Shown here one piece after another: positions 1 through 64,000 of a DNA stretch of 64,000 bases. Origin of the DNA: Thermophilibacter immobilis. Lineage in GTDB: Bacteria > Actinomycetota > Coriobacteriia > Coriobacteriales > Atopobiaceae. The notes beneath the pieces are model-generated. The model worked only from the letters and a program-made list of their open reading frames with translations. It made no database searches and was not told the DNA's origin. Location of the stretch: assembly GCF_015277515.1 (NCBI RefSeq), contig NZ_CP063767.1, positions 1,426,001 through 1,490,000 of the forward strand, given 5' to 3'. The position numbers and the translations under genes are program-made. Numbering within the stretch: position 1 is the first letter of the stretch; each line of letters begins with the position of its first letter.

Positions 1-10
1 GTTGCAGCGG

Positions 11-131
11 TTCTCAGCGTTGGAACACCGCAAGCGCCCCGCCGGGCAAGCCGAGAAGAATGGCACGGGGCGGGTGCGGCACTTCTCGGCGTCGGAACAC
101 GTGAAGCGCCCCACCGGGCAATCATGAGAGA
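11..131. repeat. Two tandem copies of a ~50-bp intergenic repeat
   Basis: Two similar units start at about 11 and 83, a 72-bp period. Each opens with TTCTC(A/G)GCGT(T/C)GGAACAC, contains AAGCGCCCC(G/A)CCGGGCAA and closes with GAGAAG, so its ends are complementary (CTTCTC/GAGAAG) and could form a hairpin. The stretch lies downstream of metK and carries no T-run, so it is not an ordinary terminator. No gene is visible in 1-185. Confidence 0.6.
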
Positions 132-185
132 AGCTCGGCGGGGCACATGCGGCAGTCGCGACGGCAGGAACGCCAGGAGGGTCCC

Positions 186-1451
186 CTACGCCACCCGCGC
201 CTCGGCGACGGCGCGCTTGAGCTCCTCGACGCGGTCGCACCTCTCCCAGGTGAAGTCGGGGTCCTCGCGGCCGAAGTGCCCGTAGGCCGCGGTCTTCTCG
301 AAGATGGGGCGGCGCAGCCTGAGGTCGCGCACGATGGCGCCCGGGCGCAGGTCGAAGACGCGCTCGACCGCGCGCTCGATCGTCTCGTCGTCCACCGCTC
401 CCGTGCCGAAGGTGTCCACCATGATGGACAGCGGGTGCGCGACGCCGATTGCGTAGGCGAGCTCGATCTCGCACTTGTGCGCGAGGCCGGCGGACACCAC
501 GTTCTTGGCCACCCAGCGCGCCGCGTAGGCGGCCGAGCGATCGACCTTGGTGCAGTCCTTGCCCGAGAAGCACCCGCCGCCGTGACGACCCATGCCACCG
601 TAGGTGTCCACGATGATCTTGCGGCCCGTGAGACCCGTGTCGCCCATGGGCCCGCCGACCACGAAGCGCCCGGTGGGGTTTACGTAGATGTCGGCGTCCC
701 TCCAGCGGATGCCCACCTCGTCCAGGACCGGCGCGATCACGTGCTCGATCATGTCGCGCTTGATGACGCCCATGTCTTTGATCTTGTCGGCGTGCTGCGT
801 GGAAACGACGATGGCCGTGACCTCGACGGGGCGGTCGTCCTCGTAGCGCACGGTCACCTGGGTCTTGCCGTCGGGGCGCAGGTAGTCCACCGTGTGGTCC
901 TTGCGCACGGCGGACAGGCGCTCGGAGAGCCGCTGCGCGAGGTAGGCGGGCATGGGCATGAGGACGTCGGTCTCGTCCGAGGCGTAGCCGAACATCATGC
1001 CCTGGTCGCCGGCGCCGATGGCGTCGATGGGGTCCGTCGTGCCGCCGGCCTGCGCGTCGAAGGACTCGTCGACCCCCATGGCGATGTCGGGGCTCTGCTC
1101 GTGGATGAGGTTGAGCACGCCGCAGGTGTCGCAATCGAAGCCGTACTTCGCGCGGTCGTAGCCGATCCGGCGGATGACCTCGCGGGCGATCCTCTGCACG
1201 TCGACGTAGGCAGCCGTGCGAATCTCGCCGGCCACGATCACGGTCCCCGTGGTCACGAAGGTCTCGCAGGCGCAGCGGATGTTGTTCACGCAGGCCGGCA
1301 TGCCCGACGGAGAGACGTAGCCCGCAGACTCGAGCTCGGTCTCCTTGCGGATGATCGCGTCGAGGATGGCGTCGGAGACCTGGTCGCAGATCTTGTCGGG
1401 GTGGCCCTCCGTGACGCTCTCGGAGGTGAAGAAGCGGTTGCGGTGAGACAT
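186..1451 (-). CDS. metK: S-adenosylmethionine synthetase
   Basis: Cytosolic enzyme making S-adenosylmethionine from methionine and ATP. The 421-aa length fits the family. The N-terminus has the [15 protein letters not shown] motif with the catalytic His; [12 protein letters not shown] (about residue 145) and the late phosphate-binding loop GGG-FSGKD-TKVDRS are present. In that loop the usual Ala and Pro are both Cys (CFSGKDC), which is unusual. The ATG follows the TGA of the upstream TetR gene directly (TGA-ATG), and the AGGAAAGG ribosome site lies inside the tetR 3' end, so the two genes are translationally coupled. No SAM riboswitch is visible upstream. Confidence 0.97.
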
Positions 1452-2231
1452 TCATTCATCCTTTCCTGATGGGGGAAGCTCGTGTGTCGTGGGATTCTTA
1501 GCCGAGAAGAGCGTGCGGGCGCGCGCGGTGCCCATGCCCGAGAAGACCAGGTCGAGCATCTCGCGCACGAGGTCGGAGCTCTCGTGCGCCGCAATGTCGG
1601 GCCCGACGTACTCGTAGACCACGAACGATCCGACGATACCCACGGCGCTCAGGCGGCTGTTGGACTCGGCGCGCACGAGCCCCTCCTCCTTGGCCCGCTC
1701 GAACTGGGCCGTGAGGATCGAGATGATGCGCGCGAGGTGCGTCTCGACGCTCGGGAGCACGTCGTGGCCGTCGGCCGCCGACCCGCGCGTCATGGCGAGC
1801 ATGAGGGGGGTCCCGGGACGCAGGCCCTCGACGAGGGTCTGGACGAGGCCGAAGATCGACTCCGCCGAGGAGGGGGCCTTGGCCACGACGCCCTCGACGC
1901 TGTCCACCAGGCCGTCGACCGAGCGATCGAAGACGGAGCGCACGAGCGCGGTCTTGTCGGCGAAATAGTAGTAGAGGGCGCCCTTCGACATCGCGCAGCG
2001 CTCCGAGACCTCGCTCATCTGGAAGTCGGTGCTGCCGTGCTCGACCATGAGCTCGGCGGCGGCGGACATGATCTTCTCGCGGGTGGCCGCACTCTTGCGC
2101 GTCTTGGTGCCCGAGCGCAGGCGCGCGCCCTGGCGGGCCACGGTCTGCTCGATGCTGTCGCGAGCCACCTCGCGCACGCTCTGGACGTCGCTGGCCAGCC
2201 GGGAGGTCACCTTGTCGTCCAAGATGTTCAC
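1452..2231 (-). CDS. TetR/AcrR-family transcriptional regulator
   Basis: DNA-binding regulator of 259 aa. After a basic, low-complexity leader of about 45 residues comes a classic TetR helix-turn-helix: TREKIMSAAAELMVEHG then MSEVSERCAMSKGALYYYFADKTALV (about residues 50-95). The C-terminal ligand-binding half is helical and gives no hint of ligand. The GTG start at 2229-2231 follows a GAGAAGGAC ribosome site. It is co-transcribed with metK and stops immediately before it, so it may respond to methionine or SAM status, but that is inference. The leader is longer than in most TetR proteins; internal starts cannot be excluded. Confidence 0.9.
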   Translation of the reverse strand: MNILDDKVTSRLASDVQSVREVARDSIEQTVARQGARLRSGTKTRKSAATREKIMSAAAELMVEHGSTDFQMSEVSERCAMSKGALYYYFADKTALVRSVFDRSVDGLVDSVEGVVAKAPSSAESIFGLVQTLVEGLRPGTPLMLAMTRGSAADGHDVLPSVETHLARIISILTAQFERAKEEGLVRAESNSRLSAVGIVGSFVVYEYVGPDIAAHESSDLVREMLDLVFSGMGTARARTLFSAKNPTTHELPPSGKDE

Positions 2232-2367
2232 GAGAAGTCCTTCTCTCTTGTTGAGTCGAGGGCGATTCTACCATCCGGGCCGCCTTTTTGAGCGCATTTC
2301 AAAAAAACTGAACAGAGGCGGGGCGAGAAGATCGGGCACGGCGAGCACGCGCGGCGCCCCGGCGGTG

Positions 2368-2398
2368 TTTTCCCTCGCCCTGCCGTCCGCGCTATACT
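2368..2398 (+). promoter_or_regulatory. Probable gltX promoter
   Basis: A TATACT -10 box at 2393-2398 lies 38 bp before the gltX ATG. The best -35 is a weak TTTTCC at 2368-2373 (19-bp spacer). A ribosome site CGAGGAG precedes the ATG. Only the -10 is convincing. Confidence 0.5.
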
Positions 2399-2436
2399 GG
2401 CACGCGTATGTGAAGACGGCACCCCGAGGAGCATCC

Positions 2437-3927
2437 ATGTCCGACAGCACCACCCCCGTCCGCGTGCGCTTCGCGCCCTCCCCCACCGGCAAGCTCCACG
2501 TGGGCGGCGCGCGCACCGCGATCTACAACTGGGCCTTCGCCCGCTCCCATCACGGAACCTTTATCCTGCGCATCGACGACACCGACCCCACGCGCTCGAC
2601 CGAGGAGAACACCCAGATCATCCTGCGCGCCCTGCGCTGGCTGGGCCTGGACTGGGACGAAGGCCCCGAGGTCGGCGGGGACTTTGGCCCCTACGAGCAG
2701 ACCGAGCGCGCCGAGCTCTACCGCGCCGCCGCGCGCAGGCTCTGGGACGAGGGCAGGGCGTACCCGTGCTTCTGCACGCCCGACCAGCTCGCGGCCGACA
2801 AGGCCGCCGCGCAGGAGCGCAAGGACCCCTTCCAGGGCTATCAGCGCCGCTGCCGCGGCCTCGACCCCGCCGAGGCGCGCTCCCGCGTGGAGGCCGGCGA
2901 GCCGTACGTCCTGCGCATCAAGGTGCCGCTCGACCGCGGCGACGTGGTGGTCCACGACGCGGTCCACGGCGACGTGACCTTTGACGCCAAGGAGCTCGAC
3001 GACTTTGTCATCCAGCGCACCGACGGCACGCCCACCTACAACTTCGCCACCGTGGTCGACGACGCCGCCATGCGGATCACGCACGTCATCCGCGGCGACG
3101 ACCACCTCTCCAACACCCCGCGCCAGATCATGGTCTACGAGGCCCTGGGCGCGCCGGTGCCCACCTTCGCGCACCTCTCGATGATCCTGGGCGCGGACGG
3201 CAAGAAGCTCTCCAAGCGCCACGGCGCCACCAACGTGGAGGAGTACCGCGACGCGGGCTACCTCTCCGACGCCTTCGTGAACTACCTGGCGCTTCTGGGG
3301 TGGTCGCTGGACGGCGAGACCACGATCGTGCCGCGCGCGACCCTGGCCGCGCGCTTCTCGCTCGACCACGTCTCCAAGAACCCGGCCACCTTCGACCCGG
3401 ACAAGCTCGACTGGATCAACGCGACCTACCTCAACGCGATGTCCGACGACGAGTTCGCCCGTAAGGTCATGGTCCCCGAGCTCGTGAGCGCGCACCTCAT
3501 GGCCCCCGGCGAGAGGCGCGACCCCGCCTGGCTGCGAGCGCTCGCCCGCGTGGTGAAGCCGCGCACCAAGATGTCCGCCGACGCCGCGCGGGTGGCCGCC
3601 CCCGTCTTTGCCACGGCCGCCACCCTCGCCTACGACGAGAAGTCCGTGGCAAAGGGGCTCGCCAGGCAGGGCGCCGGCGCGATCCTGGACGCCGCGTCCG
3701 AGGCGCTCGGGACCGTGGACGCCGCCGACTGGACGGCCGAGGCCGTGGACACTGCCCTGGAGGCGCTGCCCGAGGAGCTGGGCCTCAAGAAACGCCTGGT
3801 CTTCCAGGCCGTACGCGTGGCCGTGTGCGGCAACCTGGTGAGCCCGCCTCTCGGCGAGACCATGGCGCTCGTGGGCAAAGACGACTGCCTCGCTCGGGTC
3901 GCGCGCGCACGCACGATGGCCCTCTAG
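2437..3927 (+). CDS. gltX: Glutamyl-tRNA synthetase
   Basis: Class I aminoacyl-tRNA synthetase that charges tRNA-Glu (and, in organisms that use GatCAB, tRNA-Gln). The 496-aa length is normal. The HIGH-type signature FAPSPTGKLHVGGART starts around residue 10 and the KMSKS-type motif KKLSKRHG is near residue 255. The C-terminal part has the helical anticodon-binding domain. The ATG at 2437 is chosen because AGGAG sits 6-7 nt upstream and the protein begins right at the family N-terminus; a much longer open frame upstream is not homologous. It is the first rightward gene and is followed by the serine dehydratase gene. Confidence 0.97.
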   Translation: MSDSTTPVRVRFAPSPTGKLHVGGARTAIYNWAFARSHHGTFILRIDDTDPTRSTEENTQIILRALRWLGLDWDEGPEVGGDFGPYEQTERAELYRAAARRLWDEGRAYPCFCTPDQLAADKAAAQERKDPFQGYQRRCRGLDPAEARSRVEAGEPYVLRIKVPLDRGDVVVHDAVHGDVTFDAKELDDFVIQRTDGTPTYNFATVVDDAAMRITHVIRGDDHLSNTPRQIMVYEALGAPVPTFAHLSMILGADGKKLSKRHGATNVEEYRDAGYLSDAFVNYLALLGWSLDGETTIVPRATLAARFSLDHVSKNPATFDPDKLDWINATYLNAMSDDEFARKVMVPELVSAHLMAPGERRDPAWLRALARVVKPRTKMSADAARVAAPVFATAATLAYDEKSVAKGLARQGAGAILDAASEALGTVDAADWTAEAVDTALEALPEELGLKKRLVFQAVRVAVCGNLVSPPLGETMALVGKDDCLARVARARTMAL

Positions 3928-4023
3928 GAAGATTCCGAGGTCGCGCCGCCCGCACGCGCGCTCGTTGGGCGTCGCGACCACATGCACCGAGCATAACCCC
4001 ATCCGTCACCGAAGGGAGACGAC

Positions 4024-5628
4024 GTGTCCTCTACGCCGCAGACGCTTGCCACCACATCGGCCTTCGAGGTCCTGGGGCCCGTGATGGTGGGTCCCTCCTC
4101 CTCGCACACCGCGGGCGCCCTGCGCTGCGCGCGCGTGGCCACCTCGCTCGTGGAGGGCCGCGTGGCGCGCGTGCGCTTCACCCTGTGGAACTCCTTCGCC
4201 CACACGCATCGGGGCCACGGCACCGACCGCGCGCTGGTGGCCGGGGTCCTGGGGCTCGACGCCGACGACGAGCGCATCAGGGACGCCTTCGAGCTCGCCC
4301 GCGAGGCCGGGCTCGACGTGAGCTTCGAGGTAGCCGGCGACGACGCCACGATGCACCCCAACACCGTGGACATCGACCTCGAGGGCACGGACGGCGTCCG
4401 CTGCCAGGTGCGCGGTGAGAGCCTCGGCGGGGCCAGGGTGCGCATCAGCCGCATCAACGGGGTGGGCGTGGACATCACGGGGGCCTACGCCACCCTCTTC
4501 GTGGCGCACGAGGACGTTCCCGGCGCCCTGGCCAGTCTCACGACGCTTCTCGCCGAGGCGAACGTGAACATAGCCCGCTGCCGCACCTATCGCACCGAGC
4601 AGGGCGGGCGGGCCTACACCGTCTTCGAGACCGACGGGGCGCCGGACGCCTCCGTGGTGCCCATGGTGCGCCAGCTGCGCCACGTGAGCTACGCGACGTT
4701 CATCCAGGTGCCGGGCTCGGCCTCCATGCTCTCCCCCGGCGTCACGGCCCCGGAGCTCTTTGACAACGGGGCCCAGCTCCTGGATGCCTGCGAGGCGCGC
4801 GGCACGTCCATCGGGGCGCTCATGCGCCTGCGTGAGACGCAGCTCACGGGGGCCGCGCGCGCCGACGAGGCCATGGCCCGCGTGCTCGAGGTCATGCGAC
4901 GAGAGACGAGCGAGCCGATCGCACGGCCGCAGCGCTCCCTAGGCGGCTTCATCGGGGGCGAGGCGCGGCGCGTGAACGCGGCCGCGGCGACCCTCGCGCC
5001 GGCGCTCATGGGGTTTGCCCAGACGGACGCCGTGGCGCGCGCGATGGCCGTCCTGGAGCGCTCGGCCGCCATGGGCGTCATCGTGGCCGCCCCCACGGCG
5101 GGCGCCTCAGGCGTGGTGCCGGGCTGCGTGCTCGCCTGCGCCGACGCGCTCGGGGCGAATGACGACGCCGCAGCTGCGGCCCTGTGGTGCGCGGCGGCCG
5201 TAGGGCTCAACATCCAGACCTCGGCCTCGGTGGCCGGGGCCGAGGGCGGCTGCCAGGCCGAGGTGGGCAGCGCGGCGGCCATGGCGGCCGCGGCCCTGGT
5301 CGAGCTCATGGGCGGGACGCCCGCCGAGGCCCTGACCGCGAGCTCACTGGCGCTCTCCAATTTGCTCGGCCTGGTCTGCGACCCGGTGGGCGGCCTCGTG
5401 GAGGTGCCCTGCCAGGCGAGAAACGCTATCGGCGTGGCGGCGGCCTTCTCGTCCGCGCAGCTCGCGCTGTCCGGTGTGGGCTCGCTCGTGCCGTTCGACG
5501 AGGTCGTGCGCACCATGGCCGAGGTGGGCCACGCGATGCCGGCGTCCCTGCGCGAGACCGCCCGCGGTGGCCTCGCGGTCGCGCCCTCCGCGCGCGCCGC
5601 CTGCGCGGCGTGTAACGCCTGCGGGTAG
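4024..5628 (+). CDS. sdaA: L-serine ammonia-lyase, iron-sulfur dependent, single chain
   Basis: Converts L-serine to pyruvate and ammonia. One 534-aa chain carries the beta domain first (EVLGPVMVGPSSSHTAGA, residues ~14-31), an ACT-like segment (~155-225) and then the alpha domain (~300-534). Alpha-domain motifs include APTAGASGVVPG, GAEGGCQAEVGSA, CDPVGG and VPCQARN; the three Cys (about 408, 452, 461) match the expected 4Fe-4S ligands. GTG start at 4024 after GAAGGGAG. The internal ACT segment suggests allosteric control by serine, as known for this enzyme type. The extreme C-terminus is Cys-rich (RAACAACNACG), an oddity. Confidence 0.94.
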   Translation: MSSTPQTLATTSAFEVLGPVMVGPSSSHTAGALRCARVATSLVEGRVARVRFTLWNSFAHTHRGHGTDRALVAGVLGLDADDERIRDAFELAREAGLDVSFEVAGDDATMHPNTVDIDLEGTDGVRCQVRGESLGGARVRISRINGVGVDITGAYATLFVAHEDVPGALASLTTLLAEANVNIARCRTYRTEQGGRAYTVFETDGAPDASVVPMVRQLRHVSYATFIQVPGSASMLSPGVTAPELFDNGAQLLDACEARGTSIGALMRLRETQLTGAARADEAMARVLEVMRRETSEPIARPQRSLGGFIGGEARRVNAAAATLAPALMGFAQTDAVARAMAVLERSAAMGVIVAAPTAGASGVVPGCVLACADALGANDDAAAAALWCAAAVGLNIQTSASVAGAEGGCQAEVGSAAAMAAAALVELMGGTPAEALTASSLALSNLLGLVCDPVGGLVEVPCQARNAIGVAAAFSSAQLALSGVGSLVPFDEVVRTMAEVGHAMPASLRETARGGLAVAPSARAACAACNACG

Positions 5629-5801
5629 GGCGGCGAGGCAGAGGTCGCTCCGAGGGGCGCCCTTCTCGCCGGCCCTGGCGTTGGCTGCTCATGAATCCGC
5701 CCCTGTGGCACGATTTTGTCGAGTTTGCTCAAGAACCCTGGGGTAGGGCAGTCGCCAGACAGCTCTCCACTGCCCCAGCGGCGGATTCACGGCGCTTCCC
5801 G

Positions 5802-6322
5802 CGCTGAGGCAGCGAAGCGGCACATTCTGACGATGACATGCTCGAGGATCTCGAGGAGATACTCCTGGGAGCGGGTGTCATCCTCCAGTTCGTGGATCCG
5901 CCAAAGGGATTGCCCCTATACGGCATTACTCGATGGATTGACAACAGAGTGCCGCTCATCCAGCAGACGGGATGTCGGAAAACCGATGGCTATCTCATCT
6001 GGACGCTCTTCCACGAAATCGGGCACGTGCTCAACGACGGTCACGGCGCCGTACTACTTGACTTCACCAATGGGACAGAGAGCAGCACCGATGAACGGGA
6101 AAAGCCGCGAACAGCTTCGCCAAGGAAGAGCTCTTCGAATCATCCGGGCTTGGCAACTTCCATGGCCTAACACGAGTGGATGACATCAGGGGGGGCGGCC
6201 GAGGCCGCTGGGGTATGTCCCGGAGTTGCCGTTAAGGAGATGCACCGCAAGCAGATGCTAGAGCACAGCTGGCGTAATGACCTCATGCAGAAGATAAAGA
6301 TTCCCCTGGAGGCCATCTGCTA
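5802..6322 (+). pseudogene. Frameshifted ImmA/IrrE-type (HEXXH) peptidase remnant
   Basis: Three reading frames together rebuild the C-terminal part of an ImmA/IrrE-domain protein like those fused to HigA-type antitoxins. Frame of 5838: ...GVILQFVDPP..., then TLFHEIGHVLNDG, the zinc-binding HEXXH motif. Around 6098-6104 (GGGAAAAG) the homology moves to the next frame: AANSFAKEELFESSGLG. At the G7 run near 6186-6193 it moves again: AAEAAGVCPGVAVKEMHRKQ, ending at TAG 6320-6322. An AEAAKRHI segment in a different frame at 5803-5825 suggests further decay at the N-terminus; no helix-turn-helix half remains. Both clear frameshifts are in homopolymers, so sequencing error must be excluded. Base composition is lower in GC than neighbours, which suggests acquired DNA. 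Confidence 0.75.
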
Positions 6323-6648
6323 GCTCAAAAGAAAAACGTCCCATGCTTCCACCAAGATATGGCCTGGGACGAGGCCAGTCAGCCAACGATTGGAAGCGTG
6401 ATCATTGAGCCACGCAGGAAAAGAAACGCCCAAACCGACGCGACCCGACCATCGCGATGACCCATGCCGACCGGACGCTCAGAATTCTAGAGGATGGCAT
6501 CCAGCACCTTCCATGGAAAGCTTCTCGGTCGTGCCCGTCAACAAGCCCAATCGCTTCGTACTGCCTCATCAACGATGACGGGTAGTCCATGTGGAGATAC
6601 CATGGGCCAGCGGCCAAAACGCGTTCTCCGAGAGTCCCGATTTGGCAC
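6323..6648. other. Gene-free stretch next to the tRNA operon
   Basis: This lower-GC stretch follows the ImmA/IrrE remnant. I see no supported gene. A leftward open frame across it begins inside the tRNA gene and shows no family I recognise; it may be further debris of an inserted element. Confidence 0.4.
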
Positions 6649-6687
6649 AAAAAATCGGCGGACGCCCAGCTAGTGGGCAGTCCGCCG
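6649..6687 (-). terminator. Intrinsic terminator of the tRNA operon
   Basis: Leftward hairpin with stem CGGCGGAC/GTCCGCCG extended by TGGGC/GCCCA across a one-base bulge, loop CTAGC, followed on the minus strand by six T (6649-6654). It lies 11 bp past the last tRNA-Glu. Confidence 0.85.
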
Positions 6688-6697
6688 AATTCAAAGT

Positions 6698-6774
6698 TGG
6701 TAGCCCGTACCAGATTCGAACTGGTGATCTCCGCCTTGAGAGGGCGGCGTCCTAAACCGCTAGACGAACGGGCC
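6698..6774 (-). tRNA. tRNA-Glu (CUC), second copy
   Basis: Folds as a full cloverleaf on the minus strand: acceptor GGCCCGT/ACGGGCT, anticodon arm CCGCC-CTCTCAA-GGCGG giving anticodon CUC, T arm with GTTCGAATC, discriminator A and an encoded CCA at 6698-6700. Identical over its whole length to the copy at 6784-6860, nine bases away. Confidence 0.95.
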
Positions 6775-6783
6775 AAAGCGCAT

Positions 6784-6860
6784 TGGTAGCCCGTACCAGA
6801 TTCGAACTGGTGATCTCCGCCTTGAGAGGGCGGCGTCCTAAACCGCTAGACGAACGGGCC
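6784..6860 (-). tRNA. tRNA-Glu (CUC), first copy
   Basis: Same sequence and fold as the copy at 6698-6774, including encoded CCA. It is transcribed after tRNA-Gln and before the second tRNA-Glu. No tRNA-Glu(UUC) is present in the window. Confidence 0.95.
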
Positions 6861-6880
6861 ACATATGCGATTGTGGGCAC

Positions 6881-6954
6881 TGGCTGGGATGGAGAGAGTC
6901 GAACTCCCGTTGACGGAACCAGAATCCGCTGTCCTACCACTAGACGACATCCCA
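6881..6954 (-). tRNA. tRNA-Gln (CUG)
   Basis: Minus-strand cloverleaf: acceptor TGGGATG/CATCCCA, anticodon arm GCGGA-TTCTGGT-TCCGT giving anticodon CUG, T arm with GTTCGACTC, discriminator G and encoded CCA. It is the promoter-proximal gene of the three-tRNA operon. Confidence 0.95.
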
Positions 6955-6988
6955 AAAACTGCCCTCACGCTTCTCAGCGCGAGGAAAC

Positions 6989-7016
6989 AGTATACAGGAC
7001 TCGTCTGCGCGCGCAA
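6989..7016 (-). promoter_or_regulatory. Promoter of the tRNA-Gln/Glu/Glu operon
   Basis: Minus-strand TTGCGC (7011-7016) and TATACT (6989-6994) are separated by 16 bp. The start would fall about 30 bp before tRNA-Gln, with a small hairpin (CCTC.CGC-TTCTCA-GCG.GAGG, around 6963-6984) at the 5' end of the transcript. Confidence 0.7.
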
Positions 7017-7093
7017 GGGGAATTGAGCATAATGTGAAGCGCGCCCTTCTCTTTTGTGGTTGGTCGCGCTAACTGACTTCGTGCACGTCAAGA

Positions 7094-7125
7094 GGGCGGC
7101 CCCAGCTCCTTCGCCAAGGCCGCCC
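7094..7125 (-). terminator. Hairpin downstream of the Ala/Lys repeat gene
   Basis: Stem GGGCGGCC (7094-7101) pairs with GGCCGCCC (7118-7125), 34 bp past the stop of the leftward gene at 7159. The minus-strand tail has only TCTT, so termination efficiency is doubtful. Confidence 0.5.
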
Positions 7126-7158
7126 CCCACGAGTCGGTGATGCCAAGACCAGTTGCGG

Positions 7159-7494
7159 CTAGTCCACCGCGTCCTTGGCCTTGTCAGCAGCCTCCTTCGC
7201 CCCGCGCTTCGCCTCGCCCGCGGCCTTCTTGGCGCCGCGCTTGGCGTCGCCCGCCGCTTCCTTCGCCCCGCGCTTGACGTCGCCGGCGACCTCCTTGGCC
7301 TTGTTCTTGGCGTCGTCGACCTTATCATCGGCACCATCGAGCACATCCTGGGCGGCTTCCTTCGCCGCCACGGCGACGTCCTTGGCCTTCTCGCCAGCGT
7401 CAACGACGGCGTCCTTGGCCGCCTCGCCCGCGTCGGCGGCTGCGTCCTTGACGGCTTCTGCCACATTGGCAAACTTATCCTTGAGGTCTGACAT
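7159..7494 (-). CDS. Ala/Lys-rich helical repeat protein (LEA/YtxH-like)
   Basis: Small 111-aa protein starting MSDLKDKFANVAEAV after a good GAAGGGAG ribosome site; the ATG at 7492-7494 is chosen over longer in-frame starts for this reason. It is nearly all 7- and 11-residue-type repeats of Ala, Lys, Asp and Gly: VKDAAADAG, AKDAVVDAG, KAKDVAVAAK, then four near-identical KRGAKEAAGDA-type units (about residues 70-108). This predicts one long amphipathic, highly charged helix with no membrane segment, as in group-3/4 LEA and related stress proteins. A role in desiccation or stress protection, or in binding nucleic acid, is inference only. It has its own ribosome site and a hairpin downstream. 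Confidence 0.8.
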   Translation of the reverse strand: MSDLKDKFANVAEAVKDAAADAGEAAKDAVVDAGEKAKDVAVAAKEAAQDVLDGADDKVDDAKNKAKEVAGDVKRGAKEAAGDAKRGAKKAAGEAKRGAKEAADKAKDAVD

Positions 7495-7598
7495 GAACGC
7501 TCCCTTCGTCGGTGAACAACATGCCCCTTGTATACCCAGGCGGTAGCATTTCTTGCATGGCCCGCCCCGAGTGGCTCGGGACATATGGTAGACGCTTC

Positions 7599-9014
7599 CT
7601 ACCAGCGCATCTGAGCGAGAAGGGTCGCGCGGTCGTTGGGCAGCTCGCCCGCCATGACCGCGGCGAAGAGCTGCTCGAGCACCATGCCCACGCGCGGCCC
7701 CGGCTCGATGCCGCACGCGTGCAGCACGTCCTCCCCGCCCACGGCGAGGTCGCGGACGCGATAGACCGGCCCCGCCGCGAGCGCCGAGCGCAGGGCCGCC
7801 CCCACCTCGTCGAGCTCGGTCGCATAGCTCCTGAAGGCGGGGGCCTTGGCCACGGCGTCGGCGCGCTTGAGGTCCAGGAGCGCGAACGCAAGCGGCCTCG
7901 CCTGCCCCGACGCACGACGCTCGAGCTCGGCAAGCATCGAGCGCACCGAGACGCTCGTCGCGGACACTGGGAGGTCGTGCAGCTCCACCAGGGCCGCCGC
8001 GGCCCTGGTCACCTCCGTGGGAAGCGCCATGCGCCCCATGACGGCCCTGAGCGTGCGCGCCCCCTGCCGCGGGTGGTCAAAGAAGTGGCCGCGACCGGAG
8101 TCGTCGACGCTCCAGCACGCGGGCTTGGCCACGTCATGCAGAAGGGCCGCCCACCTGAGCGCCCTCGTCGGCAGGCCGCCCGCGAACTCCTCCGCGCCCG
8201 CGCAGACGCGCGCGGTGTGCTCGAGCACGTCATAGGCGTGGTACGGGCTCCTCTGGTCGAAGCCGGCCAGGGGAGCCAGCTCGGGCAGGGCGGCCTCCAA
8301 CACGGCGAACTCGTGGCGCAGGGCCCAGGCCGCGCGCCCCGTGGCCAGGATGCCGTCCAGCTCCTGGCCGATGCGCTCCTGCGCTATGTCGTCCAGCTCA
8401 CCCGCACAGGCGACGAGCGCCTCCTGCGTGGCGGGCTCGATCGTCGCGTCGAGCCGGCACGCGAAGCGCACCGCCCGCAGCACGCGCAGGGCGTCCTCCT
8501 CGAAGCGCCGGCGAGGCGACCCCACCGCGCGGATCACGCGAGCCGCAAGGTCGGCGCGCCCGCCATAGGGGTCAAGCAGGCCGCGCGCGGGGTGGAAGGC
8601 CATCGCGTTGACGGTGAAGTCGCGCCGCGCGAGGTCGGCGCGGACGTCGTCCACGAAGCGCACCTCGTCGGGGTGGCGCCGGTCGGAGTAGCCCCCCTCG
8701 ACGCGGTACGTGGTGGTCTCCACGGTCATGCCGTCCACGACGGCGGTCACGGTGCCGTGCGCCGTACCGGTCTCGTGCACCGTGATGTTCGCCGCGCGCA
8801 GGACGCGGGCGGCCTCGGGCCAGGGCGCCCGCGTGGTCACGTCCACGTCGTGCCCCGAGACGCCGAGAAGCGCGTCGCGCACCCAGCCGCCCACGACCCA
8901 GGCCTCGTGGCCGGCGTCCTCGAGCGCGTCCAGGACGCGCCGCGCGTAGCCGGGCAGCTCGCGCGCCAGGCGTGCCTCGAGCGCGCCCGTTGTCTCTTTT
9001 GGCAGGTTCTTCAT
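7599..9014 (-). CDS. cca: CCA tRNA nucleotidyltransferase (PcnB/Cca family)
   Basis: Adds or repairs the 3'-CCA of tRNAs. The 471-aa chain begins with the class II nucleotidyltransferase head: VVGGWVRDALLG (about residues 40-51) and the metal-binding HDVDVTT. RRDFTVNAMAF and the RFEEDALRVLRAVRFA block (about 178-193) are the nucleotide-recognition elements. A C-terminal HD domain is present with LLHDVAKP (about residue 290), as in the actinobacterial form. The ATG sits at 9012-9014. The gene stands alone between the repeat-protein gene and the rightward aminopeptidase pair. Confidence 0.93.
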   Translation of the reverse strand: MKNLPKETTGALEARLARELPGYARRVLDALEDAGHEAWVVGGWVRDALLGVSGHDVDVTTRAPWPEAARVLRAANITVHETGTAHGTVTAVVDGMTVETTTYRVEGGYSDRRHPDEVRFVDDVRADLARRDFTVNAMAFHPARGLLDPYGGRADLAARVIRAVGSPRRRFEEDALRVLRAVRFACRLDATIEPATQEALVACAGELDDIAQERIGQELDGILATGRAAWALRHEFAVLEAALPELAPLAGFDQRSPYHAYDVLEHTARVCAGAEEFAGGLPTRALRWAALLHDVAKPACWSVDDSGRGHFFDHPRQGARTLRAVMGRMALPTEVTRAAAALVELHDLPVSATSVSVRSMLAELERRASGQARPLAFALLDLKRADAVAKAPAFRSYATELDEVGAALRSALAAGPVYRVRDLAVGGEDVLHACGIEPGPRVGMVLEQLFAAVMAGELPNDRATLLAQMRW

Positions 9015-9075
9015 GCCGCCGATTCTAGCATGCCGGGCGCGAGAGCCCCAACGCGCTCCCGCGGGCGTCCTTCTG

Positions 9076-9144
9076 GCCGAGTCTGCCGCCCTGCGCGAAT
9101 TTGTAATCTCAGAGCTCCGTTCCGTGCACTATGGCAGGGTCGGC
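9076..9144. repeat. Inverted-repeat element, family 2, copy C
   Basis: Begins GCCGAGTCTGCCGCCCTGC and ends CCGTGCACTATGGCAGGGTCGGC. The ends are imperfect inverted repeats and match the ends of the elements at 13861-13925 and 14483-14547. It lies between the divergent cca and pepC promoters. Confidence 0.6.
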
Positions 9145-9234
9145 ATCGGCGCACGGCAGGATCGGTGACGCCACGGCTGCTCGTTGGGACACGCGGCGAA
9201 GGCGCGTCCAGCGACGAGCGCCGCGCCACCTCGC

Positions 9235-9244
9235 GTGCTATGCT
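9235..9244 (+). promoter_or_regulatory. Extended -10 promoter for the aminopeptidase pair
   Basis: TGCTATGCT (TGn plus TATGCT, 9236-9244) lies about 40 bp before the first aminopeptidase ATG. No good -35 is visible, consistent with an extended -10 promoter. Confidence 0.45.
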
Positions 9245-9284
9245 CGAACGCGGAAAACGCCGAACCCCAACCAGGGAGGAAACC

Positions 9285-10643
9285 ATGGACCAGACGTCCC
9301 CCATCACCGCCGACGACCTCGCGGCGGCCCGGAAGGACTTTCTCGCCGAGCGCGCCAACGTCGTGGCCAAGAACGCCGTGAGCTCCTCGGGGCTGCGCGC
9401 CGCCGCGCGCGTACCCGAGCGGGTGGCCGCCAACACGACCACCTTCGACGTGGAGGTCAGCCAGGGCGAGCGCACGGACCAGGAGCGCTCGGGTCGCTGC
9501 TGGATGTTCGCGAGCCTCAACACCATGCGCTACCGCGTCATCAAGAAGTACAACCTCAAGACCTTCGAGCTCTCCCAGGCCTATCCCCTGTTCTGGGACA
9601 AGCTCGAGAAGAGCAACTGGTTCTTCGAGAACGTCCTCGACACGCTCGACGAGCCCCTGGACGGTCGCCTCGTGAGCTACCTGCTCACCGACCCCGTGGG
9701 CGACGGCGGCCAGTGGGACATGTTCAAGGCCCTCGTGAAGAAGTACGGCGTTGCCCCCAAGGAGGCCATGCCCGAGACCGCCTGCTCCCGGAACACCCAC
9801 GAGCTTGACAAGTATCTGACGCGCTACCTGCGCGGCGCCGCCAAGCGCCTGCGCGAGAGCCATGCCGCCGGCGTGGGCGCCGCCGACCTCTCCCAGATGA
9901 GGAAGGAGATGGTGGGCGACGTCTACCACCTCCTCGTCACCTGCCTGGGCGAGCCGCCCCAGTCCTTCTCGGCGCGCGTGCGCGACAGGGACGACAAGCT
10001 CGCCCTCTCCGGCACCTTCACGCCCCAGGAGTTCTTCGCCGAGGCCGTGGGCATGGAGCTCGACGACTACGTCTCGCTCATCAGCGCCCCCACGGCCGAC
10101 AAGCCCTTCGGCCACGTCTACACGGTCGACCGGCTGGGCAACGTGGTGGAGGCCGGCGGCGTGCGCTACCTCAACCTGCCGCCGGACGAGCTCAAGCGCG
10201 TGGCGATCGCCCAGCTCAAGGACAATCTGCCCGTGTGGTTCGGCTGCGACGTGGACCAGTCCTACGTGCGCGACGAGGGCATCATGGACGTCGCCGCGCT
10301 CGACGTGGACGGCCTTCTGGGCTTTGACGTCGAAGGTTGCATGGACAAGGCCGAGCGCCTGGACTACGGCGAGTCGGCCATGACCCACGCCATGGTCCTC
10401 GAGGGCGTCAACCTGGACGAGAAGGGCGCACCCACGCTCTGGAAGGTCGAGAACAGCTGGGGCAAGGACCACGGCAGAAACGGCTTCGACACCCTCTCCG
10501 ACCCCTGGTTCGACGAGTACGTCTACCAGGTCGTCGTTGATAAGAGGTACCTCACCGACGACGAGCGCCGCACCTATGAGACCGCCGAGCCGACGCATCT
10601 GGCCCCGTGGGACCCCATGGGCTCGCTCGCCCGCGTGCGCTAG
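9285..10643 (+). CDS. pepC: C1-family aminopeptidase (PepC/bleomycin hydrolase), copy 1
   Basis: Cytosolic cysteine aminopeptidase of 452 aa, normal for PepC. The papain-type triad is complete: Cys in SGRCWMFASLN (about residue 72), His in MTHAMVLEGV (about 367) and Asn in VENSWGKD (about 389). The ATG follows AGGGAGGAAACC. It is nine bases from a paralogue of the same family, giving a two-gene operon ended by the terminator at 12181. The two proteins share motif blocks (EAMPETACS, LGEPP, ENSWGK) but differ in the middle, suggesting an old duplication with divergence in substrate preference. Confidence 0.95.
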   Translation: MDQTSPITADDLAAARKDFLAERANVVAKNAVSSSGLRAAARVPERVAANTTTFDVEVSQGERTDQERSGRCWMFASLNTMRYRVIKKYNLKTFELSQAYPLFWDKLEKSNWFFENVLDTLDEPLDGRLVSYLLTDPVGDGGQWDMFKALVKKYGVAPKEAMPETACSRNTHELDKYLTRYLRGAAKRLRESHAAGVGAADLSQMRKEMVGDVYHLLVTCLGEPPQSFSARVRDRDDKLALSGTFTPQEFFAEAVGMELDDYVSLISAPTADKPFGHVYTVDRLGNVVEAGGVRYLNLPPDELKRVAIAQLKDNLPVWFGCDVDQSYVRDEGIMDVAALDVDGLLGFDVEGCMDKAERLDYGESAMTHAMVLEGVNLDEKGAPTLWKVENSWGKDHGRNGFDTLSDPWFDEYVYQVVVDKRYLTDDERRTYETAEPTHLAPWDPMGSLARVR

Positions 10644-10652
10644 GGGGCGGCC

Positions 10653-12146
10653 ATGACCGATACCAACAAGACCGGCCGGCCCGCCGCGGTCCCAGGCGCC
10701 CTTGACCCCGCCTGGTCGGACGACCTCACCGCCCGCTTCTCCGACGAGCGCGCCAACCGCGTGGCCAGAAACGCCGCGACCTCGTCGAACCTCATGAAGG
10801 CGGCGCGCAACGTCTCCGCGCTGCGCACGTACCACGACACCTTCGGCGTGAGCCGCCCCCGCACGGGCGAGGTCACCAACCAGCGTCACTCCGGCCGCTG
10901 CTGGATGTTCTCGGCACTCAACGTGGCCCGCGCGGCCACCATGGACCTTCTCGACGTGGACAGCTTCGAGTTCTCGCAGGCCTACGGCATGTTCTACGAC
11001 AAGCTCGAGAAGTTCAACTCCGGCCTGGCGCGCATCGCGGAGACCGCCGGACGGCCCACCTCGGATCGCGCGGTCGCCTACGTGCTGGACGAGGCCATGG
11101 GCGACGGCGGCTTCTACCCCTTCGCCATGAACCTCATCGCCAAGTGGGGCCTCGTGCCCAAGGACGCCATGCCCGAGACCGCCTGCTCCAAGGACTCCTC
11201 GCAGATGAACCAGCAGCTCCAGCGCCTGTTCCATCGCTCGGCCGGCGAGCTGCGCGCCCGCGCCGCGGCCGGTGCCACGCCCGCGGAGCTCGACGACGCC
11301 CGACGCGAGATGGTCGCCGCCTGCCATCGCGTGCTCTGCGTCTGCCTGGGCGAGCCTCCCCTGACCTTTGACCTCGAGCTCCCCGTGGGCAAGAAGTGCC
11401 GGCTCGACCGCAGCCGCCTCGTGCGCCAGGAGGGCGCGCCCGACGCCGACGACCAGGGCGCCGACAAGGCCGACAAGGACGTCGAGCGCTGGCTCCTCGT
11501 TGACCGCGGCCTCACCCCGCGCGCGTTCTGCGAGCGCTACGTCCCCCTTGACCCCGCCGACTGCGTCGATCTGGTCTGCATGCCCGGCGAGGGGCGCCCC
11601 TGGGGCACCGCGTGGCATCCCACGCTCACCGACTCCGTGGAGGGCGGTCGCCCCGTGCGCTGGCTCAACGTGGAGCAGGGCGTCCTCGAGGCCGCGGCCG
11701 TGGCCTCCCTGCGCGCCGGGCAGCCGTGCTCGATGTCGTGCGACGTGATGCAGGACTTCCCCCGCCACATCGAGGACTTCCCCGGCGTGCTCGCCTGCGA
11801 CACCATGGACTACGAGGGCCTTCTCGGCGTGAAGCTGGGAATGGACCGCACCCAGATGCTCGACCTGCACGAGACGAGCCTCACCCACGCCATGACCTTC
11901 CAGGGCGTGGAGCTGGGGGCGGACGGCTCCCCCGTGGCCTGGCGCATCGAGAACAGCTGGGGCAAGGAGGCCTGCAAGGACGGCTACCTCGTGGCGAGCG
12001 CCGACTGGTTTCGCACCTACGGCGGCGAGGTCGTCGTGAGGCGCGAGTTCGTCCCGGACGACGTGCTCGCCCTGTGGGACGAGGCGCCCACGACCGACGT
12101 GGCCCCTTGGGACCCCGTCGGGGCCTGCCTGCCGCTCCAGGACTAG
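10653..12146 (+). CDS. pepC: C1-family aminopeptidase (PepC/bleomycin hydrolase), copy 2
   Basis: Second cysteine aminopeptidase, 497 aa, about 45 residues longer than copy 1. Triad residues are intact: Cys in SGRCWMFSALN (about 83), His in LTHAMTFQGVEL (about 412), Asn in IENSWGKEAC (about 434). The extra length is mainly a charged insertion (GAPDADDQGADKADKDVE, about 265-282). Start ATG at 10653 follows TAGGGGGCGG, partly provided by the stop region of copy 1, so translation is probably coupled. The C-terminus APWDPVGACLPLQD matches the end of copy 1 (APWDPMG), the family's self-trimming tail. Confidence 0.94.
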   Translation: MTDTNKTGRPAAVPGALDPAWSDDLTARFSDERANRVARNAATSSNLMKAARNVSALRTYHDTFGVSRPRTGEVTNQRHSGRCWMFSALNVARAATMDLLDVDSFEFSQAYGMFYDKLEKFNSGLARIAETAGRPTSDRAVAYVLDEAMGDGGFYPFAMNLIAKWGLVPKDAMPETACSKDSSQMNQQLQRLFHRSAGELRARAAAGATPAELDDARREMVAACHRVLCVCLGEPPLTFDLELPVGKKCRLDRSRLVRQEGAPDADDQGADKADKDVERWLLVDRGLTPRAFCERYVPLDPADCVDLVCMPGEGRPWGTAWHPTLTDSVEGGRPVRWLNVEQGVLEAAAVASLRAGQPCSMSCDVMQDFPRHIEDFPGVLACDTMDYEGLLGVKLGMDRTQMLDLHETSLTHAMTFQGVELGADGSPVAWRIENSWGKEACKDGYLVASADWFRTYGGEVVVRREFVPDDVLALWDEAPTTDVAPWDPVGACLPLQD

Positions 12147-12180
12147 CGGCGTCAGCGCACGCCCCTGGCTCCTCACACGA

Positions 12181-12218
12181 AAGGACTCCCGCGCTTCTCG
12201 GCGCGGGAGTCCTTTTTT
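12181..12218 (+). terminator. Strong intrinsic terminator after the aminopeptidase pair
   Basis: Perfect 14-bp stem AAGGACTCCCGCGC (12181-12194) with GCGCGGGAGTCCTT (12201-12214), six-base loop TTCTCG, then a run of T (12213-12218). The loop closed by C-G reads CTTCTCGG, a motif repeated in other hairpins here. Confidence 0.95.
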
Positions 12219-12251
12219 GCTGCTATGCGACGACGCGATGGTGTCCATGCT

Positions 12252-12620
12252 CTATTCCGGCGGCAGGATCTCGGTCCAGCAGCCGTCGGGGTCGGCGATG
12301 AAGTAGAGGCCCATGGCGGGGTTCTCCCTCACGATGCAGCCCATCTCCTCGTGCAGGCGATGGAAGCCATCGTAGTCGTCCACGCGCACGGCCATGTGCG
12401 TGTCGCCGATGCCGTTGTCGTAGGGCTCGGTGCGCCCGCGGTTCCAGGTGAGCTCGAGCTCGAAGTCGGACTCGTCGTTGCCCATGAACGCGATGGCCCA
12501 TGAGCCGTCCTCCGGACCCTTGCGACGCAACTCGCGCATGCCAAGGGCCTTCTCGTAGAACGCGATCGAGGCCTCGAGGTCAAGGACGTGGACGTTGTGG
12601 TGGATGAGCTTGGCCTTCAT
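12252..12620 (-). CDS. VOC-superfamily protein, glyoxalase I-like
   Basis: 122-aa metal-binding-type VOC protein resembling lactoylglutathione lyase. The N-terminal half reads HHNVHVLDLEASIAFYEKALGM, the second beta-alpha-beta-beta-beta unit includes DTHMAVRVDDYDGFHRLHE, and it ends FIADPDGCWTEILPPE. The candidate metal ligands His, Glu, His and Glu are at the family positions (H7/H8, E in ELELTW, H in THMAV, E in TEIL). Start ATG at 12618-12620 follows GAAGGGAG; upstream in-frame sequence belongs to the convergent reading of the YigZ region. A role in methylglyoxal or other electrophile detoxification is likely, but the true substrate is unknown. Confidence 0.85.
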   Translation of the reverse strand: MKAKLIHHNVHVLDLEASIAFYEKALGMRELRRKGPEDGSWAIAFMGNDESDFELELTWNRGRTEPYDNGIGDTHMAVRVDDYDGFHRLHEEMGCIVRENPAMGLYFIADPDGCWTEILPPE

Positions 12621-12666
12621 GGGGACTCCCTTCGTCGGCTTCTGTCGTCCAATCCTAGCGCAGGCG

Positions 12667-13341
12667 CTAGAACTCCGCAAAGCGCGGCCCCAGCGCGCGG
12701 CAGAGCTCCTCTCCGGACGCGAGCTCGCGCACGGCGCCGCAGAAGCGCTCCTCGTCGCCCGCACGAAACAGGCAGGTGAGCTGCACGTCCTCGGCAAAGA
12801 GGGCGTCGTCGACCCGACCGCCCGCCTCGGTGGCGAGGCGGGCCACGCGCTCGTAGAGCGCATAGGGCAGCTGGGCCACCACGGGCGTGACGAGCGTCAT
12901 CTGTGCGATCGAGCCGTCCTTCTCGGCCGTTGCGAGGGCGTCCGAGGCGGCCGCCGCGTAGGCGCGCACGAGGCCGCCCGGGCCCAGAAGCGTGCCCCCG
13001 AAGTAGCGGGTGACCACGCAGCATACGTCCGCCAGGCCGGTGCCGCGCAGCACGTCCAGGACGGGCATGCCCGCGGTCCGGGAGGGCTCCCCGTCGTCCG
13101 AGCAGCGCTCGCGCCCGTCCGCGAGGACCCACGCGAAGACGTGGTGGCGCGCGTCATGGTGCTGCGCGCGAACGCGGGCGAGATGCTCCTCGGCCTCGTG
13201 CTCGTCGCAGACGCGCACGAGCTGCGCGATGAAGCGGCTGCGACGGTCCTCGCACGTGCCGGTCGCCTCCGCGCCGGCCCGCAGCGTGCGAAATCCCATG
13301 GCTCCATCGGTACCGACGGGCTCCCCCTCGGGCAGACTCAC
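12667..13341 (-). CDS. yigZ: YigZ/IMPACT family protein
   Basis: 224-aa protein with the UPF0029 domain: SRFIAQLVRVCDEHEAEEHL, HHVFAWVLADGRERCSDDGEPSRTAG, and the signature VVTRYFGGTLLGPGGLVRAY (around residues 115-135), followed by the small C-terminal domain. The GTG at 13339-13341 is chosen because GGAAGGG lies eight bases upstream; an ATG at 13297-13299 (MGFRTLRAG) matches the family N-terminus but has a poor ribosome site. The family includes eukaryotic IMPACT, a translation regulator; the bacterial role is unsettled. Confidence 0.88.
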   Translation of the reverse strand: MSLPEGEPVGTDGAMGFRTLRAGAEATGTCEDRRSRFIAQLVRVCDEHEAEEHLARVRAQHHDARHHVFAWVLADGRERCSDDGEPSRTAGMPVLDVLRGTGLADVCCVVTRYFGGTLLGPGGLVRAYAAAASDALATAEKDGSIAQMTLVTPVVAQLPYALYERVARLATEAGGRVDDALFAEDVQLTCLFRAGDEERFCGAVRELASGEELCRALGPRFAEF

Positions 13342-13444
13342 GGACACGACCCTTCCAGACGACGACGCGACCACGGGCCATTGTAGACGAGCGCGCGCAG
13401 CGGGGCCCACGACGGGACTCGCGGCAGAGTTCAACGCGATTCGT

Positions 13445-13452
13445 GCTAGAAT
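13445..13452 (+). promoter_or_regulatory. rnpB promoter (extended -10)
   Basis: TGCTAGAAT (TGn + TAGAAT) ends at 13452, seven bases before the mature 5' end of the RNase P RNA at about 13460. No matching -35 is evident. Confidence 0.7.
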
Positions 13453-13459
13453 CGTCTGC

Positions 13460-13828
13460 GCGAGGTGGGCCAGACGACCGCGGGGCCGCGCCGCCGCAAG
13501 GTGGTCGCGACCATGAGGAAAGTCCGGGCTCCACAGGGCAGGATGCCGGCCAACGGCCGGGCGGGGAAACCCGACGGAAAGCGCCGCAGAAAAGAAGACT
13601 CCCACCTGCGCCCTCGGGCGCAAAGGGAAAAGCTGAAACGGTGGTGCAAGAGACCACCAGCGTCGTGGCAACACGACGGCTTGGCAAGCCCCATCCGGAG
13701 CAAGCGCAAATAGGAGCGCCATGGTGTGGCCCGCACCGCGCTCGGGTTGCGCGCTCGAGGCGACCGGCGACGGTCGCCCTAGATAAATGGTCGTCCGCGA
13801 CAGAACCCGGCTTATCGGCCCACCTCGC
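13460..13828 (+). ncRNA. rnpB: RNase P RNA (bacterial type A)
   Basis: The catalytic RNA of RNase P that trims tRNA 5' leaders. Terminal helix P1 is visible as GCGAGGTGGGC (13460-13470) with GCCCACCTCGC (13818-13828). Conserved core blocks are clear: GAGGAAAGTCCGGGCTCC (about 13514-13531), ACAGGGCAGGATGCCGGC, GGGGAAACCCGACGGAAAG, GAAACGGTGGTGCAAGAGACC, and ACAGAACCCGGCTTATCGG near the 3' end. Length of about 369 nt fits type A in high-GC actinobacteria. Confidence 0.95.
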
Positions 13829-13860
13829 ACCTCTTGCCCTTCTCGGCGCCCCCCTGCCGG

Positions 13861-13925
13861 CGAGCCTGCCGTCCCGCACAGAATCGTTTCACGCAGCCGT
13901 CTTTTTGTGCATAGTGGCACGCTCG
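13861..13925. repeat. Inverted-repeat element, family 2, copy A
   Basis: Left arm CGAGCCTGCCGTCCCGCAC (13861-13879), right arm GTGCATAGTGGCACGCTCG (13907-13925), imperfect inverted repeats. The right arm differs by one base from that of copy B (14529-14547). It lies 32 bp after the RNase P RNA and has TTTTT (13902-13906) within it, so it may also end the rnpB transcript. Confidence 0.65.
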
Positions 13926-13977
13926 AGGAGTTCGAGCAGCTCCCTCACAGGTCCTTCTCGGCGAGAAGGACCGCGGC

Positions 13978-14343
13978 CTAGACCGCAACGGCAAGGTAGG
14001 AGATCTTTTCTCCATCAGGCAGAAGGAGGCCTCCTGCCCCGCAGCCAGGCTTCCAGCCACCCACGCGAGCGCTGACGGGAATCCCCCGATGGCGTGCGGG
14101 TGGATTCCCGTGCGGTATGCCACATGGATTGACCAGAGACCAAAACGTCCGCACGTTGCGCGCCTCCCCCCCAGCGCGCCGCGCGCACGTAGAGGCCCTG
14201 CCGGGGCGAGAAGAGCCTCCCCACAGAGGGGTCGTCGGGCCCAGGCGTCGCTCGAGCGCGACCGCGTCCGCGCGACGGGAGGCAGCCAGGCAGCTGCCTG
14301 CGGCCTCGGCCTCGCTGAGCAAGGTGGCGACCCTCCCGCTCAT
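13978..14343 (-). CDS. Possible small ORF of unknown function
   Basis: A 121-codon leftward frame with a strong ribosome site (AGGAGGGG, 5-8 bases before the ATG at 14341-14343). The first 40 codons end mostly in G or C and read SGRVATLLSEAEAAGSCL, plausible as a coding segment with a helical start. The second half (FWSLVNPCGIPHGNPP) overlaps an inverted repeat around 14080-14120 (ACGGGAATCCCCC / GGGTGGATTCCCGT) and looks less like protein. No family recognised. It could instead be the leader of a structured RNA. Low confidence. Confidence 0.28.
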   Translation of the reverse strand: MSGRVATLLSEAEAAGSCLAASRRADAVALERRLGPTTPLWGGSSRPGRASTCARRAGGEARNVRTFWSLVNPCGIPHGNPPARHRGIPVSARVGGWKPGCGAGGLLLPDGEKISYLAVAV

Positions 14344-14482
14344 GCTCTTCTCCCCTCCTGCGCCTCCCGCGCGCCGTCGTGGCCCGACATCCTCCCCCGT
14401 TCGCGCCCCAGCTGACGGGGCGCTTCGGCGAGCGGTACCTGGCCCGGCGCCGCCTCTTTGGCAACGAGAGGCCCGCGCGCCA

Positions 14483-14547
14483 CGAGCCTGCCACTATGCA
14501 CAAAACGGCGCGCTGAGGGTGGCGTTCTGTGCATAGTGGCAGGCTCG
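14483..14547. repeat. Inverted-repeat element, family 2, copy B
   Basis: Perfect 19-bp inverted repeat: CGAGCCTGCCACTATGCAC (14483-14501) and GTGCATAGTGGCAGGCTCG (14529-14547) around a 27-base centre. It lies between the uncertain small ORF and divIVA and is followed by GGCGAGAAG. Confidence 0.8.
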
Positions 14548-14585
14548 GCGAGAAGAATAGCGAGAGAAGCGGCGCGGCGCGCGCC

Positions 14586-14621
14586 AAAAAAGCCGCCCCG
14601 AGCGCGATGCCCGGGGCGGCT
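14586..14621 (-). terminator. Terminator of the dcw operon after divIVA
   Basis: Minus-strand stem AGCCGCCCCG/CGGGGCGGCT (14591-14600 and 14612-14621) followed by six T (plus-strand A run 14586-14591). It lies 23 bp after the divIVA stop and closes the long leftward cell-division cluster. Confidence 0.9.
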
Positions 14622-14644
14622 GCGAAGACGCGCGAGAAGAGTGC

Positions 14645-15331
14645 TTAGTCGAGGTCCCCGAAGTCGCCGAGACCTGCGGGCGGCATCGCAGAGGGCGCGG
14701 ACACCTGCGCGGAGACCGCGACGGGCGCGGGGGTCACGTCGCGCGTGCTGCCTGCGGAGCCCGTGGGGGACGAGGAGAGCGACATCTGCGTGGGGAAGAC
14801 GGCCTCGGCGTCGTCCATGAACTTCTGGAGCAGCTTGTGGTACGCGCCGCGGAAGTCCTCGCGGGACTGCTTGAGGCGGTCGATCTCGTCGAGCTCGTTC
14901 TGCTTCTCGGCGAGGGCCTGGCGGATGACCTCGCGGGCCTTGGCGTCGGCATCGTTGCGGATGCGCTCGGCGTTGTCGCGCGCGTCGGCGACGAGCTTGT
15001 CGGCAGACTGCTGGGCGACGATGAGGACCTGGGAGATCTGGCGCTCGGAGGCACCCAGGGAGTCGACGGGCGCGCTCGCGGCAGCCACCGGCGCGGGCAC
15101 GGGGGCGGCGAGCACGGTGCCCTGCTCCTCGAGGTTGGCGATCTGTGCCTGGGCGGAGGCAAGCTGCTGCTCGGAGCTGGTTAGGCGGCCCTTGAGGTCC
15201 GCGATCTTCTGGAGCATCGCGTCGATCTCACCGGCGAGCTGCTCGAGGAAGGAATCGACCTCCTCGGTGTCATAGCCGTGCTTGGAGGGAGAGAAGGTCT
15301 GCTGTTCGATGTCCGCGGGTGTGATTGCCAT
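14645..15331 (-). CDS. divIVA: DivIVA-domain cell-division/polar-growth protein
   Basis: 228-aa peripheral membrane scaffold that marks poles and septa. The N-terminal DivIVA domain starts MAITPADIEQQTFSPSKHGYD and EEVDSFLEQLAGEID (residues 1-38). Two coiled-coil segments follow: about 38-70, and about 93-170 (ERQISQVLIVAQQSADKLV, then an AERIRNDADAKAREVIRQ helix). They are separated by an Ala/Pro linker. The C-terminus is a disordered Ser/Pro/Ala tail. The architecture fits Wag31-like actinobacterial DivIVA. Last gene of the dcw operon, after yggT. Confidence 0.93.
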   Translation of the reverse strand: MAITPADIEQQTFSPSKHGYDTEEVDSFLEQLAGEIDAMLQKIADLKGRLTSSEQQLASAQAQIANLEEQGTVLAAPVPAPVAAASAPVDSLGASERQISQVLIVAQQSADKLVADARDNAERIRNDADAKAREVIRQALAEKQNELDEIDRLKQSREDFRGAYHKLLQKFMDDAEAVFPTQMSLSSSPTGSAGSTRDVTPAPVAVSAQVSAPSAMPPAGLGDFGDLD

Positions 15332-15397
15332 TCTTGTTCCCTTTCGCTTCGTCGGGGCGCGGGGCGAGACCCGCGCAACCGTGCACAGTACAGAATT

Positions 15398-15667
15398 CTA
15401 CAAAATGATGGACAGGATGAGACGCTCGATGAGGCCAAGGACGAATATCGCCACAATCGGCGAGAAGTCGATGCCTCCGAAGGGCGGGATAAAGCGCCTG
15501 AAGAGGTTGAGGTAGGGCTCCACGAGCATGCCGAGGGCGCCGCGAATGTCCTCGACGAGGCCGCCCGGCCGGCGCGGGATCCACGACATGAGAATCCACA
15601 CGAAGATGAGGCCCTCGTAGAGGTAGAAGATCTTCTGGATGAGCGAGGCGACGGTGTAGAGCGTCAT
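15398..15667 (-). CDS. yggT: YggT-family membrane protein
   Basis: 89-aa protein with two hydrophobic segments (about residues 3-27, FYLYEGLIFVWILMSWIP, and 65-89, IVAIFVLGLIERLILSIIL) joined by a loop with the family's LNLFRRFIPPFGGIDFSP. It sits between proC and divIVA, the common position of yggT in Gram-positive dcw clusters. Function is not established; a role in membrane or division organisation is inferred from context. Confidence 0.9.
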   Translation of the reverse strand: MTLYTVASLIQKIFYLYEGLIFVWILMSWIPRRPGGLVEDIRGALGMLVEPYLNLFRRFIPPFGGIDFSPIVAIFVLGLIERLILSIIL

Positions 15668-15689
15668 GAGCCTGCCTTTCTGGATGTTC

Positions 15690-16511
15690 CTACGCGCCGG
15701 CGAGCTCGCGGGTGCGTGCGAGGGCGGCGTCGACGGCGGCGTACGATCCCTCGACGAGGGCGGGCTCGAGCGCGAAGAGGGCGGCTGCGGTGGTCCCGCC
15801 CGGAGACGTCACCCGCTCGAGGTAAGCGCGCGGGTGGACCCCCTCGTCCAGGAGCTGCTCGGCGCAGCCACGCATCGTGGTCTCCACGAGTTCGCGGCAG
15901 CCGGCAGCCGGCAGGCCGGCGCGCAGCCCGGCGCGCGTGAGGGCGTCCACAAACAGCGCGAAGAAGGCCGGCGCGCAGCCCACCGCGGCGCCGGCGACGT
16001 CGAGCTGGTCCTCGCGCATGACGCTCGCGGCCCCCAGGGCCAAGAAGAGCTCGCGGGCGAGCTCGACGTCGGCAGGCGTGGCCGTGGGGCCGGTAGCGAG
16101 CACCGTGGCGCCCGACCGCACCTGGACGGGCAGGTTGGGCATGGCGCGCACCAGGCGAGCACCGGGAAGCGCCGCCTCAAGGGCGGACAGGGGCACGCCG
16201 GCCGCGATGGAGATCACGAGCCTGCCCGCGCACGACGGCGCGACGGATGCCATCACCTGCGGCAGGACCTGCGGCTTGACCGCGAGCACCACCACGCCGG
16301 GCTCCTCGGCGAGAAGCTCCCCCTCGTCGGGAAACGTGCGGATGCCGAGCTCGGCCAGGGCGCGGCGGTGCTCCTGCCCGTGATCCGCGACGAGCACGCG
16401 CTCGGCCGCGAGCGAGCCCGACTCCACGAGGCCGCGCGCGATGGCGCCCCCCATGGAGCCTCCCCCGACGATGCCTGCGACCTGCGCGCCCAGCGCGCTC
16501 CTCTCGGTCAT
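15690..16511 (-). CDS. proC: Pyrroline-5-carboxylate reductase
   Basis: Last step of proline synthesis, reducing P5C with NAD(P)H. The 273-aa chain has the Rossmann glycine motif IVGGGSMGGAIARGL at the N-terminus, VVLAVKPQVLPQV, VRAMPNLPVQV and the C-terminal dimer-domain signature LRERVTSPGGTT-like ERVTSPGGTTAAAL. The ATG follows AGGGGGCGCC only nine bases after the sepF stop. Its position next to sepF, yggS and yggT is conserved in many Gram-positives even though it has no known division role. Confidence 0.95.
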   Translation of the reverse strand: MTERSALGAQVAGIVGGGSMGGAIARGLVESGSLAAERVLVADHGQEHRRALAELGIRTFPDEGELLAEEPGVVVLAVKPQVLPQVMASVAPSCAGRLVISIAAGVPLSALEAALPGARLVRAMPNLPVQVRSGATVLATGPTATPADVELARELFLALGAASVMREDQLDVAGAAVGCAPAFFALFVDALTRAGLRAGLPAAGCRELVETTMRGCAEQLLDEGVHPRAYLERVTSPGGTTAAALFALEPALVEGSYAAVDAALARTRELAGA

Positions 16512-16519
16512 GGCGCCCC

Positions 16520-17191
16520 CTAGCGGATAAGGTCGCCGTCGGCGACGAGCTTGTCGAGGTCGGACCGAGAGAGGTCGATGCCGGCCGGCAGCACCGCGAA
16601 GACGCGGTCGCCCAGCTCGCGCACCTCGCCGTTCAGGCCGAAGGACAGCCCGAAGCAGAAGTCGAGAATGCGCTTGGCCGTCTCGATGTTGGTGTTGCGG
16701 AACACGATGACGACCGGCTGGCTGGTGCGCACGCGGCGCACGACGGTCTGGACGTCGTCGTAGGAGACGGGCTTGAGCACGTAGGGGGGCAGCTGGCCCG
16801 AGCTCACGCGGGCAATGGTCTTGGGGCCCAGGTCTCCGGGCGTGGGAGCGCCGGAGCCGCCCAGGGGGGCGTCGTAGCTCGGAACGTACGGCTCGACCGG
16901 CGCGGGCTCCGCGTAGGTGCGCGGGGCGCGCGTCGCGCGGGGCTCGTAGTCGGTGGTCGCGGGACCCACTGGGCGCCCCGAGCGCGTGTAGACCGAGACG
17001 CTCTCGGCCTCGGGGCGCGGCGTGGTCCCCAGAAGGCGCGTGCTCGAGCCCGTGTCCCGGCGCCGCTCGCGCTGCTCGGGCGCGTAGTCGTCCCCGTCGC
17101 CCTCGTAGCCCTCTTCGTAGTAGTCGTCCTCGTAGTAGTTGTCATCCGCGTCCCCGTGGATGCGCTGCTTGAGAGAGTCGAGAAAGCCCAT
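16520..17191 (-). CDS. sepF: Cell-division protein SepF
   Basis: FtsZ membrane anchor, 223 aa. The N-terminal amphipathic membrane helix is MGFLDSLKQRIHG, followed by a very acidic, Tyr-rich linker (DADDNYYEDDYYEEGYEGD) and a disordered Pro/Arg part. The SepF core is at about 130-215: LKPVSYDDVQTVVRRVR, VVIVFRNTNIE and LDFCFGLSFGLNGEVREL. Strong ribosome site AAAGGAG. With ftsA missing from this cluster, SepF is probably the main FtsZ anchor, as in other actinobacteria. Confidence 0.93.
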   Translation of the reverse strand: MGFLDSLKQRIHGDADDNYYEDDYYEEGYEGDGDDYAPEQRERRRDTGSSTRLLGTTPRPEAESVSVYTRSGRPVGPATTDYEPRATRAPRTYAEPAPVEPYVPSYDAPLGGSGAPTPGDLGPKTIARVSSGQLPPYVLKPVSYDDVQTVVRRVRTSQPVVIVFRNTNIETAKRILDFCFGLSFGLNGEVRELGDRVFAVLPAGIDLSRSDLDKLVADGDLIR

Positions 17192-17239
17192 GGTCTTCTC
17201 CTTTTCTGTCGCGCGGCGGCTGCACGCGCAAACGTCGTC

Positions 17240-17968
17240 CTAATGCAGGCGATAGTCCTGGTCGAACACGCACCTACCCAGGCGGACGAGGGTAGAGCCC
17301 TCCTCCACCGCAATGCTGAAGTCGTCGCTCATGCCGCACGAGAGCACGTCGAGGGCGAGGCCCGTGCGCTCGCGCAGATCTTCGGCCAGCGCGCGCAGGC
17401 CCGAGAAGGTCCTGCGCGCGGCGGTGGCGTCATGCGCGGGCGCCATCGTCATGAGGCCGCGCACGCGAATGCCCGAAAGGCCCACGAGGCGCTCCGCGGA
17501 AGCGCGCAGCTCGTCGGGCGAGAAGCCCGACTTGGAGGCCTCCCCGGAGACGTTTGTCTCCAGGAGCACGTCCGTCGTGAGCCCGCGCGCCTCGCTGCGC
17601 GCGGAGACCGCGCGGGCGAGGTGCTCCGACGAGAGGGAGTGGACGAGCGTGGCGCGCCCAAGCACCTGGTTGATCTTGTTCTTCTGCAGGTTGCCGATCA
17701 TGTCGAAGCGCACGCCCGCCATCTCGGGCGTCGCCTGGGCGGCGTCGAGCTTGCGGACCAGCTCCTGGGGCCGGTTCTCGCCGAACGCGCGCCACCCGGC
17801 GCGCCACGCGGCGAGAACCTCCTCGAATCCGACGGTCTTGGAGACCGCCAGGGCACGGACCTCGGAGGCGTCGCGACCCGAGCGCCCGGCAGCCTGCGCG
17901 ATCAGCGCACCGATCTCCCGGTGCCGACGCAGGAGGAAGTCCTCGTACGTGTCCTCGCTCATGCTCAT
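17240..17968 (-). CDS. YggS/PLPBP-family PLP-homeostasis protein
   Basis: 242-aa PLP-binding TIM-barrel protein without known catalysis that buffers pyridoxal phosphate. The PLP lysine is in LAVSKTVGFEEVLAA (about residue 42). FGENRPQEL, FDMIGNLQKNKINQ, LLETNVSGEASKSGF and SCGMSDDFSIAVEEGSTLVRLG are all present. The ATG overlaps the pgeF stop by ATGA and has AGGAGGGGGAG upstream inside pgeF, so the two are translationally coupled. Family members often lie beside sepF. Confidence 0.93.
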   Translation of the reverse strand: MSMSEDTYEDFLLRRHREIGALIAQAAGRSGRDASEVRALAVSKTVGFEEVLAAWRAGWRAFGENRPQELVRKLDAAQATPEMAGVRFDMIGNLQKNKINQVLGRATLVHSLSSEHLARAVSARSEARGLTTDVLLETNVSGEASKSGFSPDELRASAERLVGLSGIRVRGLMTMAPAHDATAARRTFSGLRALAEDLRERTGLALDVLSCGMSDDFSIAVEEGSTLVRLGRCVFDQDYRLH

Positions 17969-18810
17969 TGAAACCGCTCCCCCTCCTCGACGCGCGCACC
18001 TGTGGGCCACGTCCACGGACGAGACCTCATGAGCGCGAGGGCCCCGTGACGTCCGCAGGCGCCGTCCTCCGACCGGTACGAGAAGAACCGGCCCGTGCTC
18101 GACGCCGTCGAGGCCGTGACCTCGGCCACCGCCTGCGCGCCCACGCCCGCCTCGGCGAGGGCCGCGCGCACGGCGCGAGAGAGGTCGAGGTGACGTCCCT
18201 GGCAGACGACGCCGCCAAACTCCGCAACGAAGCGCGCCGCGAGCTCGTCCGACACCTCGTAGTCACAGGCCCCCACGTGCGGTCCCACGTAGGCGAGAAG
18301 CTCCGAGGTCGCGCATCCGGCCTCGTTCGCGAGCGTGCGCGCCGCCGTGGCCGAGATGCGCGCGAGGGTCCCGCGCCAGCCCGAGTGCACGACGGCGAAG
18401 CCATGCGGGGCCACGAGGACCACGGGGACGCAGTCGGCGAAGCACAGGAGCGCCGGCACGTCCTCGGCCACGCAGACCACGGCGTCGGCTCCCGTCTCGG
18501 CCCCCTTTTGGGCGCGCGACACCTCGTCCGGGGCGCCCGAGCGCACGACGACCACCCGGTCGCCGTGGACCTGGTGAGGGCACACGAGGCGCGCGGCCAG
18601 ATCGGCCGCCCCCAGGGCCGCGAGGGCCCGACGGCGGTTCTCGGCCACGCAGGCGGGGTCGTCCCCGCAGCGCGAGCCCAGGTTGAGCGAGGCATAGGGG
18701 GTCGCGGAGACCCCGCCCGTGCGCTCGGTGAAGGCGAACGCGACCCCCTCTCCGGCGGTGTCAGAGAGCAGGGTCACGTCTCCCACGTGATATCTGTCCA
18801 GCGAGGGCAT
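17965..18810 (-). CDS. pgeF: PgeF/YfiH laccase-domain protein
   Basis: 281-aa multicopper-oxidase-fold protein. Members are reported as purine-nucleoside phosphorylase/adenosine deaminase or as peptidoglycan editing factor PgeF. Diagnostic blocks: FTERTGGVSATPYASLNLG, HQVHGDRVVVV, LLCFADCVPVVLV with the catalytic Cys, AVVHSGWRGTL with the His, and YVGPHVGACDYEV. It lies directly after ftsZ, the usual place in Gram-positives, which supports a link to cell-wall recycling. Confidence 0.9.
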   Translation of the reverse strand: MPSLDRYHVGDVTLLSDTAGEGVAFAFTERTGGVSATPYASLNLGSRCGDDPACVAENRRRALAALGAADLAARLVCPHQVHGDRVVVVRSGAPDEVSRAQKGAETGADAVVCVAEDVPALLCFADCVPVVLVAPHGFAVVHSGWRGTLARISATAARTLANEAGCATSELLAYVGPHVGACDYEVSDELAARFVAEFGGVVCQGRHLDLSRAVRAALAEAGVGAQAVAEVTASTASSTGRFFSYRSEDGACGRHGALALMRSRPWTWPTGARVEEGERFQ

Positions 18811-18812
18811 CG

Positions 18813-19949
18813 TTAGATGCGGCTGCGCTTCAGGAAGTCCGGGATGTCGAACTCCTTGTCGTTGGCCGAAGACGAGCTCGACGGGCGGCTTGCCGCGGCG
18901 GGAGCGGGGGCGTGCGTGGTGCGCTCGCGCGGCGAGGAGGACGGGCGGGCGGAGGGCATCGACATCGAGGGCAGCGTCTGCTGGACGTTGGAGTCGTTGA
19001 AGCCCGTGGCGATGACGGTCACGCGGACCTGGTCGCCCAGGGACTCGTCCACAACGGTGCCGAAGATGATGTTGGCCTCGGGGTCGACGTTTTTGGCCAC
19101 GAGGTCGGCGGCGTCGTTGATCTCCTGGATGCCGAGGTCCTTGTTGCCGGCGATGGAGAGAAGGACGCGCGTGGCGCCGTCGATGGAGCTCTCGAGCAGG
19201 CGGCTGGAGATGGCCTCCTCGGCGGCGTCGGTGGCGCGGTTGTCACCGGAGGCGGTCCCGATGCCCATCATGGCGGTGCCCGCGCCCTTCATGATGGTGC
19301 AGACGTCGGCGAAGTCGAGGTTGATGAGGCCGGGGACCGTGATGAGGTCCGTGATCCCCTGGGTGCCCTGGCACAAGACGTCGTCGGCCATGCGGAAGGC
19401 CTCGAGCATGGTGGTCTTCTTCTCGGAGAGGTCGAGCAGGCGGTCGTTGGGGATCACGATGAGCGTGTCGACGTTCTCGGACAGGGAGGAGATGCCGTCG
19501 GTGGCCGAGGTGTAGCGCTTGCGCCCCTCGAAGGTGAAGGGCTTGGTGACGACGCCGACAGTGAGGGCGCCCACGTCGTTCTTGGCGATGTCGGCCACGA
19601 CCGGGGCGGCGCCGGTGCCGGTGCCACCGCCCTCGCCCGCGGTGATGAAGACCATGTCGGAGCCGGCCAGCGCCGCCTTGAGCTCGTCGCGGGAGTCCTC
19701 GGCGGACTCCTTGCCCACCTCGGGGTTGGCGCCGGCACCCAGACCCTTGGTGATGTCGGTCCCGATGTGGACCTTGATGTCGGCGTCGGAGATCGCCAGC
19801 GCCTGGGCGTCGGTGTTCACGGCGACGAACTCGACGCCGCGAATCCCCTCCTCGATCATGCGGTTCACGGCGTTGGTTCCGCCGCCACCCACGCCCACGA
19901 CCTTGATCACGGCGAGGTAGTTACTGAGCGTGTCGGTGTCCTTGATCAT
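18813..19949 (-). CDS. ftsZ: Cell-division GTPase FtsZ
   Basis: Bacterial tubulin that forms the Z ring, 378 aa. The GTP-binding motif is [19 protein letters not shown] (about residue 105). [17 protein letters not shown] at the N-terminus and the synergy-loop region [20 protein letters not shown] are intact. After a Ser/Pro/Ala linker the conserved C-terminal peptide [15 protein letters not shown] is present, the docking site for SepF. The ATG at 19947-19949 has GAGGAGG five to six bases upstream; in-frame codons further upstream lie in the ftsQ-ftsZ gap and are not family-like. Confidence 0.97.
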
Positions 19950-20037
19950 CGTGTCCTCCTCGTTGGGACCCTCTCGCAACTCTGCATGCGCTTGCATCTC
20001 TTTCATGCCAGACCTTGACGCGGCGCTGGCAGAAACC

Positions 20038-20075
20038 CTAAAGCTCAAGTTAAGCTCAACGCTTTAGATAAAGCG
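20038..20075 (-). promoter_or_regulatory. Nested repeats upstream of ftsZ
   Basis: In the 239-bp gap between ftsQ and ftsZ, CTAAAGC and GCTTTAG (20038-20044, 20061-20067) flank two direct repeats AGCTCAA(G/C). The right end forms a perfect hairpin CGCTTTAGATAAAGCG (20060-20075). A TTGACG lies further upstream on the minus strand without a clear partner. It may be an operator for a separate ftsZ promoter or an mRNA hairpin; the palindromic structure is what is seen. Confidence 0.4.
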
Positions 20076-20188
20076 ACGTATCTTGGCACACTTGAGGGTC
20101 CCCCGTCAAACCGTGTGGAGCAATCATGGAATCACCACGTCAGGAGCCCTACCGCTCACCTGCGAGAAGAGACCGAGAAGAAGGACGG

Positions 20189-21292
20189 CTACGCCGCGTC
20201 GCCCGTGGCGGCCTCCCCGCTGCCGGCCTGGACGTTGTCGGACTCGACGGTGCGCACGGCGGGGTTCGACACCACGCGGACGTTGAGGTACAGCAGGTTG
20301 TCGGGGTACTTCTCGAGGTAGCGCAAGACGACCTGCTCCTTCGTGGAGATGTCCGTGGCCGATCCCAGGAGCACCTCGACGCCGTTTTTGAGGGTGCACG
20401 AGACGCTGTCGGGCGAGGGGGCCGCGTAGCTCACGACCTGCGCGGAGAAGTCTGCCGAGAAGCCCTCGCGGAAGGCCTGGACGGCCGTCAGCACTTCGTC
20501 GGTCGCCTGCGCCCCCGACTCGGGGTCAACCGTGGCGGGGACGTCGGTCACCAGGAGGCACCCCTCGGAGGTCGCCATGCCGAGGGCGACGTCGTCGAGC
20601 GACTGGCCCTCGACGGTCTGGATCTTTGCGGGCTCGATCCACACCCCCGCGTCCCCGAGGTACCAGGCGAGCGAACCGGAGCTCATCACCACGAGCATGT
20701 CGACGTCCTGCTCGGTGATGGTCATCTTGAGGGTCGAGGGGAAGGCGCGCTCGAAGCTCACCGAGGCGACCCAGGGGTTGCGCCTGAGGTCGGCCTCGAG
20801 AGCGGAGGTGTCCACGTTGAGCAGGGTCGAGCCCGCGGGCACCTGCACGAGCTTCTGGATGTCCTCCTGCGACACGTGCTCGGTCGGCTCGACCTCCACC
20901 TGCGCGATCGCGAACGCCGACGAGCCGCGGAGCACGAAGAAGGCGACGAGGCCCACCAGGGCGAGCGCCGCAAGGCCTGCGGCCACCAGGGCCACGACCC
21001 GCATGGCCTGCGCGCGCTGATAGCGCTGGCGTCGCTCGCGCCCGGGCGCGGGACGAGCGCTCGACACGGGCCCCGAGGCGGCGCGATCCAAGAAGGCGGG
21101 ACGCGTGCCCGCGTGCGGCGCCATGGAGCCGAGCGGGCGGGCGGCCTTGGGGGCGCGGGAGCCTCCCGCGGAGCGCGGGGGCCTCGCTCGGGGCGCGCGG
21201 GACGTCTTCGCCGTGCGCGACGTGCGCGACGAGCCCGCCTTCGCGGGGGACTTCTGACGCGGCGTCGGCCGCCTTGACTCGCTTCTCGCCAT
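20189..21292 (-). CDS. ftsQ: Cell-division protein FtsQ/DivIB
   Basis: 367-aa bitopic divisome protein. A long basic, Pro/Arg/Ser-rich cytoplasmic tail (residues 1-95) precedes one membrane segment (about 97-122, VVALVAAGLAALALVGLVAFFV). The POTRA domain then starts AIAQVEVEPTEHVSQEDI, and the beta domain includes NPWVASVSFERAFPSTLKM. The end is an extracytoplasmic acidic tail. The ATG at 21290-21292 is the first family-like start; the murB stop is eight bases upstream. Confidence 0.88.
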   Translation of the reverse strand: MARSESRRPTPRQKSPAKAGSSRTSRTAKTSRAPRARPPRSAGGSRAPKAARPLGSMAPHAGTRPAFLDRAASGPVSSARPAPGRERRQRYQRAQAMRVVALVAAGLAALALVGLVAFFVLRGSSAFAIAQVEVEPTEHVSQEDIQKLVQVPAGSTLLNVDTSALEADLRRNPWVASVSFERAFPSTLKMTITEQDVDMLVVMSSGSLAWYLGDAGVWIEPAKIQTVEGQSLDDVALGMATSEGCLLVTDVPATVDPESGAQATDEVLTAVQAFREGFSADFSAQVVSYAAPSPDSVSCTLKNGVEVLLGSATDISTKEQVVLRYLEKYPDNLLYLNVRVVSNPAVRTVESDNVQAGSGEAATGDAA

Positions 21293-21300
21293 GGGTCCCC

Positions 21301-22215
21301 CTACGCGCCGAAGCCGAGGAGCTTGACCGCGCAGGAGAGGTCCACCCCGCAGCGCTCCCAGACGCTGTCGTGGACGCGGCCCATGACGGCCACGACGTCG
21401 GCGGCCGTGGCGCCCCCCCGGTTGAGGATGAAGTTGGGGTTCTCGCCGGAGAGCTGCGCGCCCCCCACCGCAAGGCCCCCGAGCCCGCAGGACTCGATCA
21501 GCAGGGCGACGGAGCGCTCGGGAGGGTCGCGAAAGACCGCCCCCGCGCTCGGGGCGCCGAGCGGCTGCGTCTCGCGTCTGCGGCGCAGGCGCGACTCCAT
21601 GTCCCGGGCGATGTCTGCCTGCGCCGTGCGCTCGAGCGCGAAGGTCGCCTCGAGGACGATCTCCGAGGTGGGAAGCGAGGTGGAGCGCTGCCCCCACTCG
21701 ACGTCGGATCCCGCGTAGCGGTGCAGGCCCTTCCCCGGGCGCAGGACCACAAGGTCGCGGACGCGCGCCCCGAGCCCCTCGCGGCGGTCCCCCGCGTTCA
21801 TCGAGACGGCGCCGCCCAGCGTGCCGGGGATGCCGGCACAGCACGCGAGCCCCGCCACAGACGCCTTGAGCGCCTCGTTGACCACCTTGGAGAGCACGAC
21901 GCCCGCCCCGGCGGTGATGGTCGCGTCCTCGCCCACGGCGAGGCGCGCGAACTCCTTGTCCAGCACGATCACGCATCCGTCGTAGCCTCGGTCTGCGACG
22001 AGCAGGTTGGAGCCCTTCCCCACGATGACCCAGGCCACGCCCTCCTGCTCCAGAACGGCAAGGGTGCGCGCGAGCGCGGCGTAGCCGTGCGCGACGACGA
22101 GAAGGGCGGCGGGGCCGCCGATGCGATAGGTGGTCCTGCGCGCGAGGCTCTCCGCGCGCAGGACGTCCGCGTCGACGGCACCCGACAGGCTCATGTAGGC
22201 GTTGAAGACGCTCAC
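21301..22215 (-). CDS. murB: UDP-N-acetylenolpyruvoylglucosamine reductase
   Basis: FAD enzyme that makes UDP-MurNAc, 304 aa. It has the FAD-binding sequence GKGSNLLVADRGYDG (about 70-84), CCAGIPGTLGGAVSMNAG (about 126-143) and the C-terminal SAGAVFRDPPE-type catalytic loop followed by EN PNFILNRGGATAADV-like text. The ATG overlaps the murC stop by four bases (ATGA type), so translation is coupled. Lacks the long insert of E. coli-type enzymes, so type II. Confidence 0.95.
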   Translation of the reverse strand: MSVFNAYMSLSGAVDADVLRAESLARRTTYRIGGPAALLVVAHGYAALARTLAVLEQEGVAWVIVGKGSNLLVADRGYDGCVIVLDKEFARLAVGEDATITAGAGVVLSKVVNEALKASVAGLACCAGIPGTLGGAVSMNAGDRREGLGARVRDLVVLRPGKGLHRYAGSDVEWGQRSTSLPTSEIVLEATFALERTAQADIARDMESRLRRRRETQPLGAPSAGAVFRDPPERSVALLIESCGLGGLAVGGAQLSGENPNFILNRGGATAADVVAVMGRVHDSVWERCGVDLSCAVKLLGFGA

Positions 22216-23627
22216 GCGCGCTGCCCGCCCTCTCGCGCGCGCATCGCGGCGATAAACGACGGGCCGATCGAGGTCACGTCACCCGCCCCCTGCGTAATGA
22301 GCAGGTCGCCGGGACGGACGAGCTCGCAGAGGTCGTCGATGAGCTGGCGGCGATTGGGCACGTAGGCCACGTTGTCCACGTGGCCGTGCGCGAGAACCGA
22401 CTGGGCGACCGTCTTGCCCGACACGCCGGGGATGGGTAGCTCGCCGGCCGAGAAGACGTCCATGACGCGCAGGACGTCGGCATGGTCGAAGGCGCGGCCG
22501 AACTGGTCGGCGAGAGCCTGGGTGCGGCTGTAGCGATGGGGCTGGAAGACGCAGACCACGCGCTCGAAGGAGAGGTCGGCAGCGGCCCCCAGGGTGGCCG
22601 CGATCTCGGTGGGGTGGTGTCCGTAGTCGTCGACGACGGTCACGCCCGCCACGTTGCCCACGTGCGTGAAGCGGCGGCGGGCGCCCTTGAACTGGCTGAG
22701 CGCGGCCGCGGCGGCCGCGGGGTCGAGGCCGAGCACGTCGGCCACCGCGACGGCCGCCGTCGCGTTGGCCATGTTGTGACGGCCGGGGTTGGCGTGAATG
22801 GTCACGTGGACGGGCCCCCGCGCGCCCGGCAGGCGCACCGAGAGGTTGGACTCGAGGCCATGGTGGGAGTCCTCGGGCACGCACACGTAGTCGCAGGACT
22901 CGTCGAAGCCGTAGCTCACCGTGCGCCTGCCCGTCGAGCGGGCGAGCTCGACCACCCGCGCGCTGTCGCCGTTGGCCACCACCGTGCCCCTCTCGCCCAC
23001 GAGGCCCATGAACGTGCAGAAGGTCTTCTCGAGGTTGGCGAGGGTGCCGTAGTGGTCGAGGTGGTCCGCCTCGATGTTGGTGACCACGACCACGCTCGGG
23101 TTGAGGTAGAGGAAGGACCCGTCGGACTCGTCGGCCTCGCAGACGAAGTGCTCGCCGGAGCCGTTCCTTCCGTTGGTGTCGTAGCCCTCCACGATGCCTC
23201 CGATGAGGAAGGACGGGTCGAGCCCCAGGCGGTCGAGCATCGTGGCGACCATGGAGGACGTGGTGGTCTTGCCGTGCGTGCCGGCCACCGCCACGGTGCG
23301 GGCGGTGCCCGAGAGCCATGACAGCATCTTGGCGCGCGGCCAGATGGGGATGCCCAGCTCGCGGGCGCGCATGACCTCGGGATTGGACTCGGGGATGGCG
23401 GTGGAGGTGACCACGACCTGGGGGGCCACCTCGTCGATCGTGGCGGCCTCGTGACCCACGCGCACGTCCACGCCGGCACGCTCGAGCTCGCGGACGTAGT
23501 GGGAGCTCTTGAGGTCCGAGCCCGTCACCTTGCAGCCCCGCTCGTGGAGCACGAGGGCGATGCCGCTCATGCCGGCGCCCCCGATGCCGATGAAGTGGGC
23601 GCTTGCGATGTGGGTCTGCTCGGACAT
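22212..23627 (-). CDS. murC: UDP-N-acetylmuramate-L-alanine ligase
   Basis: First Mur ligase, adding L-Ala to UDP-MurNAc, 471 aa. The Rossmann start is AHFIGIGGAGMSGIALVL, the P-loop VAVAGTHGKTTTSSMVATML (about 105-124), plus CEADESDGSFL, NIEADHLDHYG and VVDDYGHHPTEIAATL. The ATG at 23625-23627 is preceded by GGAAGGTAG; longer upstream frames overlap murG and are not homologous. Lies between murG and murB in the operon. Confidence 0.96.
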   Translation of the reverse strand: MSEQTHIASAHFIGIGGAGMSGIALVLHERGCKVTGSDLKSSHYVRELERAGVDVRVGHEAATIDEVAPQVVVTSTAIPESNPEVMRARELGIPIWPRAKMLSWLSGTARTVAVAGTHGKTTTSSMVATMLDRLGLDPSFLIGGIVEGYDTNGRNGSGEHFVCEADESDGSFLYLNPSVVVVTNIEADHLDHYGTLANLEKTFCTFMGLVGERGTVVANGDSARVVELARSTGRRTVSYGFDESCDYVCVPEDSHHGLESNLSVRLPGARGPVHVTIHANPGRHNMANATAAVAVADVLGLDPAAAAAALSQFKGARRRFTHVGNVAGVTVVDDYGHHPTEIAATLGAAADLSFERVVCVFQPHRYSRTQALADQFGRAFDHADVLRVMDVFSAGELPIPGVSGKTVAQSVLAHGHVDNVAYVPNRRQLIDDLCELVRPGDLLITQGAGDVTSIGPSFIAAMRAREGGQRA

Positions 23628-23691
23628 GGGTCTACCTTCCGTCTGCTCTTTTCCGTGCGCGACCCGGTTCGGGCGCGCAGACTGTTCCACT

Positions 23692-24840
23692 TTAGCCCAT
23701 GCCCACGGTCTCGTCCGCGCGCGCGACGCTCTCCACGCGGTCTGCGAGGGCGGACGCGGCGCGGTCCTGGCCCAGGCCGGCAGCCGCCGAGCGCATCCTC
23801 GCGCGACGGGCGGGGTCGTCGACGAGGCCGAGAAGCGCCTCGGGGAAGGCGGGCTCATCGAGCTGGTCGTCGGAGACGAGTAGCGCCGCGCCCGCGTCCA
23901 CGAGGTAGCGCGCGTTGGTGGTCTGGTGGTCGGCCGTCGCGTGGGGGTACGGCACGAGCACGCTCGGCGCGGCCGTGGCGGCGATCTCCGCGATCGAGGA
24001 CGCCCCGGCGCGCGAGACCACGAGGTCGGCGGCCGCGAGCGCGTCCCCCATGTTGGAGACGTAGGGCGCCACGCGCCAGCGGAGCTGCTCGACGGGGGAA
24101 AGCGCGAGCGCGGCGACGGTGCGGTCGAAGTCGTCGGCGCCCGTGGAGTGCACGATCACGAGCTCCTCGCGCGCGAGGAGCTCGCCCTTGAGGCGGCTGA
24201 TCGCCTCGTTGACGTGGCGGGCGCCGAGCGAGCCGCCAGAGACGACGAGCATCTCCTGATCCTCGGGGACCCCAAAGACCGCACGCCCGGAGGCGCGGGT
24301 CGCCGACACGACGCTGCGGCGCACGGGGTTGCCCGTCAGCACGACCGACTCGGGGGCGAGCCCCGCGTGCTCGAAGGCCACGTGCGCGGCGGGCACCGAG
24401 ATGCACACGGCGGCGGCGTGAGACGCGAGCGCCTTGTTAGCGAGCCCCGGCACGGAGTTCTGCTCGTGCAGGACGTACGGGACGCCCGCGGAGCGGCAGC
24501 AGGCGAGAAGGGCCATCTCGACGTAGGCGCCAAAGCCCACGGCCACGTCGGGGGCGCCCTCGTCGGCGAAGCGCCGGCGCATCTGGCGCTCGGCGCGGCG
24601 CATCTGCACGAGAGAGGTCGCGAGCGTCCACGGGCGGGAGCGATCGAAGCCCGAGACCACGATGGGCACGAGCTCGAAGCCGGCCTCGGGGACGAGGCGG
24701 CCCTCGAGCTTGGCCGTCTGCCCGTAGAACCTCACGTGATGACCGCGCTCCCTGAGCTCCTCGGCGAGCGCGAGCGCCGGGTTGATGTGGCCCGCCGTGC
24801 CGCCGGCCGCGATCGCGACCTCGAGGGTCCCCTCGCCCAT
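23692..24840 (-). CDS. murG: UDP-GlcNAc:lipid I transferase MurG
   Basis: GT28-family peripheral membrane enzyme that converts lipid I to lipid II, 382 aa. The glycine loops are AAGGTAGHINPALALAEEL at the N-terminus and GFGAYVEMALL; HEQNSVPGLANKAL and the UDP-GlcNAc-binding C-terminal blocks VSGGSLGARHVNEAI, VVSRAGASSIAE and VPYPHATADHQTTNA follow. ATG at 24838-24840 has AGAGGAGACACC; a second ATG at 24853-24855 lies inside the ftsW end and is less likely. Confidence 0.96.
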   Translation of the reverse strand: MGEGTLEVAIAAGGTAGHINPALALAEELRERGHHVRFYGQTAKLEGRLVPEAGFELVPIVVSGFDRSRPWTLATSLVQMRRAERQMRRRFADEGAPDVAVGFGAYVEMALLACCRSAGVPYVLHEQNSVPGLANKALASHAAAVCISVPAAHVAFEHAGLAPESVVLTGNPVRRSVVSATRASGRAVFGVPEDQEMLVVSGGSLGARHVNEAISRLKGELLAREELVIVHSTGADDFDRTVAALALSPVEQLRWRVAPYVSNMGDALAAADLVVSRAGASSIAEIAATAAPSVLVPYPHATADHQTTNARYLVDAGAALLVSDDQLDEPAFPEALLGLVDDPARRARMRSAAAGLGQDRAASALADRVESVARADETVGMG

Positions 24841-24851
24841 GGTGTCTCCTC

Positions 24852-26336
24852 TCATCTGGTCCTCGGGCCGGAGCCGCCGTTGCGCAGGCGCTCCGCAGCC
24901 CCCGGCCCGAGGTCGATTCTCCTGCGTGGCCCCTCTCCCGTCGCACTCCGGACGCGGGGGCCGCCCGGGGCGCTCCCACGCGGCCGCGCGCCGCCGGCCA
25001 CGACCGAAAAGCCCCTCGGGCGCGACGAGCGCCGGTCGGCCGTGGCGCGCTCGGAGCGACGGCGCGGCTCGCCCACGAGCGACGGGGCGTCGTAGGCGGC
25101 AGGAGCGCCGGCGGCCTCGGAGACCCTCCACGAGCGGCGAGCGCTGTCATGGGTGGTCTCGGGCAGGCGGGAGTGACGGGACACGGAAGCGATCAGCCCC
25201 ACGAGCATGAGGCTCGCGATGATGGAGGACCCGCCGTACGAGACGAACGGGATGGGCTTGCCGGACAGGGGGAAGATGCCCAGGACGCCCGCGACGTTGA
25301 GCAGGAGCTGAACGATCACGAGCGAGCTGCAGCCCGCCGCGATGAGGCGGCCGGCCAGGTCGGGCGCGTGACGCGCAATCTCAAGGCCCGCCCAGAGGAA
25401 CAGCGCGAAGCCCGCGAGAAGCCCCAGCGCGCCCACCAGCCCGCACTCCTCGCCGATGACGGCGAAGATGAAGTCGTTGTGGGCCATGGGCAGGTAGGAG
25501 TACTTCTGCTTGGAGAAGCCGATGCCGACGCCAAGCAGGCCCCCCGAGGCAAAAGCGTAGAAGCCCTGGATGAGCTGGTAGCCGGTACCGTAGGGGTCGG
25601 CCCAGGGGTTGAGCATGGTGAGGAAGCGCTGGCGCGAGTAGTCGTCCTTGAGGGAGAGCGCAAAGAAGGCCAGGAGGCCGGCGACGAGAAACCCCACCAG
25701 GTAGCGCTTGGGCAGGCCGGCGAGGTAGCCCATGACCACGATGGTGATGCCCAGGACCATCGTCGAGCCCTTGTCGGGCTGGACGATGATGAGCGCGAGC
25801 GGGACGCCCACGCCAACGACCAAGAGCTTCACGAACTCGCGCCACGTGAGCGAGCCCTCCTCGAAGTAGCCCTCGGCGAGGTTGGCGGCCGTGAGCACGA
25901 TCGTGATCTTGGCGAACTCCGAGGGCTGCAGGCCGAAGCCCCCGATGTTGATCCAGCGGTTCGCGCCGAGCGCGTCCTGGCCCGCGAAGGGCGTGAAGAC
26001 CAGAAGGAGGATGAGTATCGTGGCGAACCAGATCGGGCGTAGGAGGCGGCGGCTCCACAGATGGTAGTCGCTTCGGGCGAGAAGAAGGGCCAAGACGAGC
26101 CCCACCGCGGCAAAGCCGAGCTGCCTCTTGAGATAGTAGGCCGCGTCGCCCATGTCGGCGAGGGCCGTGACCGACGAGGCCGAGTAGACCATCAGGAGGC
26201 CGAAGCCCACGAGGATCGCCGCAATGACGTAGAGGATCAGGCGCGGGCGCATGAAGCGCTCGGGCACGACGGACGCGCCGCGCCTCGGGGGCGCGCTTTG
26301 GGGGCGACCCCCGCGCCGTGTCCCGGCTGCGGCCAT
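24852..26336 (-). CDS. ftsW: SEDS-family peptidoglycan polymerase FtsW
   Basis: Lipid II polymerase of the divisome, 494 aa, ten predicted membrane segments. A basic N-terminal tail of about 30 residues precedes RLILYVIAAILVGFGLLMVY. Signature blocks: GANRWINIGGFGLQPSEFAK, IIVQPDKGSTMVL (with the catalytic-type Asp), GTGYQLIQGFYAFASGG and PFVSYGGSSIIASL. The C-terminal 100 residues are an Arg/Ser/Pro-rich cytoplasmic tail, unusually long. The ATG at 26334-26336 has GGGGGGGGAG upstream overlapping the murD stop, indicating coupling. Confidence 0.93.
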   Translation of the reverse strand: MAAAGTRRGGRPQSAPPRRGASVVPERFMRPRLILYVIAAILVGFGLLMVYSASSVTALADMGDAAYYLKRQLGFAAVGLVLALLLARSDYHLWSRRLLRPIWFATILILLLVFTPFAGQDALGANRWINIGGFGLQPSEFAKITIVLTAANLAEGYFEEGSLTWREFVKLLVVGVGVPLALIIVQPDKGSTMVLGITIVVMGYLAGLPKRYLVGFLVAGLLAFFALSLKDDYSRQRFLTMLNPWADPYGTGYQLIQGFYAFASGGLLGVGIGFSKQKYSYLPMAHNDFIFAVIGEECGLVGALGLLAGFALFLWAGLEIARHAPDLAGRLIAAGCSSLVIVQLLLNVAGVLGIFPLSGKPIPFVSYGGSSIIASLMLVGLIASVSRHSRLPETTHDSARRSWRVSEAAGAPAAYDAPSLVGEPRRRSERATADRRSSRPRGFSVVAGGARPRGSAPGGPRVRSATGEGPRRRIDLGPGAAERLRNGGSGPRTR

Positions 26337-26337
26337 G

Positions 26338-27765
26338 CTACTCCCCCCCCCGCGCGAGGTCGCGCACGAGGCCCTTGAAGGCGCGGCCACGCTCGGCCAT
26401 GTTGGAGAACTCGTCGAACGACGAGCACGCCGGCGAGAGGAGCACCGTATCGTGCGGCCGCGCAGCGGCCACGGCAGCTGTGAAGGCCTCGCGCAGGTGC
26501 GCCGCACGCAGGACGACGAGGGCGGGGTCCTTCTCGTCACGCGCGTCTCGCGCGTCCTCGAGGGCGGCCGCGATGCGCTCGCCCGCCGCCCCGAAGCAGA
26601 CGGCCACGCGGCAGCGCGCGCAGACGGCGCGCGCGAGCGAGGCGAGGTCGGTCCCCTTGTCGTGGCCGCCGAGCAGCACCACGACCGTGCCAGCGGCAAA
26701 GGCCGTGAGGGCCTTCTCCACGGAGTCGGTGTTGGTGGCCTTGGAGTCGTTGATGAAGCTCACGCCGCGGACGGTCGCGACCGGCTCGATGCGGTGCTCG
26801 ATCGGCGAGAAGGTGCGCACGGCCGCGGCCGCGGCCTCTTCGCTGACGCCAAGCTCGAGGGCCACGGCCGCGGCCGCGAGCGCGTTCTCGGCGTTGTGGA
26901 GCCCCCGGATCTGGAGTTCGTCGGCCGCGACGAGGACGTGCTCGACGCCGTCGAGGCGCACCACGAGCATGCCCTCACGCAGGAAGGCGGCACAGGCAGA
27001 CTCGGGCGCGCCGCAGACGGAGAGCTCGCAGACGCGCAGGTCGCGCTGGGCGAGGCGGTCGCGGACCGCGCGGCAGGGCTCGTCGTCGACCGAGACGACC
27101 GCGAGGTCGCGCGCGTCCAGGTTGGCGAAGACGCGCTCCTTGGCGGCGGCGTAGGCCTCGAGGGTGCCGTGCCACTCGAGGTGGTCGGGCGTGAGGTTGA
27201 GCAGGACCGCGACGCGGGGGTGCAGCAGGCGCGTCGTGGCGAGCTGGAAGCTCGACAGCTCCGCGACGAACCAGCTGTCCTGCGGACGCTCGCGGACGCG
27301 GTCGCAGACGTTGGTGCCGATGTTGCCCACGGACTCCGCGCTCAGGCCGGCGCTCAAAAGGACGTGCGTGGTCAGAGACGTCGTCGTGGTCTTACCGTTG
27401 GTCCCCGTGATGGCCACCCAGCGCGCCGGGCTCTCGCGGTAGGCGAACTCGGGCTCGCCTATGACCTCGGTCGAGGTGGCCGCGGCCGCGCGAAAGAACG
27501 CGGAGCGCTCCGGGATGCCGGGGGAGGCCACGGCGAGGTCGAAGCGGCCGCGGACCTCGTCGGTGCCCAAGGCCACGGCGACGCCGAGCCCCTCGAGCGC
27601 GCAAGAGGCCTCGCCAGGCTCAGAGGAGGTGCCGCCGTACAGGGTGACGGAGCGCACGCGGCCCGCGGGGAGCGTGGCAAGGTAGCGTGCCACGCTGGTC
27701 CCCGTGCGGCCGAGACCGAGCACGAGCACGTCGCCGAGAGGTGCCTGGGAAGTGTGCGAGGTCAC
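26338..27765 (-). CDS. murD: UDP-MurNAc-L-Ala:D-Glu ligase
   Basis: Second Mur ligase, 475 aa. N-terminal Rossmann motif VLVLGLGRTGTSVARYL, P-loop VAITGTNGKTTTTSLTTHVL (about 119-138), VAELSSFQL, NLTPDHLEWHGT and FINDSKATNTDSVEKAL, ending with the LSPACSSFDEFSNMAERG signature. GTG start. Placed between mraY and ftsW. No murE is found next to it or elsewhere in the cluster. Confidence 0.95.
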   Translation of the reverse strand: MTSHTSQAPLGDVLVLGLGRTGTSVARYLATLPAGRVRSVTLYGGTSSEPGEASCALEGLGVAVALGTDEVRGRFDLAVASPGIPERSAFFRAAAATSTEVIGEPEFAYRESPARWVAITGTNGKTTTTSLTTHVLLSAGLSAESVGNIGTNVCDRVRERPQDSWFVAELSSFQLATTRLLHPRVAVLLNLTPDHLEWHGTLEAYAAAKERVFANLDARDLAVVSVDDEPCRAVRDRLAQRDLRVCELSVCGAPESACAAFLREGMLVVRLDGVEHVLVAADELQIRGLHNAENALAAAAVALELGVSEEAAAAAVRTFSPIEHRIEPVATVRGVSFINDSKATNTDSVEKALTAFAAGTVVVLLGGHDKGTDLASLARAVCARCRVAVCFGAAGERIAAALEDARDARDEKDPALVVLRAAHLREAFTAAVAAARPHDTVLLSPACSSFDEFSNMAERGRAFKGLVRDLARGGE

Positions 27766-27774
27766 GTGAGCCCC

Positions 27775-28806
27775 CTAGCCGAGCTGGAAGTAGAGCGCGA
27801 AGCCGAGCGCCGCGAAGGCCGCCGAGACGATCCAGAAGCGCGTGACGACCTTCGTCTCCGACCAGCCCTTCTTCTCGAAGTGATGGTGGATGGGAGCCAT
27901 GAGGAAGACGCGCTTGCCCGTGAGCTTGAAGCTCGCGACCTGGATGATGACGGAGAGCGCCTCGACGATGAACAGGCCGCCCATGACGAGCGAAGTGACC
28001 TCGGTCTTGGTGAGCACCGCGAGCGCCGCGAAGGCCGCGCCCAGGGCGAGCGAGCCCGTGTCGCCCATGAAGATCGTGGCCGGGTAGCAGTTGTGCCAGA
28101 GAAAGCCCACGCAGGCACCCGCGATCGAGGCGGCGAAGATCGCGAGGTTGACCTCCTCGTAGTTGAAGGCCACCATCGCCATGACGAGCATGACCACCAT
28201 CGTGCAGCCGCCGGACAGGCCGTCGAGTCCGTCGGTGAGGTTGACGGCGTTGGAGAGGCCCGCCATGAGCAGGAAGACGAAGACGACGTAGAGCACGGGC
28301 ACCTGGACGGTCGTGCCGGCGACCTCGGGAGCCCAGGTGATGACGCCCAGGTCCACGGCGGCCCCTCCCGGGAAGCGCACCTCGGCCGAGATGCCGCAGA
28401 CGTTGACGGCGACCAGGCAGAAGGCGACCGAGACAAGGACGAGACCGGCCATCTTCTGCGGGGGCGTGAGCCCGAGCGAGCGGCCGTGCGCGACGGACTC
28501 GACGTCGTCGAGCAGGCCCAGGGACCCCGTGGCGAGCGTCACGACGACGGCCAGGACCAGGTCGGTGGTCCAGCGGGCGAGAAGCGCGCAGGTCACGAGC
28601 ACGCCCACGAGGATCACAATCCCGCCCATGGTGGGGGTCCCCTGCTTCACGAGGTGGCGCTGGGGGCCGTCGGCGCGGATCTGCTGCCCCAGCCCCTCGT
28701 AGCGCATGAGCCTGATGAAGAGCGGCATCAGAAGGCCCGTCACCGCAGCGGCGATGGCAATGGCAAGAAACACCTGGTAGGTAGGATAGGCAGGATTTCC
28801 GATCAT
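27775..28806 (-). CDS. mraY: Phospho-MurNAc-pentapeptide transferase
   Basis: Integral membrane enzyme that makes lipid I on undecaprenyl phosphate, 343 aa, ten membrane segments. Motifs: QQIRADGPQRHLVKQGTPTMGG (about 35-56), NLTDGLDGLSGG (about 195, Mg/catalytic Asp), FMGDTGSLALGAAFA and the His-rich loop MAPIHHHFEKKGW. Its ATG overlaps the murF TGA by one base. Confidence 0.96.
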   Translation of the reverse strand: MIGNPAYPTYQVFLAIAIAAAVTGLLMPLFIRLMRYEGLGQQIRADGPQRHLVKQGTPTMGGIVILVGVLVTCALLARWTTDLVLAVVVTLATGSLGLLDDVESVAHGRSLGLTPPQKMAGLVLVSVAFCLVAVNVCGISAEVRFPGGAAVDLGVITWAPEVAGTTVQVPVLYVVFVFLLMAGLSNAVNLTDGLDGLSGGCTMVVMLVMAMVAFNYEEVNLAIFAASIAGACVGFLWHNCYPATIFMGDTGSLALGAAFAALAVLTKTEVTSLVMGGLFIVEALSVIIQVASFKLTGKRVFLMAPIHHHFEKKGWSETKVVTRFWIVSAAFAALGFALYFQLG

Positions 28807-30242
28807 CAGGCGAGCACTCCCCTCACGAAGCTGTCGAGTCCGGCGGCGCGCGACGCCTTGACGAGCACGAGGTCGCCCGCGGCGAGCACGGGACCCATCA
28901 CGTCGAGGGCGGCCTGCGCGCTGTCGAAGCGCTCGATGGCGTCCTCGGAGAGGCCCATCGTGCGCGCCGCTTCGGCCATCTCGTCGGCCAGGGCGTCGCC
29001 GACGAGCACGAGCAGGTCAGGAGCCGTAGAGGCAGCGTAGGCCCCCACGTAGCCGTGCAGGCGCGCGGCCTCGCGGCCCAACTCGCCCATCTCACCGAGC
29101 ACGGCGACGCGACGGCCCGCGCAGCTCATCGAGCGGAGCACGTCGAGCGAGGAGGCCATCGAGGCCGGGGACGCGTTGTATGAGTCGTCGATCACGCGGA
29201 CGCCCGAGGGCGCGTCTCGCACCTCGAGACGCATGCGCGGGGCGCTCATGCGCTCGATCGCGTCCACGCAGGCGCCGCGATCGAGGCCGAGCCGCCAGAC
29301 GACGGCCACGGCGAGCAGGAGGTCGTCCACGACCCTCTTGCCGGGCACGGGCAGTCGAACCGGGCGCGACCAGCCGTCGGAGCAGGTCAGCTCGAGGGTG
29401 GCGCGGCCCTCGTCGTCGAGCTTGACGCCTGTGGCGCGGACCGCGTCGGAGGGGCCGGAGCCCACGAGCGCGACGTCCACGCCGGCCGGGCGCGCGAAGC
29501 CGCCGACGATGAAGTCGGTGAAGTCCCCCGCGCTCGTGAGCGCGAGCGCGGGGGTGAGGGAGCCGTGGGGCACCAGGGCGCCCACGAGCTCGGCCTTGGC
29601 GCGCGCGATGTTCTCGCGGCTGCCCAGAAGCCCTATGTGGCTCGTGCCCACGTTGGTGATGACGCCGAGCGTGGGGGCGCAGGCCCGGGCCATGCGCTCG
29701 ATCTCGTGCGGGTGGTTCATGCCGAGCTCGCAGACGACGACCTCGGTGTCCTCGGGGGTCGAGAGCAGGGTGAGCGGCAGGCCGATCAGGTTGTTGAGGT
29801 TACCCCTCGTGGCGTGGCAGCGCCGCTGGAAGCCCACCGCGCAGGCGAGCATGTCCTTGGTCGTGGTCTTGCCCACCGACCCCGTCACGCCCACGACGAG
29901 CCAGTCGGGGTGCGCCGCGCGCCAATGGCCGGCGAGGCGCAGCAGGAACTCCTCGGCGTCGTCGCCGGCGGCGCGCAGGACCGCGCAGCCGGCTCCTCGC
30001 GCCGCCTCGAGCGCGTCGGGACAGACCTCGCCGGTGGCCACGACGGCCGCGGCGCCCGCGCGGGCCGCGGGGGCGAGGTAGGCGTTGCCGTCGACGCGCT
30101 CGCCGGCGAAGGCCACGAACAGGCCGGACGGGCTCACCTCGCGCGAGTCGATGACGACCTCGCCGGCAACGTCGTTCGCGCCCCCCAGGAGCACGGACGC
30201 CCCCGTGGCGCGCGCGAGGTCGGTAACGGACATGCGAATCAT
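28806..30242 (-). CDS. murF: UDP-MurNAc-tripeptide:D-Ala-D-Ala ligase
   Basis: Adds D-Ala-D-Ala to the UDP-MurNAc-tripeptide, 478 aa. It has IDSREVSPSGLFVAFAGERVDG near the N-terminus, the P-loop GVTGSVGKTTTKDMLA (about 118-133), TRGNLNNLIGLPLTLL, ELGMNHPHEIERMA and IDDSYNASPASMASSLDVL. The start at 30242 is supported by GGGAGGGG seven bases upstream. It lies 19 bp after ftsI, the place where murE is usually found first. Confidence 0.95.
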   Translation of the reverse strand: MIRMSVTDLARATGASVLLGGANDVAGEVVIDSREVSPSGLFVAFAGERVDGNAYLAPAARAGAAAVVATGEVCPDALEAARGAGCAVLRAAGDDAEEFLLRLAGHWRAAHPDWLVVGVTGSVGKTTTKDMLACAVGFQRRCHATRGNLNNLIGLPLTLLSTPEDTEVVVCELGMNHPHEIERMARACAPTLGVITNVGTSHIGLLGSRENIARAKAELVGALVPHGSLTPALALTSAGDFTDFIVGGFARPAGVDVALVGSGPSDAVRATGVKLDDEGRATLELTCSDGWSRPVRLPVPGKRVVDDLLLAVAVVWRLGLDRGACVDAIERMSAPRMRLEVRDAPSGVRVIDDSYNASPASMASSLDVLRSMSCAGRRVAVLGEMGELGREAARLHGYVGAYAASTAPDLLVLVGDALADEMAEAARTMGLSEDAIERFDSAQAALDVMGPVLAAGDLVLVKASRAAGLDSFVRGVLA

Positions 30243-30261
30243 CGAAGAACCCCTCCCGAAG

Positions 30262-32046
30262 CTAGCTCGCCGGCGTGACGCCCAGGATGCTGACGGCCTG
30301 GGACATGACGTCGTGGAAGACGAGCGCGGATGACTGGGACGCCAGGTGCGGCAGGCCGTTCAGGCCCACGTAGACGAGGACCTCGGGATCGCTCGCGTTG
30401 GCGAAGCCGCACAGGGACGCGACGTAGCTGTAGGACTCGTAGCCGCCCTCGGCCGAGGCCTGCTCGCCCGTGCCGGTCTTGCCGGCGATGTCGTAGTCGT
30501 CAACCTGGCCGTTCATGCCGGTGCCCTCCTGCATGACGGTGCGCATGACGTCCGTCTCCATGCTGCAGGCATCGGCCGAGACGACGCGCTCGCCGGCCGG
30601 CCACGCGACCTCCTCCTCCCCCTTCGAGACGAGGAAGTGCGGCGTCAGGGGGATTCCCCCGTTGGCCACGGTGGCAAAGGCGCGCACGACCTGGACCATG
30701 GGGACGGCGACGGCCTGGCCGAAGGCCATGGAGCCCGCCGTGGCCCCATCGTATTCGTCGAGGGTCTTGACGAGGCCGGCCTCCTCCCCGGGAAAGTCGA
30801 TACCGGTCTTCTCCCCGATGCCGTAGCGCGCCACCCCCTCCGAGAAGCGCTCGGCGCCGATCACGTCCTGGACGAGCATGGCCATGGCGATGTTCGACGA
30901 GCGTCTCAGCATCTCGCGCACGGTCATGTCCATCGTGTAGTCGCGGCTGTCGTCGTCGGTAACGTAGTCGTCGCCGACGAGCACGGAGGTGGGGACGGAA
31001 TAGGTCGAGTCGGGGGTGAACAGGCCCAGGTCAAAGCCGATCGAGGTCGTGAGCACCTTGAAGACGGAGCCGGGTTCGAAGGAGCTCGAGACGAGCTTGA
31101 GGTTCAGGGCCGTAGCGTCGGTGAGGTCGGAGAAGTCCGGCAGCGGCGTCGAGCACGCGGCCAGGACCTCGCCGGTCCGAGGGTCGACGACCATGACCGA
31201 GCCCGACTCGGCGTCATAGGTCTCGATCGCGGCCGCAATGATGCTCTCGCAGGCCTCCTGCAGGTCGATGTCGAGCGCGACCACGATGTCCGTGCCGTTC
31301 TGGGCCTCGTCGACCTGGGAGGCGCCGCCCGCGATGGGGGTGCCGGTGAGGCCGGTCTCCACGAGCATCTGCCCGTCCGTGCCCGAGAGCAGCTCGTCGT
31401 ACTGGTACTCGAGACCCGACAGGCCCGTGCCCTCGTAGGAGTCCACGTAGCCCAGGACCTGCGCGCCCACGGCCTCGTAGGGGTAGACGCGCTTGGTGTC
31501 CGCGAGAAAGTAGACACCCGTCAGGTTTTTCTCCGAGAGCAGTTCGGACAGGGAGTCCGCGACGTCCTGGTCGACCTTGCGCTGGAGGTAGACGAAGGTC
31601 GTGTCCTGCGTGAGCAGGCTCATGTAGTCGGCCTTCTGGCCGCCGAGCTTCGAGACGAGCGCGTCGGCGACACCCGAGGGGTCGCTGACCTCCTGGGGGT
31701 TGGCGTAGACGGTGTCGCACTCCACGCTCATGGCGAGGACGCTGCCGCTGCGGTCGTAGATCGTGCCGCGCCTGGCGTGCAGGGTCACCACGTTCGTGCG
31801 CTGCTTCTCGGCCGCCCCGGCGAGGTCCGGTGAGCACACCTGGAGCCATGCGAGGCGCAGCGCCACCACGCCGAGAAGGCCCACGAGCGCGCGGCGCGTG
31901 ACCACGAGCCCCCGATCCGAGCCCCCCTCGCCCGAGCCGCCGGGTCGCTCGGCGCGCTCACGGTACCGCGCACGAGAGGCCTCGTCATACGAGGCCTCCG
32001 GATACCTGCTCCGCCTGGGGCGGCTCTGTCTGTCGTTGCGCGTCAC
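30262..32046 (-). CDS. ftsI: Penicillin-binding protein, FtsI/PBP3 type
   Basis: Class B transpeptidase that pairs with FtsW, 594 aa. A basic cytoplasmic tail leads into one membrane anchor (about 47-65). The PBP dimer domain follows (ARRGTIYDRSGSVLAMSVE). The transpeptidase domain has all three active-site motifs: SVFK in SSFEPGSVFKV (Ser near 310), SSN in MLRRSSNIAMAML, and KTG in DIAGKTGTGEQASAE. GTG start. It follows ftsL by five bases, as in dcw clusters generally. Confidence 0.93.
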   Translation of the reverse strand: MTRNDRQSRPRRSRYPEASYDEASRARYRERAERPGGSGEGGSDRGLVVTRRALVGLLGVVALRLAWLQVCSPDLAGAAEKQRTNVVTLHARRGTIYDRSGSVLAMSVECDTVYANPQEVSDPSGVADALVSKLGGQKADYMSLLTQDTTFVYLQRKVDQDVADSLSELLSEKNLTGVYFLADTKRVYPYEAVGAQVLGYVDSYEGTGLSGLEYQYDELLSGTDGQMLVETGLTGTPIAGGASQVDEAQNGTDIVVALDIDLQEACESIIAAAIETYDAESGSVMVVDPRTGEVLAACSTPLPDFSDLTDATALNLKLVSSSFEPGSVFKVLTTSIGFDLGLFTPDSTYSVPTSVLVGDDYVTDDDSRDYTMDMTVREMLRRSSNIAMAMLVQDVIGAERFSEGVARYGIGEKTGIDFPGEEAGLVKTLDEYDGATAGSMAFGQAVAVPMVQVVRAFATVANGGIPLTPHFLVSKGEEEVAWPAGERVVSADACSMETDVMRTVMQEGTGMNGQVDDYDIAGKTGTGEQASAEGGYESYSYVASLCGFANASDPEVLVYVGLNGLPHLASQSSALVFHDVMSQAVSILGVTPAS

Positions 32047-32051
32047 GCTCG

Positions 32052-32564
32052 TCAGTCTAGCGCCAGGCCGCTCTGGGAGGACGGCTCGCTCATGGTCTGC
32101 GCAGCTTCCCCATCAGCTGAGCTGGCCTGGCCCGAGGATGTGTCGTCGGGCGCATCGTCCAGGGAGATCGTCACGTGCTCGCCCGGCAGGACCATGCCGT
32201 AGTTCTGGGTCGCGATCCGGCTGATGCGAGAGTTGCTCGAGAGCACGGCACGCTCGATCTTGAGCTCGTCATTCAGGCTCTGGGCCTCGCTGATCTGCGT
32301 CTTGGTGGAGACGTTGTCCTGCAGGAGCGAGACGGTGGCCGCCGCAAGCGTGACGCGCGCGGCGCCCAAGACGATGAGGACGGCCGCCGCGAGCGCGATG
32401 GCGCGCAGGCGGGAGACGAACTGGGCCGAGACGCCGCGACGTGCGCTCGCGTCGAGGCCGCCGCCGGAGACGACCTCGAAGGAGGGACGCTCCTCGAGCT
32501 CCGGACGCTCGCGCCTGCGGACGGGCGTTTCCATGCTGTATGCCTCGGACCCCTGGTACCTCAT
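32052..32564 (-). CDS. ftsL: FtsL-like septum-formation protein
   Basis: 170-aa bitopic protein identified by size, topology and place between rsmH and ftsI. A charged cytoplasmic tail (about 1-50) precedes a membrane segment (about 52-80, LRAIALAAAVLIVLGAARV) and a short leucine-zipper-type region (VSLLQDNVSTKTQISEAQSL, LNDELKIERAVLSS), then a disordered acidic tail. Ribosome site GAGGAAA favours the ATG at 32562-32564; a GTG three bases upstream and an ATG 33 bases downstream are alternatives. Confidence 0.8.
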   Translation of the reverse strand: MRYQGSEAYSMETPVRRRERPELEERPSFEVVSGGGLDASARRGVSAQFVSRLRAIALAAAVLIVLGAARVTLAAATVSLLQDNVSTKTQISEAQSLNDELKIERAVLSSNSRISRIATQNYGMVLPGEHVTISLDDAPDDTSSGQASSADGEAAQTMSEPSSQSGLALD

Positions 32565-32716
32565 CACGATTTCCTCGTCTTTGCGCAGCCGGTGGGCCGC
32601 TGTGCTTGCTACGGTTGCAGGTACGCAGGGAACTCGAGGGCTCGTTGACGCCTTTCCTCGAGGGTTACCTGAGTGACCTTAAGAGTTACTACAGGGTTGG
32701 GGCCTCTACGACGTGA

Positions 32717-32756
32717 GTGCTGCGATGGTGCTGCGTTTAAGCTTCGTGGTGCTGCG
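32717..32756. promoter_or_regulatory. Helically phased GTGCTGCG repeats upstream of ftsL
   Basis: In the 247-bp gap between rsmH and ftsL, GTGCTGCG occurs at 32717-32724, 32728-32735 and 32749-32756, spaced 11 and 21 bp, about one and two helical turns. The longer form GGTGCTGCGT appears in the last two. This spacing suggests binding of a regulator to one face of DNA. No clear promoter boxes accompany it. Confidence 0.45.
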
Positions 32757-32811
32757 TGCTACCTCGTTTGACGTGCTATGTAGACGGCGCGGGCCGGCCA
32801 CATCCTTCTTC

Positions 32812-33783
32812 TCATCCTTCGGCGTCGAGCTTGACCGCCACGCGCATGAGGGCGCTGCGCGACCTCGGGTTCGCCGCGACCTCCTCGTCAGACGCGACGA
32901 GGGGCCTTCTCGTCCTGACCTCGACTATCGGCACGTGACCGCACACGCAGACCGGAAGATCCGGTGGGCAGGTGCAGCCCTGGGAGAGCTCCGTGAAGAC
33001 GTGCTTCACGATGCGGTCCTCCAGCGAGTGGTAGGAGATGACGCAGATCCTCCCGCCCGGGTTGGCCCAGCGAGCGGCCGCCCTGAGCCCGCGGTCGAGT
33101 ACGTCGAGCTCGTGGTTGACCTCGATGCGCAGGGCCTGGAAGGTCTTTCTCGCCGGGTGCCCGCCATGTCGCCTGGCCGCTGCGGGGATGGAACGCTTGA
33201 TGACATCCACGAGCTGGAGGGTCGTCTCGAGGGGCTCCTGGGCTCTCGTCTCCACGATGCGGTGGGCGATACGACTCGCGAAGCGCTCGTCGCCGTAGAC
33301 GCGAAGGATTCGGGTGAGGTCTGCTTCGGTGTAGGTGTTCACGACCTCTGCTGCGGTAAGGGTGTGGTTCCCCGAATTCATGCGCATGTCGAGCGGGGCG
33401 TCCTCGTGGTACGAGAAGCCCCTCTCGGGGACGTCGAGCTGGGGTGACGAGACGCCGAGGTCGAAGAGGAAGCAGTCCACGCCGGGGACCTCGGCCGCGA
33501 CCAGAAGCTCGTCCAAATCGCCGAAGTTGCCCTTGAGCAGACGCACCCTCGCCTCTGCGGCCTCGCGCCCAAGGCGCTCAGCCGCCGCCTCGAGGGCTGC
33601 GTCATCCTGGTCGATGCCCAGGAGCAGACCCTCGGGAGCCACCCGCCTCGCAAGCTCCACCGCGTGTCCGGCCCCTCCGAGGGTGCAGTCGCAGACCACC
33701 TCTCCCGGCTGGGGACCGAGCTCGGTCAGAGTCTCGGCGAGCATAACGGGTACGTGCCGATATTCTCTTGTCAAGACCTTCAC
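32812..33783 (-). CDS. rsmH: 16S rRNA (cytosine-1402-N4)-methyltransferase
   Basis: MraW/RsmH methylates C1402 of 16S rRNA, 323 aa. N-terminus YRHVPVMLAETLTEL; SAM-binding DCTLGGAGHAVELARR; IDQDDAALEAAAERL; FDLGVSSPQLDVPERGFSY; and C-terminal VISYHSLEDRIVKHVF. The GTG start overlaps the mraZ TGA (GTGA), so it is translationally coupled to mraZ. Confidence 0.96.
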   Translation of the reverse strand: MKVLTREYRHVPVMLAETLTELGPQPGEVVCDCTLGGAGHAVELARRVAPEGLLLGIDQDDAALEAAAERLGREAAEARVRLLKGNFGDLDELLVAAEVPGVDCFLFDLGVSSPQLDVPERGFSYHEDAPLDMRMNSGNHTLTAAEVVNTYTEADLTRILRVYGDERFASRIAHRIVETRAQEPLETTLQLVDVIKRSIPAAARRHGGHPARKTFQALRIEVNHELDVLDRGLRAAARWANPGGRICVISYHSLEDRIVKHVFTELSQGCTCPPDLPVCVCGHVPIVEVRTRRPLVASDEEVAANPRSRSALMRVAVKLDAEG

Positions 33784-34238
33784 CGAGCTCCCTCGTCGCC
33801 ATAGAGCAGCGAGTCGATGTCCTCCTCGAAGCTCTCCTGCTCGGCGTTCCACTTCTGGGCGTTCCACACCTCGAAATGGTCCTCCTGGCCCACGACCACG
33901 ACGTCCGCCGTGAGGCCCAGGCGCTCGCGCGAGCCGGGCTTGGAGGCGTCGAGCTTGCCGAGCGCGAGGCGTCCGGCGCTGTCGAGGTCAACCTCCAGGG
34001 CGGCACCGAGTATGCCGCTCTTGAGCTTCGCGTCGCGACGATCGCGCGGGTTGAAGCGCTCCTCGCCGTGGTCGAACAGGCCGTTCAGCCACGTCGTGAA
34101 GTCCTGCTGGGTGAAGCCGTTCACGTGTCCTGCAAAGGGGACGAGGACTATCGTCTTGTCCATCTGCCTGCGAAAGGCGGAGGGAAGCGTGACACGCGCC
34201 TTGGCATCCACGGACATCGGATACGCGCCAATGAGCAT
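33780..34238 (-). CDS. mraZ: Transcriptional regulator MraZ
   Basis: 152-aa protein of two SpoVT/AbrB-like half domains: MLIGAYPMSVDAKARVTLP and FRRQMDKTIVLVPF, then the second half AALEVDLDSAGRLALGKLD with a C-terminal acidic extension. In other bacteria MraZ binds direct repeats in its own promoter and controls the dcw operon. The ATG at 34236-34238 follows GGGAGACAAGAC. First gene of the cluster; its promoter region holds the repeats noted at 34294-34345. Confidence 0.95.
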   Translation of the reverse strand: MLIGAYPMSVDAKARVTLPSAFRRQMDKTIVLVPFAGHVNGFTQQDFTTWLNGLFDHGEERFNPRDRRDAKLKSGILGAALEVDLDSAGRLALGKLDASKPGSRERLGLTADVVVVGQEDHFEVWNAQKWNAEQESFEEDIDSLLYGDEGAR

Positions 34239-34293
34239 GTCTTGTCTCCCTTCCCTCACGGCAGGGACGGACCCTGTGCGGAACGTGCCAATC

Positions 34294-34345
34294 ACTATAC
34301 GTCATTAGCCACACTTTCCGACACCAAAAAACACTTTGCGACACC
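34294..34345 (-). promoter_or_regulatory. mraZ promoter with two direct-repeat boxes
   Basis: Minus-strand TATAGT -10 at 34294-34299. Two 15-bp direct repeats (plus strand ACACTTT(C/G)CGACACC) lie at 34311-34325 and 34331-34345, separated by AAAAA, period 20. The first covers the -35 region. On the minus strand they read GGTGTCG-AAAGTGT. Position and spacing fit a MraZ operator. Confidence 0.75.
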
Positions 34346-34704
34346 CTATGGTTGGAATTGCCCCCTGAGCGGTTGGAGATGTCGCTATGAGACCCCAGAT
34401 GTTGTGTTTGAATACGTAGAGGCCACTAAAGCGAACCTGCGCGTTCCCCTTTTATCGAAACATTTTGTGTTCGGGGGATGAATGCGCAGGTCGCTCGCTA
34501 AATGCTTGCCTTTGAGCCGAGAAGCGCCAGCTCACCGTGGTGGGACACCGTCCCACACCTAAGACGGTATCCGAAGCGCGGAATGCTCGGAGCCGGCGTG
34601 GCGCGCTCATGAATCGGCCGCCAGGGCACGCCTGGGAACCGCGGCGCGCGCCACGCCCCCGAACTCGTAAGCAGAGCGCCTCGCAGTATGCCCCAGCCCT
34701 CGAT
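34346..34704. other. Gene-free stretch between mraZ and xerD with a large inverted repeat
   Basis: No gene is supported. A perfect 12-bp inverted repeat GGCGTGGCGCGC (34595-34606) / GCGCGCCACGCC (34646-34657) encloses a small hairpin CCAGG-GCACG-CCTGG (34621-34635). A second hairpin, TGGGAC-ACC-GTCCCA, is near 34543-34557. The part next to mraZ is AT-richer. The structures follow the xerD stop and may form its 3' end, but no T-run is present. Confidence 0.5.
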
Positions 34705-35646
34705 CTATGAGCGGCCGACAGGACCCGGACGCCCGTCCCCGCGCCCGTCAGTGGCGTTGGCACGGGGATGCGCGGCGAGGTAGATGCGCCGCAGGTGCGT
34801 GCGGTCTATATGCGTGTAGAGCTGCGTGGTCGCGATGCTGACGTGGCCGAGAAGCTCCTGGACGACCCTCAGGTCGGCACCGCCCTCCAAGAGGTGCGTG
34901 GCAAAGCTGTGGCGCAGCGTGTGCGGGTGCAGGCCGCGAATCCCCACCACGCGCCCGTAGCGCTCGACGATCGCGTGGACCGACTGCCGGGAGAGCCGCC
35001 CGCCGTGGGCGTTGAGAAAGACGGCGGGCTCCGGGCGCCGGCCCGCCAGCGCGCCCCGGCCGCGCTCGAGATAGGCGTCGAGCGCCCGGGCGGCAGAGCC
35101 CATGATGGGGACGATGCGCTCCTTGGAGCCCTTGCCCAGGACCCGCAGCACCTCCTGGGGCAGGTCGACGGAGCGCACGTCGAGTCCCGTGAGCTCGCTC
35201 GCGCGCAGGCCGCAGCCGTAGAGAACCTCGAGGATCGCGTGGTCGCGCAGGCCGCACGGCGTGGAGGCGAACGGCTGGTCGAGCAGGGCCGAGGCGGCCT
35301 CGACGGAGATCACGTCCGGAAGGCGTCGGGGCTTGGCGGGCAGGGGCACGTCCGCGGCGGGGCTCGCGGCGCTGAGCTCGTCGGCCACCATGAAGCGATG
35401 GAACCCCTTGATCGCCGAGACCGAGCGCTCCACCGAGGAGGGTGCGAGCCCCACCTCGACGAGGGCGGCCACGTGCTCCTCGATGAGCGCACGGTCCACG
35501 CCGGCCGGTTCCGTGACCCCGCGCTCGGCGAGCCACGCGACGTAGCGAGCCAGATCGCGTCCGTAGGCGTCGAGCGTGTTGGGCGAGCTCCCGCGCTCCA
35601 CGGCGAGGTAGTCCAGGTACTCCTCGCGGGCGCGGGAAAGCTCCAT
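34705..35646 (-). CDS. xerD: Tyrosine recombinase XerC/XerD-like
   Basis: 313-aa site-specific recombinase that resolves chromosome dimers. The N-terminal SAM-like core-binding domain has LAVERGSSPNTLDAYGRDL; the catalytic domain holds the Arg in YGCGLRASELTGL, Lys in GKGSKERIVPI, HTLRHSFATHLLEGGADL, LLGHVSIATTQ and the nucleophile Tyr in LYTHIDRTHL. A disordered C-terminal tail of about 15 residues is extra. Follows pyrG by 28 bp. XerC versus XerD cannot be decided here; only one Xer protein is in the window. Confidence 0.9.
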   Translation of the reverse strand: MELSRAREEYLDYLAVERGSSPNTLDAYGRDLARYVAWLAERGVTEPAGVDRALIEEHVAALVEVGLAPSSVERSVSAIKGFHRFMVADELSAASPAADVPLPAKPRRLPDVISVEAASALLDQPFASTPCGLRDHAILEVLYGCGLRASELTGLDVRSVDLPQEVLRVLGKGSKERIVPIMGSAARALDAYLERGRGALAGRRPEPAVFLNAHGGRLSRQSVHAIVERYGRVVGIRGLHPHTLRHSFATHLLEGGADLRVVQELLGHVSIATTQLYTHIDRTHLRRIYLAAHPRANATDGRGDGRPGPVGRS

Positions 35647-35674
35647 CCTCCTCAGACTCCCCTCCCGCGCTCGG

Positions 35675-37366
<1,692 letters not shown>

Positions 37367-37368
37367 TT

Positions 37369-37397
37369 ATGTTAGCGCGTCGGGGGCCTGCGGCCAA
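37369..37397 (-). promoter_or_regulatory. pyrG promoter
   Basis: Minus-strand TTGGCC (37392-37397) and TAACAT (37369-37374) are spaced 17 bp, with the start about 40 bp before the pyrG ATG. No C-rich start tract of the pyrG attenuation type is obvious. Confidence 0.55.
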
Positions 37398-37426
37398 CGC
37401 CGTTCACCGACTGCACAGCCCCGCGC

Positions 37427-39055
37427 CTAGCGGGCCCGGGCCGCGAGCATCTCGCGCGCGAGGTCGCGCGAGGCCTCGCCGGTGTCGCCGCTGAGCATGC
37501 GGGCGATCTCTCGGACGCGAGCCTCCCCGTCTATCTCCACGAGGCTCGTCTCGGGAACCTCACCTGCGGACTTCTCCACGAGGTAGTGCCGGTCCGCCAC
37601 GACGGCGACCTGGGCGAGGTGGGTGACCACGATGAGCTGGTGGGTGGTCGCGAGACGCGCGAGCACGCCCGCCAGGGCCACGGCGGTGGCCCCGCCCACG
37701 CCGGCGTCGACCTCGTCGAAGACGAGGGTGTCACAGTCGTCGGCCTCCCCGAGGACAACCTTGCAGGCCAGCATCACGCGACTGATCTCGCCGCCCGAGG
37801 CGATGCGCCGCAGCGGCCGCGCCGTGAGGCCGGCAGCGGGGCGGTAGAGAAACTCCACGCGGGAGGGGCCGCGCCGGCTCCACTCCCCGCGCGCGAGCCG
37901 CTTCTGTGCGACCTCGAGCCCGGCGCCCCCCATCTCCAGGGCCGCCATCTGCTCGCTGACGGCGGCCGCCAGGCGCGGCGCCGCCTCGGCGCGCGCGGCG
38001 TCGAGGGCGTCGGCCGCAGCCGCCAGCTCCTTCTCGCGCAGGGCCGCCTCCCGCGTGGCCGCGCGCTCGCGCTCGCCGCCGTCGCCGGCGGCCTCCACGA
38101 CCTCGCGCGCCGAGGCGCGCCGAGCGAGGACGTCGGCCATGCGGGGGCCGTAGGCGCGCATGAGGCCCTCGATCTGGGCCAGGCGCGCCTGCATGCGCTC
38201 GAGCTCGTCGGGGTCGAAGTCCACCTCGTCGGCATAGGAGCGCAGCTCCGAGGCCACGTCCTCGATGTCGATGAGGCCGCTCTCGAGCGTCTGGGCCCAC
38301 GTTTCCAGGGCCGCGTCGTAGCGCGCCGCCTCGGTGAGGACGCGCGCGGCCTCGGACAGGGCGTCGAGCGCGCCGCCGTCTGCGGACAGGAGCTCGCGCG
38401 CGCCCGCGGCGGCGCTCGCGAGGGCCTCGCCGTGCTCGATGCGCGGAAGCTGGGCCTCGAGCTCCTCGAGCTCACCTGGACGGGGGTCCACCTCGTCCAT
38501 GCGCCGCGTGACGAAGGCCGCCTCGTCGAGCTTCTCGCCCGTCGCACGGCTGCGCTCCCGCACGCGCTCGAGCTCCGCAGACGCCTCGGACGCTGCGGCA
38601 AGCGCGTCCTGATACGCCGCGAGCGCATCGCCCGCGGCCGGACCCGCCCAGGCGTCGAGCATCTCGACGTGCGTCCTCGCGTCAAGGAGGCGCTGGTGCT
38701 CGTGCTGGCCGCAGAGGTCGACCGTCGAGCCCACCTGGGCCGCGAGCTCGCGCACGCTCGCCATGCGGCCGTCAAGCTCCACGCGGCCCCGCCCGTCCGA
38801 GGACACGCGCCGACGGACCACCACGTCCTGCCCGTCGCCCGCACGTGAGAACAGGCGGCCCTCGACCTCGAGAGCCGAGGCCCCCTCGCGGACCATGCCC
38901 GCGTCGGCGCGCTCCCCCACCAGGAGCTTGATCGAGGAGAGCAGCGCCGTCTTGCCCGTCCCCGTCTCGCCCGTGAGGACGGTGAGGCCGCTGGCCGGCT
39001 CGAGGGTCGCCTCGTGAATCAGCGCGACGTCGCGCACGCGAAGCTCGTCGATCAT
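37427..39055 (-). CDS. recN: DNA repair ATPase RecN
   Basis: SMC-like double-strand-break repair protein, 542 aa. Walker A is LTGETGTGKTALLSSIKLL (about 29-47); long coiled-coil arms fill the middle (LEELEAQLPRIEHGEAL, DELERMQARLAQIEGL and an Ala/Arg/Glu helix). The ABC signature IASGGEISRVMLACKVVLG and Walker B TLVFDEVDAGVGG are near the C-terminus. The ATG abuts the nadK stop (TAG-ATG), so the genes are translationally coupled. Confidence 0.94.
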   Translation of the reverse strand: MIDELRVRDVALIHEATLEPASGLTVLTGETGTGKTALLSSIKLLVGERADAGMVREGASALEVEGRLFSRAGDGQDVVVRRRVSSDGRGRVELDGRMASVRELAAQVGSTVDLCGQHEHQRLLDARTHVEMLDAWAGPAAGDALAAYQDALAAASEASAELERVRERSRATGEKLDEAAFVTRRMDEVDPRPGELEELEAQLPRIEHGEALASAAAGARELLSADGGALDALSEAARVLTEAARYDAALETWAQTLESGLIDIEDVASELRSYADEVDFDPDELERMQARLAQIEGLMRAYGPRMADVLARRASAREVVEAAGDGGERERAATREAALREKELAAAADALDAARAEAAPRLAAAVSEQMAALEMGGAGLEVAQKRLARGEWSRRGPSRVEFLYRPAAGLTARPLRRIASGGEISRVMLACKVVLGEADDCDTLVFDEVDAGVGGATAVALAGVLARLATTHQLIVVTHLAQVAVVADRHYLVEKSAGEVPETSLVEIDGEARVREIARMLSGDTGEASRDLAREMLAARAR

Positions 39056-39913
39056 CTACTTGCCCACCTGACCGTAGAAGACGCGCGAGACGGAGTCGTA
39101 GAAGCTCGCCTGGCCGCGATCGAGCAGGATGACGTCACCGGGGCCGCGACGCACCGAGGCGCGCATGCCGCAGCTGCCCTCCTCGTCATTGATGGGTCGG
39201 CCGTCGGCAAAGAAGTGGCGCATCACGGGCCGCTCAGGCGAGATCTCGATCTCCACGACGTCGGACGGCGCGGTGAGAAACGCACGCGCGAGGATGGTGT
39301 GCGGGGCGATGGGCACGCACACCATGCCCGTGAACTCCGGGGTCACGATGGGGCCGCCGGCCGCGAGGGCGTAGCCCGTGGAGCCCGTCGCCGTGGAGAC
39401 CACGAAGCCGTCGCCGCGCAGACGGTCGATGTGCCTTCCCGAGACGGACACGTCGAACTCGACCATGTCGCCCAGGCCGCCGCGCGAGAGCGCGAAGTCG
39501 TTGAGCGCGAACCTGTGTTGGGCGTGCGTGCTGCCGTCTGGGTGATCGAACGCGCACTCGATGTCGAGGGTGGCGCGCCGGGAGGCGTGCAGCTCTCCGG
39601 ACAGGGCACAGCTCACGGTGTCGATCAGGTCGGCCGGGCCCGCCGAGGTGAGAAAGCCGAGGTGGCCGTAGGAGATGCCCACGATGGGGACGCCGGCATA
39701 TCCCACGATGCGCGCCGCGCGCAGGAGCGTGCCGTCGCCGCCGAGGGAGACCACGAGGTCGCAGTCGGACGCGTCGACGCTCAGGCGGGGATAGAGCCGC
39801 TTGTCATGGGCCCAGGAGACCTCGACGCCCTGGTCGTCCAGCCAGCGCTCGAGGCGGCGCGCGCTGCGCATGGCATCGTCACGCGAGTGGTTGGGAACGA
39901 TGAGGACCTTCAC
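39056..39913 (-). CDS. nadK: NAD kinase
   Basis: Phosphorylates NAD to NADP, 285 aa. The motif VVSLGGDGTLLRAARIV (about 56-72) is the conserved GGDG loop; GHLGFLT, ALNDFALSRGG (usual NE is ND here) and GDGFVVSTATGSTGYALAAGGPIV are present. GTG start at 39911-39913 with GAGGAGAGG upstream. nadK-recN is a pair seen in many Gram-positive bacteria. Confidence 0.95.
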   Translation of the reverse strand: MKVLIVPNHSRDDAMRSARRLERWLDDQGVEVSWAHDKRLYPRLSVDASDCDLVVSLGGDGTLLRAARIVGYAGVPIVGISYGHLGFLTSAGPADLIDTVSCALSGELHASRRATLDIECAFDHPDGSTHAQHRFALNDFALSRGGLGDMVEFDVSVSGRHIDRLRGDGFVVSTATGSTGYALAAGGPIVTPEFTGMVCVPIAPHTILARAFLTAPSDVVEIEISPERPVMRHFFADGRPINDEEGSCGMRASVRRGPGDVILLDRGQASFYDSVSRVFYGQVGK

Positions 39914-39951
39914 GGGCGCACCTCTCCTCAAGAGCAGCTACGGGAACTCCC

Positions 39952-39979
39952 AGTCTAGCACCTCGCGGACGACCGTCAG
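39952..39979 (-). promoter_or_regulatory. nadK-recN promoter
   Basis: Minus-strand CTGACG (39974-39979) and extended -10 TGCTAGACT (TAGACT at 39952-39957) with a 16-bp spacer, about 30 bp before the nadK start. Confidence 0.7.
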
Positions 39980-40054
39980 GGGCCTCCCGATGCCGTCCAT
40001 CCATCCCGCGCGCGAGGATCCGAGGGCGCTGGCGCTGCTCCTCTCCCGCCTGCC

Positions 40055-40200
40055 AGGGTACGTACGCTGTCCCCCGGTACGCACACAGTTACCATTTTTA
40101 CAGCTGGCACATCGCGGAGAATCCTCAGGTAGAACGCCTGGCGAGAAGAATATCAACCAAGAAATTATATACGTACCCGACGAGGTGGTGTACGTACCCT
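40055..40200. promoter_or_regulatory. Three TACGTAC boxes around a consensus -10, upstream of nadK
   Basis: AGGGTACGTAC at 40055-40065 recurs in inverted orientation as TACGTACCC at 40170-40178 and GTACGTACCCT at 40190-40200. A perfect minus-strand TATAAT (40164-40169) touches the middle box. The stretch is much AT-richer than its surroundings. It probably holds a second, regulated leftward promoter feeding nadK-recN, or a control site of the tlyA 3' side. No coding region is visible in 39914-40222. Confidence 0.5.
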
Positions 40201-40222
40201 AAGGGGACTAGGGGGAGGGAGC

Positions 40223-40996
40223 CTAGAGGCCGGCCATGACCTCGTCGAGGGGCAGGCTGGCGCCTCCGCGCACACCCAGAAGCAGGTACTCCACGTTGCC
40301 CTTGTGACCCCGGATCGGGCTCTCGCAGGCACCACACAGGCCCAGGCCACCCCGGCAGAAGGCCCTTGCGACCCGCTCGAGGGCGGCGAGGCGCACCGCG
40401 CGCTCGCGCACCACGCCACCCGCCCCCACGTCCTCGCGCGCGGCCTCGAACTGCGGCTTCACGAGCGTGAGGAACGCGCCGCGCGGGCGCAGGAGCTCGA
40501 GCACGGCGGGTAGGACCGTGAGGACGGAGGTGAACGACACGTCGCAGACGGCCAGGTCGACGACGGAGGAGCCCACGGCCCCCGGCACGTCGACGATGTT
40601 GGTGCGCTCGAGGAGCCTGACGCGCGCATCCTGCCTGAGGGCCCAGCTGAACTGCGCGTAGCCCACGTCGACCGCCAGGACCGAGGCCGCGCCGCGCGCG
40701 AGCAGGCAGTCGGTGAAGCCCCCCGTCGAGCAGCCCACGTCGAGGCAGGCCAGGCCCGCGGGGTCCACGCCAAAGGCCGCGAGGCCGCGCTCGAGCTTGA
40801 GCCCGCCACGGCTCACATAGGGGGCGCGGCCGCGGACGTGCAGCTCTATGCCCGGCGCCACGCGCTCGCCCGCCGAGGTCAGGCGGCGGTCGGTCGTGGA
40901 GACCTCGCCCGCCATGACGGCGCGCAGGGCCTCGTCCGTGTTCGCGAAGAATCCCTGCTCGACGAGCTCCTCGTCAAGACGGCGGCGCGCACGCAC
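40223..40996 (-). CDS. tlyA: TlyA-family rRNA methyltransferase/hemolysin-like protein
   Basis: 257 aa. An N-terminal S4 RNA-binding domain (RARRRLDEELVEQGFFANTD through about residue 60) is followed by an FtsJ-like SAM methyltransferase: SRGGLKLERGLAAFG, CLDVGCSTGGFTDCLL (about 88-103), VDVGYAQFSWALR, LAVCDVSFTSV and LVKPQFEA. Actinobacterial TlyA methylates 16S/23S rRNA 2'-O riboses. GTG start at 40994-40996, one base after the xseB stop. Last gene of the asp23-nusB-xseB-tlyA operon. Confidence 0.92.
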   Translation of the reverse strand: MRARRRLDEELVEQGFFANTDEALRAVMAGEVSTTDRRLTSAGERVAPGIELHVRGRAPYVSRGGLKLERGLAAFGVDPAGLACLDVGCSTGGFTDCLLARGAASVLAVDVGYAQFSWALRQDARVRLLERTNIVDVPGAVGSSVVDLAVCDVSFTSVLTVLPAVLELLRPRGAFLTLVKPQFEAAREDVGAGGVVRERAVRLAALERVARAFCRGGLGLCGACESPIRGHKGNVEYLLLGVRGGASLPLDEVMAGL

Positions 40997-40997
40997 G

Positions 40998-41270
40998 CTA
41001 GTCCTGCGCGTCGTTGCTTCCGGCACCCGAGGCGTCGCCCCCGTCGGGAGCGTGGGGCGCCTCCTGAACCAGGCGCGCCTCCTCCTCGGGCGAGAAGTCC
41101 GTGGCGTCGACGAGCCCCACGGCCTTGGACCCGAGCGCGATGGCCTCGTCGAACAGGTCGAGCGAACGCTCGAGGGAGACGTCCTTGTCGCGCACCTGGC
41201 CGACGATGCCGTCAAGGCGCTCGGAGATCTCACCGAACGTCTGGTAGCGCGATACGTCGACGCGCCCCAT
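40998..41270 (-). CDS. xseB: Exodeoxyribonuclease VII small subunit
   Basis: 90-aa helical protein: TFGEISERLDGIVGQVRDKD then SLERSLDLFDEAIALGSK is the XseB signature, followed by a disordered acidic tail. It overlaps the nusB stop by one base. The large subunit XseA, usually next to it, is not in this window, so it must be elsewhere or lost. Confidence 0.88.
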   Translation of the reverse strand: MGRVDVSRYQTFGEISERLDGIVGQVRDKDVSLERSLDLFDEAIALGSKAVGLVDATDFSPEEEARLVQEAPHAPDGGDASGAGSNDAQD

Positions 41271-41860
41271 CAGAGCTCCTCACCGCCATGGGAGGCGTCG
41301 ATGAGCTCGCTGTCGTCCACGAAGGCGTCGCGCTCGTACGCCTCGTCGTCGTAGGCGGGCTCCCTGCCCTCCTCGGGGCCTTCCTCGCGGCCCCTGTCGG
41401 CGGCGCGCGCCGCAAGGGCCGCGCGGGCTCCCGCGACGACGTCGGCGCCCGCGTCAAGATCGTCGGCGACGCGACCCAGGAGACCGTTCACGAAGCGGGA
41501 GGACTCGTCGGTGCCGTAGGCCTTGGCGAGCTCGACGCACTCGTCGATCGTGACGGCGACGTCGACCTCGTCGACGTCGAGCATCTCGTAGAGGGCCAGG
41601 CGCAGCAGGTTGCGATCGACGGCGTTCATGCGACCGAGCGCCCACCTGGTAGAGCGCTGGGAAATGATGGCGTCCAGGTCGTGGCGACGGGCGTCGGCGC
41701 CCAGCGCGAGGGTGCGCGCGTACTCGTCGAGAGGACCCTCGGACAGGGCGTACTCCCCTGCCAGCACCTCCTCAACGCTGCGAAGATTGGCCTCCGCCTG
41801 GAACAGCAGCTGGAGGGCCTGGCTGCGGGCGAGGCTGCGACCGCCAAAGTGAATGCTCAA
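41270..41860 (-). CDS. nusB: Transcription antitermination factor NusB
   Basis: 196 aa; the NusB core is residues 1-140: FGGRSLARSQALQLLFQAEA, then VDRNLLRLALYEML and AVTIDECVELAKAYG, FVNGLLGRVADDL. A C-terminal extension of about 50 acidic residues is longer than usual. TTG start at 41858-41860 is supported by AAGGAG five bases upstream and by the family N-terminus. Acts in rRNA antitermination. Confidence 0.92.
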   Translation of the reverse strand: MSIHFGGRSLARSQALQLLFQAEANLRSVEEVLAGEYALSEGPLDEYARTLALGADARRHDLDAIISQRSTRWALGRMNAVDRNLLRLALYEMLDVDEVDVAVTIDECVELAKAYGTDESSRFVNGLLGRVADDLDAGADVVAGARAALAARAADRGREEGPEEGREPAYDDEAYERDAFVDDSELIDASHGGEEL

Positions 41861-41861
41861 G

Positions 41862-42224
41862 TTACTCCTTGGGAAAGACGAGACTGTCAATGCGCACGTC
41901 GACGGCGGAGACGCCAACGCCGATCTGCTCGCAGACGGCCTCGGACACGGCCTGGCGGACGTCGGCGGCGAGCTTGGTGAACGGATAGCCGTAGAACACG
42001 GCGAGATGGACGCTCACGTGGAGCAGGTCGCCCTCGACGCTCGACTCGACGGCCTTGTCGGGGGCCACGCTTCTGCTCGTGAAGACGGAGATGAGGCTCG
42101 AGGCGATGTCGTTGCCCCCCACGGAGGCGACGCCCTCGACGCGGCGGGCGGCGAGGGAGACGATCGTGGAGACGACATCCCTCGAGATGCCGATGCCAGA
42201 AACGCAGAGCTCGCTTTCGGCCAT
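41862..42224 (-). CDS. Asp23/Gls24 family envelope stress response protein
   Basis: 120-aa Asp23-domain protein: ISRDVVSTIVSLAARRVEGV and VSVHLAVFYGYPFTKLAADV are characteristic. Such proteins bind the membrane or anchor there through partners in Gram-positives and are often next to nusB and accB. Promoter at 42282-42310. Ends one base before the nusB TTG start. Confidence 0.9.
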   Translation of the reverse strand: MAESELCVSGIGISRDVVSTIVSLAARRVEGVASVGGNDIASSLISVFTSRSVAPDKAVESSVEGDLLHVSVHLAVFYGYPFTKLAADVRQAVSEAVCEQIGVGVSAVDVRIDSLVFPKE

Positions 42225-42281
42225 GAAGGACCTCCTTTAGAGACGGGCGCGGGGCCCGAGGCGTGCGATGGTATCCGATTC

Positions 42282-42310
42282 AGTATATGCTAAATGGCTC
42301 GCGCTCCTAA
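42282..42310 (-). promoter_or_regulatory. Promoter of the asp23-nusB-xseB-tlyA operon
   Basis: Minus-strand TTAGGA (42305-42310) and TATACT (42282-42287) with a 17-bp spacer; the start would lie about 50 bp before the asp23 ATG. Confidence 0.7.
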
Positions 42311-42377
42311 GAAATATCATCTGCCTGCGCGCATCATCCTCGCTTCACCGCGGCAGCGTGTGGAGCTACACGTCCTG

Positions 42378-43133
42378 ACCGCGCGCGAGCTCTGTCATCG
42401 GGGGCTGGACGACGATACAGTTGTAGAGGCCGTGGGACAGGTGGCGGTCCTTCTCCGGAAAGCTGACCACGTCATTGGTAAGCATGGCTCGGATGAGGCG
42501 GGTGAGGTCCCCCTCCTGCGGAAGTCCTGCCCGAGCCGGGCGTGGCGCCCCTCGGGCAAAAACTGCGCAAAGCCCAGGAAGTGGGCCAGGAGGTGCCAGT
42601 AGAACACGTGGAAGTCGACGAGGGACGCGTGCGGGTCACCCAAGAGCGAGAAGATCACGCCCCCGTCCCAGACCGACCCCATGACCGGGCTGCCCGAGCC
42701 CGCCGCGATGGTCTTGGCTGCAAAGTTCCCCTCCGTCAGTCCCAGCGCGTAACCGAAGAACCACGCGACCAAGACGCCGCCCACGATGTTGAAGAGGGAG
42801 ATGAGAACCCAGTTCTTGGCCAGGTCAGAAAGTTTGATCTTCTTCTCGAGCACGCCGAACATCATGACCATGGCATTGCCTGTGACGAGCTCTCCCCCAG
42901 AGACACGATGGACAGAAGGCCCGCGGGGAACAGGCAGGCCCCCAGAAACGTGTCGAAGCTGCCCCACTCCTGGGGCACGATCCCGCTGACGCGGACGAAC
43001 GCCAGAAATCCCGGCGCGATGAAGGCACCGGCATGATGCCCAGAAGCGCCGACTTCCAGAACGCAAGCCCACTCTTGTCGACGGCCTTGTCGGCAAAGTT
43101 CTCCATGGTCTCTCTGATTGAGAAGCTGTTCAT
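42378..43133 (-). pseudogene. Broken formate/nitrite transporter (FNT) gene fused to unknown debris
   Basis: Starts well: MNSFSIRETMENFADKA, KSGLAFWKSALLGIMP. Homology then moves to another frame (FIAPGFLAFVRVSGIVPQEW through SIVSLGE) and, at the CTCTGGGGGAGAG run near 42889-42901, to a third (GGELVTGNAMVMMFGVLEKK), the FNT family's GGELFTGN motif, continuing ISLFNIVGGVLVAWFFGYAL. After about 42690 the FNT homology ends; a segment with LVDFHVFYWHLLAHFLGF and, after one more frameshift, RLIRAMLTNDVVSFPEKD runs to a TAG near 42378 and is not recognised. At least three frame changes. Downstream of mobA, so probably the remnant of a formate/molybdoenzyme locus. Confidence 0.75.
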
Positions 43134-43142
43134 GATCTCTCC

Positions 43143-43709
43143 CTACTCATGCCACTCGTGCAGCTGCGCTGGCATGTTGACGTTGTCCAGCGCGGCCTCC
43201 CCCATGTCCACGCACTCGACGTCCGGCTCGCAGAAGCCTGTCCTGATTCGAAGCTCCCCCGCCGGCAGGCGTCGCTCGAAGACGGACAGGCAGCTGCGAT
43301 GGTAGAAGGCGAACAGCGTCTCGAGGTGAGAGCCCGAGAACGCCACCACCTGCTGGTCGTGAACTCGCTCGGCCAGCCAACGTATCTGCTTTGCGCTGAT
43401 ATGAGGGATGTCGCAGGCAACGAGAAACACGTGGGGCGTCGTCGCGTGATGCAGGGCCATGACGAGTCCGCCGAGCGGACCCGTCTGGGGAAACTCGTCC
43501 TCGACGATCTCGTAGCCTTGCTGGGCGCGCTGCGGGAATTTGTCCCTGATGTCGGCGACCAGAATAAGACGGGAGAAGACCTCCCGGGCCGTCCGGCAGG
43601 TTCGCTCGAGGGCATAGCCGCCATCCACCTGCAAAAGTGCCTTGTCAAAGCCCATACGACGGCTTTTGCCCCCACACAGAGGGGCTGTTGTTACCTCTTG
43701 CTCCTGCAT
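43143..43709 (-). CDS. mobA: Molybdenum cofactor guanylyltransferase MobA-like
   Basis: 188-aa nucleotidyltransferase that attaches GMP to molybdopterin. The NTP-binding signature is LCGGKSRRMGFDKALLQV (usual LAGG is LCGG), with VEDEFPQTGPLGGLVMAL and VFLVACDIPHISAKQIRWL carrying the metal Asp. The end has NVNMPAQL, the family's late NxNTPED-like site. The frame is intact. No molybdoenzyme or other cofactor genes are in the window; the next gene in its operon is a broken FNT transporter, so it may be a leftover. It lies between efp and asp23, genes that are usually close. Confidence 0.85.
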   Translation of the reverse strand: MQEQEVTTAPLCGGKSRRMGFDKALLQVDGGYALERTCRTAREVFSRLILVADIRDKFPQRAQQGYEIVEDEFPQTGPLGGLVMALHHATTPHVFLVACDIPHISAKQIRWLAERVHDQQVVAFSGSHLETLFAFYHRSCLSVFERRLPAGELRIRTGFCEPDVECVDMGEAALDNVNMPAQLHEWHE

Positions 43710-43818
43710 GCTTTCCCGCCCAGCCCCACATCCACCTACGCAGGAGCCAGCCGGAGAAGTGAAATTGTCACTAATGCAATCACTGAAGTGATATAAGGCG
43801 GAACACTACTACAACTAC

Positions 43819-43856
43819 AAAAACGCTCGCCTATCCCCGAAGGGATAAGACGAGCG
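43819..43856 (-). terminator. efp terminator
   Basis: Minus-strand hairpin CGCTCG..TATCCC-TTCG-GGGATA..CGAGCG (43824-43856; cgaa/ttcg tetraloop) followed by five T (plus-strand A run 43819-43823), 38 bp past the efp stop. Confidence 0.88.
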
Positions 43857-43894
43857 GTCGCAACGCCACGGTAGACGGCTCTCCGAAAGGGCCC

Positions 43895-44461
43895 CTAGAC
43901 GCGCGAGATGAACTTCCCGCCGTCGCGGGTGTCGACCTTGACGACCTCGCCCTGGTTGAGATACATCGGCACCTGAATCTGCGCGCCGGTCTCGAGCGTG
44001 GCCGGCTTGGTGCCTCCCTGGACGGTGTCACCCTTGAAGCCGGGGTCGGTCTCGGTGATCTCGGCCTCGATGAACATCGGGGGTTCGACGCCCAGGAGCT
44101 CGGTGTCCGCATAGAGCAGAAGGGCGGTGTCGTTCTCCTTGAACCACTTCGCTGAGTCGCCGATGAAGTCGGCGGGGACCTCGGTCTGCTCGTAGGTGTC
44201 GTTGTCCATGAAGTAGAAGATGTCGCCGTCGTTGTAGAGGTACTGCATCTCCTTGGTGATGAGCTGCACGCTCTCGAACTTGGTGCCGGCGTTGCAGGTC
44301 TGGTCGATCACGCGGCCGCTCTTGAGATCGCGAATCTTGTAGCGAACGAAGGCGCCGCCCTTGCCGGGCTTGACGTGCTGGAACTCGACGATGGTGTAGT
44401 ACTTGGCATTGATCTTGAGACCCATGCCGTTCTTGAAGTCTGCGGTGCTAATAGCTGCCAT
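43895..44461 (-). CDS. efp: Translation elongation factor P
   Basis: Relieves ribosome stalling at polyproline, 188 aa. Three beta-barrel domains: N-terminal ISTADFKNGMGLKINAKYY with the modification loop VKPGKGGAFVRYK (Lys near 34), the central domain QYLYNDGDIFYFMDNDTYEQ and the C-terminal signature AEITETDPGFKGDTVQGGTK. Own promoter and terminator. No EF-P modification gene is nearby. Confidence 0.96.
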   Translation of the reverse strand: MAAISTADFKNGMGLKINAKYYTIVEFQHVKPGKGGAFVRYKIRDLKSGRVIDQTCNAGTKFESVQLITKEMQYLYNDGDIFYFMDNDTYEQTEVPADFIGDSAKWFKENDTALLLYADTELLGVEPPMFIEAEITETDPGFKGDTVQGGTKPATLETGAQIQVPMYLNQGEVVKVDTRDGGKFISRV

Positions 44462-44513
44462 GTGCTCTCTTCCCCTGCTGCCCGCTCATGCGAGCGCTCA
44501 CATACGGGGGATT

Positions 44514-44522
44514 ATTCTAGCA
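44514..44522 (-). promoter_or_regulatory. efp promoter (extended -10)
   Basis: Minus-strand TGCTAGAAT (TAGAAT at 44514-44519 preceded by TGC), about 50 bp before the efp ATG. The -35 is poor, matching the extended -10 style seen at rnpB and nadK. Confidence 0.6.
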
Positions 44523-44624
44523 CACGCAGGAGGGCCGCTCGTTTTCTGGCGTTGCCGCAAGGGTCGCGCTGAGGTGCCCGCCGCCGCTACCTCCGCCGCC
44601 TCCTGAGTCTCCTCGGCCTTCTGA

Positions 44625-44757
44625 GGATTGGAGCTATTTTTTTGATTTAACGAGCCCCTACTTTGCAGCAAAAGTGAACCGCCAACTGGGAAAACGTTCA
44701 ACAAGGGTCGCTCTTTGGAGCAAGATCCTCGCGGGTTTATCAAAAAAACGCCCCCTT
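44625..44757. repeat. Inverted-repeat element, family 1, copy 1
   Basis: Ends GGATTGGAGCTATTTTTTTG and CAAAAAAACGCCCCC are imperfect inverted repeats. It holds, on the minus strand, GTTTTCCCAGTTGGCG (44680-44695), nearly the same as the centre of copy 3 (63163-63178). It lies in the efp-DUF956 gap, 66 bp past the DUF956 stop. The rest of 44523-44822 shows no gene. Confidence 0.65.
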
Positions 44758-44822
44758 CGTGGAATGGCCCCCTGATGAGGCGCCCCGCAGCGAGGCACCG
44801 TGGCGAGAAGAGCAGGCCTCCC

Positions 44823-45209
44823 CTAGCGCCTCGTCAGGCTCCGCACCAGGCCCGAGAACCCGGCCGCAACCACCTGGAAGAAGCTCGCAGACCGCACGAG
44901 CCTCTGGGCACCGAGGTGAGCGCGCATCGCGCGCAGCGTGGCCTTGTCGTCGCGCGTGGAGAAGGAGTAGGTCCCCTGGCCATCCTTGCAGAACACCGCG
45001 AAGCGTGAGATCCACCTGCCGCCAAAGAGGACGGAGGCGGCCACGTGGTCGACCTGGTCCCAGGGAATCTGGATGAAGTCCTCGGGGTTCTTCTCGTTGT
45101 AGTACTCGAAGGCGCGGTCGCCCACCAGGACGTCGCCGTGCGTGCCCAGACCCAGATACGAGTTGGCCCTGATCGTAAGGTCAACATGTGTGTTGAGAGA
45201 CTGTGCCAT
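44823..45209 (-). CDS. DUF956 (ManO-like) protein
   Basis: 128-aa protein with the DUF956 pattern: SLNTHVDLTIRANSYLGLGT, FEYYNEKNPEDFIQIPWDQVD, FGGRWISRFAVFCKDGQGTY-FSTRD. Proteins of this family are nearly always the last gene of a mannose-family PTS operon, as here, and ManO has been described as a regulator of such an operon in lactobacilli. A hairpin separates it from the IID gene, and GGAAAGG precedes its ATG. The C-terminal helix is basic. Confidence 0.9.
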   Translation of the reverse strand: MAQSLNTHVDLTIRANSYLGLGTHGDVLVGDRAFEYYNEKNPEDFIQIPWDQVDHVAASVLFGGRWISRFAVFCKDGQGTYSFSTRDDKATLRAMRAHLGAQRLVRSASFFQVVAAGFSGLVRSLTRR

Positions 45210-45232
45210 GCGAAGAGCACCTTTCCATCAAG

Positions 45233-45267
45233 GGGGCCGCACCTCATATCGTAGCAGGTGCGGCCCC
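45233..45267. promoter_or_regulatory. Intra-operon hairpin between IID and DUF956
   Basis: Perfect 12-bp stem GGGGCCGCACCT/AGGTGCGGCCCC (45233-45244, 45256-45267), 11-base loop, no T-run on either side. It lies just before the DUF956 ribosome site. Likely an mRNA processing or stability element that lowers DUF956 expression relative to the PTS genes. Confidence 0.7.
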
Positions 45268-45308
45268 GGGGCAGGTCGCGGAGCTCCCGCGGCCCACTGA
45301 CTCATTGG

Positions 45309-46226
45309 CTACATGAAGCCGACAAGACGACCAAGAATGCCGAACGCGAACAGCGCGAGGATGATGACGATCGGCGAGACCTTCTTCTTGAGCAGCCAGC
45401 AGCACAGAAGCGTGAGGCCCACGGCCGCAAGGCCCGGGATGAGCTGGTCGAGGTTTTGCTGGAGCGTCGTGACCTTGCTGACGTCGAGGCCGTTGGCACC
45501 GAGCGACGCGAACTGCGTGAGCGCCGCCTTGATGCCCTCGGTGCCGGCGGGCAGGGCGTCCCAGTCGATGTAGGCGCCGGACGCCTGCTGGACCGTGGAG
45601 ACGACCGGGGTGAACGAGATGGACACCCAGCGCTCGACGAGCGAGCCGATGATGAACATGCCGAGGATGGAGGCTCCCTCGGTGATCTTGCCCAGAAGGC
45701 CGCCCGAGAGGTCCTTGGAGATCGAAACGCCCACCTTGTAGCCGAACTCCTGCGTGTACCACAGGAAGGCGAAGCGGATGACGTTCCACAGGACGAAGAA
45801 CAGGATGGGGCCGAGCACGTTGCCGGACAGGGCCATCGAGGCACCGAGCGCGCCCAGGATGGGGCGAAGGGTGAACCAGAACGCCGGATCGCCGACGCCG
45901 GCCAGAGGACCCATCATGCCGACCTTGACGCCCTGAATCGTGACGTCGTCGACGGGGGCGCCGTTGGCGCGGTCCTCCTCGAGGGCGAGCGTGACGCCAA
46001 TGACGGGGGCGGAGACGTACGGGTGCGTGTTATAGAACTCGAGGTGCCGCTTGAGGGCCGCCACCTGGTCATCCTTGGAGCCGTACAGCTTCTTGATGGC
46101 CGGGATCATCGAGTAGCACCAGCCGCCGTTCTGCATGCGCTCGTAGTTCCACGAGCCCTGCAGGAACTGATGGCGCCAAGCCACCGAGAAGCGATCGTGC
46201 TTGGAGAGCTTGATTCTATCTGCCAT
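45309..46226 (-). CDS. manZ: Mannose-family PTS, component IID
   Basis: 305-aa membrane subunit of the sugar channel. The N-terminus RFSVAWRHQFLQGSWNYERM and NGGWCYSMIPAIKKLYG are IID signatures; GVKVGMMGPLAGVGDPAFW is the conserved loop; C-terminal membrane segments end FAFGILGRLVGFM. Third gene of the operon after IIC. Confidence 0.94.
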   Translation of the reverse strand: MADRIKLSKHDRFSVAWRHQFLQGSWNYERMQNGGWCYSMIPAIKKLYGSKDDQVAALKRHLEFYNTHPYVSAPVIGVTLALEEDRANGAPVDDVTIQGVKVGMMGPLAGVGDPAFWFTLRPILGALGASMALSGNVLGPILFFVLWNVIRFAFLWYTQEFGYKVGVSISKDLSGGLLGKITEGASILGMFIIGSLVERWVSISFTPVVSTVQQASGAYIDWDALPAGTEGIKAALTQFASLGANGLDVSKVTTLQQNLDQLIPGLAAVGLTLLCCWLLKKKVSPIVIILALFAFGILGRLVGFM

Positions 46227-46247
46227 GTTGTTTTCTCCTCTCGAGGC

Positions 46248-47063
46248 CTAGTAGGTGTCCAGGATGTCGCCAAGCGGATCGCCGGATCCTCCGCCCATGC
46301 CGCCGCCACGCTTGGCCTCTTCCTTGAGACCGAGGTAGATGAGGGCAAGGGAGACGCCGATGACACCCAAGGCGATAAGCGTGAGCTGGGAGAGGGCCGC
46401 GAGGGCGAAGCCCAGGGCAAAGAACGGCCAGACCTCCTTGGTGGCCATCATGTTGATGACCATGGCGTAGCCGACGGCGGCGACCATGCCGCCACCGACG
46501 GTCATGCCGCCCGCCAGCCAGGCCGGCATGGCGTTCAGGGCGCCCGTCACGGCCTCGGACGGGACGAAGCACAGGGCGACCGCCGGGATGAGGATGCGGA
46601 CGCCCTGCATGAGGATGGCCACAACCTGCCAGAGGTCGATGGCACCGAAGTCGGCCTTCTCGGCCGCCTTGTCCATGATGTGAACGATGGGAATTGCGAT
46701 GGTGCGGCAGATCATCGTGAGGAACAGACCGGCCACGGACAGAGGTACGGCCACGGCGATCGACGCGCTGATCGCGGTCTGCGTGTCCGTGGTGCCGCCG
46801 TCGAGGGCGAGCACCATGATGATGGCGGACGCGACCGACGCGAGCGCGGCGTCAGGGGCGACGGCGGCGCCGATGTTGGCCCAGCCGAGGGCCATCATCT
46901 GCAGCGAGCCGCCGAGCATGATGCCCTCGGTGGGGTGACCGCTCACGAGTCCGATGAGGGTGCATGCCACGAGCGGCTGGTGGAACTGGAACTCGTCCAC
47001 GACACCCTCCATGCCCGCGAGCAGGGCCACAATGGCAATGAGAATAACGGTAAATACCGACAT
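46248..47063 (-). CDS. manY: Mannose-family PTS, component IIC
   Basis: 271-aa membrane permease. Starts SVFTVILIAIVALLAGMEGV; has the IIC motifs HQPLVACTLIGLVSGHPTEG (about 28-47) and GGSLQMMALGWANIGAAVAPD (about 51-71), with about seven to eight membrane segments. The soluble C-terminus is Gly-rich. Lies 15 bp after IIAB and 22 bp before IID. Confidence 0.94.
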   Translation of the reverse strand: MSVFTVILIAIVALLAGMEGVVDEFQFHQPLVACTLIGLVSGHPTEGIMLGGSLQMMALGWANIGAAVAPDAALASVASAIIMVLALDGGTTDTQTAISASIAVAVPLSVAGLFLTMICRTIAIPIVHIMDKAAEKADFGAIDLWQVVAILMQGVRILIPAVALCFVPSEAVTGALNAMPAWLAGGMTVGGGMVAAVGYAMVINMMATKEVWPFFALGFALAALSQLTLIALGVIGVSLALIYLGLKEEAKRGGGMGGGSGDPLGDILDTY

Positions 47064-47078
47064 TGGTCCCTCCCTTTC

Positions 47079-48065
47079 CTAGGCCAGCTCGGCCTTCGCC
47101 TTCTTGATGAGCGCGTCGAACGACTCCGCGGAGTCGGCGGGCACCTTGCGGATGTCGAACTTGATGCCGTGGGCCTTGAGCTTCTCGAGCGTCTCGACGT
47201 CATCGTTGTCCATGGCGATCGCGTTGTTGACGACGACTTTGCCCACGGAGTGGGCCATGGAGCCGATGTTGACCTCGTGCACGTCCACGCCGCCCTCGAC
47301 CGCGCGCAGGAGGTCCTGCGGCGTCTCGAAGAGCAGCATGGCCTTGGTGGCCCCGAAGCGCGGGTCGTGCGCGACCTCGATCATCTTGTCGATGGGGATG
47401 ACGTGGGCCTTGACCCCTGGAGGCGCCGCCTGCTCAATCATGGACTTGCGCAGCTCGTCATGGGCCACGGCGTCCGAGACCACGATGATGCGGTCGGGAC
47501 CGGTCATCTTGGTCCAGGTGGTAGCCACCTGGCCGTGGAGCAGGCGCGTGTCCACACGGGTGAGCACGAACTTGATGTGGCCGTCTCCGAGGACGGTTCC
47601 CTCGGGGATGGATCCGACCGGGGCGCTGGGCGCAGGAGCCGCGGGCGCAGGAGCTGTGGGCGCCAGGTCCTCGGGCTTGACGACCACACCGGCCTTGGCG
47701 TCGCCGAAGGCCTCCTTGGCGACATCGGCGGCGGTCTCGGAGCCGGGGCGCGCGCCGTAGGCCGAGACGAGCATCGGCAGGTTCAGGCCGCCCAGGGCGA
47801 CCCAGCCTTCGTGTCCCTCCTCGTCAAGCAGCAAACTGACCTGGTTCCAGGGCGTTCCCCCCTGGAGGTCGACCAGGAACAGAACCTGCTCCTGGTCCTC
47901 GAGGCCCTGAACGGCCTCGAGAAGCTTCGCCTTGAGGTCGCCTGGCCCCATCTCGGGCGTGAGCGTCACGGTTGCCACGTTTTCCTGCGGACCAAAGATC
48001 ATCTGACCGGACGTCTTGATGCCCTCGGCGAACGTGCCATGACTGGCTAGAACGATGCTAACCAC
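47079..48065 (-). CDS. manX: Mannose-family PTS, fused IIAB component
   Basis: 328-aa cytosolic phosphocarrier. IIA domain (1-125): phosphorylated His10 in IVLASHGTFAEG, plus FLVDLQGGTPWNQ. An Ala/Pro linker (about 137-155) leads to the IIB domain (about 160-328) with the active His in VDTRLLHGQVATTW. It takes phosphate from HPr and passes it to sugar entering through IIC/IID. GTG start after an excellent AAAGGAGGT. First gene of the operon. Sugar specificity (mannose, glucose, fructose, N-acetyl sugars) cannot be read from the sequence. Confidence 0.95.
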   Translation of the reverse strand: MVSIVLASHGTFAEGIKTSGQMIFGPQENVATVTLTPEMGPGDLKAKLLEAVQGLEDQEQVLFLVDLQGGTPWNQVSLLLDEEGHEGWVALGGLNLPMLVSAYGARPGSETAADVAKEAFGDAKAGVVVKPEDLAPTAPAPAAPAPSAPVGSIPEGTVLGDGHIKFVLTRVDTRLLHGQVATTWTKMTGPDRIIVVSDAVAHDELRKSMIEQAAPPGVKAHVIPIDKMIEVAHDPRFGATKAMLLFETPQDLLRAVEGGVDVHEVNIGSMAHSVGKVVVNNAIAMDNDDVETLEKLKAHGIKFDIRKVPADSAESFDALIKKAKAELA

Positions 48066-48163
48066 TGCTTACCTCCTTTTCCCAACGCAAATGAATACGC
48101 ATGCATGCAACAGGTAGGAAAATCCCTCATGAATTCTCCTTCTCTGCTCCATGAGACGTCCAT

Positions 48164-48191
48164 ATTCTATTCTTAAATTCGACATATGCAA
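48164..48191 (-). promoter_or_regulatory. Promoter of the PTS operon
   Basis: Minus-strand TTGCAT (48186-48191) and TAGAAT (48164-48169), 16-bp spacer, in an AT-rich stretch about 100 bp before the IIAB start. A poly-A/T tract (48198-48212) lies just upstream like an UP element. The long leader holds no clear CcpA site. Confidence 0.65.
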
Positions 48192-48352
48192 CTCTTTATT
48201 TTATTTTTTTTCTTCACGGAAGAGAGGGCGCCGTTCGGGGGCCTCGGTGTTGACATTTGGAATTTATACCCCCACCTATCTTCTGGAGGGTGCGGGGCCC
48301 CGGCGCGCGACCAGCACGGTCGAGCGCGCAGCCGGGTGCGCAGCCAAGCGTA

Positions 48353-48484
48353 GGATTGGGGCACAATTTTTATATTCAGCGCCTCTGAGGGCACCCGCCC
48401 TTCTCTGCGGCCTGAGGAAACGCCGCCGGAGGCAGCAAAAAAACGCTCGCAGGGGGCCAGGGCATCAAAAATGTGCCCCAATCC
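48353..48484. repeat. Inverted-repeat element, family 1, copy 2
   Basis: GGATTGGGGCACA at the left and TGTGCCCCAATCC at the right are perfect 13-bp inverted repeats, extended by A/T tracts. On the minus strand the interior has GCGTTTCCTCAGGCCGCAGAGAAG-like sequence (48403-48423) resembling the centre of copies 1 and 3. It fills the gap between the PTS promoter region and the peptidase terminator. No gene in 48066-48613. Confidence 0.75.
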
Positions 48485-48558
48485 TCGCGCGGCGGGGAGG
48501 AGGGACGAGAAGGCAGGTGGGCTGAGGAAAAAGCGCGGAGAGGGCGAGAAGGAGAGAA

Positions 48559-48592
48559 ACGGGGCGGACCCCACCAGGGGGACCCGCCCCGT
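48559..48592 (-). terminator. Terminator of the alaS-to-peptidase operon
   Basis: Minus-strand stem ACGGGGCGGGTCCCC with GGGGTCCGCCCCGT (small mismatch), then TTTCTC, 22 bp past the peptidase stop. Confidence 0.75.
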
Positions 48593-48613
48593 GCACCCGA
48601 TGCTAAGAGCGAG

Positions 48614-49738
48614 CTAGCAGTCGATCACCCGGAGCTCATGCGGGGAGGCCGTGAACGGCTCGAAGCCCGCAGGTCCCATGAGGCCGAAGTCCTCGAGGCG
48701 GATGCCGAAGCGGCCCGGCAGGTAGATGCCCGGCTCGATCGTGATGACGGAGCCCTCGGGGACCGGGCGCGCCCACGCGCGGCCGAAGCTGGGGCGCTCG
48801 TGGATCTCCAGGCCCACGCCGTGGCCGAGGCCGTGCTTGAAGTAGTCGCCGTAGCCCGCCTCGGTGATGACGCTCACGGCGAGCTCGTGGATGTCGCGCC
48901 CGATGCAGCCGGGCTTGGCAGCGGCGGCGCAGGTCTCGTGCGCGGTGCGCACGACGTCGTAGACGTGGCGCTTCTCTTCGCCTGGCTCGCCCACGGCCAC
49001 GGTGCGGGTCATGTCGGAGTGATAGTCGTGGTAGAGCGCGCCGTAGTCCATCACGACGAGGTCCCCGCGCTCGACGACGGTCTCGCCGGGTTGGGCGTGG
49101 GGGTTGGCGGCGTTGACCCCCGTGGCGACGATCGTGCCAAAGGACAGGGCGTCGGCCCCGTGGCTGAGCATGTAGTTCTCGAGCTCGACGCGAATCTGCT
49201 GCTCGGTCAGGCCCGGCTTGATGAAGCCGCAGATGTGCTCGAAGGCCGCGTCAGTAATCGACTGCGCATGGCGCATGAGGGCAATCTCTTCGTCGTCCTT
49301 GACCATGCGCAGGTCGCAGAGGTCCTGGTGCATCCGCGGCATCAGGCAGGCGATTGACGCATGCGCACACGCCTCGGCGAACGCGTCAAAGAACGCAAGG
49401 TCGCAGGTGTCCTCGACCGCGACGACGCGCGCTCGGGCGCCCGAGACGCGCCGCGCGGCCCAGGCGGCGGGGTCGACCTGGTCCATGTCGATCTGCCAGG
49501 CGCTCTCTGACCCCAAGCGGGTGAGGAAGGTGTTGTAGTAGCGCGAGTCGGTGTGGAGCCACAGGTCGTGCGCGGTAATCACGGCCGTGTGGGCCACCTC
49601 GTCATCGAAGGTGCGCTGCGCGCCGGTGAGCCAGCGCAGGTCGGGGTTGTTGCGCACGATCGCGGCGTCGTAGCCGCGCTCGGCCATGAGGGCGCGGAAG
49701 CGCTCCACGCGCGCGGTGCAGGCTGCTTGATCTGCCAT
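48614..49738 (-). CDS. M24-family Xaa-Pro peptidase
   Basis: 374-aa creatinase-fold metallopeptidase cleaving X-Pro bonds. The N-terminal creatinase-like domain (1-125) has LRWLTGAQRTFDDE. The catalytic pita-bread domain has the five metal ligands: Asp in VVMDYGALYHDYHSDMTRT, His in HGLGHGVGLEIHE, Glu in ITIEPGIYLPG and Glu in IRLEDFGL. The ATG at 49736-49738 is chosen over a longer upstream frame because it matches the family start and follows GAGAGAAGAG. Last gene of the alaS operon. Confidence 0.93.
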   Translation of the reverse strand: MADQAACTARVERFRALMAERGYDAAIVRNNPDLRWLTGAQRTFDDEVAHTAVITAHDLWLHTDSRYYNTFLTRLGSESAWQIDMDQVDPAAWAARRVSGARARVVAVEDTCDLAFFDAFAEACAHASIACLMPRMHQDLCDLRMVKDDEEIALMRHAQSITDAAFEHICGFIKPGLTEQQIRVELENYMLSHGADALSFGTIVATGVNAANPHAQPGETVVERGDLVVMDYGALYHDYHSDMTRTVAVGEPGEEKRHVYDVVRTAHETCAAAAKPGCIGRDIHELAVSVITEAGYGDYFKHGLGHGVGLEIHERPSFGRAWARPVPEGSVITIEPGIYLPGRFGIRLEDFGLMGPAGFEPFTASPHELRVIDC

Positions 49739-49740
49739 AG

Positions 49741-50910
49741 TTACTCTTCTCTCTCGAGGTTGTTCTGCGCGGGGCCCTCTGGGGGGACCGGGCGCGCGGC
49801 ACACCAGGCGCGCGCGTGCTCGGCGATGAGGTCGTCGGCGACGATCGCAAGGCGCACGCGCCCGATGGCGCGCGGGAGCGGGAGCATGAAGCGCCTGCTG
49901 CGGCGAAAGCGCTCGGCCTTGAGCGCGCGCACGAGCACCTCGGGATCGACCACGGCCGCGGTCGTGCCCACCCCGAGCCGCTCGAGGAGCTCGTCCTGGC
50001 AGAGCATGTCGTCGACGGAGAACTGCTCCATGCCCACGGCCAGACGCGCCGAGAAGCGCAGGGCGTCGCCGAGCGTCGCCGAGGCGGGCACCTCGGGGCC
50101 CACGAGCCCGGCGAGCGCGCGGGCGAAGTCCTGACCGTAGGCGGCCGACTGGCGCGTGGCCAGGGAGGTGGACGAGACGACCTTGCCGCGGCTCTTGACC
50201 GTGTCGAGGAGCTGCGTCACGAGCGCGGAGAAATCGCCCGCCACGAGGTCGGGAGCGCTGTCCCAGAGCCGTCCGAAGGCCTTGTCCGAATCGTCCATGG
50301 CCGTGGCGACCATGTGGGCGAAGCCGAGGCGAGCCCGCTCCCGCACGGGATCGAAGCCCAGAAGGTCGACGTCGACGAGCGAGAAGCGCGCGGAGCCCTC
50401 CTGGACGACCAGGGATGGGGCTCCCGGCACGTCGAGGGCCAGAGGCGTCGTGCCGGCCGTGAGAGCGCTCACGAGGTCGAGGGGCACCTCAGCCAGGGAG
50501 ACGCCCCCGCACCATGATGCGCACGCGAACGAGGCGACGGAGAGGGTCTTCTCGCCTCCCGCGGCCACGACGAGGTCATCGGCCGTGATGCCGGCTTTGG
50601 CGAAGAGGGCGTCGAGCGCGCCCGCGCGGGCCAGCTCGCAGCCGCCTGCGGGCATCTCGATCAGGCGGACCTCGAAGCCCTCGGCGAGCAGGTCGACCCG
50701 GAGCCGCGAGACGAGCTCGTCGGCGTCGCCCTCGTGCACCAGGGCGCAGCAGTGCGGCTTTCCCACGCAGGAGCGCAGGTCGTGCGCGAAGGTGACACTC
50801 GTGCCCACGCCCGCCCGCACGTCCATCGACGAGTTGCGCAGCGTGACCCACTGGCGCACGCTGCTCCTCTCGGCACCGTGCGTCTCTTCGGTGACGTGCG
50901 TCTCGCTCAT
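49741..50910 (-). CDS. 3-Dehydroquinate synthase-like protein, probable pseudoenzyme
   Basis: 389 aa, AroB-sized and located where aroB usually follows aroK. The fold pattern is visible (VVAAGGEKTLSVASFACASW, LAEVPLDLVSALTAGTTPLA, FDPVRERARLGFAHMVATAM, ATLGDALRFSARLAVGMEQF). But the usual GG-V-GDLAGF, SSVGGKT, LAE-IKYG and HG-AVAIGM motifs are replaced, so the Lys and metal ligands (Glu and His) are missing. The frame is intact and overlaps aroK by four bases (ATGA). It may bind nucleotide or chorismate-pathway partners without DHQ synthase activity, or do another reaction. Assignment rests on context and weak pattern. Confidence 0.65.
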   Translation of the reverse strand: MSETHVTEETHGAERSSVRQWVTLRNSSMDVRAGVGTSVTFAHDLRSCVGKPHCCALVHEGDADELVSRLRVDLLAEGFEVRLIEMPAGGCELARAGALDALFAKAGITADDLVVAAGGEKTLSVASFACASWCGGVSLAEVPLDLVSALTAGTTPLALDVPGAPSLVVQEGSARFSLVDVDLLGFDPVRERARLGFAHMVATAMDDSDKAFGRLWDSAPDLVAGDFSALVTQLLDTVKSRGKVVSSTSLATRQSAAYGQDFARALAGLVGPEVPASATLGDALRFSARLAVGMEQFSVDDMLCQDELLERLGVGTTAAVVDPEVLVRALKAERFRRSRRFMLPLPRAIGRVRLAIVADDLIAEHARAWCAARPVPPEGPAQNNLEREE

Positions 50911-51455
50911 AGCAGGCCCCTCTCCCAGAGCAGTCCCCCCGACTCGAGGGCGACCTGCTCGAACGTCTTGTTCCTGATATCAACCGTGATGTCGGCGGCC
51001 TCCTCGTAGAGCGGCCGGCGGCGGGTGAGAACCGCGGCGGCATGAGCGTTTGACCCAAGGTCGGGCCGGCGCTCGGGACAGCGAATCTGGCGCAGCGAGT
51101 CCGCGAGGTCGCCCTCGAGGTAGACCACGACGCCCATCTCGTGCATGAGCCCGCAGTTCTTGGAGCGCTCCACGATGCCGCCGCCGCAGCTCACGAGCAG
51201 GGACTTGCGCCGCGCGAGGGCGGCGAGCTCGCCGGTCTCAGCGTCGCGAAAGGCCCCTTCGCCGTCCTCGGCGAAGACCTCCGAGACGCTCTTGCCCAGG
51301 AGGCGCTCAACCAGGCGGTCCGTGTCAACGTGGGAGCGATGAAACAGGGAGCCCAGGTTACGAGCGAGGGTCGACTTGCCCGCGCCTAGAAAGCCCACGA
51401 AGAAGATGTGATCACATCCCTCGTGCACCACGTAGCCCGCATCACCTGACACCAT
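50907..51455 (-). CDS. aroK: Shikimate kinase
   Basis: Phosphorylates shikimate with ATP, 182 aa. P-loop FFVGFLGAGKSTLARNLG (about 19-36), shikimate-binding Asp in HVDTDRLVERL, Arg in GAFRDAETGEL, Walker-B-like VSCGGGIVERS, and the lid ERRPDLG with LTRRRPLYEEAADITVD. Lies between yqeG and the AroB-like gene. Other chorismate genes are not in the window. Confidence 0.92.
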   Translation of the reverse strand: MVSGDAGYVVHEGCDHIFFVGFLGAGKSTLARNLGSLFHRSHVDTDRLVERLLGKSVSEVFAEDGEGAFRDAETGELAALARRKSLLVSCGGGIVERSKNCGLMHEMGVVVYLEGDLADSLRQIRCPERRPDLGSNAHAAAVLTRRRPLYEEAADITVDIRNKTFEQVALESGGLLWERGLL

Positions 51456-51489
51456 GAACCTCCACGACTTGACACCGCAGAAGATTCTA

Positions 51490-52074
51490 TCAGGTTAGCC
51501 CGGTCCCCGTTTTAGCCCCCTCCTCCCCCAGAAACTCCACGTCGCGCAAGACGAGGCGCTCGAGGGCGCGCAGGAGGTGGGTGTACCACAGGTCGCTTGG
51601 TGACTGGGGCCGCACGAGGATCGTGCGCGCACCCGCGAGGTTGCCGGCGAGGACGTCGGTGAAGACCTGGTCGCCGATCATGACGGTCTCGTCAGCGCGC
51701 GCGCCCGCCGCGCGCATGGCGCGCCTGAGCGCGAAGGGCGAGGGCTTCATGGCGTGATCGACGACGGCGCATCCCAGATCAGCCGCCGAGGCCGCCACCT
51801 CGGCGGTGTGAAAGTTGTTGGAGACGAGACAGACCGAGAGGCCCGCTGCGCGCGCGGCGTCGAGCCAGGCGCGCACCTCGGCGGGGGCGTGGCCGGTGTC
51901 GCGCGGCACGCAGGTGTTGTCGCGGTCGACGAGCACGAGGCGCACGCCTGCGCGGGCAAGCTCACTCACGTCCACGAGGGGCAGAGACGCCACGTAGCGC
52001 GTCGCCGCAAAGGGGCCGCGCCGCGGCGCTCGCCTACTGCGGGCGGTTGTCGATGGCTTGCTGGTGCTGCTCAT
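51490..52074 (-). CDS. YqeG-family HAD phosphatase
   Basis: 194 aa. HAD motif I is LVLVDRDNTCVPRDTG (usual DxDNTL is DRDNTC), motif II SVCLVSNNFHTAE, MKPSPFALRRAM gives the Lys of motif III, and MIGDQVFTDVLAGNLAG motif IV. The start is uncertain: the only clear in-frame ATG (52072-52074) makes the gene overlap the mltG end by 41 bp and lacks a good ribosome site; a GTG at RYVASL would give a shorter protein. Member of the alaS operon. Confidence 0.85.
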   Translation of the reverse strand: MSSTSKPSTTARSRRAPRRGPFAATRYVASLPLVDVSELARAGVRLVLVDRDNTCVPRDTGHAPAEVRAWLDAARAAGLSVCLVSNNFHTAEVAASAADLGCAVVDHAMKPSPFALRRAMRAAGARADETVMIGDQVFTDVLAGNLAGARTILVRPQSPSDLWYTHLLRALERLVLRDVEFLGEEGAKTGTGLT

Positions 52075-53299
52075 AGGTATGCGAGAACACGGCGTAGTCG
52101 CCTGAGATGTAGAAGTAGTAGTAGTCGGTGTCATCCGGGCTGGCCGCCGCCTCGAGTGACTCCAGGCTCGGCGAGCAGATCGGCGTGGGGGTGAGGCCGG
52201 AGCGCAGGTAGGTGTTGTACGGGTCGTCGACCGTGAGGTCGTCGGCCGTGACCTCGCGCCCGAGCGAGTACGCCAAGGTCGCGTCGCTCTGGAGGTCCAT
52301 GCCGGCCGCGAGGCGGTTGCAGAAGACCGAGGCGATCTGGCCGCGCTGTTCGTCGGTCAGGGCCTCGCGCTCCACGATGGAGGCGAGCGTGACGACGTCG
52401 TTCTCGTCGAGCTCGATTCCGTAGCGCGCGGAGAGCGTGGTCGCGGCCCCCGCAAGGTCGAGCGAGGCCACCTCGCTCTGGTACTGGGAGAGCATCGCGC
52501 GAATCACGGCGTCTGCCGAGACCTCCTTGCCGGTGAAGTCATAGGTCTTGGGGAAGAGGTAGCCCTCGAGCGAATCGTCGCCGACGTCGGCGAGAAACGC
52601 GTAGTCGGGCGCGTAGTTCGAGGCCTTGGCCTGGGCGACGAAGTCATCCGCGGAGATGCCGAGCGCGTCCTGGACGACCTGGGCGGTACGGGCCACCGAG
52701 TAGCCCTCGGGGATGGTGAGCTGCGAGGAGGAGGCGTTGGGACCGCTCACGAGCAGGTTGATGACGTTCGTGAGGTCGTCACCGGCCGTGAACGTGTAGG
52801 TGCCGCTCTTGAGACCCTGGTCGGCCTCGGCCCGGCGCACCTGCGAGAGGAACTCGCTCGTGCTCGGGATGACCCCCGCCTCATAGAGCGCCTGGGCCAC
52901 CTCGCTGGCGCCCGCCCCGCCGGGGATGGTGAGCGTGACCTGGGTGCCCGCCGCCACGTTGGGCGCATCGTCGCCGGAGCCTGCCGTGAGGCGCGGGATC
53001 ACCACGAAGGCCACGACGCAGGCGAGCGCCACGACCACGGCGACGCCGGCCGCGATCAGCGGGAGCCGGCCGCGACCGGGCGGCTCGGGGGCGCGCCGGA
53101 CGCGGTGGCCCTGGGCGCGGCGCGTGGCCTCGGCGCTTCTCGCGGAGACGCGCGCTCCCGACGAGCCCGAGCGCGACGGCTGCGCCGTGCGCGGACGCGC
53201 GTGGGAGGAGCGGGAAGGAGACGGGCGTCGGTCGGGGGCACCGCCGTCGAAGTGAGATCCCCCGTGCGCGGGAGTCTTGCCGGTGGGTGTGGCCATCAT
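52034..53299 (-). CDS. mltG: Endolytic transglycosylase MltG (YceG)
   Basis: 421-aa membrane-bound terminase that cuts nascent glycan strands. A basic, Ser/Arg/Pro-rich cytoplasmic tail of about 80 residues precedes one membrane segment (LPLIAAGVAVVVALACVVAFVV). The LysM-like part (VTLTIPGGAGASEVAQAL) and the YceG domain follow: IPEGYSVARTAQVV, EGYLFPKTYDF, LASIVEREAL with the catalytic Glu, and DPYNTYLRSGLTPTPICSP. It stands between ruvX and yqeG, a conserved neighbourhood. Confidence 0.94.
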   Translation of the reverse strand: MMATPTGKTPAHGGSHFDGGAPDRRPSPSRSSHARPRTAQPSRSGSSGARVSARSAEATRRAQGHRVRRAPEPPGRGRLPLIAAGVAVVVALACVVAFVVIPRLTAGSGDDAPNVAAGTQVTLTIPGGAGASEVAQALYEAGVIPSTSEFLSQVRRAEADQGLKSGTYTFTAGDDLTNVINLLVSGPNASSSQLTIPEGYSVARTAQVVQDALGISADDFVAQAKASNYAPDYAFLADVGDDSLEGYLFPKTYDFTGKEVSADAVIRAMLSQYQSEVASLDLAGAATTLSARYGIELDENDVVTLASIVEREALTDEQRGQIASVFCNRLAAGMDLQSDATLAYSLGREVTADDLTVDDPYNTYLRSGLTPTPICSPSLESLEAAASPDDTDYYYFYISGDYAVFSHTYEQHQQAIDNRPQ

Positions 53300-53305
53300 T
53301 GCCTC

Positions 53306-53719
53306 TCAGACGTGTCGGGCGTCCAGCCAGGACTGCAGGAACAGGGACGCGGCGACCATGTCCACCTTGCCGCGCATCGAGCGCTCGGTAAGGCCCTGGC
53401 GTCTCAGGATACGCTTGGCCTCGGCCGAGGAGAGTCGCTCGTCGACAAACTCCAGCGGAAGTCCGCAGGTGGCGGCCACCTGCTCGGCCTGGGCTCGGAT
53501 GCGTGCGGCCTGCGGCCCCTCCTGGCCCACCAGGGTCCGTGGCAGACCGCAGACGAGAAGCTCGGGCTCCCAGTCGGACAGCACGCGGCGGAAGGGCGCG
53601 GCGCAGCCGAGGACCTCGTTGGCGGGTAGGACGCAGACGGGCGAGGCAACGCGGCCGGTCGGGTCGCTCACGGCGACGCCGATGCGCACCTCGCCTATAT
53701 CGAGCGCCAGGACGCGCAC
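53306..53719 (-). CDS. ruvX: Putative pre-16S rRNA nuclease RuvX (YqgF)
   Basis: 137-aa RNase H-fold nuclease. Catalytic Asp in VLALDIGEVRIGVAVSD at the N-terminus, EFVDERLSSAEAKRILR with the Glu, and KVDMVAASLFLQSWLD with the last Asp. It ends 16S rRNA 5' maturation in other bacteria. Starts one base after the alaS stop, an arrangement common in Gram-positives. Confidence 0.94.
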   Translation of the reverse strand: MRVLALDIGEVRIGVAVSDPTGRVASPVCVLPANEVLGCAAPFRRVLSDWEPELLVCGLPRTLVGQEGPQAARIRAQAEQVAATCGLPLEFVDERLSSAEAKRILRRQGLTERSMRGKVDMVAASLFLQSWLDARHV

Positions 53720-53720
53720 G

Positions 53721-56384
53721 CTAGTGGGAGAGCTCTGTGGCCGCGGCGTCGAGGGCGGCGTCGATGCCGGAGGCGTCCGAGCCGCCGGCCTGCGCCATGT
53801 TGGGACGCCCGCCGCCGCGCCCGCCCACGAGCCCGGAGATCTTGCGAATCAAGTCGCCGGAGCCAAAGCCCGCGCGCACGGCCGCGTCGGTGCCGGCAGC
53901 GAGCAGGGCCACCTTGCCCTCGGGGGTCCGCGTTGCTATGACGCAGGCGACGGGACCGTCCGCCTTCTCGCGGATGGAGTCCCACAGCTCGCGCAGGCCC
54001 TGGGAGTCGAGCCCGTCGCGCCGGACGATCACGCACGTGTATGCGCCGCAGTCGAGGGTCCTCTCGGCACCCCCGGCGGCCGCTGGCGCGCCCGCGCCAG
54101 CGCCGGTGAGGGCATCGCGCAGCTTCTTGGCGGAGTCGCGCGCCTGGTCGCGCACGGACTCGATGCGCTCGACCAGGTCGGTCGGGCGGCACTTGAGCAG
54201 GTGCGCGGCCTGGGTGAGCACCGCGAGCTGTTCGTCGACGTACTCGAGCGCGCCCATCGAGGTGACGGCCTCGATGCGTCGCGCGTTGGATCCCACCGAG
54301 CTCTCGGAGACGATCTTGAACAGGCCGAGGTCGGCCGTGTTGCGCGCGTGCGTGCCGCCGCACAGCTCTCGCGAGAAGGGCGTCTCGGAGGCGCCCGCGC
54401 TGACCACGCGCACGACGTCGCCGTACTTCTCGCCGAACAGGGCCACGGCGCCGGAGGCCTTGGCCTCGGCGAGCGGCATGACGCGGGTCACGATGGGCTC
54501 GGCCGCGAAGATCTCGGCGTTGACCATGCCCTCGATGCGCTCGAGCTCGTCAGGCGTTAGGGCCTCGAAGTGGGTGAAGTCGAAGCGCAGGTGGTCGGGG
54601 GCCACGAGCGAGCCGGCCTGGGAGACGTGCGGCCCCAGGACCGCCTTGAGCGCGGCGTCGAGCAGGTGCGTGGCGGTGTGGTTGCGTCGAACGAGCTCGC
54701 GTCGTCCCCGGTCGATCGAGGCGACCACGCGCTCGCCCACCGAGACCGATCCCTCCTCGAGCGTTGCCGCATGTGCGTAGAGCCCCTCCTTGACCTGCAC
54801 GTCGGTCACGCGCAGGGTGGCGTGGGGGGCCGCGAGCGCACCGGTGTCCGCGCACTGGCCGCCCATCTCGGCGTAGAGGGGCGTGCGGTCGAGCACGACC
54901 TCGACGGCGTCACCGGCATGCGCGCAGTCGACCGAGGCACCGTCCACCACGAGGGCGAGCACGCGGCACCCCTCGAGCTCGTCATGGTCGTAGCCGTCGA
55001 ACTGCGTGGGCACCAGACGGGCCGAGAGCTCGCTCCAGACGTTGTTGAAGCTGCCCCAGGCGTCGCGGTTGGCGGCGGCGCGGGCGCGCTCGCGCTGGTC
55101 GGCCATGCAGGCGTCGAATCCCGCCATGTCAACCTCGTGGCCGGCCGCGTCCGAGATCTCTCGCGTGAGGTCGATCGGGAAGCCGTAGGTGTCGTGGAGC
55201 TTGAAGGCGACCGCGCCGGCAAGCTCGGCGTCCGCCGCGAGGCCGGAGAGCTCGGAGGCGAGGCTCTGCTCGCCGGCGTCGAGCGTGGTGCCGAAGTGCC
55301 CCTCCTCGGCGCGGACGATGCCCTCGATGAGGGCGTGACTCTCCACAAGCGCCGGGTAGGTCTGACCCATGAGTCGCGTGACCTCGTCGACGTAGGTGGT
55401 GAGAAACGCCCCGCGCACTCCCATGAGGCGACCATGGTAGACGGCGCGACGCAGAAGGCGGCGCAGGACGTAGCCGCGTCCCTCGTTTGACGGCAGGATG
55501 CCGTCGGAGATCATGAAGGTCACGGCGCGGGCGTGGTCGGCCACGATGCGCAGGCTCCGGTCGCGGGCGGCGTCGACGCCGTAGGAGGCGCCGGACAGGC
55601 GCTCCCCCACCGTGATGAGCGAGCTCAGGAGGTCACCGTCGTAGTTGGTCCCCTTGTGCTGCATGATGGCCGCGATGCGCTCGAGGCCCATGCCGGTGTC
55701 CACGTTTCTGTGGGGCAGCTCGGGCAGGGAGCCGTCCTCCTGGCGGTCGTACTGCGTGAAGACGAGGTTCCAGAACTCGAGGTAGCGGTCGCAGTCGCAG
55801 CCGGGGGCGCAGTCAGGGCTTCCGCAGCCGAACTCCTCGCCCTGGTCGAAGTAGATCTCGGAGCAGGGGCCGCAGGGGCCGGTGGGGCCGGCGGCCCAGA
55901 AGTTGTCCTCCTCGCCGAGGCGGGTGATGTGGTCCGCGGCCACGCCCTGGGCGCACCAGAGCTCGGCGGCCTCGTCGTCATCGGTGAAGACCGTCATGTG
56001 GAGGCGCTCGGGGGGCAGGCCCAGGTGCTCGGGGCTCGTGATGAACTCCCAGGCCCAGGCGATGGCGTCGGCCTTGCTGTAGCCCCCGAAGGAGAAGTTG
56101 CCGAGCATCTCGAAGAAGGACAGGTGGCGGGGGTCGCCGATGTTGTCGATATCGTTGGTGCGCAGGCACTTCTGGCAGGAGCAGGCACCGGGCCCGTCCA
56201 TGGTCTTGGTCCCCTGGTAGTACTCCTTGAACTGGTTCATGCCCGCGTTGGCGAGCAGCAGGGACGGGTCGTCCGGGACGAGCGACGAGGACGGGTAGCG
56301 AGTGCAGCCCTTGGCCTCGAAGAAGGCGAGAAAGTCCTCGCGGATCTGGGCGGTGGTCATGGTCTTGTAGTCAGGCGTGCTCAT
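53721..56384 (-). CDS. alaS: Alanyl-tRNA synthetase
   Basis: Class II synthetase, 887 aa, normal length. Aminoacylation domain with YPSSSLVPDDPSLLLANAGM and GPCGPCSEIYFDQGEEFGCG; a Cys/Asp-rich zinc-like patch (CGSPDCAPGCDCD) is a lineage insertion. The editing domain has the HxxxH motif in NHTATHLLDAALK and CGGTHARNTADLG; the C-Ala domain is GGRGGGRPNMAQAGG. The ATG at 56382-56384 follows GAGGGAGC and the family N-terminus; no T-box is seen upstream. Confidence 0.97.
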   Translation of the reverse strand: MSTPDYKTMTTAQIREDFLAFFEAKGCTRYPSSSLVPDDPSLLLANAGMNQFKEYYQGTKTMDGPGACSCQKCLRTNDIDNIGDPRHLSFFEMLGNFSFGGYSKADAIAWAWEFITSPEHLGLPPERLHMTVFTDDDEAAELWCAQGVAADHITRLGEEDNFWAAGPTGPCGPCSEIYFDQGEEFGCGSPDCAPGCDCDRYLEFWNLVFTQYDRQEDGSLPELPHRNVDTGMGLERIAAIMQHKGTNYDGDLLSSLITVGERLSGASYGVDAARDRSLRIVADHARAVTFMISDGILPSNEGRGYVLRRLLRRAVYHGRLMGVRGAFLTTYVDEVTRLMGQTYPALVESHALIEGIVRAEEGHFGTTLDAGEQSLASELSGLAADAELAGAVAFKLHDTYGFPIDLTREISDAAGHEVDMAGFDACMADQRERARAAANRDAWGSFNNVWSELSARLVPTQFDGYDHDELEGCRVLALVVDGASVDCAHAGDAVEVVLDRTPLYAEMGGQCADTGALAAPHATLRVTDVQVKEGLYAHAATLEEGSVSVGERVVASIDRGRRELVRRNHTATHLLDAALKAVLGPHVSQAGSLVAPDHLRFDFTHFEALTPDELERIEGMVNAEIFAAEPIVTRVMPLAEAKASGAVALFGEKYGDVVRVVSAGASETPFSRELCGGTHARNTADLGLFKIVSESSVGSNARRIEAVTSMGALEYVDEQLAVLTQAAHLLKCRPTDLVERIESVRDQARDSAKKLRDALTGAGAGAPAAAGGAERTLDCGAYTCVIVRRDGLDSQGLRELWDSIREKADGPVACVIATRTPEGKVALLAAGTDAAVRAGFGSGDLIRKISGLVGGRGGGRPNMAQAGGSDASGIDAALDAAATELSH

Positions 56385-56430
56385 GGTGCTCCCTCTGCAC
56401 TCGGGTGCTTCTCGTATGCGTAACTGGAAC

Positions 56431-56458
56431 AGTATATATGCATTTACCGACACTTACA
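56431..56458 (-). promoter_or_regulatory. Promoter of the alaS operon
   Basis: Minus-strand TATACT (56431-56436) with TGTAAG (56453-56458), 16-bp spacer, 47 bp before the ATG. The surrounding 56404-56530 is AT-rich. Between here and the small gene at 56680 nothing else is supported. Confidence 0.6.
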
Positions 56459-56679
56459 CACGATGCTATCTACCTGCGTATATACGTTTTCAGAGTCCCA
56501 CATTTCCCGTACTTACAGGGACTTAGGTTAAATTAGGGTCGGAAATCCTGCGAAAAAATGTTGAGCTTGTCGCCCCGCGCGCAGCACCTGCGAGGCCACG
56601 CCTCGCGCAGCGGGATCTCGAGCTGCGGCATAGGAGCCCCCCATCGGACTCGAGCATGACACGAGGGGTCAGGGGTTTG

Positions 56680-56982
56680 TCATCCAGACAGATGTGAGTA
56701 ATAACCTGACGTTCGAAGTATGCTCTCGTAGCCGCCCTGGCCGATGTGGCAGCTCGCGAACTCACAAAACTGTGTGGTGGTGCTGAGGTGGCACTGTTGC
56801 GCCATCGCCGAGACCATGCCGCTGCTGAGCTCTTTCTTGCCCCCATGGCTGACCCTTGTGCGGATGCTGGTGCGCCTCCCATCAGGCGTTTCGTAGCAAA
56901 GATACTTGTGGTCCCCGTCCCTGCAGACGAAGCCCTTCTTCTTGAGGTTCTTGAGGATCATCGTGCTTGACAGGCTCGGCAC
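56680..56982 (-). CDS. HicA-like small protein, possible toxin
   Basis: 100 aa. MILKNLKKKGFVCRDGDHKY, TRVSHGGKKELSSGMVSAMA and FCEFASCHIGQGGYESIL fit the pattern of a HicA-like group: a lysine-rich first helix with KKGF, a GDH-Y strand, an SHG(x)K motif with His, then a helix with M-QQCHLS. HicA proteins are dsRBD-fold mRNA interferases. The GTG at 56980-56982 lies two bases after the upstream gene's TAG and gives the family start; an ATG nine codons later is the alternative. Ribosome site is poor, so translation is probably coupled. GC is lower than flanks. Confidence 0.7.
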   Translation of the reverse strand: MPSLSSTMILKNLKKKGFVCRDGDHKYLCYETPDGRRTSIRTRVSHGGKKELSSGMVSAMAQQCHLSTTTQFCEFASCHIGQGGYESILRTSGYYSHLSG

Positions 56983-56984
56983 GG

Positions 56985-58058
56985 CTACGCCCCGACCAAG
57001 CCGAGGAGGTTCCTGCGGGCGGCAACGGCGTCCTCGGCGAGCGTTTCCTCCGGGGCGTTGACGATGTAGGACCAGCGCCATGCGAGGTCGTCGAGGACCT
57101 CCTGGCGGATCTCGTCCTGGTGCTCCGCGAAGACCACCATGCCCAACGGCTCGCACTCGGCGATGAAGACCTGGCCCGCGTCCTCGTCGAGCCCGACCTC
57201 TATCGAGAGAGGCTCCTTGAGCCTAATCGTCTCCCCGCCGGCCTCGAACTCGCTGACCACGACGACGCGAAGGTCCAGCTCCTCTATCCCGCTGGCGTCC
57301 TTGACGTCATCGATGTCCCCGTTGATGTCGTACCTGTAGCGGCAGTTCACCGTCATGGGCCTAAGCCGGTTAGAGACAAGCCGGTCCTCAATATCGGGAT
57401 CGTAATCGACCCAGAACTTCTTCTTGCCATTGGTCGGTCTGAGGCCTATCTTCTCCGCCTCGAAGTCCACGCCCACGACCCTGGCGATGATGGAGCCGTC
57501 GATGTACTCACCGGTGGCCAGGCGCATGCTGGCGAAGTCGATCAGGTCGGCACGCTTAAGCTCGGTTCTCTCGGAGCCGTCCTCCCCGACCGCAACCGAG
57601 ATCCTCTCGTTCCCCCTTGGCAGTATATTCTCGACTTCCTTGACTGCCTGGTCCCGGGCGCACCTACTGGGAATCTGGGCTGCGAGCGCTTCGGCCTCCC
57701 CATTGGAGACCGACTCTATGAGGCTGAGAGCTGGCTCGAACCCGCCCCCGGCGAAAGAGAGCCTGGCCTGGGGCTCGTCCGACTCGTCGTACAGGAGCGC
57801 CTCGGCGCAGTAGCACCCCTTTGCGGCCGGTGCCAGGTAGATGGCATGAGTCGTCTTCCCCTCAGACGGTTTGGGCCGAGAGGCACGCTTGTCGTCGGGA
57901 TCATATGACTTCTCGTCGGAGACAATGTTAAGTAACGTGTCATACCCATCCAGCATCTCCTTGAGCCTCTTGAACGAGATCTCGTCCCCGATCCCATCCG
58001 TGGAGACGTGGATGGACATCCTGTCAATGAGCCGGCGTTCTCTCGGTGAATCGCCCAT
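56985..58058 (-). CDS. Protein of unknown function paired with the HicA-like gene
   Basis: 357 aa, not recognised. N-terminal MSIHVSTDGIGDEISFKRLKE and a middle made of short beta strands (about 150-290, e.g. SIIARVVGVDFEAEKIGLRP, KKKFWVDYDPDIEDRL). A C-terminal helix reads EVLDDLAWRWSYIVNAPEET. No membrane segment, signal peptide, or nuclease motif is seen. ATG at 58056-58058 follows GGGAGGTG. It precedes the HicA-like gene with a two-base gap, so the pair is one operon; it may be the antitoxin or a larger partner. Codon use and GC differ from alaS and the transporter on either side, which suggests acquisition. Confidence 0.75.
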   Translation of the reverse strand: MGDSPRERRLIDRMSIHVSTDGIGDEISFKRLKEMLDGYDTLLNIVSDEKSYDPDDKRASRPKPSEGKTTHAIYLAPAAKGCYCAEALLYDESDEPQARLSFAGGGFEPALSLIESVSNGEAEALAAQIPSRCARDQAVKEVENILPRGNERISVAVGEDGSERTELKRADLIDFASMRLATGEYIDGSIIARVVGVDFEAEKIGLRPTNGKKKFWVDYDPDIEDRLVSNRLRPMTVNCRYRYDINGDIDDVKDASGIEELDLRVVVVSEFEAGGETIRLKEPLSIEVGLDEDAGQVFIAECEPLGMVVFAEHQDEIRQEVLDDLAWRWSYIVNAPEETLAEDAVAARRNLLGLVGA

Positions 58059-58132
58059 CTTTGGCACCTCCCCCCATCAGGTGGCTACGAATATAGGCCA
58101 CTTGCGTCCACACATGGCATTGCGGCACGAAA

Positions 58133-58165
58133 ATGCCCCTCCCCGCACGAGGCGAGGAGGGGCAT
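58133..58165. terminator. Hairpin with short T tails on both strands
   Basis: ATGCCCCTCC (58133-58142) pairs with GGAGGGGCAT (58156-58165), 13-base loop, then CTTT rightward and TTTT leftward. It can end leftward transcription from the transporter before the two-gene unit. Confidence 0.7.
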
Positions 58166-58472
58166 CTTTGCGTGCATGTGCATTGTGCCCCGGATTTCTG
58201 GCCCCGGGGCTAGCCGTCGCCGATTCTCCGACCTCCGCGTATAGCCGATGTGCTGGACGACATCCACCACGAGTTAGCAAGCGAACACAGGCTGGTGGCC
58301 ATTGTAGCACGCCTTGGCCCTCCTCCGCGCATGCCCGCGCGATCCCCACCCGCCCGCCACAGGCCGCGCGGGCGGCAGCCTCGCGCGCGGCTCGTCCGCC
58401 AGCGCCGTCAGTTGTAGAACCCCTCGCGCCTCAGGTACTCCTGCAAGGCCAGGACGGTGTAGCGCGCCGCAG
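58166..58472. other. Gap between the terminator and the transporter
   Basis: No gene is supported. On the minus strand, 58410-58470 reads like a short C-terminal peptide (RYTVLALQEYLRREGFYN then stop) but has no start or ribosome site; it may be a worn gene end. Confidence 0.35.
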
Positions 58473-59804
58473 CTAGCGACGCTCGTCGCCGCCCCCGCGC
58501 CGCCAGCGCGAGAGCCAGCGCGCCGCGCGGTCCCGGACGCGCGGGGGCCGGGGAGTCGCCGTGGCCGCAGGCTGCGCGTCCGAGTCCGCGTCCGTGGGGC
58601 CCACGCTGAAGCCAGCGTCACCCAAGGCATCCGCCGCGGGCGCGGGAGCTCCCGCGGCGTCGACGAAGGGGGTTCCCTTGAACAGAGCGCCGTCGTAGGA
58701 GACGAGCTGAGTCTTGGTCCTCGACTCGAAGAAGAAGACGAAGAGGCTCTTGGCGACCGCGGTCAGGGGGATCGCGATGATCATGCCCACGGTGCCCAGC
58801 AGGGTGGAGCCGAGCACGATCGCGGTGAGCGTGAGCACGGGGTGGATCTGCATGGTCGACTGGTTGATCTTGGGCACGATGAGGTTGTCGGTGACGTTTT
58901 GCGCGACGACGGCGGCCACGAGGGTCCAAAACGCCATGGAGGGGCTGTAGAAGAGCGCCACGACGGTGGCGATGGCGGCCGAGACCGCCGGTCCCACCAC
59001 CGGCACGAAGTTCAGCACGCCCGAGATAACGCCCATGACGCCCGCATAGGGATGGCCCGCGAGCGAGAAGCCCACGAACGCGAGCGTGCCCTGGATGAGC
59101 GAGTCGATCACCGTCGTGCGCAGATAGCCGCCCACGGAGCGCGAGATGACGGCGACCACGAGGCGGTAGTCGCCCGCGCGGCCCTCGCCGAGCACGCGGC
59201 AGATCTCGTCGTTGATGCGCGGGTAGTCGCAGGCGATCCAGTACGCGAGGACGAGTCCCAGAAACGCGACGAAGAGCGCGGAGGCGAGGTTGCTCACGGC
59301 CGGCACCAGGCCGGTACCCACGGCCGACAGTAGGCTCGAGACCAGCTTGGTGAGCAGGCTCTGCAGGGAGTCGACCATCGAGGAGACCTCGACGTACTGG
59401 CCGATCGTCTGAAAGACCTCATAGTCCTGCTGGAGGTTGGTGAACCACGTCCCCATCTCGGCGATGCGGGCGGGCAAGTCGCTCAGAAGCTCGGTCATCT
59501 GGGAGACGAACAGGGGGACGAGCAGGGCGAACAGCAGGACCACGCCCAGCGCCACCACCACGATTCCCACGAGCGCCGCCGCGGAGCGCGGCACGCGATG
59601 GCGCGCGAGCAGGCTCACGAGCGGGGTGGCCACGTAGGCCACGACGCAGCCGACCGCGAGAAAGACGAGCACGCTCGAGACCTTGCCCAGGACGAAGAGG
59701 GCCACGCTGGCAAGGGCGACGAGGCCGACGAGGGTCCATACCTTGGTGCAGGCCAGACGAGCGCGTCGGGCGCGGGCGGCAGCACAGGGGTCATCGTGGT
59801 CCAT
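58473..59804 (-). CDS. AI-2E family transporter
   Basis: 443-aa integral membrane protein of the YdiK/PerM family, named after TqsA. Eight membrane segments: two pairs at the N-terminus, a soluble insertion around 105-160 (LLSDLPARIAEMGTWFTNL), then the conserved C-terminal group with GVISGVLNFVPVVGPAVSA, NVTDNLIVPKINQSTMQIHP and GTVGMIIAIPLTAVAK. The last 75 residues are a disordered, Arg-ending tail. Substrate is unknown. It follows the sigma factor gene by 25 bp and may be co-transcribed. Confidence 0.9.
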   Translation of the reverse strand: MDHDDPCAAARARRARLACTKVWTLVGLVALASVALFVLGKVSSVLVFLAVGCVVAYVATPLVSLLARHRVPRSAAALVGIVVVALGVVLLFALLVPLFVSQMTELLSDLPARIAEMGTWFTNLQQDYEVFQTIGQYVEVSSMVDSLQSLLTKLVSSLLSAVGTGLVPAVSNLASALFVAFLGLVLAYWIACDYPRINDEICRVLGEGRAGDYRLVVAVISRSVGGYLRTTVIDSLIQGTLAFVGFSLAGHPYAGVMGVISGVLNFVPVVGPAVSAAIATVVALFYSPSMAFWTLVAAVVAQNVTDNLIVPKINQSTMQIHPVLTLTAIVLGSTLLGTVGMIIAIPLTAVAKSLFVFFFESRTKTQLVSYDGALFKGTPFVDAAGAPAPAADALGDAGFSVGPTDADSDAQPAATATPRPPRVRDRAARWLSRWRRGGGDERR

Positions 59805-59829
59805 GGGCTCCTCTTCTTTGGCCTGGCCC

Positions 59830-60666
59830 CTAGGGAGCGAGCAGTCCCTCGGGGTCGATCTTGTCCTGTATGCGCCTCAGGGTCCTGCGCAGGAGGCGCG
59901 AGACCTGCACCTGCGAGACGCCCAGGTGCTCGGCGATCTCCACCTGGGTGAGGCCCTCGACGAAGCGCATCCTGATGACGTCCTGCTCGCGCGGCGAGAA
60001 GTCGGCGATGGCCTCCTCGAGCACGATGCGGTCGTCAGAGGCGGCTAGGTCGGCGTCCTCCGTCGCGTAGCGGTCGATGACCGAGGGCGCCTCGTCGTCG
60101 TCAGACGAGCCGCCGCCCTCGAGCGGCACCGAGCTGTAGGCGCTCGATGACTCCATGGCCTCGAGGACCTCGTCAACGCTCACGTCGAGGTGCTCGGCGA
60201 TCTCGGCCACCGAGGGGCTTCTCTGCAGCTGGTTGGTGAGCTCGTCGTTGGTCCGGTTGACCTTGGCGGAGAGCTCCTGCAGGCGGCGCGGCACGCGCAC
60301 CGACCAGCCCTTGTCGCGGAAGTGGCGCTTGATCTCGCCCATGATCGTGGGCGTGGCGTACGTGGTGAACTCGAGGCCGCGCTCGGGGTCGAAGCGGTCG
60401 ATGGCCTTGATGAGGCCGATGGTGCCCACCTGGACGAGGTCCTCGAGGGACTCTCCGCGGTTCTTGAACTTGGAGGCGAGGAAGCGCACCAGGTTGAGAT
60501 GGCTCACGATGAGCTGCTCGCGGGCCTCCTCGTCGCCCCCCTGCTTGAAGCGCCGGAAGAGCTCGCGGGTGCGGCCTTTGTCCCAAGCGGCCTTGCCCTC
60601 GGGGATGCGCCGCGAGATGCGCGGGGGGGCGGTCTTCTCGGCGAGGTCCCTAGGCGGCATGGGCAT
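59830..60666 (-). CDS. SigB/SigF/SigG-type alternative sigma factor
   Basis: 278-aa sigma-70-family protein. Region 2: SHLNLVRFLASKF, EDLVQVGTIGLIKAIDRFDP, FTTYATPTIMGEIKRHFRDK, then WSVRVPRRLQEL, the SigF/SigB hallmark. Region 3 includes QLQRSPSVAEIAEHLDVSVD. An acidic insertion (GGGSSDDDEAPSVID, about 186-200) precedes region 4 with EGLTQVEIAEHLGVSQVQVSRLLRRTL. Start ATG at 60664-60666 or 60658-60660; the gene overlaps the end of the anti-sigma gene, so they are coupled. Likely controls stress genes. Confidence 0.92.
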   Translation of the reverse strand: MPMPPRDLAEKTAPPRISRRIPEGKAAWDKGRTRELFRRFKQGGDEEAREQLIVSHLNLVRFLASKFKNRGESLEDLVQVGTIGLIKAIDRFDPERGLEFTTYATPTIMGEIKRHFRDKGWSVRVPRRLQELSAKVNRTNDELTNQLQRSPSVAEIAEHLDVSVDEVLEAMESSSAYSSVPLEGGGSSDDDEAPSVIDRYATEDADLAASDDRIVLEEAIADFSPREQDVIRMRFVEGLTQVEIAEHLGVSQVQVSRLLRRTLRRIQDKIDPEGLLAP

Positions 60667-61021
60667 CGCCCGCCCGCTTGGCGAGGTGCAGGGTGCGCCC
60701 GTCCTCGGAGAGGCTGAACTCGTCGCACACCGCCGAGAGGAGCACCTCCACGAGCTCGATCGACTCTCCGGCGGGCTCGTCGGTGCCCAGCGAGAAGTCC
60801 ATCGCGATGGCGCCCGACGAGAGCGCGAAGGTGACGCCCAGCTCAGAGGGGGCCGTGGCGCAGGCGTAGACGAAGCCCTCCTCGGCGACCATGCGGACGT
60901 CCTCGACGTCCTCGACGCCCATGCCGCAGCAGACGGCAAGGCTCGAGGCCATCATGCGCACCGGGCGCGCGAAGTCCGCCTCGGCGGGGACGCTCAGCTT
61001 CACGTTCTTCTCTTCCATCAT
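60650..61021 (-). CDS. rsbW: RsbW-like anti-sigma factor with degenerate ATP site
   Basis: 123-aa GHKL-type protein: NVKLSVPAEADFARPVRMMA and GVEDVEDVRMVAEEGFVYAC match the RsbW N-box region, and the C-terminal strands ALSSGAIAMDFSLG. The N-box Asn is replaced (EEGFVYA instead of E--NA) and no DxGxG G1 box is seen, so ATP binding and kinase activity are doubtful. No RsbV-type anti-anti-sigma gene lies beside it. It directly precedes and overlaps the sigma gene. Confidence 0.8.
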   Translation of the reverse strand: MMEEKNVKLSVPAEADFARPVRMMASSLAVCCGMGVEDVEDVRMVAEEGFVYACATAPSELGVTFALSSGAIAMDFSLGTDEPAGESIELVEVLLSAVCDEFSLSEDGRTLHLAKRAGDAHAA

Positions 61022-61026
61022 CTCTC

Positions 61027-61593
61027 CTACTCGGCGTCCGCGGGGGCGCTCGTCGTGGTGTTCTTCTCGTCGGGTCTGGCGTCGGAGGCGGGCGTGGCGG
61101 AGGCGGCGTCGCCGTAGTCAACATAGCGCGCCTCGTCATGGCCGTCGAGGGCGCTGGCGTCGGAGCCCGACAGGCGGGCGCCGGGCTTCTGCTTGCCCAC
61201 ACCGCCCCCGAGCTTGGAGACGACGCTGGCCACGCCGGAGGCGGCGGACTCGGCGGCATGGCCGACCGCGTCGGTGACGCTCGAGGCGGCCCCGGAGACG
61301 GCCGAGACGTCCGCGAGAATGGCGTTGACGCGCTCGAGGGAGACGTTGGCCGAGCTGACGGCGACATCGGCCTTCTCGACGATCGGCGTAACCCCCTTGA
61401 TGGCGGGCTCGAGCTCGTCGGCCATGCCGTCGAGCTTGGCCACGATGGGCTGGGTCTGCTCGATGACCTCGTTGGCCGAGGCGGTGACCTCGTCGATGCT
61501 GCGGCGCGCGCCACGCACCGTGAGGGCCAGCTCGGCCACCGCCCACACGGCCACGCAGACAAGAACCAGAAGCGCTATGTCCAGATAGCTCAT
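61027..61593 (-). CDS. DUF948-like membrane-anchored coiled-coil protein
   Basis: 188 aa. One N-terminal membrane segment (SYLDIALLVLVCVAVWAVAE), then a long helix of about 100 residues rich in Ala, Val and Glu (IDEVTASANEVIEQTQPI, VEKADVAVSSANVSLERVNA) of the DUF948 type, and a disordered acidic C-terminus. Such proteins are general stress/envelope proteins in Firmicutes. It is the first gene upstream of rsbW-sigma, five bases from it, which ties it to the sigma regulon or signalling. Confidence 0.75.
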   Translation of the reverse strand: MSYLDIALLVLVCVAVWAVAELALTVRGARRSIDEVTASANEVIEQTQPIVAKLDGMADELEPAIKGVTPIVEKADVAVSSANVSLERVNAILADVSAVSGAASSVTDAVGHAAESAASGVASVVSKLGGGVGKQKPGARLSGSDASALDGHDEARYVDYGDAASATPASDARPDEKNTTTSAPADAE

Positions 61594-61650
61594 TGCGCCC
61601 TCCTTTGAGCGTCTCGCTTGATGCGGGCGTCGCCCACACGTTCGTTCATT

Positions 61651-63000
61651 CTACCCAACCGGGGGATCTTCGTTCTGGTCCGCCTGGGCGCAGTCTCGCC
61701 CGATGGCCTCCTCGCGCCAGGCCTCCCAGCCGCGCGGGCTCGGGCGGTAGAAGCCGCCGCGCTCGAGTCCCTCGGGTAGGTAGCGCTGGCTCACCCAGCC
61801 GGCCGGGTAATTGTGGGGGTAGAGGTAGGGGCCGTACTCGTCGGCGCCGGGGCGATGACGGTCGCGCAGATGGCTGGGCACCTCGCGACGCGGACCCGAG
61901 CGCACCTCGGAAAGGGCGGCGTCGATGCCGGCCTCCGCCGCGTTGGACTTGGGCGCGAGCGCGAGGTAGCACGCGGCCTGCGCGAGGTTGATGCGGCACT
62001 CGGGCAGGCCGATGACCTCGGTGGCCCGAAAGGCCGCCTCGGCCACGAGCAGCGCCTGCGGATCGGCGTTGCCCACGTCCTCCGAGGAGCAGATCATGAT
62101 GCGCCTCGCGATGAACTTAGGGTCCTCGCCCGCGTCGAGCATGCGCGCGAGCCAGTAGAGCGCCGCGTCCGGGTCGCTGCCCCGCATCGACTTGATGAAC
62201 GCCGAGATGACGTCGTAGTGCACGTCACCGGACTTGTCGTAGGGCAGGCCCCGGCGCGGGTTGGCCTCGCGCACGTGCTCGGGGCCAATGACGGCCGGCT
62301 CACCGGGAGCGGCGTCGGGATCGGGGTCGACCATCTGGCTCGCGAGCTCGAGCGAGGTGAGGGCCGCGCGGCCGTCCCCGGCCGAGAGGGTCACGATCTC
62401 CCGCTCGGCGTCCCCGCTGAGCTCGAAGGCCCCCCCGAGGCCGCGCTCGGAGGCGCAGGCGCGCTCGAGCAGGGTGCGAATGGAGTCATCGTCCAGCGGC
62501 TGGAGCTCCACGACGCGGCTACGGCTGATGAGCGCCGAGTTGACCTCGAAGTAGGGGTTCTCGGTCGTAGCGCCCACCAGGACCACGGTCCGGTCCTCGA
62601 CGGCATGCAGAAGGGCGTCTTGCTGGCCGCGGTTGAAGCGGTGAATCTCGTCGACGAACAGGATCGTGCGCCGGCCGTAGGAGATGAGGCGGCTCTCGGC
62701 GGCCTCTATCTCGCGCCTGAGGTCCTTGACCGTGCCCGTGACGGCGCTGACCTCCACGAACTCTGCGTGCGTGGTGTGGGCGATGATCCGTGCGAGCGTG
62801 GTCTTGCCCGTGCCGGCCGGGCCGAAGAGCAGAACCGACGAGAGCGTGTCATGCTCGATGGCACGCCTGAGCCAGCTGCCGGGCCCCACGGCCCGCTCCT
62901 GGCCGACGAAGCCGTCGAGCGTGGTGGGACGCATGCGGACCGCAAGAGGCGCGTTGTCGTCTTTGCGCGCGCTCTCGATGTGCGTGAACAAGGTATCCAT
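61651..63000 (-). CDS. rarA: Replication-associated recombination protein RarA (MgsA)
   Basis: AAA+ ATPase acting at stalled forks, 449 aa. RMRPTTLDGFVGQERAVGPG (about 22-41), Walker A LLFGPAGTGKTTLARIIA, Walker B TILFVDEIHRFNRGQQDALL, sensor I VGATTENPYFEVNSALISRS, and the C-terminal tetramerisation domain with KSMRGSDPDAALYWLARML. Full length and intact. Confidence 0.95.
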   Translation of the reverse strand: MDTLFTHIESARKDDNAPLAVRMRPTTLDGFVGQERAVGPGSWLRRAIEHDTLSSVLLFGPAGTGKTTLARIIAHTTHAEFVEVSAVTGTVKDLRREIEAAESRLISYGRRTILFVDEIHRFNRGQQDALLHAVEDRTVVLVGATTENPYFEVNSALISRSRVVELQPLDDDSIRTLLERACASERGLGGAFELSGDAEREIVTLSAGDGRAALTSLELASQMVDPDPDAAPGEPAVIGPEHVREANPRRGLPYDKSGDVHYDVISAFIKSMRGSDPDAALYWLARMLDAGEDPKFIARRIMICSSEDVGNADPQALLVAEAAFRATEVIGLPECRINLAQAACYLALAPKSNAAEAGIDAALSEVRSGPRREVPSHLRDRHRPGADEYGPYLYPHNYPAGWVSQRYLPEGLERGGFYRPSPRGWEAWREEAIGRDCAQADQNEDPPVG

Positions 63001-63030
63001 GGAAGCAATGGTACGTCATGCGGGCACGGC

Positions 63031-63074
63031 GCGGGACGGGACGGACGGGGACGGACGGGGACGGGGACGGACGC
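63031..63074. repeat. GGACGG-type short tandem repeat
   Basis: Upstream of rarA, about 44 bases made of repeated GGGACGGACG/ACGGGG units. It probably lies in the rarA promoter region; length may vary by slippage. No gene is seen in 63001-63321. Confidence 0.6.
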
Positions 63075-63119
63075 CACGACAGATTGCCGCTCGTGTGCGC
63101 TCACGCGGATTGGGACGGT

Positions 63120-63241
63120 GGATTGGGGCGCTTTTTTGATGCACGGTCCTTCTCGACAGAGAGTTTTCCCAGGTGGCGAGAAGTGCATGCGCCCTGAAGC
63201 GGCCAACTTCCTCGTTGAGCCTCAAAAACACGCCCCAATCC
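63120..63241. repeat. Inverted-repeat element, family 1, copy 3
   Basis: GGATTGGGGCGCTTTTTTGA at the left and CTCAAAAACACGCCCCAATCC at the right are imperfect inverted repeats (15 or more matching positions). Interior has GTTTTCCCAGGTGGCGAGAAG (63163-63183 region). It lies 81 bp past the stop of the dGTPase-like gene. Confidence 0.78.
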
Positions 63242-63321
63242 TGGCCGCGGCGGAGATGTGACGACAGGGCACAGCAGCCAAGACGGTGCACCGAGAAGGC
63301 CGCCAACCCGACGCCGCCCCC

Positions 63322-64000
63322 TTACGGTCGAACGCCGGTGAAGTAGCCGCGCTGGGGGAAGAGGCTCCGGGCGTCGGGGAAGGCGGCCTCGCAGGTGGCC
63401 ACGAAGTAGTCGTCGGTCATCGAGGAGATGAAGTCCACGACCGTGCGGTCGGGGTCGCCCTCCCAGTCGTAGGTGCGCCCGTAGAAGGCGAGGCGCCGCT
63501 CGAGCGGGCGGATGTGGTGCGCGAAGATGGCTGCGGACTCGTCGCCGGCCTCCAGCGCGTCCAGCTCATGGGCATACAGCCTGGCGAAAAGCTCGCGCAT
63601 CGGCACGGAGAAGTCCCCGTTGACCTCGCCCGCGCCGTAGATCTTCTCGTAGTTCTCGCGCTTGGCGCGGCGCATCTCGGCAAAGCCCTCCTCGCTCATC
63701 TCGACGCGGTCCTTGCCCACGCTGTGCTCCACGACGTCGGCGACGAAGGCCGAGAGGGCCCAGGCGTTGTAGGCACCGCCCAGTCCGTCGTCGAAGGTGT
63801 CCTCGGAGCACAGGCCGCACGCGATCGCGTCCTGGCGATCCTTGCCCACGTAGGCAATGATGTCCGAGACGCGCACCACGCAGCCCTCGAGCGTCATGGG
63901 GCGCAGGTGGCTGATCTCCTCGTCGCCGAGCTCCCAGCACGACTCGACCACGCGGTCGAAGGTGTCGAACTCGGCCAGCCCGCTCGTCTCGAAGACCTGC
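63322..64000 (-). CDS. dgt: dGTPase-like HD-family phosphohydrolase, 3' part only
   Basis: 226 codons in frame to the window edge; the N-terminal HD metal-binding core is outside. The visible part has HLRPMTLEGCVVRVSDIIAYVGKDRQDAI (written in two pieces: SHLRPMTLEGCVVRVSD, IIAYVGKDRQDA), the family's late HD-D helix, then MSEEGFAEMRRAKRENYEKI and RTVVDFISSMTDDYFVATCE, typical of Dgt-like triphosphohydrolases. Ends TGVRP and a stop. An internal ATG at 63951 is not the start. Confidence 0.8.
   Translation of the reverse strand, partial: QVFETSGLAEFDTFDRVVESCWELGDEEISHLRPMTLEGCVVRVSDIIAYVGKDRQDAIACGLCSEDTFDDGLGGAYNAWALSAFVADVVEHSVGKDRVEMSEEGFAEMRRAKRENYEKIYGAGEVNGDFSVPMRELFARLYAHELDALEAGDESAAIFAHHIRPLERRLAFYGRTYDWEGDPDRTVVDFISSMTDDYFVATCEAAFPDARSLFPQRGYFTGVRP

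Follow-up and report, generated by a model that had tools for sequence, protein, structure and literature searches.

A two-gene unit between alaS and a transporter gene

Within the window, by which we mean the whole 64,000-nucleotide stretch of Thermophilibacter immobilis DNA that was analysed, we found a large gene followed by a co-directional small gene, with a stop-to-start gap of two bases. The pair is flanked by genes that we take to be alaS (start 56384) and an AI-2E-type transporter gene (end 58473), both names coming from recognition of the sequence and not from a family search. The features of the locus are as follows.

58130..58168, minus strand: stable hairpin lying before the pair, perhaps where the transporter transcript ends
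58067..58075, minus strand: ribosome-binding stretch GGGGGGAGG, read from the sequence, 8 nt before the ATG of the large gene
56985..58058, minus strand: large gene, ATG start, 357 aa; probable Class 8-type HicB antitoxin with three regions
57276..57509, minus strand: predicted central OB-fold region of the large protein, residues 184–261 (AF2 model, VIA-align and Foldseek)
56997..57263, minus strand: candidate C-terminal HicB-like region of the large protein, residues 266–354 (strand order in the model and a weak profile match)
56680..56982, minus strand: small gene, GTG start, 100 aa; HicA-like, with two extra C-terminal helices in the model

The gene pair is a real, well-delimited unit. A preliminary description had reported such a unit, encoding a 357-aa protein and a small protein across a two-base gap, between alaS and a transporter gene, and we recovered both frames on the minus strand as well as this setting. 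The GTG start of the small gene is supported by a related genome (G041), in which the small protein opens with the same residues, MPSL.

The preliminary description also held that the unit differs from its surroundings in base and codon use. The first part stands: GC content is 0.622 in the large gene and 0.574 in the small gene, whereas 41 long, mechanically chosen open reading frames of the window, among which the large gene is the third lowest, have a median of 0.696. The second part holds only in part, as the third codon positions of the large gene have an unremarkable GC content (0.83, against a window median of 0.81). A hairpin terminator had been proposed upstream, and there is indeed a highly stable hairpin (−34.7 kcal/mol, z = −6.3, with 0 of 200 shuffles equally stable), but its one T run is four long and paired at the base of the stem. 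A mechanical terminator scan, which needs five T, listed none in this region. With no separate T tract and nothing from the scan, the hairpin is at most a possible terminator.

The pair is patchily distributed. Of 140 genomes of the bacterial family, 2 contain the large gene, and a class sample that takes in those two has it in 4 of 396. By comparison, the transporter gene was present in all 31 genomes of the genus, and alaS adjoined it in each of the 11 relatives examined (of 30), with an estimated gap of 55–917 bp compared with 2,088 bp here. Given its rarity in the family and the short gaps in relatives, the pair looks like an insertion in the host lineage. We also observed that another relative in the genus (L057) has about 900 bp of other sequence between the transporter gene and alaS; the site may acquire inserts repeatedly.

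The small protein resembles HicA

The description of the small protein as HicA-like was borne out by sequence models and by predicted structure. The Pfam model HicA_toxin (PF07927) matched residues 10–65 with an E value of 4.2e-5 (24 bits, below the gathering cut-off of 27), and PHROG 353, which is described as ‘toxin’, matched with an E value of 1.6e-4. Across the family, HicA_toxin matched 9 of 18 small proteins at E ≤ 1. The AF2 model of the window protein (pLDDT 78) consists of helix–strand–strand–strand–helix, then two helices (residues 69–77 and 82–92). When this model was compared with the PDB using Foldseek, no match reached E ≤ 0.001; the top match was 1whz (E = 0.016), which we take to be a HicA-like structure, and the second was 6g26 (E = 0.34), titled as a HicAB complex. 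The best VIA-align matches were likewise HicA-type: 1whz (Z = 7.8), 5yrz (Z = 5.3), titled as a toxin–antitoxin complex, and 6g26 (Z = 5.2), with the following match at 3.8. Together with the Pfam and PHROG matches, these structural matches give good support to a predicted HicA fold, although the sequence is divergent, being at most 25% identical to HicA-type structures in the Foldseek matches.

Aligned with a profile of neighbouring HicA proteins using hhalign, the small protein scored 18.5, compared with at most 16.1 for shuffles and 16.3 for the reversed profile. Searches of PDB sequences with single proteins of the pair returned unrelated weak matches only (best 0.019 and 0.77). When profiles were used against the PDB sequences, neither HicA nor HicB turned up, the best match being an engineered protein (0.002). 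Among the 18 small proteins scanned with PADLOC, one matched Cas8c (0.0023) and one matched PDC-M10A (0.013); we regard both as chance matches.

Ten residues (K16, G17, T42, S45, M60, A61, Q63, C64, C78 and Y85) are invariant in all 18 aligned small proteins, and the window protein retains all 13 invariant columns of this alignment, which includes its own row. All 18 have a histidine between strands 1 and 2, although this candidate residue falls outside its usual alignment column in five rows. At its C-terminal end the window protein differs from the other members, with one inserted residue and an extra tail. We also noted that two of the invariant residues are cysteines (C64 and C78 in the window protein), which lie in and before the C-terminal extension in 18 of 18 proteins.

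The large partner has three predicted regions

The large protein had been described as having no recognisable motif, and on its own the window protein indeed matched nothing in Pfam, NCBIfam or PADLOC at E ≤ 1; its one PHROG match was non-significant (E = 0.33). We aligned it with 17 relatives, and for five of these (L015, L022, L024, L025 and L029) we trimmed the start by eye against the alignment. Scanned against Pfam, these 18 proteins gave only weak matches by single members (best DUF7946 at 7e-4), and we recognised no HTH or RHH in the large protein.

AF2, run on 15 rows of the alignment, predicted three regions (pLDDT 77, pTM 0.50). The N-terminal region has a mixed fold to which we could give no assignment. 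The central region (residues 184–261) matched elongation factor P best in VIA-align (Z = 7.4), with many other OB folds behind, and lysyl-tRNA synthetase chains appear among the Foldseek matches of the large protein, none of which reached E ≤ 0.001. The C-terminal region is predicted to form four strands (266–273, 276–290, 298–302 and 307–311), a helix (314–333) and a further helix.

The Pfam HicB model PF15919 found no match in the window's genome, and the HicB profile that we compared with the large protein was made from PF15919-found genes of the same bacterial family (10 of 20 loci used). With the whole large protein, hhalign aligned the C-terminal region to the sheet and helix of HicB at a score of 19.1, whereas 60 column-shuffled profiles scored at most 16.6; the reversed profile scored 18.6, placed in the N-terminal half, and the program's own figures for the HicB match were a probability of 0.8% and an E value of 0.07. 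The C-terminal slice by itself scored 17.4, compared with at most 13.4 for 60 shuffles and 9.3 for the reversed profile; the N-terminal and middle slices reached 11.2 and 13.0, respectively. The reversed and cross-profile controls weaken the evidence for HicB, and HicB structures are absent from the Foldseek and VIA-align matches shown for the large protein. We regard the HicB-like C-terminal region as a weakly supported lead, one that agrees with the published Class 8 model discussed below.

The large-protein model also resembles two phage proteins in predicted fold, Leptospira phage LE1 Q6NE06 (Foldseek E = 1.3e-7 over 310 columns) and a DUF6575 protein (E = 1.6e-6 over 275 columns), at low identity (8 and 10%), low TM-scores (0.31–0.38) and an rmsd of 8–10.

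The two genes occur together across phyla

Scanning species-representative genomes with the small-protein family yielded 23 pattern stretches, of which 13 were confirmed; the counts given here are of confirmed loci. The large gene lies directly upstream of the small gene in all 13 (L021 is partly masked). Viral contigs scanned in the same way gave 12 stretches and two confirmed loci, both with the large partner, one of them cut by the contig end. Co-occurrence had been set beforehand as the check on the toxin–antitoxin reading, and the pair survives it: in all 13 genome loci and both viral loci the genes adjoin or overlap, the widest gap being 74 bp (L023). The putative toxin is accompanied by its large partner in every confirmed locus.

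Other complete members of the large family are 341–376 aa long, some after start trimming by alignment. Distances among the large proteins correlate with those among the small proteins (r = 0.94; 0 of 2,000 label shuffles as high; n = 14, with several closely related rows), as expected for genes that travel together. Left out of the counts or alignments were L021 (masked), L004 (the same protein as L023), L006 (another copy in genome G245) and L013 and L014 (on contigs shared with L028 and L029); the small gene of L003 is truncated by a contig end. More pairs were found in genomes G041, G245 and G253, the last with the protein of L023, and on a Geminocystis plasmid. Pair-bearing records come from several phyla and include Nostoc, Rhizonema, Opitutales, Tritonibacter, Oceaniglobus, Jannaschia, Aestuariivita, Betaproteobacteria, Rugosibacter and Actinomycetota, among others.

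When the large protein alone was used as the query, none of 54 pattern stretches in genome contigs and none of 8 in viral contigs was confirmed. In 50,697 phage records we found no match to the large protein of the window, the large protein of L019 or the small protein of L007. Among plasmids, the window small protein had no match, and the remaining pair queries matched Geminocystis pGM3709_06 only. Scanning a phylum sample with the small-family alignment picked out 3 of 296 genomes, namely that of the window plus two others whose distant HicA-like genes have different partners. Such distant genes, preceded by shorter partners, lie at L010 (1459–2821) and L011 (336–1770); L010 has an additional preceding gene that is presumably TIGR04255-like.

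The pair probably belongs to Class 8 hicBA

In PMC10865869 (Gerdes, mBio 2024), the contexts of HicA are sorted into 14 classes, and its main text describes Class 8 hicBA from sequence and models. There, hicB lies ahead of hicA, close to it or overlapping, and no DNA-binding domain is recognisable. HicB has 331–356 codons and three domains: an unassigned N-terminal domain, a lysyl-tRNA synthetase-like domain (aa 175–253) and a HicB fold (aa 255–342). HicA has about 95 aa and an α-β-β-β-α fold with two extra C-terminal helices.

Our fold and profile analysis preceded the comparison with this description. The window pair is likewise a two-gene operon with the large gene upstream, here across two bases. 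Its large protein, at 357 aa, is marginally above the published range, and its small protein has 100 aa, the same order of helices and strands in the model and the two additional C-terminal helices. The OB fold at residues 184–261, with lysyl-tRNA synthetase chains among the Foldseek matches, corresponds to the middle domain, and residues 266–354, with a HicB-like order of strands and helix and a weak profile score, are a candidate for the C-terminal one. The window pair thus agrees with Class 8 within a few residues, apart from the HicB fold, which is weakly supported here. Compared with canonical hicAB (Classes 3 and 4 in the main text of PMC10865869), it has in common the HicA fold and, weakly, a HicB-like region, but its gene order is reversed, its HicB is far larger with no HTH or RHH recognised, and its HicA bears extra helices.

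We put the probability that the gene pair is a Class 8-type hicBA toxin–antitoxin operon at about 75%. The preliminary description had proposed a new toxin–antitoxin architecture; we rejected this reading because a hicBA class with so large a HicB, Class 8, had already been described in 2024 (PMC10865869), and most likely the window pair is a new member of that class. The interpretation in the preliminary description is, overall, partly supported. Beyond PMC10865869, our literature search found no further description of Class 8 hicBA, and term searches of the main text of that paper found no mention of Coriobacter or Olsenella, two presumed relatives of the host, or of the word cysteine. The window pair would enlarge Class 8 by one member, and the loci reported here would give it a wide taxonomic spread.

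If the pair works as a toxin–antitoxin system, the small protein would be a HicA-type RNA-binding toxin that, when free, cleaves mRNA and so stops translation, and the large protein would be the antitoxin, produced first from a coupled transcript. The HicB-like C-terminal region would be expected to bind HicA. The OB fold and the N-terminal region would be extra parts, probably for nucleic-acid binding or for sensing a trigger such as phage infection. For the pair itself, RNase activity, neutralisation, the trigger and a role in defence are all predictions.

Neighbouring genes and alternative readings

A role in defence is plausible from the neighbouring genes, the viral contigs and the general case made in the main text of PMC10865869. 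We listed neighbours for 18 loci, three of them from one genome, and scanned 10 neighbour proteins picked by eye from 8 loci. PADLOC models matched 8 of the 10, spread over 6 loci: HsdM (L015 and L028), HsdS (L016 and L028), D12 methylases (L020 and L022), an AriAB-like ATPase (L022) and a ZorD/Mrr-like protein (L006). By Pfam, the remaining proteins were a Schlafen AlbA_2 protein and a SocA-like protein. As there was no control set, these neighbours are suggestive only.

Among the large proteins, the PADLOC candidate PDC-M32A, which is of similar length, weakly matched 5 of 10 over their N-terminal and OB parts (best 2.4e-7), whereas it did not match the window large protein, and its companion model PDC-M32B matched none of the 18 small proteins. 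Other PADLOC matches of large proteins were to PDC-M02B (4e-4) and PDC-M63B for L017 and to PDC-M63B for L023 (0.0043). A genome search with PDC-M32A found nothing in the window's own genome, and the controls likewise gave nothing. The PDC-M32A model PDLC04577 found nothing in six pair-bearing genomes, and model PDLC04574 matched in 2 of 190 genomes, on proteins of 169 and 162 aa (L050 and L051) that belong to another gene set; they adjoin genes that we take to be TIGR04255-like and have no HicBA pair beside them. Misses of PDLC04574 in this genome search mean little, because it passed over genome G695, although a direct scan of the L019 protein encoded there gives a match to this model at 2.4e-7.

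These observations bear on the possibility that the pair is dedicated to phage defence rather than an ordinary toxin–antitoxin system, its N-terminal and OB regions detecting infection and releasing HicA in abortive infection. PADLOC-matched neighbours at 6 of the 18 neighbour-listed loci, the PDC-M32A matches and the two loci in viral contigs argue for it. The scanned neighbours were a hand-picked set, however, the window pair itself sits between housekeeping genes, its large protein has no PADLOC match, and the phage records hold no match; we think this reading possible, at somewhat less than even odds. The divergence of the small protein from HicA-type structures, the OB fold of its partner and the displaced histidine in 5 of 18 rows would also suit an RNA-handling complex in which a HicA-like fold without RNase activity acts with an OB-fold protein. 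We consider such a non-toxic pair unlikely, as a histidine is preserved between strands 1 and 2 in every small protein, and the tight pair order and patchy distribution suit a toxin–antitoxin system.

The C-terminal divergence of the window small protein, and the related genome G041, where we could find nothing of the large gene's first ~145 aa, could instead point to a decaying relic in the window's genome. Both window frames are full length, a good ribosome-binding stretch precedes the large gene and the small protein keeps every invariant column (in an alignment that includes it), which makes decay improbable. Returning to the Class 8 toxin–antitoxin reading, we offer one further idea as a long shot: the N-terminal and OB part of Class 8 HicB may be an infection sensor whose fold is held in common with LE1 Q6NE06, DUF6575-type phage proteins and PDC-M32A, phages may bear such proteins as substitute antitoxins or triggers, and the invariant cysteine pair may provide redox or metal control. 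The N-terminal region of the large protein and the two invariant cysteines of the putative toxin are the handles for tests.
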